Of a stretch of DNA of 37,635 bases, positions 1 to 37,635 are shown one piece after another; the stretch's first letter is position 1, and each line of letters starts with the position of its first letter. The position numbers were made by a program, and so were the translations under genes. Source of the stretch: Candidatus Kapaibacterium sp. (lineage in GTDB: Bacteria > Bacteroidota > Ignavibacteria > Kapaibacteriales > NICIL-2); assembly GCA_016788605.1 (NCBI GenBank), contig JAEUSO010000003.1:1-37635 (forward strand). Direction: 5' to 3'. The notes beneath the pieces are model-generated. The model made no database searches. It was not told where the DNA came from and worked only from the letters and a program-made list of their open reading frames with translations.

Positions 1-2
1 CG

Positions 3-521
3 ACGTTCGAAACCATTCAGAAAGCATTCGTCGTGGCATCGCCTCCGGCTGCAAAACCGGCAACGCCTGTAGTGGATACAACAACCCCCAAAGGACCGGA
101 GCCGCCGTCGCAAACATTCATGGCTGCACCCGGCATGGGCTTTACAATTCAGGTTCCCGATAACTTCCGCGCAAAAGGCGTGAAGGCGGCGGGCGCACTT
201 GGCGGCACGGAATACTTGGGCAGCAGGTTGGATTGCACTATCCGTGTGGATGTGCTTGATGCTTCGAAGCAACAAAACTTGGATAAAATCGCAAACGATA
301 ATAAAGCGGGTTTCGGCGGTTCATCGCCATCGTCCACCAATCTGGGCGGGGCAAAGGCAGTGGTGTTCAACTACTCGCCTGCTGCGGGAATCAGCCGCCG
401 CGTGTACCTCTGTGTGCGCGATGCCAAACTCTACCGCGTCTTCGTTACGTGGAATAATGCAGAGCAGGCAACCTATCTGCCGGTGTTCGAGAAATCCATG
501 TCGTCGTTCCAATTCAAGTAA
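3..521 (+). CDS. Partial secreted-type protein, PsbP/DcrB-like domain (5' end missing)
   Basis: The reading frame is already open at the left edge, so the true start lies outside the window; a GTG at 33 is in frame but there is no reason to prefer it. The visible part is about 172 residues. It begins with a Pro/Ala/Thr-rich linker of about 45 residues, followed by one compact domain. That domain has the pattern of PsbP/DcrB/DUF1795-like folds: a hydrophobic 'GFTIQVPDNF' strand near its start and a 'YLPVFEKSMSSFQF' end, which is the usual terminal helix and strand. Such domains are common in bacterial lipoproteins and envelope proteins of unknown function. The linker suggests attachment to something N-terminal, such as a signal peptide or a membrane anchor, which cannot be seen. 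A hairpin terminator follows the stop codon. The fold assignment is from pattern only. Confidence 0.6.
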   Translation, partial: TFETIQKAFVVASPPAAKPATPVVDTTTPKGPEPPSQTFMAAPGMGFTIQVPDNFRAKGVKAAGALGGTEYLGSRLDCTIRVDVLDASKQQNLDKIANDNKAGFGGSSPSSTNLGGAKAVVFNYSPAAGISRRVYLCVRDAKLYRVFVTWNNAEQATYLPVFEKSMSSFQFK

Positions 522-561
522 TCGGTTCTCGGTGCGTTTCGGCACTTACTCTCTATCAACG

Positions 562-597
562 GGCGGATGTACGGATTATGTATGTCCGCCTTTTTTG
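562..597 (+). terminator. Rho-independent terminator of the first gene
   Basis: GGCGGA (562-567) pairs with TCCGCC (585-590) and is followed directly by TTTTTTGT. It lies 41 bases after the stop at 521 and before the small gene at 619, so it ends the transcript of the partial gene. Confidence 0.7.
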
Positions 598-618
598 TAT
601 CACCACATCCGCATCATC

Positions 619-777
619 ATGAATAATCAACCCCGCATACCCCAATCGAAAAGCATACGCGAATGCCCGTACTGCCGCCATATTGGCGACGTAGTGTGGG
701 TGCACGGTCACGGACAATGCGCTAACTGTAAAATCAACATTGATGAATGCTGCCGTGGCGAGGAGTGCCGCGAATAG
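619..777 (+). CDS. Small zinc-ribbon protein, 52 residues
   Basis: A short protein with two CxxC knuckles: C16-P-Y-C19 and C34-A-N-C37, plus C44, C45 and C50 near the acidic C-terminus. Two CxxC pairs 14 residues apart are a typical zinc-ribbon arrangement. Between them is the stretch 'VVWVHGHGQC', whose histidines could also bind metal. It begins at an ATG 22 bases after the upstream terminator's T-run. The same frame is open further upstream but lies over the neighbouring gene in another frame, so the short form is the likely gene. I recall similar Cys-rich peptides of unknown function from Bacteroidota genomes but cannot name a family. Role unknown; it may bind nucleic acid or simply hold a metal. 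Confidence 0.65.
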   Translation: MNNQPRIPQSKSIRECPYCRHIGDVVWVHGHGQCANCKINIDECCRGEECRE

Positions 778-849
778 AACGGTTTCCCGTCCTCTGTGCC
801 AATCTCTTCTGCGAACTGTTTTCTGGCGAACTACCAAGTTCCTTTCTTC

Positions 850-867
850 AACGCTTGATTAAGCGTT
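850..867. terminator. Hairpin between convergent genes, possible terminator
   Basis: AACGCTT (850-856) and AAGCGTT (861-867) form a perfect 7-bp stem with a GATT loop, overlapping the nusB stop codon and lying between convergent genes. There is no T-run on either side, so terminator function is uncertain. Confidence 0.35.
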
Positions 868-1762
868 ATGCAGCTGTATCGCTCTCTGTGCCGCTGTCTT
901 CCATCGCATCGGGAGGAATGCTAAAATCCTCCATATTAAACTCCACTGAATAGGGTTCATCCTCATCATCCATTGCGTCGCGGTATTGGAGCTTGGGTAG
1001 TTTGGTCAAACCAAGCACTTTGGCAAGCGAGGACGACTGTACGGCAACAACCTCTTGCTCTTCGTCCGCATCGGCGGGTTCGGCAGCGGCTTTGAGTACG
1101 GCATCATCGAGCATTGCGGTCGGAATGCCGGTAAGGGCGGAAACACGCGCCGGAGTTTCGCCCTGCAACCCGCGACCTTCCTTGATAATCTTTCCTGCGG
1201 CGACAAGTTCTTCGCAGGCGGCGTCAAGAATACCGTTCAGGAAGACATTGCTTTTTTCTGTCGAATACCGCTTACCTACTTCCAATGCTTCGTTGATGCT
1301 GACCTTGGTCGGAATGTCCTTACATTCAATCATCTCGGTAATGGTCATCGTCAGGATTTGCCTGTCAATGAGTGCAATGCGGTCGAGTTCCCAGTTTTTT
1401 GCAAGCCGTTCGATAATATCGTCGGCGATTGTAGCATACTGCGTTGTTTTATCCAGCAGTATCCGCGCAAACTCAATGTCTTTCTCGCGCCAGATAATCG
1501 GTGTGTCGGCTTCCATGTCGGCGATTTCCTCGGGGCGCAGCATCCGCTTTGGCGCACCGTTTTGCGGAGTTTCGGGGTCGTCAATGGTAAAGTCGCGGAA
1601 GAAGATATGCTCGAACATCCGCTGGCGGTTATCCTCGCCGGTGGTATATGCCACAAGCAGTTGCAGCACTTTCTCGCGCGCAAGGCGGCGGCTGCCGTCA
1701 ATTTTGCGTTTGGTGCTGAGCGGAAAGGGGTTGGCGTTCACATCAACGGGCTTTTTTTTCAT
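866..1762 (-). CDS. nusB: Transcription antitermination factor NusB, long form
   Basis: NusB binds BoxA RNA with NusE (ribosomal protein S10) and promotes antitermination, chiefly of rRNA operons. The core spans residues about 25-190: 'RRLAREKVLQLL' opens the RNA-binding helix, and 'WELDRIALIDRQIL' and 'VSINEALEVGKRYS...FLNGILD' are the classic C-terminal NusB helices. At 298 residues it is roughly twice the usual bacterial length. The extra length comes from an insertion (about 60-90) and an acidic, Glu/Asp-rich tail (about 200-298). It starts at an ATG at 1762 and lies 97 bases downstream of the leucine dehydrogenase gene on the same strand, so it may be cotranscribed or have its own promoter. 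The identification of the core is secure; the role of the tail is unknown. Confidence 0.92.
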   Translation of the reverse strand: MKKKPVDVNANPFPLSTKRKIDGSRRLAREKVLQLLVAYTTGEDNRQRMFEHIFFRDFTIDDPETPQNGAPKRMLRPEEIADMEADTPIIWREKDIEFARILLDKTTQYATIADDIIERLAKNWELDRIALIDRQILTMTITEMIECKDIPTKVSINEALEVGKRYSTEKSNVFLNGILDAACEELVAAGKIIKEGRGLQGETPARVSALTGIPTAMLDDAVLKAAAEPADADEEQEVVAVQSSSLAKVLGLTKLPKLQYRDAMDDEDEPYSVEFNMEDFSIPPDAMEDSGTESDTAA

Positions 1763-1859
1763 AGAACCGACTTAAGGTAATAGCGTCTGTAAATCGTGTG
1801 TTGTTGATACCGGATTGTATATCTGATGATTACTCTGAAGCAAGTGGTTGTGCGCTGCG

Positions 1860-2945
1860 TCAGTTACCGCCACGGATGTTCGGCACACCCATGTAATTGC
1901 CGTGGATATGGCGCACGGCTGCTATGCGCTCTTCCGCAATTTTGTTCGAGGCAGCCACCGTCAGGATGTTCTCGCGTGCGGCTGTTGCAAAGATGGTGCT
2001 TAGCGTATCGTAGATGTGTTCCACCTTGCGGGTGACTTGCTCGGTTGACCAGTTTTCGATTTCCGAACTGACGTTAATCAAGCCGCCGGCGTTAATAACG
2101 TAATCGGGTGCGTAGAGGATATTGCGTTGCTTGAGCGCTTCGCCATGTTTCTTTTCTTCCTTGAGCTGGTTGTTCGCGCCGCCCGCCACGACTGCACATT
2201 TCAACTTGCCGATTGTGTCGTCGTTGATGATTGCACCAAGCGCATTGGGCGAGAAGATATCGCAATCGAAATCATACACGGCATCGGGTGCGATATAGGT
2301 TGCGCCCGTGCTTGCACAGACCGCCCGCGCTTTGTCTTCAAAAATATCGGTGGCAAATACGGTTGCGCCTTCGTTCGAGAGATGCTGCATCACATACTTC
2401 GCCACGTTGCCGGTTCCCTGCACCACAACGCGCTTGCCCGCAAGGGAGTCGCTGCCGAACTGCACTTTTGCCGCCGCCTTCATACCCACATACACGCCAA
2501 GCGCTGTGAATGGCGAGGGGTCGCCGCTTCCGTTCGCGCCGCCAACACCGGTAACAAAGCGTGTCTCCATACGAATCCACTCCATGTCCTGAACCGATGT
2601 ACCAACGTCCTCGGCGGTGATATAGCGTCCGCGCTGCGTTTCCACGAAGCGACCGTAGGAACGGAACAACGCTTCGGTTTTCTGCGTATGCGAATCGCCG
2701 ATGATGACCGCCTTGCCGCCGCCTAAGTTCAATCCCGCAACCGCCGCCTTATAGGTCATCCCGCGCGAGAGGCGCAGTGCGTCGGTGATTGCTTCGGCAT
2801 CGCTTGCGTAGTTCCACATGCGTGTACCGCCCAACGCGGGACCAAGCGTCGTATCATGAATACCAATAATTGCGCGCAAGCCGCTTTTTGGGTCGGAGCA
2901 GAAAACAACCTGCTCGTGTCCGTACATATCAAGTTCTTGAAACAT
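1860..2945 (-). CDS. ldh: Leucine dehydrogenase (Glu/Leu/Phe/Val dehydrogenase family)
   Basis: Catalyses NAD+-dependent reversible oxidative deamination of branched-chain amino acids, leucine first, giving the 2-oxo acid and ammonia. The protein is 361 residues, normal for the family. The start 'MFQELDMYGHEQVVFC' matches known leucine dehydrogenases; the frame stays open upstream to 3086 but that part is unlike the family and runs over a promoter-like box. Visible hallmarks are 'HDTTLGPALGGTRMW', substrate lysine K66 (MTYK), catalytic lysine K78 (GGGK), the AEDVG segment with D113, and the NAD-binding GTGNVA turn at 177-182. The closest pattern match from memory is Bacillus leucine dehydrogenase; a valine dehydrogenase preference cannot be excluded. 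It sits beside a glutamate dehydrogenase gene on the same strand, but a terminator separates them. Confidence 0.92.
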   Translation of the reverse strand: MFQELDMYGHEQVVFCSDPKSGLRAIIGIHDTTLGPALGGTRMWNYASDAEAITDALRLSRGMTYKAAVAGLNLGGGKAVIIGDSHTQKTEALFRSYGRFVETQRGRYITAEDVGTSVQDMEWIRMETRFVTGVGGANGSGDPSPFTALGVYVGMKAAAKVQFGSDSLAGKRVVVQGTGNVAKYVMQHLSNEGATVFATDIFEDKARAVCASTGATYIAPDAVYDFDCDIFSPNALGAIINDDTIGKLKCAVVAGGANNQLKEEKKHGEALKQRNILYAPDYVINAGGLINVSSEIENWSTEQVTRKVEHIYDTLSTIFATAARENILTVAASNKIAEERIAAVRHIHGNYMGVPNIRGGN

Positions 2946-3037
2946 GTCGTCGTGTGATAATAGTAATCTGGCACTGATTGCGGGGCGGGTTGTGCATCGG
3001 CGGCACGTTCCCGGCAGCCCCGTGTATTTTGAGCGCG

Positions 3038-3045
3038 CAAAAATA
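3038..3045 (-). promoter_or_regulatory. Bacteroidota-type -7 box of the leucine dehydrogenase gene
   Basis: Read on the minus strand this is TATTTTTG, an exact TAnnTTTG match, about 93 bases upstream of the start at 2945. No good -33 TTG at the expected spacing was found. Confidence 0.45.
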
Positions 3046-3173
3046 GGAGAAAAACAATATGTCCGGCGGGAAGATATTGTAATCATAACGGAAGCGTCTT
3101 CTTTCGCGGTGAGTTCCCGTCGGGTTGGCGCTCCAAGCGCGGCGGTTATAGCATGTAGATTGCCTCATCCTCA

Positions 3174-3213
3174 AACAAAAAATCCCGCCCCTGCAATGAA
3201 GCGGGAGCGGGAT
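3174..3213 (-). terminator. Rho-independent terminator of the glutamate dehydrogenase gene
   Basis: A roughly 11-14 bp stem (ATCCCGC at 3182-3188 with GCGGGAT at 3207-3213, extended inward with one mismatch) is followed on the minus strand by TTTTTTGTTTG. It lies 32 bases after the gdhA stop. The rest of the 299-base gap 2946-3244 holds only the promoter box of the next gene. Confidence 0.85.
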
Positions 3214-3244
3214 GAAATACGAGGTTGCTAAGCGGCTCGCCCGA

Positions 3245-4702
3245 TTAGGGGAAGATACCGAGCGACGAATATGATGTTGCGATTTTATCAATTGCCGTTA
3301 TGAAGCCCGCCGTACGCATGTCGTGTACTTTCTTGTGTGTGCGCCATGTTTCCATAATCTCGTGATACGAACCAATCATGGTGTCTTCCAAGCCGCTGTT
3401 CACAAGGTCTTCCTCGTCGGCGCCGCGACCGATGAGTTCGCGTTCCGACGGGGTAAGTGCGTGACCGGTGATGCGCTCGACTGCTGCGATAAGCGATGTA
3501 TTGGTGTTCTCCTCGAAGCGTTTGTCCATGCGCCCGAAGCGAACGTGCGAGAGATTCTTCAGCCACTCGAAGTAACTGACCACCACACCGCCCGCGTTGA
3601 TATACATGTCGGGGATGGCAAGGATGCCGCGCTTGATAAGGATTTCTTCCGCTGCTGCGGTAATCGGACCGTTTGCACCTTCGGCAATCAGCTTCGCCTT
3701 AATCTTATCGGCATTACCCTCGTTGATTTGGGATTCGAGTGCGGCGGGAACAAGAATATCGCACGGATATTCAAGCACCGAGTTGCCGTTTTTCACCGTC
3801 TTCGCTGCGGCAAAATTGGTGATGCTGCCCGTCGCCTTGCGGTGTGCGTCTAATGCAGCCACGTCAATGCCGTCTTTGTTATAGACCGCACCGTCCCACT
3901 CGATGATACCCACGATGGTTGCGCCGCCTTCTTGCAGAAACTTCGCTGCGTGGTAGCCCACGTTGCCGAACCCTTGCACAATAATCCGCTTGTCACCCAA
4001 GCCCATCGTCATGCCTAACTTCTTCATCAATGCTGTGTCATTCACCGCTTCGCGCACACCGAAATACACGCCGCGACCTGTCGCCTCGGTGCGTCCGCGA
4101 ACTCCGCCTTGGCTGACGGGCTTACCGGTAACGCAACCAAGTGCATTGATGTCGTCGGGACGGTAGGATTGATATGTGTCGGCAATCCACGCCATTTCGC
4201 GCTGACCTGAACCGTAGTCGGGAGCGGGAACGTCCACGCTTGCGCCGATGCAGTTCTTGTGGATGAGTTCCACCGTATAGCGGCGCGTGATACGCTCAAG
4301 TTCTTCGACCGATACTTTTTTAGGATTGATTTTGATTGCGCCTTTTCCGCCGCCGAAGGGAACATTCACCACGGCGCACTTGTAGGTCATCAGCGAAGCA
4401 AGGGCAATCACTTCTTCAACATCCGCATCCTCGCTGTAACGGATACCGCCTTTGCAGGGCAGTTTGTGGTGCGAGTGTTCCGCACGCCACGCACTAATCA
4501 CTTGTATCTCGCCGTTGATACGCGCAGGAAACTTGACTTCCAGCACTGTGTTACATGCCCGGATTTGTTCAAGAATGCCTGCCGGATGCGACATGTGGTT
4601 CGCCGCTTTATTGAAGTAGCGGTTCACCGATTCATTGAAGCCAGCGCCCATTCCCGCATGGGAAGAAGACGCCGCTTTTGGTTTTGCTTTCGCTTTTGCC
4701 AT
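3245..4702 (-). CDS. gdhA: Glutamate dehydrogenase
   Basis: Interconverts glutamate and 2-oxoglutarate plus ammonia with NAD(P), linking nitrogen and carbon metabolism. The protein is 485 residues. It opens with a Lys/Ala-rich tail of about 20 residues, then the dimerisation/substrate domain with 'LPCKGGIRYS' (K84), 'MTYK' (K108) and 'PFGGGK' (K120), and 'SVDVPAPDYG' with the catalytic aspartate D157. The Rossmann domain carries 'IIVQGFGNVG'. K84 with GGIR is the glutamate-type signature, separating it from the leucine-type paralogue next door. Cofactor preference cannot be read safely. It has its own terminator and a TAnnTTTG box 125 bases upstream, so it appears to be a single-gene transcript. 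The ATG at 4702 is the only sensible start. Confidence 0.93.
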   Translation of the reverse strand: MAKAKAKPKAASSSHAGMGAGFNESVNRYFNKAANHMSHPAGILEQIRACNTVLEVKFPARINGEIQVISAWRAEHSHHKLPCKGGIRYSEDADVEEVIALASLMTYKCAVVNVPFGGGKGAIKINPKKVSVEELERITRRYTVELIHKNCIGASVDVPAPDYGSGQREMAWIADTYQSYRPDDINALGCVTGKPVSQGGVRGRTEATGRGVYFGVREAVNDTALMKKLGMTMGLGDKRIIVQGFGNVGYHAAKFLQEGGATIVGIIEWDGAVYNKDGIDVAALDAHRKATGSITNFAAAKTVKNGNSVLEYPCDILVPAALESQINEGNADKIKAKLIAEGANGPITAAAEEILIKRGILAIPDMYINAGGVVVSYFEWLKNLSHVRFGRMDKRFEENTNTSLIAAVERITGHALTPSERELIGRGADEEDLVNSGLEDTMIGSYHEIMETWRTHKKVHDMRTAGFITAIDKIATSYSSLGIFP

Positions 4703-4826
4703 AGTTGAGTCCTTGAGTAAGATAGTGATGCGGCAGCGCAGCGCACTGCCAAAGAGTTATCGTGTGTTGTGTTGATGCAAACCATGCAATCCATCCGACA
4801 ACGCTTGCCGCAGCCGTATGGTTTCC

Positions 4827-4834
4827 CAAAAATA
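4827..4834 (-). promoter_or_regulatory. Bacteroidota-type -7 box of gdhA
   Basis: Minus-strand TATTTTTG, an exact TAnnTTTG match, about 125 bases upstream of the gdhA start and inside an imperfect ATGGT...ACCAT inverted repeat. The 208-base gap 4703-4910 holds no gene. Confidence 0.4.
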
Positions 4835-4910
4835 CCATCAAGTGCAAGGGCGGCGCAAAATGTTTCGGAATGTATGCGGAGGAATGTCCGACGATGTATG
4901 GCAGCACGCC

Positions 4911-5789
4911 TTACCGGAACAGAATACCGATGCAAAGCAACACGCCAAACACCACGAGCAACTTTCCCGTACCGGCAAGGACGGCATTCAGTTCGGCACC
5001 GCTGCTTCTGCGAAGCGAGTTCCACAAACGAAGTGCGAGCGGCAGCGTCAGTAACGGCAGCAGCATAAACCATGATTGCGAGGTTGCAGCCAAGCCCGCC
5101 GCCACAACGTAGGAACAGCAAAGCAGAATGCCAAAGAGTGTTTCCGCACGCGGGCGACCTAACCGCACGGCAAGAGTCATCTTGCCAACACGGGCATCAG
5201 TTTCTCTATCGCGGATGTTGTTCACACCAAGGATATTCGCCGCAAAGAAGCCGGGTATCAGCGATGAAATCAGCACGTCGGCTCTGAACTCTTGCATCTG
5301 GGCATAATATGCCCCGCACACCGGTATAATCCCAAAAAAGAGCAAGGCGAAAACATCGCCCAATCCGCGGTAGGCAAGCGGATAGGGTCCGCTGGTGTAA
5401 GCATACGCAAAGAAGAGCGATGCACAGCCGATGGCGAAAATGACCCAGCCCGCGTGTGCCACAATCAGCATCCCCGCGCAGAAAACAACGGCGGCAAGAA
5501 GAAGCGAGGAACGCTTCATTGCTTGCGGACTGATGATGCCGCTCGAGACGGCGCGCTGCGGACCGGTGCGGTCGGGAGTATCCGCCCCGCGCTTGTAATC
5601 GCCGAGTTCGTTGGTAAAGTTGGCAAGGATTTGCAAGCCCACAGCGCAGAACAGCGTAAGCAACGCAACAGGTGTTGAATAAGGCGGCTCGGCTCCCGAA
5701 TTGCGGTACGCATACGCAAGGGCAATCAGCACGGGAACCGCACTTGCCGGAAGTGTTTTGGGGCGGGTGGCTGCAAGCCAAGCGTTCAT
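4911..5789 (-). CDS. menA: 1,4-dihydroxy-2-naphthoate polyprenyltransferase MenA
   Basis: An integral membrane UbiA-family prenyltransferase that attaches a polyprenyl chain to 1,4-dihydroxy-2-naphthoate, the membrane-committing step of menaquinone synthesis. It is 292 residues, the usual length, with about eight or nine hydrophobic segments. The first Asp-rich motif is visible around residues 60-80 ('NFTNELGDYKRGADTPDRTGPQRAV'-type region), and the second as 'NNIRDRETDARVGKMTLAVRLG' near 190-210, with the Asp residues that bind Mg-diphosphate. It starts 4 bases after the stop of the upstream MoxR-type ATPase gene, so the two are almost certainly cotranscribed. No other men gene is in the window. 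Presence of MenA indicates menaquinone-based respiration. Confidence 0.92.
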   Translation of the reverse strand: MNAWLAATRPKTLPASAVPVLIALAYAYRNSGAEPPYSTPVALLTLFCAVGLQILANFTNELGDYKRGADTPDRTGPQRAVSSGIISPQAMKRSSLLLAAVVFCAGMLIVAHAGWVIFAIGCASLFFAYAYTSGPYPLAYRGLGDVFALLFFGIIPVCGAYYAQMQEFRADVLISSLIPGFFAANILGVNNIRDRETDARVGKMTLAVRLGRPRAETLFGILLCCSYVVAAGLAATSQSWFMLLPLLTLPLALRLWNSLRRSSGAELNAVLAGTGKLLVVFGVLLCIGILFR

Positions 5790-5793
5790 GCGG

Positions 5794-7134
5794 TCAGGAT
5801 GCCGTTTGTTGTGTGCGGTTGCGGCGTTCTTCTTCGCGTTCGCGTTCGCGCTCCACTTGCTGGAAGACGCGCGTCATGGATTGCTCCACCGATACTTTCA
5901 GTTCGCGCACTTCATCGCACGACGGCACAAACTCCTGAATGAACTGCTCTAATGCGCGGCGGTTTTGCGCTATGGTTTTGTCCGCTCCGCCAAAGGTTTC
6001 CTTAAACCAGTCCACAAACGTCCGGCGCATGGGATTCTGGCTGAACTCGCCAAGCGGTTGGTCGAGCAAGCTGCGGTCGTCGCGGATGTGTTGCAGCAGC
6101 GTCTCGAAAGCAAGCAACGCGGCAATCTGCTCGAAGCCGTTCGAGGAAACAAGCGAGTTCTGCACTGTCTGAAATGCTTTTTTGTAGAGCGCGATGTCTT
6201 CGGGCACGCCAACGGTGGCAAAGATGAAGTAGAGTTTGCTGATGTCCTCGTGCGTGACGTTGGTTCGCGCCCGCAATACCGCCAATGCCCGCAGCAGGTC
6301 GAGCGACTTTGCCTGTGTGCGCGGTGATATGTAGAAGTCCGTGTACTGCGCGGTGGACTGCCCTTTGTGCGATTCGCGGAGTGCGCGGTTGCGAAGGAAC
6401 TCGAAGTGGCGGATAACGAGGTTGGTGAAGTACAGGTCTTCGGGCTTGATATTGATGGAGTACCCTGCGTCGTAGCCGGTAATAATGCCGTGCATCATTT
6501 TCAGTTCGGTGAAGGGAATCTTGGCGGGCGGCTCAATCGTCCTGCCGCCGTGCTGCATATACTTTTGTGCGATACGGTATTGGTTGAACGGCTCTTTGTC
6601 GGGCAGGATAAGTGCTTTGTACATGAAGCGGTCGAGCAATGCCTCGGTTACTTCGCTGACGCGCAGGTAGTTGGTGGCGGCAATCACTGTGTGGAGTTCC
6701 GAGGGTTCGTTTTGCACACCGCGAATAAGCCGGCGTTCATTGAGCAGCGAGAGCAGTGCGCGGAGCGTGAAGTCGTTTGCATCGAAAATCTCGTCAATGA
6801 ATCCGAACTCGCTTTCCACGAGCGAGCCGGTGGTGTTGTGGCGGATGATGCCGGACTTGAGTTCCTCGATGTTCAATCCGCCGAAGTAGGTATCGGGCTG
6901 CTGCTCTTTGCTTGCTTGCACGCGGAAGATTTTCGCGCCCGAAAACATCCCGAATATCTGCTCGGCAAGAAGTGTCTTTCCCACACCGGTGCGGCTTTGC
7001 AGCAGCACGTGCTCGCCCGTAAGCAGCGCGCAAAACGCTTGTTCAATCACCTCTTCGCGGTTAATCACCCGCTGACCGATGAATGCAGCGGCATTCTTCA
7101 ACTTCATCGCTATTTCTTCGATGGACATCCCCAT
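5794..7134 (-). CDS. MoxR/RavA-type AAA+ ATPase
   Basis: A 446-residue AAA+ ATPase of the MoxR branch. Walker A is SRTGVGKT (47-54), Walker B is FGFIDEIF (110-117), and 'ALLSLLNERRL' plus 'VIAATNYL' supply the sensor region. It continues with an extra helical region and a charged coiled-coil tail ('EREREREEERR'). MoxR ATPases usually act as chaperones that insert cofactors or assemble complexes, working with a VWA-domain partner. RavA-like length and the long C-terminal part suggest that subgroup. No VWA gene is adjacent; the neighbour is menA, 4 bases downstream, so this pair forms an operon. An alternative start two codons in (MSIEEIAMKL) is possible. A TATTTTTC sequence about 75 bases upstream is a near-match promoter box. 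Target unknown. Confidence 0.85.
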   Translation of the reverse strand: MGMSIEEIAMKLKNAAAFIGQRVINREEVIEQAFCALLTGEHVLLQSRTGVGKTLLAEQIFGMFSGAKIFRVQASKEQQPDTYFGGLNIEELKSGIIRHNTTGSLVESEFGFIDEIFDANDFTLRALLSLLNERRLIRGVQNEPSELHTVIAATNYLRVSEVTEALLDRFMYKALILPDKEPFNQYRIAQKYMQHGGRTIEPPAKIPFTELKMMHGIITGYDAGYSINIKPEDLYFTNLVIRHFEFLRNRALRESHKGQSTAQYTDFYISPRTQAKSLDLLRALAVLRARTNVTHEDISKLYFIFATVGVPEDIALYKKAFQTVQNSLVSSNGFEQIAALLAFETLLQHIRDDRSLLDQPLGEFSQNPMRRTFVDWFKETFGGADKTIAQNRRALEQFIQEFVPSCDEVRELKVSVEQSMTRVFQQVEREREREEERRNRTQQTAS

Positions 7135-7231
7135 TGGCGCGTTCCCTTCCTGATGTTTGACCTGTTTTTCGTTGATGATGAAAAATACAACGCGCCGGAA
7201 AACAGGGACGAAAAATAGTTGGGGTGCGGGG

Positions 7232-7253
7232 AATAAAAAGAACGGCGGCGTTC
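7232..7253 (-). terminator. Terminator of the Asp-box protein gene
   Basis: On the minus strand GAACG-CCGC-CGTTC (7240-7253) is followed by TTTTTATTCC. It lies 44 bases after the stop of the gene ending at 7297. Short 5-bp stem with a tetraloop. Confidence 0.6.
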
Positions 7254-7296
7254 CCTAATCATGGAGTACCGCTGTTTTTTTTGCATCACGTGAACT

Positions 7297-8748
7297 CTAT
7301 CGGGAAATAATGACGGGAATACTATGCTGCTGCTCAGCATCACGCAGTTGAAGAATATAGACACCGTTCGGAAGACCACTGACATTCACAGGTACTGTGT
7401 TCCATCCCGATCCAAATCCTGCAAGTGCTGAACTGAAATCACTCACCGGCTCACCCATGATTGAAAACAATCGAAGCCCCACAGCACTACGAACTGATGA
7501 TTCACTCAAATACAATCTCACATTCATTCTATCGGTTATCGGTATCGGTGAAACGCTTGATACCCATACTGTGGCGGCAATGTTTAATCGGCTTGGTACT
7601 TCCGGCTCTACGCTGGTAATTGTATCTGGTGATAATGTGTAAAAACCATAGCCATCCTGTCCAACCCCGCTTTGAAGTGATGTATAATACACTGAACGAA
7701 TCTCATTTGGAATCGGTTGGTTAATTGGTATCATCGGTTGTTGGATTAACCAGCGCCATTCTTCTCCTTGGTTAGTGCTAACCATAGCAGTACCGTCGCG
7801 TAAATTGAGAAAGCATGTATCCTTGTTTAATAACTGAATACTATGTAATCCTACGGCATTTTTTTCTTTACCAAGTATCTCGGCAACATACCATGATAGT
7901 CCACCGTCGGTGGTTCTTAGTATAGCAAACTGTTGTTTATCCATTAAATATGCAGATGCGATACCAATCTTCGTTGAGCAAAAGAGTAAATCATAAACCC
8001 AACAGAGATTGGATGTTTCACCTTCATATCCTTTCACCGTACACCCAAGCGTATCCCATGTAGCACCCGTATTCGTTGTTCTGAAAAATCGCAACTCGGG
8101 GGCAGAGGTGTTCCAATCGGTCATACCGCGAACATAAATGGTGGTGCTGTCAAGACAGTATGCCTTGTAAAATCCTTTACGGTTTGTTTGCGTACTGTCA
8201 TAGTGCCGGTTGATAATTGTTCGCCATGACCTTCCTGAGTCATTCGTGTAATACACAGTTAGCCTATATGCAGAACCAACAGCACCATACTTAGCATTAT
8301 ACATCGAAAAATTATACAATGAATACGTAGAGTCTACTACACAGGTATCAAATGTTTTGCCATTATCAATACTTCGGTACATACGATGATATGAAATAGC
8401 AAGTATCTTATTCGTATCAAAAGATCGTAGTAATCTTACAGCTATTGCATTTTTTAAACTAAATGGAAATTTCAAAGTAGCATCAGTCCATGTTAATCCA
8501 TTGTCGTCAGAATACCGTATGATATGTGAGTATATGTTTGGCGTAGTAACCATAGCTCCTGCGCTTATGATTCTCTTCCCCGACTGTGTTATGTCGTGTG
8601 TAATGTAAAAGGTGTCCGGCTGTTTCCTCATAAAATCAATCACCGGATTCTGCCATTTCCACATCATTTGGCTCTGTGCAGTTTGGGAGCATGTAAAGCT
8701 GTAGAGCAGTATTGTTATAATCAATAATATCTTATTCTTCGGTGTCAT
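7297..8748 (-). CDS. Secreted Asp-box (BNR-like) protein with T9SS sorting domain
   Basis: A 483-residue protein with a signal peptide (about residues 1-27, ending TAQSQ). The body carries at least six Asp-box repeats of the SxDxGxTW type: SDDNGLTW, SIDNGKTF, TNDSGRSW, TTNTGATW, TTDGGLSW and STNQGEEW. Such repeats build beta-propellers of the sialidase/photosystem-stability-factor superfamily; no sialidase catalytic residues were recognised, so a binding or structural role is more likely. The last about 80 residues ('LRLFSIMGEPVSDF...LPNGVYILQLRD...VIISR') form a type A T9SS C-terminal sorting domain, so it is exported across the outer membrane and probably attached to the surface. The gene is visibly more AT-rich than its neighbours, which suggests later acquisition. 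It has its own terminator. Confidence 0.8.
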   Translation of the reverse strand: MTPKNKILLIITILLYSFTCSQTAQSQMMWKWQNPVIDFMRKQPDTFYITHDITQSGKRIISAGAMVTTPNIYSHIIRYSDDNGLTWTDATLKFPFSLKNAIAVRLLRSFDTNKILAISYHRMYRSIDNGKTFDTCVVDSTYSLYNFSMYNAKYGAVGSAYRLTVYYTNDSGRSWRTIINRHYDSTQTNRKGFYKAYCLDSTTIYVRGMTDWNTSAPELRFFRTTNTGATWDTLGCTVKGYEGETSNLCWVYDLLFCSTKIGIASAYLMDKQQFAILRTTDGGLSWYVAEILGKEKNAVGLHSIQLLNKDTCFLNLRDGTAMVSTNQGEEWRWLIQQPMIPINQPIPNEIRSVYYTSLQSGVGQDGYGFYTLSPDTITSVEPEVPSRLNIAATVWVSSVSPIPITDRMNVRLYLSESSVRSAVGLRLFSIMGEPVSDFSSALAGFGSGWNTVPVNVSGLPNGVYILQLRDAEQQHSIPVIISR

Positions 8749-8851
8749 AGTATGTATATAGGAAAAGCATTAAATCACATGATTCGTATCTTCTGTTAGT
8801 AAAACTCATGTACGATAATGATGGGCAGAGTTTAGAGTCATACTTTGTCCA

Positions 8852-8885
8852 ATAGTAATACTGTTATCACATGCAGTATTACTAT
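8852..8885. repeat. Perfect 12-bp inverted repeat with 10-base spacer
   Basis: ATAGTAATACTG (8852-8863) and CAGTATTACTAT (8874-8885) are exact reverse complements. No T-run follows on either strand. It lies about 104 bases upstream of the Asp-box gene start, so it could be an operator or leader hairpin. Confidence 0.6.
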
Positions 8886-9130
8886 CCACAGTTTGACCAC
8901 CGAAACCTAGTACCCCAAAATGATGGTGGGATGATTGTAATGTAAGCGGAGGTCATACACAGCGTGTGGTTTGTGACGAGCAGACGTTTTATTTTGGCAA
9001 CAATATAAAACTAATTTTCAAGAAGTAAAAGTTATTGTTTCCTTCTAAAAAAGCGGTTTGAAATGGTGCGGATGCGGTTGCCGGGAATACCACTATGGCT
9101 CTTCTTGGAAGCGTGAGGCAAGAGTGGTCG

Positions 9131-9204
9131 GGGTGGAAGCGGACTGCGCTTTCCGGCAGGTGGCGGGACGTTGCGAAACAAATGGTGCGGTGCCGTTTGC
9201 GAAG
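9131..9204 (+). repeat. Dispersed intergenic repeat, copy 1
   Basis: About 74 bases that match the reverse complement of 25230-25304. A block of 23 identical bases (from AAGCGGACTG to TTCCGGCAG) and a block of 14 (TGGTGCGGTGCCGT) are separated by a diverged part with one small indel. The first block contains a hairpin, (G)GAAGCG-GACTG-CGCTTTCC, with one bulge in this copy. Confidence 0.7.
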
Positions 9205-9252
9205 CATCGTAACAACAGAGGAAAGGTAGAACGACGCAGCAGCAGAAACGCA

Positions 9253-10623
9253 TTACCGGCGCACCTGACCAAACACCGACGACGCGCCGATGCCGACAAT
9301 GCTGTCGTATCCGCCGAAGGATGGATCGCGGTAGTAAATGAACGCAATGAATGTGTGTCCCGCGCCGGCGTTGTTGCCCTCGAATTCCTCGAAACTCATA
9401 TTCTCGATGATCCGTGTGTCAGCGTTTTCGCGTCCTGTTGCGTAGCAGTAGTTGTGGCGGGCGCGGCGTATCCATTGGCGCAAGGTGTAGAGCCGGTTCT
9501 CTTCGTCGTAGCGCATCTGCCATTCGGCGGTGGTGCGCCAGTTGTTGAACGAGCCGATGACAAACACATCGTCGGCGGGAAGCCGGTTTTCGGGATCGAG
9601 CACGAACTCGACGGGGATATAATCATCGTCCGACATGGAGATGCCGCGTGTGACCATTGCACCGTCGTCGGCGCGGAGCAGAAAGCCGCCGTTGCGCCTC
9701 AGATCCGAGAGCGGCAGCCGCACCGGTACGGTGGAACGCGGGAAAAGTCCCGTTTGCGTCATGTCCAGCACGCGGTAGTCGTTTTCGGCGGGGAGCTGCT
9801 CAACGCGGAACCGTTTGCCCGCCGATGCCATGCCCCGCACCGTGGGGTTGATGCCGAACCTACGCCCCGTTGCGCCGCCGCCCGCAAATGCACCGGTTGA
9901 TTGCGATGCGACAAACGGCTCGTTCCACCGGTGGTTGCGGTAAAACACCGCAGTGTGCAGTTGAACATCGGCTATGCCCTGATTGCCGCCCGCCGTTGCT
10001 TCCAATGTCAGTGCCACCGGACTTGCCCGCCTCACAGGTTCGTAGAAATCATTGAACACATCCACCGTGCAATCCATTGCGTAGTCGAGCGCGAAGAAGC
10101 GCGCTTCGGCATAGAGCGCGGTATCGCCGAGTTCGCGGAACTGCACCTTCCAGTTGCCACCGTAGGGAATGCGGATGGTCTCGTTGGGAAACGACAGCAC
10201 GCCGCGATAGGAATAATACCGCGATACCGCAGGCGACATCGTCCATTGGATGTTCGTTGTCCGCATAAACGCAATGTCGTTCAGGAAACCGTTGCCGTCT
10301 TCGCGCCAATCGGCGGTGCAATGCACAAACGTTGCAACAAACGTTGGCGGTATGCTTGCTTGAATATCAAGTTCGACGGTGATGGTTTTTTCGCCGAATA
10401 TCGGCAGCGAGGCAGAGCGTTGCCGCACAAGCAGCACAGGCGGGAGCAGTTCGTTCGTGCCGCCGTAAATACGGACAAAGCGTACCACGGGCGGGAACGG
10501 TGTGTCGGCGGAATCGGCGGGTGCGGCATATAAAACACCGCCGCTTGCAAGCATAACCACCGCAACAGTGCGGATAATGATGCGGCAGCGGAGAGAAATA
10601 TCCGAAAAGGGGTTGTCTGCCAT
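9253..10623 (-). CDS. T9SS plug-type protein (DUF5103)
   Basis: A 456-residue exported protein. The start 'MADNPFSDIS' is chosen because a hydrophobic signal segment follows at about 14-33 ('IIIRTVAVVMLASGGVLYAAP'-type) and the open frame upstream overlaps the divergent gene. The mature part follows the DUF5103 pattern in order: 'RFVRIYGGTNELLPPVLL', 'FVHCTADWREDGNGFLNDIAF', 'YYSYRGVLSFPNETIRIPYGGNWKVQF', 'RFFALDYAMDC', then 'YIPVEFVL' and 'DVFVIGSFNNW' with 'MRYDEENRLYTLRQWI' at the end. In Bacteroidota this family plugs the idle SprA translocon of the type IX secretion system at the outer membrane. That role fits the T9SS-tailed proteins encoded nearby. It is divergent from the barrel/VWA/OmpA gene, with starts only about 61 bases apart. 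Confidence 0.78.
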   Translation of the reverse strand: MADNPFSDISLRCRIIIRTVAVVMLASGGVLYAAPADSADTPFPPVVRFVRIYGGTNELLPPVLLVRQRSASLPIFGEKTITVELDIQASIPPTFVATFVHCTADWREDGNGFLNDIAFMRTTNIQWTMSPAVSRYYSYRGVLSFPNETIRIPYGGNWKVQFRELGDTALYAEARFFALDYAMDCTVDVFNDFYEPVRRASPVALTLEATAGGNQGIADVQLHTAVFYRNHRWNEPFVASQSTGAFAGGGATGRRFGINPTVRGMASAGKRFRVEQLPAENDYRVLDMTQTGLFPRSTVPVRLPLSDLRRNGGFLLRADDGAMVTRGISMSDDDYIPVEFVLDPENRLPADDVFVIGSFNNWRTTAEWQMRYDEENRLYTLRQWIRRARHNYCYATGRENADTRIIENMSFEEFEGNNAGAGHTFIAFIYYRDPSFGGYDSIVGIGASSVFGQVRR

Positions 10624-10684
10624 GAAAAAAGATTGTAGGTTGCGGTATATCACAGGTTTTGTAATTGCTGTATCATGTATCGGT

Positions 10685-13462
10685 ATGAATCGAATGTTTA
10701 AACGGACGCTTGTTCTTGTTATCACCACGCTCCTCGAAATTATCACATCATCCGCTGTTCGCGCACAAGGTATTGATCCGCGAAGCGCAACACTGCCCTC
10801 GTTCTTCAGCAACAGGCGCATGGGCTACCTCTCGGATGCGTCGTCGGTCGGGTGGAATCCCGCCATGCTTGGCATCCGCAACGAGTTCGACCTCATGCTT
10901 GCCGTGCCGCTGAATACCGACATCAACGGACTGCCGTCGTCATCGCGCTTGCATACGTTTGCCAAGTTGGGTCCGGTAGGATTGGGCTACATTTTTCAAC
11001 GCGATTCCAGTTTGCCCGCCCAATACTTTGGGGGATTCGGCATTCCGCTGAACAAGAACCGCACGCTGAATATGGGGATCAGTGCAATGTATCAGGATTT
11101 GCGCGTCGGTTCGCTTGCCGATAAATTGCGCGGCAACATCTCGGTGATGTACATACCCACGCCCATGTTGTGGCTTTCGGGCGGCGTATCAACTATTCAT
11201 GGCGGCGGCTCGGACAACCTGATGGGAAATTTTGCAGCAGCGTTCACACCTGTTGATTGGTTCGGATTGCACGCCAATTTCGACCTCTTGACGAAAACCG
11301 AACTCATACCGCTCTTCGCCGACGGCATAAACTTTCAGGCAGGGCTGACGCTCTCGCCGTGGGACGATTTTGTTTTGTCGGGGATGTATAACCCTTCGAT
11401 GCGGCTGGCGCGTGTGGGAGTTGAGGTCAATATTGATTCGTACGGACTCGGGTATATCCAGAACATTCCTGAAGCCGGGCGCGGAACAGGTGCGCTCATC
11501 GGACGCTATCAACCCGACCGTTATATGGATTTGCCCACGTATGTTGCGTCGCTCTCGGGCTCGTCGCTCGATGGCGGCGGCTCACGCGATGCAAGCTGCC
11601 GACCCGAACCCTACAAATGGACTCGCGGCACCGAGCAGGTTTCCGGCACAACACTGATGAACACCATGATGAATGCCGGAAGCGAATACACGAAACTCTA
11701 CTCCACGTTGCAATCACTCAGTCCCGCGGCAGATAAACTCTACGCTGCCATCGGCGAGAAATACTACGGCATAAAACCCGTGGCAACAACGGCGGGCGCA
11801 GCAAACACCACCATCATCCGCCCGCGTGAAACAGGAAACACCATTGTTATTGATTCGGTGAGCAGCACACAAGGCGAGACCACGGTCATCTTCCGTGTAC
11901 GCGACGCAAACAACCGCAACACGGGTGGCTTGAAGCGCGAGAACTTCTTCCTTGCCGACACGACGCAACAGATTACCAACTTCGCACAAACAGCATCGCA
12001 AAAACGTGTTGCAGCCGACTTCATGATTTTGATGGATTGCTCCGGCTCGATGAGCACAAGCATTGCCTCGGTTCGCACCAACGTGCAGAACTTTTCGCGC
12101 TCGCTTGCCAACCGCAACATTGACTACCGTATCGGTTCAATCCTCTATAATCAAGCTGTGTTTGCCACGCTGCCGCCAACAACCAACCTCAACGAGTTCA
12201 CTACGTTTTTCGCGCAAGCATCGGCAAGCGGCTATGATGAAATCACCAGCGATGCGATTATGAAATCGGCAGACGTACCCTACCGCGCCGATGCCGAAAA
12301 AATCGCCATCCTCATCACCGACGACTGCTCAATGCAAGGCAACACCGACTACACCGAGCAAGACCTTATCGAGCAACTGTGGAAAAGCGGTGTGCGGCTC
12401 TACGGCGTTATCAATCCCACCAACCACAACGCGGGATTCACCACACGCCTCACCTTGGGCAAAGAGTATAATATCAAGAGTCCCTTCAACTCGATTCTTG
12501 ACGACATCAGCGGCGAAATCACCACGACCTATCAACTCACCTACAAAGAAAAACCGCCTGTGGCAAAACCGATTCCGCCCAAAGTGATTGTTCGCGGTAC
12601 GGTACAAAGCGAAAGCGGTTGGAACCTTGCGGCAAGCATCGAGGCAATCAGCGGCACATCGCGCCAGACCTACAAGACAAATCCACTGAACGGCGAGTAT
12701 GAATTCGAAGCGCAGCAAGGCAAGCAACTCGAGATGACCGCCACTGCCGACGACCATCAGCCCGATAAGAAGACGCTTGCCGTTCCCACCGCCACCAAGA
12801 ACGACACACTCACCCAGAACTTTACACTGCGCCAACCGAAGACAATCCTGAAAGGCGTTGTAACCGACGAGAACAAAAAACCGCTGCAAGCAAAAATCAA
12901 AATTGAGGACGGCACCACGTTGGCACTTGTGCGCGAGATTGAAACTAACGCCGCCGGAGCGTACTCGATTGAAATCCCCGAAGGGAATATCTACCGCCTT
13001 ACGCCCTCGGTGAAAGAGTACATCCCAACGCCCGCCGATGCCGATATGCGAACCACAAAAAAAGGAACAGTGGTAACGCAAGACCTTATGCTGACAAGCA
13101 TTGCCAACGCAGTAGAAAAAGGATTGACCTTCAAACTGAAGAATATCTTTTTCGATACCGGCAAGTGGGATTTGCGACCCGAAAGTTTCGAGGAACTTGG
13201 CAAGCTCATCACATTCCTGAACGAGTACCAAACGTTGCGGATGGAAATCGGCGCACATACCGATAACGTGGGTAAGGACGATGCTAACATGACGCTCTCG
13301 CAAAAGCGCGCACAGTCGGTGGTGGATTACCTGAAAGGTAAAGGAATAGCGGAGACGCGCATGAATGCGAAGGGCTACGGCAAGACGGTTCCTGTTGGAA
13401 CAAATGACACACCCGAAGGCAGGCAGCTTAACCGCCGCGTCGAGTTCAAGTTGGTGAAGTAA
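10685..13462 (+). CDS. Composite outer-membrane protein: PorV/FadL-like barrel, VWA, carboxypeptidase-regulatory-like and OmpA domains
   Basis: A 925-residue protein. The start at 10685 gives a good signal peptide (MNRMFKRTLV through SSAVRAQ); an ATG at 10622 is possible but overlaps the divergent start. Domains in order: a beta-rich region at about 40-340 with 'YLSDASSVGWNPAMLG', a PorV/FadL-like signature; a VWA domain at about 440-620 with the MIDAS motif DCSGS at 451-455; two CarboxypepD_reg-like beta-sandwiches at about 630-800 ('VRGTVQSESGW', 'LKGVVTDENKKPL'); and an OmpA peptidoglycan-binding domain at about 815-925 ('NIFFDTGKWDLRPESFEEL', 'GAHTDNVGKDDANMTLSQKRAQSVVDYL'). It would span the outer membrane, hold peptidoglycan and present a metal-dependent adhesion domain. 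Its neighbour is the T9SS plug gene; PorE- or PorP-like functions are possible. Confidence 0.82.
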   Translation: MNRMFKRTLVLVITTLLEIITSSAVRAQGIDPRSATLPSFFSNRRMGYLSDASSVGWNPAMLGIRNEFDLMLAVPLNTDINGLPSSSRLHTFAKLGPVGLGYIFQRDSSLPAQYFGGFGIPLNKNRTLNMGISAMYQDLRVGSLADKLRGNISVMYIPTPMLWLSGGVSTIHGGGSDNLMGNFAAAFTPVDWFGLHANFDLLTKTELIPLFADGINFQAGLTLSPWDDFVLSGMYNPSMRLARVGVEVNIDSYGLGYIQNIPEAGRGTGALIGRYQPDRYMDLPTYVASLSGSSLDGGGSRDASCRPEPYKWTRGTEQVSGTTLMNTMMNAGSEYTKLYSTLQSLSPAADKLYAAIGEKYYGIKPVATTAGAANTTIIRPRETGNTIVIDSVSSTQGETTVIFRVRDANNRNTGGLKRENFFLADTTQQITNFAQTASQKRVAADFMILMDCSGSMSTSIASVRTNVQNFSRSLANRNIDYRIGSILYNQAVFATLPPTTNLNEFTTFFAQASASGYDEITSDAIMKSADVPYRADAEKIAILITDDCSMQGNTDYTEQDLIEQLWKSGVRLYGVINPTNHNAGFTTRLTLGKEYNIKSPFNSILDDISGEITTTYQLTYKEKPPVAKPIPPKVIVRGTVQSESGWNLAASIEAISGTSRQTYKTNPLNGEYEFEAQQGKQLEMTATADDHQPDKKTLAVPTATKNDTLTQNFTLRQPKTILKGVVTDENKKPLQAKIKIEDGTTLALVREIETNAAGAYSIEIPEGNIYRLTPSVKEYIPTPADADMRTTKKGTVVTQDLMLTSIANAVEKGLTFKLKNIFFDTGKWDLRPESFEELGKLITFLNEYQTLRMEIGAHTDNVGKDDANMTLSQKRAQSVVDYLKGKGIAETRMNAKGYGKTVPVGTNDTPEGRQLNRRVEFKLVK

Positions 13463-13877
13463 AGCATCTGTTTGTGTTTCAGAAAGTATGGTGAAGATTT
13501 CTGTTATTCACCATCAAGCTAATGGCGGCTCAAAATACGATCTCTCCTTCGAGAACGCGGTTGTTTATGTACTACACACTGCTATTGCACGAAGTGTTGA
13601 TTGACTTCTACATTGTGCCTCGTGAGTTCTTTGCGAATCGTATGTTAACTGTTTGGTAAGCACGCTACGCAGTTATCACAACTATCCGCATAAAACTCAT
13701 CAATCTCAAGATCGGCGAGTTCTTCATAGAGTTTTCTCACCGTCTTTGCTGATGACAGTAAGGTGCGATGCCGTTTGCTGTAGGCAGAATCCTCGATGAT
13801 ATGATAAACGCAATCCAAAAAAAAATGGCTGCCCGACACAAATGCCGGACAGCCATTTCAATATGCGTCGGCTGACG
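13463..13877. other. Gene-poor gap with hairpin and a doubtful 64-codon frame
   Basis: Contains a weak hairpin after the OmpA-type gene (TGGTGAA 13489-13495 with TTCACCA 13507-13513, no T-run) and the gcvT terminator. A minus-strand frame at 13645-13839 encodes 64 residues ending 'FYADSCDNCVACLPNS'. Its first codons lie within the gcvT terminator stem, so as drawn it is unlikely to be an intact gene; it may be a decayed remnant. No family recognised. Confidence 0.4.
13813..13858 (-). terminator. Strong rho-independent terminator of gcvT
   Basis: A 15-base stem (13823-13837 with 13844-13858, two non-Watson-Crick positions) is followed on the minus strand by a run of nine T (13817-13825, partly within the stem base). 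It begins 19 bases after the gcvT stop. Confidence 0.92.
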
Positions 13878-14972
13878 TTATGCAAGGAAGGGAATCTTGA
13901 CCACTTCGGCGGGGAAGTTTTTGCCGCGTGCAACGATGTCCACCATTGTGCCGGGTGCGCTCAGATGCACAGGAACGTAGCCCATTGCGATTGCCTTGCC
14001 GAGTGTGGGTGCGATGTTACCGCTTGTTACTGTGCCGACTGTTTCGCCGTTGCTGGCGATGCCGTAGCCGTGGCGGGCGATGAATTTATCAACGCCGACA
14101 ACCAAGCCCACGAGTTTGCGCGACACGCCGTTTGCTTTTGCGGCATTCAATACGTCGCTGCCGTTGAACTCGCCTTTGGCAAGTTTGGTAATCCACCCCA
14201 ATCCTGCTTCGAGCGGGTGGGTGGTTTCGTCAATGTCGTTGCCGTAGAGACAATATCCTTTTTCCAAGCGGAGGGTATCGCGTGCGCCCAAGCCAACAGG
14301 TTCGATACCGAATTCCGCGCCTGCCAGCATGATGGCATCCCACACCGCCGCACACACCGAGGCATCGCCACGGAAGTAGATTTCCATGCCGAGTTCGCCG
14401 GTGTAGCCCGTGCGCGAGAGAATCATATCCACGCCCGCAAGAGTGCCGGTGGTAAAGGTGTAGTAGGCAAGTGCACCGAGGTCGGCATCGGTAAGTTTCT
14501 GGAGTGTTTCGATTGACTTCGGTCCTTGGATGGCAAGCAGGTTAATCTCTGCGCTGATGTTGGTAAGCGTCAGGTTGGGGAACGCCGCCGCATTGCCCGC
14601 CGCCCACGCCCAATCTTTTTCTTCGCAGGCACCGTTCACCACCATCATGTAGTGGTTGTCGGTGTGCATATACACAAGCAGGTCGTCCACGATACCGCCG
14701 TCGGGTTTGCACATCGCGCTGTACTGCGCCTTGCCCGGACTGAGCTTCGAGACATCGTTCACCGTGAGCTGCTGAAGGAATGCAAGTGCATCCGCTCCGC
14801 GAACATCGAACTCGCCCATGTGCGAAACATCGAACACGCCGACCGCCGTACGCACGACGTTATGCTCGTGCATGATGCCTTTGGGATATTGAATCGGCAT
14901 TTGGAATCCGGCGAACTCGACCATCTTGGCTCCGGCAGCCGTATGCTGCGCATGAAAATTGGTTTGTTTCAT
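13878..14972 (-). CDS. gcvT: Glycine cleavage system T protein (aminomethyltransferase)
   Basis: Transfers the methylene group from the aminomethyl-lipoyl H protein to tetrahydrofolate, releasing ammonia, in the glycine cleavage system. It is 364 residues, the normal length. The start 'MKQTNFHAQHTAAGAKMVEFAGFQMPIQY' matches GcvT; the frame is open further upstream but that part is not family-like. Visible family segments include 'VGVFDVSHMGEF', 'QQLTVNDVSKLSPGKAQYSAMC' with 'GGIVDDLLVY', 'SRTGYTGELGMEIYF', 'LGARDTLRLEKGYCLYGNDI' and the C-terminal 'VTSGNIAPTLGKAIAMGYV'. Other gcv genes are not in the window, so the system is encoded in scattered form. Two TATTTTT(A/G) boxes lie upstream and a strong terminator follows, so it is a single-gene transcript. 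Confidence 0.95.
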   Translation of the reverse strand: MKQTNFHAQHTAAGAKMVEFAGFQMPIQYPKGIMHEHNVVRTAVGVFDVSHMGEFDVRGADALAFLQQLTVNDVSKLSPGKAQYSAMCKPDGGIVDDLLVYMHTDNHYMMVVNGACEEKDWAWAAGNAAAFPNLTLTNISAEINLLAIQGPKSIETLQKLTDADLGALAYYTFTTGTLAGVDMILSRTGYTGELGMEIYFRGDASVCAAVWDAIMLAGAEFGIEPVGLGARDTLRLEKGYCLYGNDIDETTHPLEAGLGWITKLAKGEFNGSDVLNAAKANGVSRKLVGLVVGVDKFIARHGYGIASNGETVGTVTSGNIAPTLGKAIAMGYVPVHLSAPGTMVDIVARGKNFPAEVVKIPFLA

Positions 14973-15014
14973 TGATTGTAGTTGATATGGTAATGGATTA
15001 CACCGTGGCGGGCG

Positions 15015-15022
15015 TAAAAATA
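15015..15022 (-). promoter_or_regulatory. Probable -7 box of gcvT (near-match)
   Basis: Minus-strand TATTTTTA, 7 of 8 to TAnnTTTG, 43 bases upstream of the gcvT start. Its flanks (GCGGGCG) resemble those of the second box at 15099-15106 (GCGGACGG). Confidence 0.35.
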
Positions 15023-15098
15023 GTTTCGGGGCGGCATCACGGAGAGACATAGCGTGCGCCACGTCTATGCCGGATAGCGACAACCCAACAGCGGACGG

Positions 15099-15106
15099 CA
15101 AAAATA
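15099..15106 (-). promoter_or_regulatory. Second -7-like box upstream of gcvT
   Basis: Minus-strand TATTTTTG, exact to TAnnTTTG, 127 bases upstream of gcvT. The gap 14973-15244 between the divergent gcvT and peptidase genes holds no other gene. Confidence 0.35.
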
Positions 15107-15244
15107 GGTTCAGCATAGCAAAGCGAAACCCCGTGGTACGCTTTATTTTCGCAGCACTATAATCCTGTTGTGCAAAGCGCGGTGTCGGGATTTCCGGCAC
15201 AGTTGCGATTCGCACAACCACTATATCACGTAGTTCATACCGTT

Positions 15245-16621
15245 ATGTCCCCGACCCTGCATGTTCTCAGCCGGTGCATTGTTGCAATTGCCGCTCTTTT
15301 TAGCTGCAACGCGCTTGCCCAAAAAGCCGCGTATCCCTATAGCGAATCGGCGAATAGAATTATCAAAAACGCCACTGCCGACAGCGCGCTCTATAAACGC
15401 TTGGCAACCATGTGCGACACCTACGGCAACCGCCTCAGCGGGAGCGAATCACTTGAACGTGCGATTGACTGGATTATCGCCGAGGCAAAGAAGGACGGGT
15501 ACGATGCACGCGGCGAAAAGGTCATGGTTCCGCATTGGGTTCGCGGCGCTGAATCTTGCACAATGACCGCACCCCGCACGCATACGATGCCAATACTTGG
15601 GTTAGGCGGCTCGGTGGCTACACCGCCGGGCGGCATCGAAGCGGAGATTCTTGTTGTGCGGAGTTTCGAGGAGTTGAAGAAACGTGCGGCGGACGCAAAA
15701 GGGAAAATCGTTCTCTATAATGTGCCGTTCACCAAATACGGCGAGACGGTTCAATACCGTGTGAATGGTGCTGTGGAAGCGGCGCGTGCCGGAGCGGTTG
15801 CATCGCTTGTGCGCTCGGTGGGTCCGTTTTCCATCCAATCGCCCCATACGGGAATGCTGCGCTACAACGACTCTCTTCCTAAAATTCCCCATGCCGCCAT
15901 TACGCTCGAAGATGCCGAGATGATTGCCCGGCTTAGCGGGCGCGGTACGCCTGTCCGTATCCGGCTGATGATGAGCGCGCAAACATTGCCCGATGCGGAG
16001 TCGCGCAATGTGGTGTTTGAAATCAAAGGAACGGAACTGCCGAATGAAGTTGTGGTGATGGGCGGGCATATTGACTCGTGGGATGTGGGGCAGGGTGCGA
16101 TGGACGACGGCGGCGGCTGCTTTGCCGCGTGGTATGCACTGAATGCCATTCGCGCATCGGGACTGAAACCGCGGCGCACCATCCGCGTGGTAATGTGGAC
16201 GAACGAAGAGAACGGTGTGCGCGGCGGTGCGGCGTATGCCGAACAGCATAAGAACGAACGCCACGTGCTGGCAATAGAATCCGACGAAGGCACATTCAAG
16301 CCGACGGGGTTCGGCTACGAGGGTGGTACGCCGCAGATGATGAACCTGCTGAAAGATGTTGCAACGCTGCTAAAGCCGCTCGGCGCGGATGATATTCACA
16401 ACGGCTTTGGCGGAGCGGATATTTCGCCGCTGAAAGAGCGGTTTAACACACCCTTACTCGGACTTGAAGTTCAAGGCGACCGCTACTTTTGGTTTCACCA
16501 CACCCACGGCGATACGATTGACAAACTGAACCCGAAAGAACTGAACGAATGTGCGGCGGCGATGGCGGTGATGGCGTATGTGATTGCCGATATGAAAGAA
16601 CTTCCCGCAACCGGAAAATAA
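15245..16621 (+). CDS. Secreted M28 zinc aminopeptidase/carboxypeptidase Q-like
   Basis: A 458-residue exported peptidase. The ATG at 15245 gives a signal peptide (MSPTLHVLSRCIVAIAALFS... ending NALAQ). A PA-type insert lies at about 130-255 ('AEILVVRSFEELKKRAADAKGKIVLYN'). The M28 active site is complete: H275 with 'GGHIDSWDVGQGAMDDGGG' (bridging Asp at 287/288), E321-E322 in TNEEN (general base plus zinc ligand), the ESDEG segment at 345-349, and H421 in 'HHTHGDTIDKL'. The arrangement is that of plasma glutamate carboxypeptidase (carboxypeptidase Q)-like proteins, which cleave dipeptides or N-terminal residues. Probably periplasmic, as there is no T9SS tail. It ends 5 bases from the stop of the convergent protease gene. 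Confidence 0.9.
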   Translation: MSPTLHVLSRCIVAIAALFSCNALAQKAAYPYSESANRIIKNATADSALYKRLATMCDTYGNRLSGSESLERAIDWIIAEAKKDGYDARGEKVMVPHWVRGAESCTMTAPRTHTMPILGLGGSVATPPGGIEAEILVVRSFEELKKRAADAKGKIVLYNVPFTKYGETVQYRVNGAVEAARAGAVASLVRSVGPFSIQSPHTGMLRYNDSLPKIPHAAITLEDAEMIARLSGRGTPVRIRLMMSAQTLPDAESRNVVFEIKGTELPNEVVVMGGHIDSWDVGQGAMDDGGGCFAAWYALNAIRASGLKPRRTIRVVMWTNEENGVRGGAAYAEQHKNERHVLAIESDEGTFKPTGFGYEGGTPQMMNLLKDVATLLKPLGADDIHNGFGGADISPLKERFNTPLLGLEVQGDRYFWFHHTHGDTIDKLNPKELNECAAAMAVMAYVIADMKELPATGK

Positions 16622-16626
16622 ACGGG

Positions 16627-17181
16627 CTACGCTTCGCGCACCTTCACGCGGATAAGCCAGTAGGCGGTTGCTTTGTTCAGCAGTTGTGCGGGCTTATAGG
16701 TGCGCCGTCCCTGCACTTTGATATTGTTTGGATACGGCGACGGGTCGCGGACGACAAGCGTTGTCATCACCAAACTGTTGCCCTGCGGAATCAACTCCGC
16801 TCCGGTAATCACCACAGCGTGGTTCATGCGCGGACGCGATTGGTACGAGAGCAGAACCGGACGTTGGTTCATAAGTTCCTCCACAATCACATCAAGCGGC
16901 GGTGCGCCGGGCATCAATACCGACTTCACGGTGTAGTGTTTGCCGCGCCGGTCAAGCCCCCAGTTATTCAAGTGCGAGGTAATGTGCATCAAATCGCCGG
17001 GCTTATTGGGCAGGAATCCGTAGCGGTCGGTTCCGAACGTCCGCTTCACAATCAGTTCTTGCGGCAGGGCAAGACCGTAATGCCGGAAAATCATATTCAG
17101 CGAAGCCGCCCAGCACCACATGGAGTTTCGCTGCGGCGAAAAGCGTTTATTAAGCAGGTCGGAGTTAATCCCGATGAACAT
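16627..17181 (-). CDS. Papain-like cysteine protease (C70/AvrRpt2- or C39-like)
   Basis: A 184-residue protein that is essentially all one papain-like domain. The triad can be read directly: C23 in 'MWCWAASLNM', H121 in 'MNHAVVITG' and D146 in 'VVRDPSP'. The 'CWAA' start and 'NHAVV' turn are the pattern of the AvrRpt2 (C70) and C39-like families. There is no signal peptide, so it appears cytoplasmic or leaves by an unrecognised route; AvrRpt2 itself is a type III effector, but nothing here indicates such a system. The C-terminal 'YWLIRVKVREA' completes the sheet. A TACTTTTG promoter box lies 35 bases upstream. Substrate unknown; peptide processing or defence are both possible. Confidence 0.75.
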   Translation of the reverse strand: MFIGINSDLLNKRFSPQRNSMWCWAASLNMIFRHYGLALPQELIVKRTFGTDRYGFLPNKPGDLMHITSHLNNWGLDRRGKHYTVKSVLMPGAPPLDVIVEELMNQRPVLLSYQSRPRMNHAVVITGAELIPQGNSLVMTTLVVRDPSPYPNNIKVQGRRTYKPAQLLNKATAYWLIRVKVREA

Positions 17182-17215
17182 GGCGTTTTGCTAATAATGA
17201 TGATACGATGCGGTA

Positions 17216-17223
17216 CAAAAGTA
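17216..17223 (-). promoter_or_regulatory. -7 box of the papain-like protease gene
   Basis: Minus-strand TACTTTTG, exact to TAnnTTTG, 35 bases upstream of the start at 17181. Confidence 0.5.
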
Positions 17224-17259
17224 GCCACAAGCCGATGTACGGATGTTCATTCGCCGCGC

Positions 17260-17267
17260 TATCTTTG
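17260..17267 (+). promoter_or_regulatory. -7 box of fbp
   Basis: TATCTTTG, exact to TAnnTTTG, followed by CC; 65 bases upstream of the fbp start at 17333. Its position argues against the in-frame ATG at 17243. Confidence 0.5.
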
Positions 17268-17332
17268 CCGTGTGTGATGTGCAATGCGCCGCCACTGCCA
17301 ATCCCCTCAACAACCAACAACGTCCCTACGTC

Positions 17333-18370
17333 ATGTTCGACCCTAATCAAAAACTCGTAACCATCGAACGCCATATCGCCGAGCAGCAGGGAATGTTTCC
17401 CGAAGCCACAGGCGAATTCTCGAAACTCATGCGCGACCTGACCCTTGCGCTCCGCATCATTGCACGCGATGTGCGCCGTGCGGGGCTGAATAACATTTTG
17501 GGTTATACGCAGCAAACAAACGTCCATGGCGAGGCGGTGAAAAAGCTCGACGAGTTTGCCAACGACATCATCTTCCGCGCAATGGATCATGGCGGTCATT
17601 TATGCGTCATGGCTTCGGAGGAATCGGACGGATTGATTCAGATACCGCAAGAGTATAAACGCGGCAAGTACGTGCTGGTCTTCGACCCGCTCGACGGCTC
17701 CTCGAATATAGATGTGAACATCACCATCGGCACCATCTTCTCGATTTACCGCAGGGTGGACACAATGCTTGACACACCCGGCTCGGTTGAAGACATTTTG
17801 CAAGAGGGATATAAGCAAGTATGCGCCGGCTACGCACTCTATGGCAGCAGTACGCAACTTGTTTATACAACCGGCAAAGGCGTGGACTGCTTCACGTTCG
17901 ACCCCACTATCGGCGAGTTCCTTCTCTCGCATCCGCAAATCACCATACCGGAACGCGGAAAAATTTACAGTATCAACGAAGGTAACCGCCACTATTGGGC
18001 GAAGGGTTTGCAGCAATACGTTGAGTACCTGAAAACACCGACACCCGACAACGCCCATCCTTACTCGCTCCGCTATATCGGAACGGCGATTGCCGACGTT
18101 CACCGCACACTCTTCTATGGGGGCATCTTCATGTATCCCGCCGACAGCAAATCTCCGAAGGGCAAGCTGCGCTTGATATACGAAGTGAATCCGCTTGCGG
18201 CAATTATCGAAGAAGCCGGCGGGCGCGCCACCGACGGCGAACGCGAGATACTGACCATCATGCCTACGGAAATCCACGAACGGATGCCCTGCTTCATGGG
18301 CAGTAAAGAAGATGTTCTGGAAGTGGAGCAATTCCTGCGGGGCGAACACCCAAGCCAATTGGTGGTATAA
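17333..18370 (+). CDS. fbp: Fructose-1,6-bisphosphatase class I
   Basis: Hydrolyses fructose 1,6-bisphosphate to fructose 6-phosphate in gluconeogenesis. It is 345 residues, normal for class I. Metal-binding and catalytic motifs are visible: 'MASEESDG' (Glu ligands), 'FDPLDGSSNIDVN' (the DPLDGSSN signature), and near the C-terminus 'YGGIFMYPAD' and 'GKLRLIYEVNPLAAIIEEAGGRATDG', which bind the sugar phosphate. The start 'MFDPNQKLVTIERH' is family-like and lies downstream of the promoter box; the longer frame to 17243 would span that box. A gap of 60 bases separates it from the downstream TPR regulator on the same strand with no terminator between them, so read-through is possible. Confidence 0.96.
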   Translation: MFDPNQKLVTIERHIAEQQGMFPEATGEFSKLMRDLTLALRIIARDVRRAGLNNILGYTQQTNVHGEAVKKLDEFANDIIFRAMDHGGHLCVMASEESDGLIQIPQEYKRGKYVLVFDPLDGSSNIDVNITIGTIFSIYRRVDTMLDTPGSVEDILQEGYKQVCAGYALYGSSTQLVYTTGKGVDCFTFDPTIGEFLLSHPQITIPERGKIYSINEGNRHYWAKGLQQYVEYLKTPTPDNAHPYSLRYIGTAIADVHRTLFYGGIFMYPADSKSPKGKLRLIYEVNPLAAIIEEAGGRATDGEREILTIMPTEIHERMPCFMGSKEDVLEVEQFLRGEHPSQLVV

Positions 18371-18430
18371 GAAACGGCGAGAGAACGACATTCAACGAAC
18401 AGCGTCTGATTTCACTACGCGCATAACACG

Positions 18431-19978
18431 ATGGCATCACCACGTACAAAGAAACGGTCTGCAACAGCAACGTCCGGACAGACGGAGTTGCAGGATTTCG
18501 CCGCGCTCAGTAAACAGATTGACCGTTGCGTTGAGGAAGCCGACTACGAAGCCGCGATTGAACTTATCAAGCGGTTGGAATCACGTGCCACGAACGACCC
18601 CACAGGACACGCAATATGGATTGTCCACAACCAATACGGGCGTGTGTATCAGCGTCGTAACGAGTTCGGCTCGTCGTTAGAAGCGCACAACCGCGCACTT
18701 GATATTGCCGCTGAAATCAATGATCTTCGTTGCCGTGCATCATCGCTTCATAATATCGGTCTGGTGTACCAGTACACAGGCAGCTACGATGTGTCGCTTG
18801 AGTATTTTAATAAGAGCTATGTGCTGAAGGTGCAGATTGGCGATGACAGGTTGCTGACAACCACATTGCATGAAATGGGAAACACACTCTCGAAACTCGG
18901 CAGGCACGAAGCCGCAGTTCCGCTATTCAAGGAAGCCCTTGCTATCAAGGAGCGGCTCGGCACTGCGTGGAGTACGGCATCAACAATGATGAGTATCGGT
19001 ATCTGCTTTCAGCACATGAATAAACTCGATGAATCGCTTGAGTACCATTTCAGCGCACTCGCACTCAAGGAAGGTCATCCGAACATCCTCTCGTATGCGT
19101 ATTCACTTCAGAATATCGCAGAAGTGTACCGGATGCAGGAGCAGTTCGAAAAAGCAATCGAGTTTGCACTGCGTGGATTGGAAATCAAGCGGAAGCAGAA
19201 CAACCGGCTCGACATCGGCACATCGCTCTTGCTTCTGACGGAGGCGCATAGCTGTCTGGGCAATGGCACAGACGCACTGAACTACGCCAATGAACTCGCG
19301 GCAGTTGCCGATACAATGGGAATGCAACACACCACAACAATGTCATGCCGCGCACTCTCGCTTGCATACGAGGCACTTGGCGATCCGGCAGCCGCCTTGC
19401 AATGGCACAAGCGTTTCCACGAATCACTCATGAAGGAACGCCATGACGAATCCATCAGGCGCGTTGAATTGCTGATGGTTGTGCATGAGTTCGATAAAAC
19501 AAAACACCGCGCCGAGTTGGAACGTCTCCGTGCTGAGGCATTAGAGCGCGAGCTTGCACTGAAGAACAAGGAACTGACGACACTCGCGCTGACCCTTGCA
19601 CAAAAGAACGAGGCGCTGACGCGGTTGAAATACGATATTGAGAAGGCATATCAAGAGGGCAATGCGGCAAGCAGGATCAGCGGCATCCGGCGCGAGGTGG
19701 CAGCCACCCTGAGCGGCGACACCTCGTGGCATGTGTTCGAGCAACAGTTTCAAAGCGTCCACAATGATTTTCTTCAACGCATATCGTCGCGCTACCCCTC
19801 GCTGACGGCAATCGAACTGCGCGTGTGTTCGCTGCTGAAGCTGCAACTCTCGACCAAAGAGATAGCCCACCTTCTGTGCATTGAACCGAAGTCGGTTGAA
19901 GTATATCGCTACCGCATCCGCAAGAAAATGAATGTGGACAGCTCAGCCAATCTTGCGTCGTTTTTCAGTGCGTTGTAG
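18431..19978 (+). CDS. TPR-repeat protein with C-terminal LuxR-type helix-turn-helix
   Basis: A 515-residue cytoplasmic regulator. Residues about 40-330 are a run of tetratricopeptide repeats ('ASSLHNIGLVYQYTGSYDVSLEYFNKSYVLK', 'TTLHEMGNTLSKLGRHEAAVPLFKEALAI'-type units). A Glu/Arg/Leu-rich coiled coil follows at about 345-410. The last about 65 residues hold a LuxR/GerE-like HTH: 'LTAIELRVCSLLKLQLSTKEIAHLLCIEPKSVEVYRYRIRKKM'. This TPR-coiled coil-HTH layout is frequent in Bacteroidota, often in versions with a signal peptide and a membrane helix; neither is present here. The TPR part probably senses a protein or peptide partner and controls the HTH. Target genes unknown; it follows fbp by 60 bases. 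Confidence 0.82.
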   Translation: MASPRTKKRSATATSGQTELQDFAALSKQIDRCVEEADYEAAIELIKRLESRATNDPTGHAIWIVHNQYGRVYQRRNEFGSSLEAHNRALDIAAEINDLRCRASSLHNIGLVYQYTGSYDVSLEYFNKSYVLKVQIGDDRLLTTTLHEMGNTLSKLGRHEAAVPLFKEALAIKERLGTAWSTASTMMSIGICFQHMNKLDESLEYHFSALALKEGHPNILSYAYSLQNIAEVYRMQEQFEKAIEFALRGLEIKRKQNNRLDIGTSLLLLTEAHSCLGNGTDALNYANELAAVADTMGMQHTTTMSCRALSLAYEALGDPAAALQWHKRFHESLMKERHDESIRRVELLMVVHEFDKTKHRAELERLRAEALERELALKNKELTTLALTLAQKNEALTRLKYDIEKAYQEGNAASRISGIRREVAATLSGDTSWHVFEQQFQSVHNDFLQRISSRYPSLTAIELRVCSLLKLQLSTKEIAHLLCIEPKSVEVYRYRIRKKMNVDSSANLASFFSAL

Positions 19979-20004
19979 GAGGGGGACTGCGGCGACGGTA
20001 TTCA

Positions 20005-20038
20005 ATAAAAAATCCCCTGCGGCATAACCACAGGGGAT
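20005..20038 (-). terminator. Rho-independent terminator of the second Asp-box gene
   Basis: ATCCCCTG(C)GG at 20012-20022 pairs with CC(A)CAGGGGAT at 20028-20038 (one mismatch). On the minus strand TTTTTTATTG follows. It may also slow transcripts arriving from the convergent TPR gene ending at 19978. Confidence 0.85.
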
Positions 20039-20079
20039 GATGTTTCTACGGCTTAGTATGCCGCAATCACGCGCCGGAC

Positions 20080-22242
20080 TTAGCGGATGATGTTGATGAG
20101 TTTGGTTGTTGTATGCGCGCCTTGGCGGACGTTCAGGTAGTAGGAACCCGACGGCAAGGAAGCGGTGGAAACAAGATGGTAATTCATACCTGTTTCTGTT
20201 GCTTGTGCAACTGCCGAATACAGAACCGAACCAACAGAGTTTGTGATTGTCACCGATGCATTGCCCGATTCTGTGCCACGGAATGCAACTGTCACGTTAT
20301 CTACAGCCGGGTTTGGTGCTGCTTCTACAACGATAGGCGATGTGTTCACCGACTCGTCCACGCTGACAATGCCATCCACGGTGTATTCTTGCGCTGTGTT
20401 GAAATCAACCAATGCGTAGCGTGTGTATTGCTTGTACGCTTCATAATCGCCGGCAAGATCGGTTGCCAAACGGTATTGGTTGCCGTATTCTGTTTCGTAG
20501 CGGGTTGCGCCGGTGGCTGCCGATGAAACTGTGAGCAACGGAATCTTGAGGTCGTTCGGAACAACAGGAGGAATCCATGTGATACGGTCAATCATGGTTG
20601 TGTTGGTCAAGTTGCGGAACTTCGACCACTGACCGCCGCTGACGGGGCGTGTAGCCATCACAACATCAGTCGAGAGAACTGTGTCGGGGGCAACAACATC
20701 GCCTGCTTCGTTTTTACGACCGATACCATTCGGGAAAATGTCACGGCGAACATCTAACATTTTCAAGACAAGTGTTTTGCCGTCGGCTGTCAATGCCAAT
20801 TGTGTTTCGTTGCCCTTTTGGCTTGCCTGCCAGTTATACACACCTGATGTACCGCTCAAGAATTTGTTGTAGAAATTCAGTGTCTCGAAAAGTGAGTACT
20901 CGCCAAGATCAACAAGTGTCCATGCCGAGCCGTCATACTTTGCTTCTACAAGTCGGGCATTTAATCCTGCACGTCCTGCACGTGTATCATAGAAGATACC
21001 TATACAACTGTATTGATTATCACCATAGACGATGAAGTCCTTACCGGAACTGACAGTCGAGTCATTGACAAATGACGTCCCGAAATCATCAGCTACTCCG
21101 CCGCGGCGAAGCGGGAATGAGTAACGGAATGAGGAACTGTCGGGACTCCATCCCAAACTTGTTGCAAAAGCACGGATTGTTGATGTCATCAATGGATTCA
21201 TTGTACTCCACGTGGTACCGTTATCGCTCGAACGGGTAACGCCAAAGGTAACAGTATTTTCCGCGCCGTCGGCAGCAGCTACGATAGAGCCGAATGCACA
21301 GACATACATAACACCATTGTGTACGCTGTTGCCGACCAAGTTATTGGTACGGGTGTTTGCCGCTGTATTTGCCGTAAATGTAGCGTAACCAAGCGGCGGC
21401 GGAACAAGCGTGTTTTGATCGCCGGATTCCAAATCGAAACGGATAAGACCGATATCGCTGTTTGTTTCCGGACCGCGTCCCGAATTATTCTGGTTGCTGA
21501 GTGTTGATGAGAAAACAACGATGGAACCGTTCGGGTTGGTATTATTAATTGCAACACCTGCATCACTGCCAAAACGCTTCACGCTGTTTCCGTCTTTCGG
21601 GTCATGACCTTCCAATGTGCTGCCAAAGTAGGTTGTTGCAGCATTATTTTCCTGAACACCGACTGTTGCGCCTTCCCATGTTGCGCCTGCTGTCCCCTTA
21701 GTCATCGGTGTAAAGAATGGAAACGAGAGTAAGGTACGGTCTGTTTCTTTACCGCCGGGGTTTTTAATATCCAATGTAGGATAGCGGGGATTGCCAATAG
21801 TGGTATTTCCCGTATAGACAGGTATCGAAGGATTCCATGTTGCACCCGCATCGTTTGAAGTTTTGATTTTTACGCTATTCGACGTATTGCGTTCCTGTCC
21901 TGCGGGAGTGTTGTCGAATGGGAATGCGCCACGGGTCATGGTGGCAAGTGTGTTAGATACCGGATCCCACACAAGCGGACGTTGCGTATCGCCATAGTAG
22001 GAAAACGCATTGAAGAGCGAGTCAATCACTTTGAAATTTGCCGACTGTAGCGACGGTGCTGATTTACCGTTGTGGATGGTTGTGGGGATTTGTTTGCGTA
22101 TCCCCGTAATAGTGCCGCTGATGGGGTTAGCATCACGCTTCGGCGTAATTGCAATCTCTCCGGCGGGTGTTCCGGCGGTTGCAGTGGTTGCCAGCAGCGA
22201 TGCACAAAGCGCGGCATTGGCAAAAAGGGTAGTAACCTTCAT
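20080..22242 (-). CDS. Secreted protein with Asp-box-like repeats and T9SS sorting domain
   Basis: A 720-residue exported protein. The start 'MKVTTLFANAALCASLLATTATAG' gives a clean signal peptide; the frame is open 22 codons further up without family support. The body shows Asp-box-like motifs ('SNDAGATW' near residue 130 and 'SSDNGTTW' near 340) and long beta-rich stretches, suggesting a propeller or related fold of the sialidase-like superfamily; no catalytic set was recognised. The C-terminal about 80 residues ('EAAPNPAVDNVTVAF...SVTITNSVGSVLYS...LPSGSYYLNVRQGAHTTTKLINIIR') are a type A T9SS sorting domain, so it is secreted or displayed on the surface. It is divergent from the PhoD-type phosphatase gene and ends in its own terminator. 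Function unknown. Confidence 0.75.
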   Translation of the reverse strand: MKVTTLFANAALCASLLATTATAGTPAGEIAITPKRDANPISGTITGIRKQIPTTIHNGKSAPSLQSANFKVIDSLFNAFSYYGDTQRPLVWDPVSNTLATMTRGAFPFDNTPAGQERNTSNSVKIKTSNDAGATWNPSIPVYTGNTTIGNPRYPTLDIKNPGGKETDRTLLSFPFFTPMTKGTAGATWEGATVGVQENNAATTYFGSTLEGHDPKDGNSVKRFGSDAGVAINNTNPNGSIVVFSSTLSNQNNSGRGPETNSDIGLIRFDLESGDQNTLVPPPLGYATFTANTAANTRTNNLVGNSVHNGVMYVCAFGSIVAAADGAENTVTFGVTRSSDNGTTWSTMNPLMTSTIRAFATSLGWSPDSSSFRYSFPLRRGGVADDFGTSFVNDSTVSSGKDFIVYGDNQYSCIGIFYDTRAGRAGLNARLVEAKYDGSAWTLVDLGEYSLFETLNFYNKFLSGTSGVYNWQASQKGNETQLALTADGKTLVLKMLDVRRDIFPNGIGRKNEAGDVVAPDTVLSTDVVMATRPVSGGQWSKFRNLTNTTMIDRITWIPPVVPNDLKIPLLTVSSAATGATRYETEYGNQYRLATDLAGDYEAYKQYTRYALVDFNTAQEYTVDGIVSVDESVNTSPIVVEAAPNPAVDNVTVAFRGTESGNASVTITNSVGSVLYSAVAQATETGMNYHLVSTASLPSGSYYLNVRQGAHTTTKLINIIR

Positions 22243-22324
22243 AATGTCTCCCAATGAGATAAATAAAATACTGTGTTTGATTCTGCGAATCTTTGCCTGT
22301 TGTTTCACGCACTAACACAAGAAA

Positions 22325-22353
22325 TGTCAGTTCTATTCAACTAATGACTGACA
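22325..22353. promoter_or_regulatory. Inverted repeat between divergent secreted-protein genes
   Basis: TGTCAGT (22325-22331) and ACTGACA (22347-22353) are exact reverse complements, 15 bases apart. They lie in the 271-base gap between divergent starts at 22242 and 22514, so the site could be an operator for either gene. No -7 box better than 7 of 8 was found. Confidence 0.3.
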
Positions 22354-22513
22354 AATTAAGAATGACAAGTATTTCGGCAAGCAGACGCTTTGCTCTACTG
22401 TACAAGAATCTTCGCTGCGAAACCTGATGTATCTTGCCGATGTTATCGCGCAGTGGGCAATGAAACCGCCCCGAACACGTGATAGCAGCATATCATATTT
22501 CTGACTCGAACAC

Positions 22514-24565
22514 ATGAAAAATATTCTCCGTTTCTTGGTTTGTATCGCGCTTGCCGCAACGCCGCTTGCAGCACAGCAACCCCTCAATGCCGATATCATC
22601 ATGCAGCGCACCTTGCAACGCGCCGCCGTTGTTGACGACCATGCTCTGGCTGCCGAACCCCGACTCCGTCCGTTCTACCACGGCGTGGCAAGCGGCGACC
22701 CCCTTGCCGACCGCGTTATTCTGTGGACGCGCGTCACCCCCGAAACCAACGACCCTGTTTCCGTGCAGTGGCGCATTGCCACCGATACCGCCTTTGCCAA
22801 CGTCGTCCGGCGCGGCGAACTAACGACAAACGCCCAACGCGACTTCACCGTAAAAGTGGATGTGGACGGTTTGCAACCCAACACCACCTATTACTACGGG
22901 TTCTCCGCACTTGGCGCACATTCGCTCACTGGCAGAACAAAAACGCTACCCGTTGGCAATTACGACCATGCGCGTATCGGTGTGGTCTCGTGCAGCAATT
23001 TGCAGTCGGGCTATTTCAATGCCTATGCACGAATCGCCGAGCGAAACGACCTTGACGCGGTATTGCACTTGGGTGATTATATCTACGAATACGCCGCCGA
23101 TACCACTGGCGCGAACAACTGGGTTGTGCAGAACGCCCGCATCCCGCGACCCAACAAGGAAATCCTGACCCTTAGCGACTACCGCACACGCTACGCCACC
23201 TACCGCTTAGACCCCGACCTGCGCCGCTTGCACCAACAGCATCCGTTTATCAATGTGTGGGACGACCATGAGTTTGCAAACGATGCGTGGGCGGACGGGG
23301 CGCAAAACCACCAAACGGAGGAAGGCGATTGGAACGTGCGGAAGTCGGTCTCGAAACAAACCTATTACGAATGGATGCCCATCCGCGAGCGCAGCGACAC
23401 CACCATTCACCGCTCGTTTGCCATCGGCGACTTAGTGGACGTGTTCATGTTGGATACCCGCATCGAAGCGCGGCAGAAACAAGTATCCAACGTTGCCCCC
23501 GATGCGCCGAAGGAATCGAAGGATTCGCTGAATAATCCCAACCGCACCATGCTTGGCGCAACGCAATACGCATGGCTTACTCAAGGGCTTAGCTCCTCGA
23601 CCGCGCAGTGGAAGCTGCTTGGAAATCAAGTGATGTTCACGCCGATAAAAACAACACCGGTTGATACCACACCGCTTTCGGCTTCAGGCAAGCTGCTCCT
23701 GCCGTTTGCGCTGCCGCTGCTGCAAAGCCGGTTCACCACCGACCTCTGGAGCAATTACCCCGCCGAGCAGCAACGCCTGATGAGTCATATCCGCACAGGC
23801 AACATCAAGAATGTGCTGATTACGACAGGTGATTTTCATTGCGGTTTCGGATTCGATGTTGCCGAAAGTCCCGCCGCCTACAACGGCAGCAACGGTCTTG
23901 CCTGCGAATTCCTAACGCCAAGCATCAGTTCAACCAACTTCGACGAAAACATCCGCAGCGTGTCGTTCGCCGCACCACTTATGCCCGAACTTGTGCGTGC
24001 AATGGACCTGACGCTTGCCAAAAATAACCCGCAGATGAAATACGGCGACTTAGTGCAGCACGGTTACGTTCTTCTCGACATCACGCGGCAGCGCACCCAG
24101 GCGGATTGGTACCATGTGGATACGCTCTTGCTAAAAACATCGGTCGAGCGGTTTGCAAAAGGACTTCTTACCCAATCGGGCGAAAGCCGGTTGCAAAATG
24201 CCGCAACACCCGCATCGCCAAAGGCGCAGCAGCAAATCCCCGCGCCGCCTTTCCCTCCGGCGTTTATCGTCAGTGTGAACAACGCCAACGAGAGTGAAAC
24301 CTCCGACATCGTTCTGCTCTCGCTGTATCCCGCGCCGGCATCATCGCTTATCGCCATGAACTACTCGCTTGCCTCGGCGCAGAACCTGCACATTGCGCTC
24401 TATGATATTCGCGGACGCGAAGTGGCAACCATCTTGGACGGACGGCGCGACGCGGGGATGCATTCATTGGTAGCCGACTGCTCGGCGCTTGCAAGCGGAA
24501 CGTATGTGCTTCGCATTCTTGGCAACGGTGCATCCGTTACGCGCACCATCGAAATCCGCCGGTAA
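22514..24565 (+). CDS. phoD: PhoD-type metallophosphatase with T9SS sorting domain
   Basis: An alkaline phosphatase/phosphodiesterase of the PhoD family, 683 residues. A Sec-type signal peptide (MKNILRFLVC...AAQQ) replaces the Tat signal typical of PhoD. The N-terminal Fn3-like domain shows 'FYHGVASGDPLADRVILWTRVTP'. The metal-site motifs are present: C160 region ('VVSCSN', 157-162), 'HLGDYIYEY' (D188), 'NVWDDHEFAND' (D250/D251, H252) and 'TTGDFHCGF' (D440, H442). From about 600 to the end is a T9SS sorting domain ('LYPAPASSL...LYDIRGREVATIL...LASGTYVLRIL'). It should scavenge phosphate outside the cell. The stop is 3 bases from that of the convergent DUF420 gene. Confidence 0.88.
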   Translation: MKNILRFLVCIALAATPLAAQQPLNADIIMQRTLQRAAVVDDHALAAEPRLRPFYHGVASGDPLADRVILWTRVTPETNDPVSVQWRIATDTAFANVVRRGELTTNAQRDFTVKVDVDGLQPNTTYYYGFSALGAHSLTGRTKTLPVGNYDHARIGVVSCSNLQSGYFNAYARIAERNDLDAVLHLGDYIYEYAADTTGANNWVVQNARIPRPNKEILTLSDYRTRYATYRLDPDLRRLHQQHPFINVWDDHEFANDAWADGAQNHQTEEGDWNVRKSVSKQTYYEWMPIRERSDTTIHRSFAIGDLVDVFMLDTRIEARQKQVSNVAPDAPKESKDSLNNPNRTMLGATQYAWLTQGLSSSTAQWKLLGNQVMFTPIKTTPVDTTPLSASGKLLLPFALPLLQSRFTTDLWSNYPAEQQRLMSHIRTGNIKNVLITTGDFHCGFGFDVAESPAAYNGSNGLACEFLTPSISSTNFDENIRSVSFAAPLMPELVRAMDLTLAKNNPQMKYGDLVQHGYVLLDITRQRTQADWYHVDTLLLKTSVERFAKGLLTQSGESRLQNAATPASPKAQQQIPAPPFPPAFIVSVNNANESETSDIVLLSLYPAPASSLIAMNYSLASAQNLHIALYDIRGREVATILDGRRDAGMHSLVADCSALASGTYVLRILGNGASVTRTIEIRR

Positions 24566-24568
24566 TGT

Positions 24569-25147
24569 TTATGGGTGAACGGGCGGCGCGTAGGGCAGGT
24601 AATACGGGCTGATAAGCAGATACACAATCACACCGGTCACCGCCACATACAGCCACACGGGAAACGTATAGCGAGCCAAGCGTTTGTGGCGTGCGTAATC
24701 GCCCGTCAGCGAGCGGTACGACGTGAACAGAATGAACGGAAGAATCACCGCCGCAAGAATAATATGCGTGATAAGGATGATGTAATACACCGTCCGCACA
24801 ACGCCCTCGCCGCCGAATGTTGTCTCGCCCGCTAACAAATGGTGCGCGATATACGAGACAAGAAACAAGACCGAAAGCAAAATAGCCGCAAGCATCAGTT
24901 TTTTATGTGCAACGAACCGCTTGCGCCGGACAGCAACAAACGCCGAAACAAGCAGCACACTCACGGTGGCGTTGATACACGCATTGGCGAGAGCAAATAG
25001 GTGCGGGTCGAATCCTACATCAACCTGAAGCTGTACCCTGCCAAGTATAACAACGGCAAGAAAGACCACTGCCGAAACAGAATAAATGATAAGACGCGCA
25101 CGCGATTCGTTGGGCGCGAACATGGGACGAAGTGATGAATCAAGCAT
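24569..25147 (-). CDS. DUF420 (YozB-like) membrane protein
   Basis: A 192-residue integral membrane protein with about five hydrophobic segments. The start 'MLDSSLRPMFAPNE' is chosen because the frame upstream lies in GC-rich repeat-like sequence; an ATG eight codons further in is also possible. Conserved family features are visible: 'FALANACINATVSVLLV', 'KRFVAHKKLMLAAILLSVLFLVSYIAHH' and the histidines in 'IILITHIILAAVILPFILFT' and 'YARHKRLARYTFPVWLYV'. DUF420 proteins are often encoded near cytochrome c oxidase assembly or heme genes and may take part in respiratory-chain assembly; no such gene is present here, so that is inference. Convergent with the phosphatase gene with a 3-base gap. 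Confidence 0.82.
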   Translation of the reverse strand: MLDSSLRPMFAPNESRARLIIYSVSAVVFLAVVILGRVQLQVDVGFDPHLFALANACINATVSVLLVSAFVAVRRKRFVAHKKLMLAAILLSVLFLVSYIAHHLLAGETTFGGEGVVRTVYYIILITHIILAAVILPFILFTSYRSLTGDYARHKRLARYTFPVWLYVAVTGVIVYLLISPYYLPYAPPVHP

Positions 25148-25754
25148 AGACGGGTAATAAATGTTGTGAACGTACCGCCGTGGGTGGCGCACCGCGAAAA
25201 TACTGCACGGAACAGCGTACCGCATCTGCCTTCGGCGGACGGCACCGCACCACGCGTTTCACCACCACCCGCCCTCTGCCGGAAAGCGCAGTCCGCTTTC
25301 ACCCAAGCATTTTGCGACGCGGCTTCAACAATACCGTCTGCGGTGATTGAAGAAGCGCCAGCGATGAGATGAAGTTCCAATATTGCAGAATTGTATCACT
25401 CTGAAACCCTTGAATAGAAGTTTCACGAATCATACTACTCTTTACGGGAATACGCTTTCAGTAAATTTCGATGAAACGTATCGTCGCTCAAGTTCATCAC
25501 ACATCAAACTTGATACACTTTCTCACATAACCCGGACCGAGATCCTTATGGGTGGGTATGAAATCCTATATCTACGATAATTTTAGCAACTTCATTTTCA
25601 GTCATATACTACCTTGTTTTAATTATAGTTCAAGCAAAATCCCGCAAAGGCGCGAAGAGAGAACCCGCAAAGGCGCAAATAACTATTGTATCACACTTGA
25701 AGAATGTACACAATACCACCTTAGCGACTTAGCACCTTTGCCCACTTTGCGTGA
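25148..25754. other. 607-base gene-free stretch with two repeat elements
   Basis: Holds the second copy of the dispersed repeat (25230-25304), an AT-rich middle (about 25380-25640) in which I see nothing coding, and a palindromic element (25641-25755) abutting the stop of the mutase gene. Short frames here have no family-like features. Confidence 0.6.
25230..25304 (-). repeat. Dispersed intergenic repeat, copy 2
   Basis: Inverted relative to copy 1 at 9131-9204. In this copy the internal hairpin GAAAGCG-GACTG-CGCTTTC is a perfect 7-bp stem. Both copies lie in gaps next to minus-strand gene boundaries. Part of a small family; no terminal repeats or target-site duplication were recognised. Confidence 0.7.
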
Positions 25755-25755
25755 C
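25641..25755. repeat. Palindromic CGCAAAGG-type element
   Basis: The left arm has two direct copies of CCCGCAAAGGCGC (25641-25653 and 25664-25676, period 23). The right arm (about 25719-25753) reads, on the opposite strand, CACGCAAAG, GGGCAAAGGTGC and TAAGTCGCTAAGG, an imperfect reverse complement. The centre has TATTGT...ACAATA. It ends exactly at the mutase stop codon, so it could also act in 3'-end formation. Confidence 0.55.
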
Positions 25756-27794
25756 TACATATTCCTCCGGTACTGACCGCCAACCTGATAGAGTGCCTGA
25801 CTCATTTGTCCGAGTGAGCAGACCTTAGCGGATTCCATCAATGCCTCGAAGATATTGCCATTGAGAATAGCGGTTTGCTTGAGTGCTTTCAGTGCGCTGG
25901 ATGACGTATCGCTATTACGGTTTTGCACGGCACGGAGATTGGAAATCTGTTGATTCTTTTCCTCAGTGGTTGAGCGGATAACTTCTTGCGGGATGATAGT
26001 TGGAGAACCCTTGCTGGAAAGGAATGTATTCACACCAATGATTGGATATTCGCCCGTGTGCTTTTGCATCTCGTAGTAGAGCGATTCTTCCTGAATCTTG
26101 TTGCGCTGGTACATCATTTCCATTGCACCAAGCACGCCGCCGCGCTCGGTAATCCGGTTGAACTCCGCATACACAGATTCTTCCACAAGGTCGGTCAGTT
26201 CTTCAATAATAAACGAACCTTGCAACGGATTCTCGTTCTTTGCCAAACCAAGCTCGCGGTTGATGATTAGTTGAATTGCCACAGCACGGCGAACCGATTC
26301 TTCGGTCGGTGTTGTAATCGCTTCGTCATAAGCGTTGGTGTGGAGCGAATTACAGTTATCATAAATTGCGTAGAGTGCTTGCAGTGTTGTTCGGATGTCG
26401 TTGAAGTCAATCTCCTGTGCATGAAGCGAGCGACCCGACGTTTGAATATGATATTTAAGCATCTGAGAACGCTCGTTGCCACCATATTTATTTTTCATTG
26501 CTTTCGCCCAAATGCGTCGCGCCACACGACCAATTACTGCATATTCGGGGTCAATGCCATTAGAGAAAAAGAACGAAAGATTCGGCGCAAAGTCGTCAAT
26601 ATGCATCCCGCGTGAAAGGTAGTATTCCACAAAGGTAAATCCATTGGCAAGTGTCAGTGCAAGTTGCGTAATCGGGTTTGCACCTGCCTCAGCAATATGA
26701 TAACCACTTATAGAAACAGAATAGAAATTCCGTACTTTCTTTTCGATAAAATACTGCTGAATATCACCCATCATACGGAGGGCAAACTCCGTTGAAAATA
26801 TACATGTGTTTTGTGCTTGGTCTTCTTTCAGAATGTCGGCTTGAACCGTGCCGCGTACAGATTGCAGTGCTTTTTCTTTGCATTGTGCATACACATCAGC
26901 CGGGAGCACTTGGTCGCCTGTTACACCAAGAAGCATTAAGCCAAGCCCATTATTACCATCTGGTAGAGTATCAACGCCATCACCTGCGGCTATGTTGTTG
27001 TAATGCGGACGCGATAATCCTTTAGCTGAATAGATTGCATCAATCTTAGTATTGATTTCGTCGGTCAAGTTGTGTTCGCGGATATATTTCTCGCATTCTT
27101 GGTCTATAGCGGCATTCATAAAGAAGGCAAGGAGCATCGGTGCCGGACCATTGATGGTCATAGATACGGAAGTTGTAGGCGAACTGAGGTCAAAACCTGA
27201 ATAGAGTTTCTTCGCATCATCAAGTGTGGCAATACTCACACCGGAGTTACCAATTTTGCCATAGATGTCGGGTCTCTCATCTGGGTCTTCACCATACAGA
27301 GTAACTGAGTCAAACGCAGTACTCAAGCGGGCGGCAGGCATTCCTTGACTAAGGTAGTGGAAGCGTTTGTTTGTTCGTTCCGGTCCGCCTTCGCCGGCGA
27401 ACATTCGTGTTGGGTCTTCACCCTGACGCTTGAATGGATAAACGCCTGATGTGTAGGGAAATTCACCCGGAAAATTTTCTTGCATAGCCCAACGCACAAT
27501 CTCACCCCAATCTTCAAATTTGGGTACAGCTATTTTGGGTATCTGCGAGTGCGAAAGTGATTCGATAAAGTTCTTCACTTTAATCTCTTTCCCACGAACG
27601 GAATAGGTGAAATTCTCGCCTTGATAATTAGCTTTCTTGATTTCCCATTCATCAAGCAGACGCTTCACTTCAGGGCGTAAGTGTTGCACTAATTCCTGAT
27701 AACGTTTCACAAGTTCAGCTTGTGCAACTGTTTGCTTGCCCGAAGCATGCCCGTTAAGTTCGGTGATTCTGTGTTGTTCGAGTGTTGTGTTCAT
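25755..27794 (-). CDS. Acyl-CoA mutase, IcmF-type catalytic subunit without B12 and GTPase domains
   Basis: A 679-residue adenosylcobalamin-dependent mutase catalytic chain. Its pattern follows the C-terminal mutase of IcmF (fused isobutyryl-CoA mutase): the IcmF linker at about 25-95, then '[23 protein letters not shown]', '[12 protein letters not shown]', '[14 protein letters not shown]', '[23 protein letters not shown]', '[16 protein letters not shown]' and the ending 'VGGQYRRNM'. Q328, where methylmalonyl-CoA mutase has Arg, points to a non-carboxylated substrate such as isobutyryl-CoA; Y119 occupies the other specificity position. IcmF normally carries a B12-binding domain and a MeaI-like GTPase before this region; both are absent and no such gene is adjacent. 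The start overlaps the DUF2442 stop (ATGA), which implies translational coupling. Confidence 0.85.
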
Positions 27795-28081
27795 TGAGAT
27801 TGTGTCTGTGTGTTTTGTAGTTGAAGTTGCTGATACAGCCAGTCGGCGCAGGCATCGGGACGCTCAAGTTCGGGAGCGTCTATATCCCACGTCAGCACTG
27901 TGCCATACTGCTCGATAATGACTTTGCTAAATTCTTGCGGATTGGCAATACGTGCAAAAACACCATGACCGATGTCGGATGCAAACGATATATCACCTGA
28001 TACGCCGTCATTGAATACAACCCGAACCCGATAGTCAGGGAGGGATTCCGCACTGTGCAGGATATGATAATCATGGTTCAT
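27791..28081 (-). CDS. DUF2442 protein
   Basis: A 96-residue protein of the DUF2442 family: '[33 protein letters not shown]' is the usual N-terminal pattern, with '[30 protein letters not shown]', which carries the conserved 'G.l.W.....l..d.L' segment. Function unknown. DUF2442 genes commonly follow DUF4160 genes, as here, and the pair has been regarded as toxin-antitoxin-like; that is inference. It overlaps the upstream gene by 4 bases and the downstream mutase gene by 4 bases (ATGA at both junctions), which is unusual for a pair of accessory genes next to a metabolic enzyme. Confidence 0.8.
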
Positions 28082-28341
28082 TGATCCAAACCCCGAATAG
28101 TAAAAAGTGGTTCTTTACGGGAACGTCGTTCCCAATTATCACGTAATTCTTCCGTATGTAGCATAGTCCATTCAATGACTAATGAGAGAACACGAGGCGG
28201 TAAAGAACCGGCAAGAACAGTTATCGGGTCAAATCCAATAGTCGCTCTATGTTCGCCATACCATGCCTCGAAATGGGGAGGATTATGGTCATTAAAATTC
28301 ATGAGTATTTTAATTCCGAAAAAATATGCTATCTGCGGCAT
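28078..28341 (-). CDS. DUF4160 protein
   Basis: An 87-residue protein of the DUF4160 family, recognised by 'YFFGIKILMNFNDHNPPHFEAWYGEHRATIGFD', which contains the near-invariant 'D..PPHFH..YGe..a.i' segment (here HNPPHFEAWYGEHRA), and 'LSLVIEWTMLHTEELRDNWERRS' in the C-terminal helix. Function unknown; usually partnered with DUF2442, which follows with a 4-base overlap. An exact -7 box lies about 65 bases upstream, so this gene heads the three-gene transcript with the mutase. Confidence 0.82.
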   Translation of the reverse strand: MPQIAYFFGIKILMNFNDHNPPHFEAWYGEHRATIGFDPITVLAGSLPPRVLSLVIEWTMLHTEELRDNWERRSRKEPLFTIRGLDQ

Positions 28342-28405
28342 GAATCCTCACTCCTTCTTCGTGCTTTGTGTTCCGTGTTCATCGCGGTATAGTCATTGGT
28401 TTATG

Positions 28406-28413
28406 CAAATCTA
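28406..28413 (-). promoter_or_regulatory. -7 box of the DUF4160-DUF2442-mutase unit
   Basis: Minus-strand TAGATTTG, exact to TAnnTTTG, 65 bases upstream of the start at 28341. The gap 28342-28601 between divergent genes holds nothing else recognisable. Confidence 0.4.
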
Positions 28414-28548
28414 CGGGCAGCGTACAGATTGCAGGCGATACTCATGGGATGTGGAGTTGGCGGGCGGATGATGCCTTGCTTCTGTAGCATTGGTTACATA
28501 CCGTCGCTGTTTTGCTTCTCTTCTGAATTATGTCGGCTAAACAGGGAC

Positions 28549-28556
28549 TAACTTTG
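28549..28556 (+). promoter_or_regulatory. -7 box of the rhodanese-thioredoxin gene
   Basis: TAACTTTG, exact to TAnnTTTG, followed by C; 46 bases upstream of the start at 28602. Confidence 0.5.
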
Positions 28557-28601
28557 CAGCACGATATCTAAACATATTCTGTAACAGTATTACTCCACAC
28601 C

Positions 28602-29321
28602 ATGCGTATGAAATCTGTCATTACATCCCTGTTGATTTTGATTCTTGCAACCGTTGTCGCTTGCGATTCGCAGACAGCCACATCGCTTGCACCCGAGGCA
28701 TTTGCCAAAACCCTGAAAGAGACAAAAAATGCCGTTGTCCTTGATGTTCGCACACCGGACGAGTTCCAACGCGGCTTTTTACAAGGAGCAATGAATATTG
28801 ACTACAACAGCGATGGATTTGAAGCCGGTGTTAGTGCGCTTGACAAATCAAAACCATACTTTGTGTATTGTCTCTCGGGCGGACGCAGTTCCTCTGCCGC
28901 TTCCTATATGCGAAAAAACGGATTCACCAACGTGTATGAGCTGAAGGGCGGCGTTCTTGCATGGCAGAAGAGCAAATTGCCGCTGACAACAACCCAATCA
29001 GCTCCGCCTGCGTCGTCGGGAATGAGTATCAATGACTACAAGCAACTCATGCAAAGCCCAACACCCGTGCTTGTTGATTTCTACGCCCCGTGGTGCGGTC
29101 CGTGTAAAAAGATGGAGCCGATGCTGAAAGAGTTGGAGAGAGAGCGACCGTCGTCGCTTCGGATTGTTCGCATCAATGTTGATGAGAATAAAGACCTCGC
29201 GCAGTACCTCGGTATCGAGGCGATTCCCGTGCTGAAAATGTTTCGCAACGGCGCGGAACTCTGGTCACATTCCGGTTATGCCGATAAGGCAATGATTCTC
29301 GGTGCGTTGAAGGGGAGGTAA
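28602..29321 (+). CDS. Lipoprotein rhodanese-thioredoxin fusion
   Basis: A 239-residue exported protein that joins two redox/sulfur domains. A lipoprotein-type signal ends at C21 ('LILATVVAC'). Rhodanese domain at about 28-128: 'VVLDVRTPDEFQRG' and active-site loop 'YCLSGGRS' with C90. A Ser/Pro/Thr linker follows at about 128-142. Thioredoxin domain at about 143-239 with 'PVLVDFYAPWCGPCKKMEPML' containing WCGPC at 164-168, and 'IEAIPVLKMFRNG' with the cis-proline. It would act on the outer face of a membrane, with the thioredoxin reducing or relaying persulfides made at C90; that division of work is inference. An alternative ATG at 28608 is two codons in. It converges with murI, stops 5 bases apart. 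Confidence 0.88.
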   Translation: MRMKSVITSLLILILATVVACDSQTATSLAPEAFAKTLKETKNAVVLDVRTPDEFQRGFLQGAMNIDYNSDGFEAGVSALDKSKPYFVYCLSGGRSSSAASYMRKNGFTNVYELKGGVLAWQKSKLPLTTTQSAPPASSGMSINDYKQLMQSPTPVLVDFYAPWCGPCKKMEPMLKELERERPSSLRIVRINVDENKDLAQYLGIEAIPVLKMFRNGAELWSHSGYADKAMILGALKGR

Positions 29322-29326
29322 TTCTT

Positions 29327-30148
29327 CTACCCCGCCAACTGCTCGATGCTGACAAGGCGCGGCTGCGGTACGTCGAATCCTAAAAACTGCTTTGCCACTT
29401 GCGGGAAGGTGGCGGGAATGTCGGTGACGTAGTAGGTGATGCGGGTTGAGGGAATCTCGCGCAGAGGTGCAAGCGCGTCAGTTGAGCGGAGCGTCTCTTG
29501 TACTGTCAGTGCGGTGTGCTCGCCCGGGTCAATCAGTGTGGCAGTCGGGATGGCATCCTGTATTGTGGCGCGGAGCAACGGGTAATGCGTACAGCCAAGT
29601 ATCACCGTATCGGCATCAGCCATGACTAATGGTTTCATGTACTCTTCGGCAATGGCGCGGGTTGCGGGGTGCGCCACCCATCCTTCTTCGGCAAGTGGCA
29701 CAAAGAGCGGACACGGTTGACCAATCACCTCTATACGTCTGCCGTCCGCGTGCTGTTCGATATGCTTTGTATATGCATTACTGCCAACAGTTGCCCGCGT
29801 TCCCAGCACACCGATTCTTCCATTCCGCGTTTGCGCTATCGCCGCTTGTACCGACGGCTCAATCACTCCCGTAACGGGAACGCTGCTTGCCGAGCGGACT
29901 TCGCGCAGCGCAACCGCCGATGCGGTATTACACGCGATGATGATATGCTTTACGTTGTGCAGCTCCAAGAACCGCGCACATTGCAGCGAGTATTGCACTA
30001 CTGTTTCGGGTGATTTATTACCATACGGCACGCGGGCGGTGTCGCCGAGATACACATACTCTTCTTGCGGCATGAAATGCACCAAATGGCGCAATACGCT
30101 CAAGCCGCCTACGCCCGAATCAAATACACCGATTGGTTGTGTGTTCAT
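29327..30148 (-). CDS. murI: Glutamate racemase
   Basis: Converts L-glutamate to D-glutamate for peptidoglycan. The 273-residue length is usual. The two catalytic cysteines are C73 in 'IIIACNTASA' and C186 in 'VILGCTHYPLL'; the N-terminal 'GVFDSGVGGLSVL' carries the substrate-binding D10, and 'YVYLGDTARVPYG' follows as in the family. It is the last gene of the operon, 22 bases after the mlaE stop. Identification is secure. Confidence 0.96.
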   Translation of the reverse strand: MNTQPIGVFDSGVGGLSVLRHLVHFMPQEEYVYLGDTARVPYGNKSPETVVQYSLQCARFLELHNVKHIIIACNTASAVALREVRSASSVPVTGVIEPSVQAAIAQTRNGRIGVLGTRATVGSNAYTKHIEQHADGRRIEVIGQPCPLFVPLAEEGWVAHPATRAIAEEYMKPLVMADADTVILGCTHYPLLRATIQDAIPTATLIDPGEHTALTVQETLRSTDALAPLREIPSTRITYYVTDIPATFPQVAKQFLGFDVPQPRLVSIEQLAG

Positions 30149-30170
30149 GCGTTTCCGTATTGGTTTGTTG

Positions 30171-30959
30171 CTAATTCAGGGGAATCATATAGCCGAAGAG
30201 CGCATCAAGTATCAGGATGGATGCCGCCGAAAGTGTGAATGCACGAACCGTGCTTTGTCCAACGCCTTCTGCGCCGCCGGTGGTGCTCATGCCCACATAA
30301 CATCCTATTAGCGAGGTAACGCCACCAAAGGTGAACGACTTGCCCAAGCCGGTTGCTATCTCGGCTAAACTGAAGAACCGCTGCACTGAATCGAAAAAGA
30401 GCGTGGGCGAGAAATCAAACTTCAACATCGTCAGTACAAACGCGCCCGCAAGCGCAACCACATTCGAGAACACGGCAAGGATAGGCATCATAGTCAGCGC
30501 GGCTACCACGCGGGGCATTCCTAAGTAGCGGTTCTTATCAATCGCCATCATTTCCAGTGCGTCAATCTGTTCGGAGACCGCCATTGTTCCAAGTTGCGCG
30601 GCAATCGCTCCGCCCACCCGTCCGGCAATAACCAATGCCGTGAGAACCGGTGTCAGTTCTGTAAAGATGACCGTTGCAATCGAACCGCCTATGAAAGGGC
30701 GGGCAATCGCAATCAGGTTGAACTTATCGAAAAGGTTTGTTGCTTGCAGTGCGGCAATCGCTCCGGTGAATGAACCGATAAGGATAACGAGCGGCAGTGA
30801 ATCGGCACCCACAATGCCCATTTGCTCAATAACCAAGTGGCGGTCGCGTACGATGCGCGGCACATAACGAATCACGCGGGCAAGCAGCATTGCCACTGCG
30901 CCTATCTCGGCAAAAAGTCCGAGAACCGCCCTACCGATACGTGCAAAAAAATTGGTCAT
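30171..30959 (-). CDS. mlaE: MlaE-type ABC transporter permease (phospholipid transport)
   Basis: Permease of the Mla/YrbE family, 262 residues, integral inner membrane, with the typical five or six hydrophobic segments. The start 'MTNFFARIGRAVL' is family-like; the frame upstream is not. Signature segments are 'LIGSFTGAIAALQA', 'ELTPVLTALVIAGRVGGAIAAQLGTMAVSEQIDALEMMAID', 'YLGMPRVVAALTMMPILA' and the C-terminal 'SLIGCYVGMSTTGGAEGVGQSTVRAFTLSA'. Together with an MlaF ATPase and an MCE protein (MlaD) it moves phospholipids between inner and outer membrane; these partners are not adjacent here. It lies 37 bases after miaE and 22 before murI, on the same strand. Confidence 0.93.
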   Translation of the reverse strand: MTNFFARIGRAVLGLFAEIGAVAMLLARVIRYVPRIVRDRHLVIEQMGIVGADSLPLVILIGSFTGAIAALQATNLFDKFNLIAIARPFIGGSIATVIFTELTPVLTALVIAGRVGGAIAAQLGTMAVSEQIDALEMMAIDKNRYLGMPRVVAALTMMPILAVFSNVVALAGAFVLTMLKFDFSPTLFFDSVQRFFSLAEIATGLGKSFTFGGVTSLIGCYVGMSTTGGAEGVGQSTVRAFTLSAASILILDALFGYMIPLN

Positions 30960-30996
30960 GATACGTGCTGTGTGTTGGTGGGAATCATCCGTTCTG

Positions 30997-31572
30997 TTAT
31001 CCGTGCATAAGCGCAATGTTCGGCAGCGAGCGCACGATGTCCGCTTCGTATTCTAGCAACTCTGTCAGCCGCCGTTTTACCTCGCGGGCGGGAAAATGAT
31101 TCCTCGCAATCGTTGTGTAGGTGGCGTAGTGTCCGGCTTCCGATGCAAGCAGCGATTCATAGAACAATGCAAGCTGCGGGTCGGCGATGTGCTTTGCCAA
31201 GAGGGAGAACCGTTCGCAGGAACGCGCCTCGATAATCGCGCCGGTCAGGAGCATGTCAAGCATCCGTTCGGGGTCGGCGGTGCGGATTGCCTCGTGCAGC
31301 CGCCGTGCATACACCCCTTTGGTTTCGTGGCGGAGTGTAAGCCCGCGTTGTTGGATATACTCGAAGACAAGAGCGAAATGCTCCGTCTCCTCTTGCACAA
31401 TCGCAATCATTTCCTTTACCACGTCCATGCATGTAGGATAGCGTTGCATCAGCGTCATGGCAAAGGCGGCTGCCTTGCGTTCGCAATGGGCGTGGTCAAT
31501 CAGCAGCGCAGCGGTATTGGCACAGGCGGCGGTAATCCACGCAGGGTTTGTGTCGGCTTTCAGTCCAAGCAT
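30997..31572 (-). CDS. miaE: tRNA-(ms2io6A)-hydroxylase MiaE
   Basis: A 191-residue ferritin-like diiron monooxygenase that hydroxylates the isopentenyl side chain of 2-methylthio-N6-isopentenyladenosine at position 37 of tRNA. The diiron ligands fit the four-helix pattern: 'LIDHAHCERKAAAFA' (first Glu/His), 'QEETEHFALVFEY' (ExxH), 'GAIIEARSCERF' (Glu) and 'LLASEAGHYATY' (ExxH). Length is typical of the shorter MiaE. It lies 24 bases downstream of accD and 37 upstream of mlaE, so cotranscription with unrelated housekeeping genes is likely. Identification rests on motif pattern. Confidence 0.88.
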   Translation of the reverse strand: MLGLKADTNPAWITAACANTAALLIDHAHCERKAAAFAMTLMQRYPTCMDVVKEMIAIVQEETEHFALVFEYIQQRGLTLRHETKGVYARRLHEAIRTADPERMLDMLLTGAIIEARSCERFSLLAKHIADPQLALFYESLLASEAGHYATYTTIARNHFPAREVKRRLTELLEYEADIVRSLPNIALMHG

Positions 31573-31596
31573 TGTGTTCGGTGTGGCGGGGTAATT

Positions 31597-32436
31597 CTAC
31601 GACCCCAACAGTGCAAGCACCTGTGCAAGCTGGCGGCGCAAATCGCGTCGGTGGACAATCAAGTCGGCAAAGCCGTGTTGCTGCTGGAACTCCGCGCTTT
31701 GGAATCCTTCGGGAAGTTTTTTGCGGATTGTCTGCTCAATCACACGCGGTCCGGCAAATCCAATCAGTGCTTTCGGTTCGGCAATGATAATATCGCCCAG
31801 CATGGCGTAGCTCGCACTCACGCCGCCCGTTGTGGGGTCGGTGAGAATCGAGATATACGGCAGCCCCGCATCAGCCACTTGCGTCAATGCAGCCGAGGTC
31901 TTTGCCATTTGCATCAGCGAGAACGCAGCTTCCTGCATCCGTGCGCCGCCTGATGCGCTAATCACCACGAGCGGGGCGTTCATCTCGATGGCGCGTTTTG
32001 CCGCACGCGAGAATTTTTCGCCCACTACAGAACCCATCGAGCCGCCGATAAAATTGAAATTCATACAACCGAAGGAAACCGTGCGCCCTTCTATCGTTCC
32101 GTAACCCACTGTCAGTGCGTCGCTTGTGCCGCCGCGCCGGTATGCTTCGCGCAAGCGGTCGGTGTAGGGCTTGGTGTCCACAAAGCCGAGCGGGTCGGCG
32201 GAGCGGACGTTTGTGTCGGTTTCCACAAACGAGTTTTCGTCGAAGAGAACCTTTGCGTATTGCTTGCTGCCGATTCGGAAATGGTTATCGCATTTCGGGC
32301 AGGTGAAGGCAAGTTCCTCTAACTGTTTTTTATAGATTATCTCGCCGCAGGCGTCGCACTTCGTCCACAGCCCGTCGGGCATTTCGCGCGGAGTTGTTTC
32401 CTGGATATTTTTCGATTTGCGTTGAAACCAAGGCAT
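31597..32436 (-). CDS. accD: Acetyl-CoA carboxylase, carboxyltransferase beta subunit
   Basis: Beta subunit of the biotin-carboxyl transferase that makes malonyl-CoA for fatty acid synthesis. The N-terminal zinc ribbon is complete: C27, C30, C46 and C49 ('KCDACGEII', 'TCPKCDNHF'). The crotonase-like core shows 'VVISASGGARMQEAAFSLMQMAKTSAAL' and 'YISILTDPTTGGVSASYAMLGDIIIAEPKALIGFAGPRVIEQTI'. At 279 residues it is normal. The alpha subunit AccA is not in this window. It is the second gene of the operon, 49 bases after the paaN stop. Confidence 0.96.
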   Translation of the reverse strand: MPWFQRKSKNIQETTPREMPDGLWTKCDACGEIIYKKQLEELAFTCPKCDNHFRIGSKQYAKVLFDENSFVETDTNVRSADPLGFVDTKPYTDRLREAYRRGGTSDALTVGYGTIEGRTVSFGCMNFNFIGGSMGSVVGEKFSRAAKRAIEMNAPLVVISASGGARMQEAAFSLMQMAKTSAALTQVADAGLPYISILTDPTTGGVSASYAMLGDIIIAEPKALIGFAGPRVIEQTIRKKLPEGFQSAEFQQQHGFADLIVHRRDLRRQLAQVLALLGS

Positions 32437-32485
32437 GATGATATAAGGTAATGGTCAAATAGTATTGTTGTGTGCGTGCCGCCGA

Positions 32486-34159
32486 TTATCCGATGCGCCG
32501 TGTGCCGATGACGTTGTAGCGCGCCGCCACAAAGTTAAGGTCGGCGAAGGATGCGTTGCCCGCAGGGTTTGCGCCCGTTCCGTGAAAATCACTGAATGCT
32601 GCGGACTGATTAATCCAAATCGAACCGGTAAAGTTGAATGCGACGGGTGCGCCTGCGGCGATGAGTTCGCGCTCGGCGTAGTCCTGCATATCGGGATTGG
32701 TGGAATACACCGATGTTGTGAGTGCACCGTGGCTGCGGACGCTTTCCGCCATAAGGGTAATCGCTTGGGTAAAATCACCGACGGGTATGACAAAAGCAAT
32801 CGGACCGAACCACTCGCGTTCGTAGATGTCGCGCTGTGTGGCTGCTGCTTTTAAGAGCAGCGGTGTTACCGAACGCGCATTCTCGAATCCGGGCTGTGCC
32901 AATGCCGCGCTTGGGCGGATGACGGTTGCACCTTGCCCTGCTGCTGATGTGATACGCTCAAGCGTTGAAGGATTTTGGATTGCGCCGAATGTCTGCGCCA
33001 TTTTTTCATTCGCTGCGAGTGCGTCAATCTTTGCCGCAAGGCGGCTGGCAAACTCGTCGGGCGAGACAGTCCCGTCGGGCGTTGTGATGCCGCTTTCGGG
33101 TATGAAGAAGTTCTGCGGCGCGGTACACATCTGCCCGGAATACAGCAAAATGCTGAATGCAAGATTGTCGAGAACTGCATCAAGGTTTTCTACGCTTTCG
33201 ACCGCCACCGTGTTCACACCCGCTTTTTCGGTGAAGCATACCTTACCGTGTTGCATACACACGCGCTCAACTTCCGCTCCGAACGATGGCGAACCGGTGT
33301 AGTCCACTGTGCCCGTGCGCGGGTTGGCGATGAGTTCCATCGTCAGCGGATGCTCCGGCGAGGGAACGCCAAGCTGCACGATGTGCGGGTCGAGACCGAG
33401 CGACTGCAACGTGTGTTGCATCGAGGCAACAAGAATGGCAAGCGGATACACGACTTTCGGATGGACTTTTGCAACGGTTGCCGCACCGGTCATCAAACTT
33501 GCAAACATACCCGGAACGCTGTTCCAAATAGGAAATGTCGAGCAGCCGATGGTAACATTCACGCCTTTGGGAACAGCATGAAACCGCTTTTGGACGGTGA
33601 CGCTGATTTTGCCCATCGGTTTAACCCATGTTTGCTCTGTTGCGAATTGCGTTAATGCCGCATGTCCGGTTGCAACTGATTCAAGGGCGCGGTCGAACGA
33701 GTGCGGACCGGATGCCTGAAACGCCATCACGAACCCTTGTCCGGTGGTGTGCTGCGTGGCATAGCCAATCTCGAAAAAGTCCTTTGCGGCACGCTCCAAA
33801 CATTCGATAAGAACTGCTGCGCGGTCGTCCGCTGTGAGTGCGCTCCATTGCTTCTGCGCTGTTTCCGCACGGCTCATCAGGTTGGCGGCACTGCTGACGG
33901 GATAGGTGATTCCCATGCTGATTCCGTAGGGCGATTCTTCCTCGCCGTGCCATGCGTCGCCCTGCTGCACAAGCCGCGTGAACTGATTGCCGCGTTGGTT
34001 GTTGAATGTTACTTCGCCGTCGGCATTTGCTGTTTCGCCATAAATTTTACCGCTCGGCGCTTCCGCCCAACGGGCGTAAAATTCGCGTGTTGCTATTGCA
34101 TTGCGTGCGGCGGCGAGCGTCGGTGCGTGTGTCTCGCAGAGTTCCTGAAACCTGTTCAT
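32486..34159 (-). CDS. paaN: PaaN-type aldehyde dehydrogenase
   Basis: A 557-residue member of the aldehyde dehydrogenase superfamily, of the PaaN group named after the phenylacetic acid catabolic cluster. The start 'MNRFQELCETHAPTLAAARNAI' is family-like; the 28 codons upstream are not. The catalytic cysteine is in 'LYSGQMCTAPQNFFIP' and the general-base region is 'KVCFTEKAGVN'. The NAD-binding part shows 'GVNVTIGCSTFPIWNSVPGMFASLMTGAATVAKVHP'. PaaN lacks the MaoC-like hydratase domain of PaaZ. No other paa genes are present; the gene instead heads an operon with accD, miaE, mlaE and murI. The real substrate in this organism is uncertain. Confidence 0.85.
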   Translation of the reverse strand: MNRFQELCETHAPTLAAARNAIATREFYARWAEAPSGKIYGETANADGEVTFNNQRGNQFTRLVQQGDAWHGEEESPYGISMGITYPVSSAANLMSRAETAQKQWSALTADDRAAVLIECLERAAKDFFEIGYATQHTTGQGFVMAFQASGPHSFDRALESVATGHAALTQFATEQTWVKPMGKISVTVQKRFHAVPKGVNVTIGCSTFPIWNSVPGMFASLMTGAATVAKVHPKVVYPLAILVASMQHTLQSLGLDPHIVQLGVPSPEHPLTMELIANPRTGTVDYTGSPSFGAEVERVCMQHGKVCFTEKAGVNTVAVESVENLDAVLDNLAFSILLYSGQMCTAPQNFFIPESGITTPDGTVSPDEFASRLAAKIDALAANEKMAQTFGAIQNPSTLERITSAAGQGATVIRPSAALAQPGFENARSVTPLLLKAAATQRDIYEREWFGPIAFVIPVGDFTQAITLMAESVRSHGALTTSVYSTNPDMQDYAERELIAAGAPVAFNFTGSIWINQSAAFSDFHGTGANPAGNASFADLNFVAARYNVIGTRRIG

Positions 34160-34248
34160 GTGATTCTGTGTTTTTTGGTGTCTTAGAAATACGGACTGCC
34201 AAATTACGTTATTCGCCTCAAAGATGCTCAAGACCTGTTTCATAGCAT

Positions 34249-34256
34249 TATCTTTG
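34249..34256 (+). promoter_or_regulatory. -7 box of the AraC-type regulator gene
   Basis: TATCTTTG, exact to TAnnTTTG, 35 bases upstream of the start at 34291. It marks roughly the left boundary of the AT-rich island. Confidence 0.5.
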
Positions 34257-34290
34257 ACTCTTGACGCTATACAATTGACTATCTATCGCA

Positions 34291-34851
34291 ATGAAACTCT
34301 ACGTAAAGAACATGGTATGTAACCGATGCAAACTGATTGTCCAGCAAGTATTGGAGAAGTCAGGCGTTTTACCATTGAGCGTCACGCTAGGAGAAGTTAT
34401 TGTAGAAGAGGAACTGAGCAATAGTGAAAAACTGATTCTTGATTCTCAATTACAAAAATTCGGTTTTTTACTTATCGAAGATAAATCTATCAGAATGGTC
34501 AGTCAGATCAAGTGCTTGATTATTGAATTGGTGCACTATCGTAATAATTCACTTAATGGAAAATTATCCGAATATTTAAGCCATACTCTTCATCATGATT
34601 ATACACATCTCTCCAATCTCTTTTCGGATATTGAGCATATCACTATCGAACGATATTACATAACACAGAAAATTGAAAAAGTAAAAGAACTATTGGTATA
34701 TGACGAGCTGTCACTTTCAGAAATAGCATACCGCCTGAACTACTCGAGTGTTGCACATCTAAGCAATCAATTCAAAAAGATAACAGGTTATACGCCAACA
34801 CACTTCAAAAATACACGTACAAAAGACCGCAGGACATTAGATGAGATTTAA
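34291..34851 (+). CDS. AraC-family regulator with HMA-like metal-sensing N-terminus
   Basis: A 186-residue regulator. The N-terminus 'MKLYVKNMVCNRCK' has a CxxC motif (C10, C13) in the position of the metal site of heavy-metal-associated (HMA) domains, and residues 1-65 fit the ferredoxin-like HMA pattern. Residues about 95-173 hold an AraC-type DNA-binding domain with two HTH units: 'LSHTLHHDYTHLSNLFSDIEHITIERY' and 'LSLSEIAYRLNYSSVAHLSNQFKKITGYTPTHF'. I recall such small HMA-AraC proteins from Bacteroidota metal-resistance clusters. Here it precedes a multicopper oxidase, so copper or another soft metal is the likely signal. Codon usage is AT-rich, unlike the operon to its left. It probably controls the downstream genes; direct evidence is lacking. 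Confidence 0.88.
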   Translation: MKLYVKNMVCNRCKLIVQQVLEKSGVLPLSVTLGEVIVEEELSNSEKLILDSQLQKFGFLLIEDKSIRMVSQIKCLIIELVHYRNNSLNGKLSEYLSHTLHHDYTHLSNLFSDIEHITIERYYITQKIEKVKELLVYDELSLSEIAYRLNYSSVAHLSNQFKKITGYTPTHFKNTRTKDRRTLDEI

Positions 34852-34879
34852 TCGAACCATCATATAATTCTTTTCAATA

Positions 34880-34892
34880 ATTGTGTAACAAT
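34880..34892. promoter_or_regulatory. Small palindrome upstream of the multicopper oxidase
   Basis: ATTGT-GTA-ACAAT, an exact 5-3-5 inverted repeat, overlapping an AATCTTTG near-match (7 of 8) to the -7 box at 34890-34897. A candidate operator; AraC proteins more often bind direct repeats. Confidence 0.3.
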
Positions 34893-34936
34893 CTTTGCCT
34901 TGATTCATAGAAATTTTGCACTCATAAATTAAAGGT

Positions 34937-34954
34937 GCACTGCTACTGTAGTGC
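34937..34954. promoter_or_regulatory. Second inverted repeat upstream of the multicopper oxidase
   Basis: GCACT (34937-34941) and AGTGC (34950-34954) with an 8-base spacer, 28 bases before the oxidase start. It could be an operator or a leader hairpin. Confidence 0.25.
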
Positions 34955-34963
34955 TAACAATTA
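34952..34963 (+). repeat. 12-base leader motif, copy 1 (TGCTAACAATTA)
   Basis: TGCTAACAATTA lies 18 bases before the oxidase ATG. The identical 12 bases recur at 36492-36503, 13 bases before the ATG of the HMA-DUF4396 gene. May be a shared translation or regulatory element. Confidence 0.45.
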
Positions 34964-34981
34964 TAATCTACAACACTATTT

Positions 34982-36487
34982 ATGAGTATGAAGCGCAGAG
35001 ATTTTATACGTTCAGCATCTATTGGAAGTTCACTGTTGCTCAATGGTGGACTAAGTTTTTTGACGCAATCATGTCAACACTCAATGGATATGGATGCTAG
35101 TCGTAGTTATACCGCGGTTGTTGAGGGTGATTTCAATACTGCCTTTCAGTTGCCACTTCAATCTTCTGCAAAAAACTCAAATTTATCTCCCCAGTACATT
35201 ACAACTCAGATATTCAGGAACAAGAACACACAAGCACTTGGCTATACCAATATGTTTCTTGGACCGACTCTAAGGGCAAATAATGGTGAGAGTGTAGCCA
35301 TTAGACTTACAAATCAGCTTTCTGAAGAAACAAATATCCATTGGCATGGATTAATTATTCCTCCAATAATGGACGGTCATCCAAAAAACATCATTCCACC
35401 AGGTGGATCATTTAATTATCAGTTTACCATTTCCCAAAGAGCCGGTACTTACTGGTATCATCCGCATCCACATGGTACTACTGGTTCTCAAGTATATCGT
35501 GGTCTAGCGGGGTTCTTCATTGTGAATGATGCCGAAGAGATTGCGTTAAACCTTCCTGCCGGTAACTATGAGATTCCGTTCCTGATTCAAGATAAACGTT
35601 TAGCTATGGATTCTTCATTAAGATATTCCCCAACAATGTCAGATACAATGACAGGATATTTGGGGGATACAGTCATGGTAAATGGTCTTTCAGCACCGTA
35701 TATGAACATTGAAAGTCGTTGGTATCGTCTTCGCGTCTTAAATGGCTCTAATGCTCGTCTTTACAATTTGGCATTCAGTAATAATGCTGGATTTTATGTT
35801 ATTGGTTCTGATGGAGGGTTGCTTCAAACACCTGAACGAGTTAATAGTATATTATTGGCACCGGGCGAAAGGGCGGATTTATTAATTGATTTCACTAACT
35901 ATACCACAGGTACTGAACTGTTCCTTCTCAGTAATGTTTTTAGTAACGGTGGGGTGCAGGGAGAACAATCTTTTAAAATATGTAAATTCAATGTTGTTAA
36001 TAGCGTTACTGACAATTTTACACTTCCATCAACATTATCTACAATAACTCGAATGCTGCCAGATTCCTCAATAAGAACTAGGAACTTTGATATTGGGAAT
36101 ATGATGAATGGTAATCATGGTAGTCATGCAACTGGTGGCTCATCTTCACCAATGCATACCATCAATAATAAGATATATAGTATGGATAGAATAGATGAAA
36201 CTGTACGTGCAGGGGAAACTGAAGTATGGGAGTTTGATAACTCGAAAGGAGATGAGATTCATCCAATGCATATACACGGATTACAGTTTCAAGTACTTGG
36301 AAGAACAGGCGGGCGAGGTATCATAACGCCTATTGAAAAGGGATGGAAAGATACCGTTTTGTGTATGCCAGGAGAAAAGGTAAAAGTAATCTTAACATTT
36401 CCCTACTCTCAAGGCACATTCGTTTTGCACTGCCACAACTTGGAACATAGTGATGACGGCATGATGCTCAACTATACAATACAATAA
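34982..36487 (+). CDS. Tat-exported multicopper oxidase (copper-resistance type)
   Basis: A 501-residue multicopper oxidase. A Tat signal is present (RRDFIR at 5-10, then a hydrophobic segment), and a cysteine at 31 follows it, so lipid attachment is possible. All copper-binding motifs are intact: HWHG (120-123), YWYHPHPHG (157-165), HPMHIHG (427-433) and HCHNLEHSDDGMM, with C484, H489 and M494 as type 1 copper ligands (C-x4-H-x4-M). The Met-containing axial site is typical of CueO/CopA-like enzymes, which oxidise Cu(I) to Cu(II) in the periplasm. A short Met/His/Gly/Ser-rich segment near 375-395 ('MMNGNHGSHATGGSSSPMH') resembles the copper-binding inserts of CueO-like proteins. It follows the HMA-AraC regulator by 130 bases. 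Confidence 0.93.
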   Translation: MSMKRRDFIRSASIGSSLLLNGGLSFLTQSCQHSMDMDASRSYTAVVEGDFNTAFQLPLQSSAKNSNLSPQYITTQIFRNKNTQALGYTNMFLGPTLRANNGESVAIRLTNQLSEETNIHWHGLIIPPIMDGHPKNIIPPGGSFNYQFTISQRAGTYWYHPHPHGTTGSQVYRGLAGFFIVNDAEEIALNLPAGNYEIPFLIQDKRLAMDSSLRYSPTMSDTMTGYLGDTVMVNGLSAPYMNIESRWYRLRVLNGSNARLYNLAFSNNAGFYVIGSDGGLLQTPERVNSILLAPGERADLLIDFTNYTTGTELFLLSNVFSNGGVQGEQSFKICKFNVVNSVTDNFTLPSTLSTITRMLPDSSIRTRNFDIGNMMNGNHGSHATGGSSSPMHTINNKIYSMDRIDETVRAGETEVWEFDNSKGDEIHPMHIHGLQFQVLGRTGGRGIITPIEKGWKDTVLCMPGEKVKVILTFPYSQGTFVLHCHNLEHSDDGMMLNYTIQ

Positions 36488-36491
36488 GAAA

Positions 36492-36503
36492 TGCTAACAA
36501 TTA
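36492..36503 (+). repeat. 12-base leader motif, copy 2 (TGCTAACAATTA)
   Basis: Exact copy of 34952-34963, in the 29-base gap between the oxidase stop and the HMA-DUF4396 start. Followed by an A-rich stretch before the ATG. Confidence 0.45.
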
Positions 36504-36516
36504 AAAAAAAATCAAT

Positions 36517-37182
36517 ATGAAAACACTTGTACTCAAGACAAACATAAATTGTGGGAGTTGTGTAGCTAAAGTAACTCCATTTTTAAATGACAACCCTTCA
36601 ATTCAGAATTGGGTAATAGATACCCAAAATCCTGATAAAATCTTAACCATCAATGGTCAAGTTTCTGAAAACCAAATTATAGAATTGATAACAAAAGCTG
36701 GTTTCACAGTAAAAAAAACTTATGATAGCAGCCCTAATGCTGACTTTTGGCATGATACTACTGTATGGAGAAAAGCAAGTTTTAACACGTTAAATTGCTT
36801 AATTGGCTGTTCTATAGGCGACTTTGGTATGATTATATATTTGCAAGTATACCATCATTATTGTCCTATGTGGCTTTCTATGCTTTTAGCTATCATTGCA
36901 GGGTTATTCACTTCCATTTTATTGGAAACCGCAATTTTATACTACAAAGAAAAGTTGACTTGGACACAGTCTTTGCAAATGGCTTTGGGAATGTCCTTAA
37001 TTTCTATGATCGCTATGGAAATAGCAATGAATATCACTGACTTTATGCTCACAGGCGGAAAAGCAGATTTTCATTCGCACACCTATTGGCTTGCCTTTGG
37101 TTTTGCCCTCATTGCAGGTTTTTTTGCACCACTTCCTTACAATTATTTTAAACTCAAAAAATATAACAAATCCTGTCATTAA
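36517..37182 (+). CDS. HMA-DUF4396 fusion membrane protein
   Basis: A 221-residue protein in two parts. Residues 1-70 are an HMA metallochaperone domain with C12 and C15 ('NINCGSCVAKVTPFL'). Residues about 88-215 are a DUF4396-type membrane domain with about four hydrophobic segments, recognised by 'NTLNCLIGCSIGDFGMIIYL', 'LQMALGMSLISMIAMEIAMNITDFML' and 'YWLAFGFALIAGFFAPLPYNYF'. HMA domains pass copper between proteins, so this fusion would deliver metal to, or receive it from, a membrane module of unknown activity. The last residues include K-S-C-H. It lies 29 bases after the oxidase gene and overlaps the next start by one base (TAATG), so the three are an operon. AT-rich. Confidence 0.8.
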   Translation: MKTLVLKTNINCGSCVAKVTPFLNDNPSIQNWVIDTQNPDKILTINGQVSENQIIELITKAGFTVKKTYDSSPNADFWHDTTVWRKASFNTLNCLIGCSIGDFGMIIYLQVYHHYCPMWLSMLLAIIAGLFTSILLETAILYYKEKLTWTQSLQMALGMSLISMIAMEIAMNITDFMLTGGKADFHSHTYWLAFGFALIAGFFAPLPYNYFKLKKYNKSCH

Positions 37183-37635
37183 TGGAAAATTCTCTTAAAA
37201 AAAATACCTTATACTCTGTACTGTATACATCACTTGCTTGCATAGCCGTTTGTCTGGTTTGCGATATTGTCATTTTTGGATTACTAGAACATCATAGTTC
37301 GTGGTCTGGAATATCCGCAATGTATTTGGCAATGGGTTTGGCTACTGTGGTTTCAAGTACTTTGCAAACGAGTTACATAAGCATTAGACATAACGAAAAC
37401 TTTTTTAAGGTGTTGAGAGCAATGTTTTTGATGGTATTGGTTTCTATGATTGGTATGGGCTTGGCAGAAATGATCTTACATTCGGGAATACACTCAGACG
37501 GACATACTATTCACGAAAGCATGAAGTCTGTTGAGGGTATGCACCACCACAATCACACTCACGAAATCACCAAAACATATATGCACCATACTATGATTAC
37601 ACCTTTTGCTCTTGGGTTAATGTTTTTTGGTGGTT
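37182..37635 (+). CDS. Partial membrane protein, His-rich, related to the DUF4396 half of the preceding gene
   Basis: The ATG overlaps the preceding stop (TAATG), and the frame stays open to the right edge: 151 residues, 3' end missing. Three or four hydrophobic segments are visible. The stretch 'LQTSYISIRHNENFFKVLRAMFLMVLVSMIGMGLAEMIL' parallels 'LETAILYYKEKLTWTQSLQMALGMSLISMIAMEIAM' of the preceding protein, which suggests tandem duplicates of one membrane fold. It has no HMA domain. A His-rich loop follows at about 107-137 ('HSGIHSDGHTIHE', 'MHHHNHTHE', 'MHHTM'), a likely metal-binding loop. Function unknown; context suggests copper handling. Confidence 0.7.
   Translation, partial: MENSLKKNTLYSVLYTSLACIAVCLVCDIVIFGLLEHHSSWSGISAMYLAMGLATVVSSTLQTSYISIRHNENFFKVLRAMFLMVLVSMIGMGLAEMILHSGIHSDGHTIHESMKSVEGMHHHNHTHEITKTYMHHTMITPFALGLMFFGG

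Follow-up and report, generated by a model that had tools for sequence, protein, structure and literature searches.

An HMA-DUF4396 fusion protein of Bacteroidota with a probable role in copper handling

In Escherichia coli, the P-type Cu(I) ATPase CopA, which combines an N-terminal HMA domain with a membrane part bearing a Cys pair, is the partner of CueO, and both proteins are under the joint control of CueR. Small membrane proteins with a comparable Cys pair are known from mercury uptake: in MerT and MerE, the pair lies in helix 1 and is required for transport, and MerT works with the HMA protein MerP (PMC5715351). DUF4396 (PF14342) has so far been described as a Pfam family, and one passing mention places it at the border of a metal-resistance island (PMC7760498). 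Our literature search, which covered few subscription journals, found no function assigned to it, and a previous sequence-only reading of the locus studied here had likewise given none for its fusion to an HMA domain. Here, we link DUF4396 to copper.

The window, a stretch of 37,635 nucleotides from Candidatus Kapaibacterium sp., contains a gene that the sequence-only reading had described as joining a CxxC-bearing HMA domain to a DUF4396 membrane domain (Table 1). A Pfam search placed both domains above their gathering cut-offs. HMA (PF00403) scored 26.5 bits (cut-off, 24.8), with the CxxC present at C12 and C15 in the context NINCGSC, and DUF4396 scored 131.2 bits (cut-off, 27; E = 4.7e-38) over profile positions 2 to 141 of 141, making the membrane part a full-length family member. 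No other Pfam family exceeded its cut-off in the fusion protein. According to the same reading, the idea would fall if the membrane part belonged to a non-metal transporter family; no such match was found.

The fusion gene lies in an operon-like run in the order AraC-type regulator, CueO-like multicopper oxidase (MCO), HMA-DUF4396, and a weak second DUF4396 gene. The upstream gene, which had been read as a copper oxidase, is indeed an MCO by Pfam. CueO was its best named family, but its score of 355 bits is under the 525 cut-off of the CueO model, and we therefore call it CueO-like rather than CueO; solved multicopper oxidases matched its product down to 1e-106. The overlap with a second such membrane gene also held, as the stop codon TAA of the fusion and the next ATG share one base (TAATG). 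This second gene is a marginal DUF4396 member (27.5 bits; cut-off, 27) and is related to the first (E = 1e-4 over 94 residues); a search of 198 Bacteroidota genomes turned up no close relative. The window spans contig C333 in full, so that this gene breaks off at the contig end before any stop codon. Beyond what had been read before, the regulator has a CxxC module of its own at its N terminus (MKLYVKNMVCNRC), which Pfam does not call HMA and which CopZ-type models match weakly (NCBIfam). A promoter scan returned 14 sites versus 13.9 expected.

Table 1. Features of the operon-like run and of the fusion gene in the window
Feature	Position	Strand	Basis or remark
AraC-type regulator, 186 aa, N-terminal CxxC module MKLYVKNMVCNRC	34291..34851	+	HTH_18, E 6.1e-15
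CueO-like multicopper oxidase (MCO), 501 aa	34982..36487	+	three Cu-oxidase Pfam domains
HMA-DUF4396 fusion gene, 221 aa, ATG to TAA	36517..37182	+	Pfam, AlphaFold2, relatives
HMA domain of fusion	36541-36705	+	residues 9-63
CxxC of HMA domain (C12-G-S-C15), putative metal-binding motif	36550..36561	+	sequence; kept in all intact fusions
DUF4396 domain of fusion	36766-37170	+	residues 84-218
C94-L-I-G-C98, membrane helix 1 of fusion	36796..36810	+	conservation across all subfamilies
M164-I-A-M167-E168, membrane helix 3 of fusion	37006..37020	+	invariant in 43-member subfamily
Second, divergent DUF4396-like membrane gene, His-rich loop	37182..37634	+	marginal Pfam match; runs off contig end

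The run occupies an AT-rich arm of the contig (34245-37635), also absent from the earlier reading. Directly behind a paaZ-like gene, near 34.25 kb, GC content decreases sharply (about 55% to 35%), and GC3 is 0.31 to 0.38 in the four operon genes versus 0.55 to 0.64 in three genes sampled elsewhere in the window. The tetranucleotide use of the arm is nearer to that of a Cytophagales contig (L022; 0.75) than to that of the remaining window (0.06). These data are compatible with island acquisition as well as with a chimeric join. We consider it possible, although on the unlikely side, that the arm is a misjoined piece from another organism and foreign to this genome. Such an error would agree with the composition and with the nearest fusion relatives being from Cytophagales, and the source genome, a MAG that is 91% complete, is split into 606 contigs; however, another contig of the same genome also mixes GC, from 38% to 51%, as acquired islands would. 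A misjoin, even if real, would leave the existence of the fusion untouched, since the fusion occurs in other genomes.

A genome scan recovered full-length relatives of the fusion in two Cytophagales MAGs (L022 and L023; 76% and 68-69% identity), and HMA-DUF4396 fusions were found at at least 16 loci in several Bacteroidota families. The recurrence of the same two-domain protein in these MAGs and families indicates that the fusion is not a chance event. A search of 396 genomes across the phylum identified fusions in seven genomes of family f42 and in G195, which belongs to a different family, and further ones were present among 195 genomes of the order of L022 (L128-L131, L136). DUF4396 itself is rare in Bacteroidota (13/396 genomes above cut-off), and nine of those 13 genomes have the HMA fusion, whereas outside this phylum the domain is mostly standalone or joined to other partners. 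All intact fusions retain the CxxC, as NINCGxC, GMxCxxC, or similar. In a tree of DUF4396 domains, 24 standalone proteins formed a single clade (support, 100/100) with the fused proteins outside it. Only three proteins counted as unfused mixed with the fused ones: L132 has a shortened HMA domain, L134 is cut by the contig start, and L135 has a Cys-rich N terminus instead. The window protein grouped with L022 and L023, the fork being weakly supported (85/90). Read most simply, this tree points to one gain of the fusion and few losses, although it does not prove such a history. A plasmid search returned matches to the HMA part only, plus two actinobacterial plasmids matching the DUF4396 part, and a phage search gave no matches.

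The fusion had been taken as evidence tying DUF4396 to metal traffic. Its recurrence in several families, together with the MCO fusions and copper neighbors of DUF4396 in other phyla, bears this out, and the "metal" can be specified as copper. Indeed, DUF4396 is tied to copper independently of the HMA fusion, through MCO fusions, a plasmid cluster, its neighbors, and an enrichment of copper genes. Two Pseudomonadota proteins join DUF4396 to an MCO (L108, 5827-7746; L109, 6748-8703), with Asp replacing the second Cys of the pair, and in another Pseudomonadota protein (L116, 7032-8375) a cytochrome c domain stands upstream of DUF4396 in one frame. The Kineococcus plasmid pKRAD01 is annotated with genes in the order metal-sensitive (CsoR-type) regulator, HMA protein, heavy-metal P-type ATPase, and DUF4396; a term search of the Kineococcus copper proteome paper (PMC2928746) returned no mention of this cluster. 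CxxC-AraC regulators, possibly a copper sensor of their own kind, are found near DUF4396 in the window and at six or more other loci, among them L022, L032, L090/L091, L119, and L128. MCO and CopA genes also figure among the neighbors of DUF4396. SCO genes are divergent from DUF4396 at L029 and L036, and a CDF transporter lies downstream of it at L026. At some f42 fusion loci, YHS proteins are the sole copper-type neighbors. After near-duplicate loci had been dropped, copper-class genes amounted to 15/327 within three positions of DUF4396 and 2/442 farther away (p = 1.8e-4), a value to be read as indicative because the classes were assigned by phmmer with self-chosen seeds, some of them from the counted loci themselves. 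TonB receptors follow the fusion at L022, L128, L129, and L134. At L128, the receptor gene (4785-7028) shares 10 bases with the end of the fusion gene.

Structure prediction of the fusion with AlphaFold2 yielded an ATX1-like domain and a helical membrane domain (pLDDT, 89.9), and the membrane domain modeled alone gave a confident helical model (pLDDT, 92.5). When compared to the PDB with Foldseek, the membrane domain had no significant match (best E, 0.79) and the whole fusion had HMA matches only. When the family profile was run against PDB sequences, it likewise matched HMA chains only, including ZntA and MerP, and no DUF4396 structure. Across 42 members drawn from all subfamilies, there is no variation at C94, G97, S163, P207, and N209; 40 of the members have C98 (Asp in the other two), and 36 have M167 and E168. 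Within a 43-member subfamily, M159, M164, M167, E168, and D175 are invariant and a C-terminal Cys-His nearly so. Lysines in the middle loop and in the tail suggest that both protein ends are cytosolic, and the HMA domain and the Cys-His tail would thus share a side with C94/C98.

The fusion has the HMA fold and CxxC of CopZ/ATX1-type chaperones, but its HMA domain is tethered to a membrane domain. The Met that usually stands two places before the first Cys in these chaperones is missing in the window (NINC), while the f42 fusions have GMxC. Like CopA, the fusion has an HMA domain at its N terminus and a Cys pair in its membrane part; it differs in having no ATPase domain, actuator, or CPC motif and in the size of its membrane domain (about 140 residues). 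The P1B ATPase hallmarks DKTGT and the CPC helix are absent from the fusion sequence, which matched no ATPase family. MerT/MerP and MerE resemble it in being small membrane proteins with a helix 1 Cys pair and an HMA partner (PMC5715351), but the fusion has about four membrane helices, different residues, and an HMA domain predicted to be cytosolic. Since the MerT, MerE, and MerF families gave no sequence match at E up to 1, descent from the Mer transporters was rejected.

CopA was called when the copper ATPase model TIGR01511 scored above its curated cut-off (397 bits), as was the case in 183 of 198 Bacteroidota genomes. Among the 13 fusion carriers tested, it was nearly absent, G195 being the only one above the cut-off. 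Within the 198-genome sample, CopA was missing in 4/5 carriers versus 11/193 non-carriers (p = 1e-4), and with eight extra carriers added, in 12/13 versus 11/193 (p = 2e-12); these p values ignore kinship, the background is Bacteroidota rather than Cytophagales, five carriers belong to f42, and several are incomplete MAGs. The P1B ATPase matches that carriers retain score 263 to 371 bits. The one left in the window's own genome adjoins ccoN, those of G135, G278, G856, and G872 are in cbb3-oxidase clusters by our reading of their neighbors, and the match of G829 scores above cut-off with TIGR01512, the cadmium-type model. G187, an f42 genome that does not carry the fusion, has neither CopA above cut-off nor DUF4396, and the absence of CopA in f42 may therefore reflect shared ancestry. 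Kineococcus and both normal-size Pseudomonadota genomes tested have CopA alongside standalone DUF4396. We thus rejected the idea that DUF4396 is a general CopA substitute.

Taken together, the two domains, the conserved fusion, the MCO fusions, the pKRAD01 gene order, the copper neighbors, the conserved C94, C98, M167, and E168, and the scarcity of CopA provide good support for a copper role, and HMA-DUF4396 very probably handles this metal. Membrane transport is likely, since the protein combines a docked chaperone with a small bundle of helices whose soft ligands are conserved. The CueO-like partner and the lack of CopA in most carriers lead us to favor export over import, and we propose copper export only tentatively. 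The HMA CxxC would bind cytoplasmic Cu(I) and hand it to the Cys pair of membrane helix 1 (C94/C98, close to the cytosolic end of the helix), from where copper would move along a putative ligand path past the Met/Glu residues of helix 3 toward the periplasm. There, the co-encoded CueO-like oxidase would turn Cu(I) into Cu(II). The AraC-type regulator with its CxxC module would act as copper sensor and operon activator. HMA-DUF4396 would in this way take, in Bacteroidota carriers, the role that CopA has beside CueO in E. coli. As a whole, an inner-membrane copper handler with a cytosolic chaperone, filling the place of CopA, seems to us about evenly balanced between right and wrong. The further-reaching proposal of an ATPase-free, small helical copper exporter that replaces CopA and on which several Bacteroidota lineages rely is doubtful. 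Several points weigh against our explanation: the fusion has no ATPase domain, nor is an energy coupling known for it, the window HMA domain has no Met before its CxxC, standalone DUF4396 and CopA occur together, CopA may be missing from f42 by common descent, several carriers are incomplete, and some f42 loci have no adjoining copper gene except YHS.

Alternatively, the fusion could import copper and have its receiver built in: DUF4396 would admit Cu(I), and the tethered HMA domain would catch it at the inner face. This would resemble the movement of Hg(II) by MerT and MerP, except that the HMA domain would act on the opposite side of the membrane. The helix 1 Cys pair, required for uptake in MerT/MerE (PMC5715351), would suit this role, and TonB receptors, encoded next to the fusion gene or overlapping it at four loci, could carry copper across the outer membrane. 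We nevertheless regard import as unlikely, as the operon partner in the window resembles CueO, a detoxification enzyme, and the Kineococcus DUF4396 sits in an export-type cluster of regulator, chaperone, and ATPase. Slightly less probable again is a factor that delivers copper to, or assembles, a membrane or periplasmic cuproprotein such as an oxidase or MCO, without bulk transport; the divergent SCO genes, the fusions to MCO and cytochrome c, and the cbb3-type ATPase genes kept by carriers are consistent with it, but the window, L022, and L128 have no fixed oxidase gene beside the fusion. Finally, HMA domains are not confined to copper proteins but serve in Zn, Cd, and Hg proteins as well, as the matches to ZntA and MerP illustrate, which counts against our explanation too, and the CDF gene is found at a single locus (L026). 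That Hg, Ag, Zn, or Cd is moved instead of copper is nonetheless improbable, since an MCO is both neighbor and fusion partner of DUF4396 and SCO and CsoR-type genes adjoin it.

Owing to the conserved HMA fusion, the MCO fusions, and the missing CopA, DUF4396 is a concrete and testable candidate for copper transport, and our data raise the question of how CopA-less Bacteroidota hold cytosolic copper low. If export by HMA-DUF4396 is true, an ATPase-free carrier would join the short list of bacterial copper transporters, and if it replaces CopA, DUF4396 would represent a new class of them.

Another combination of an HMA domain with a small membrane domain was observed at L090 (9816-10610) and L091 (9647-10396), where an HMA-MauE fusion is encoded in a gene run with a CxxC-AraC regulator and a standalone DUF4396; by Pfam, MauE is unrelated to DUF4396. 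Elsewhere in the window, two small overlapping minus-strand genes (27791-28341) look similar to a DUF4160/DUF2442-type pair.
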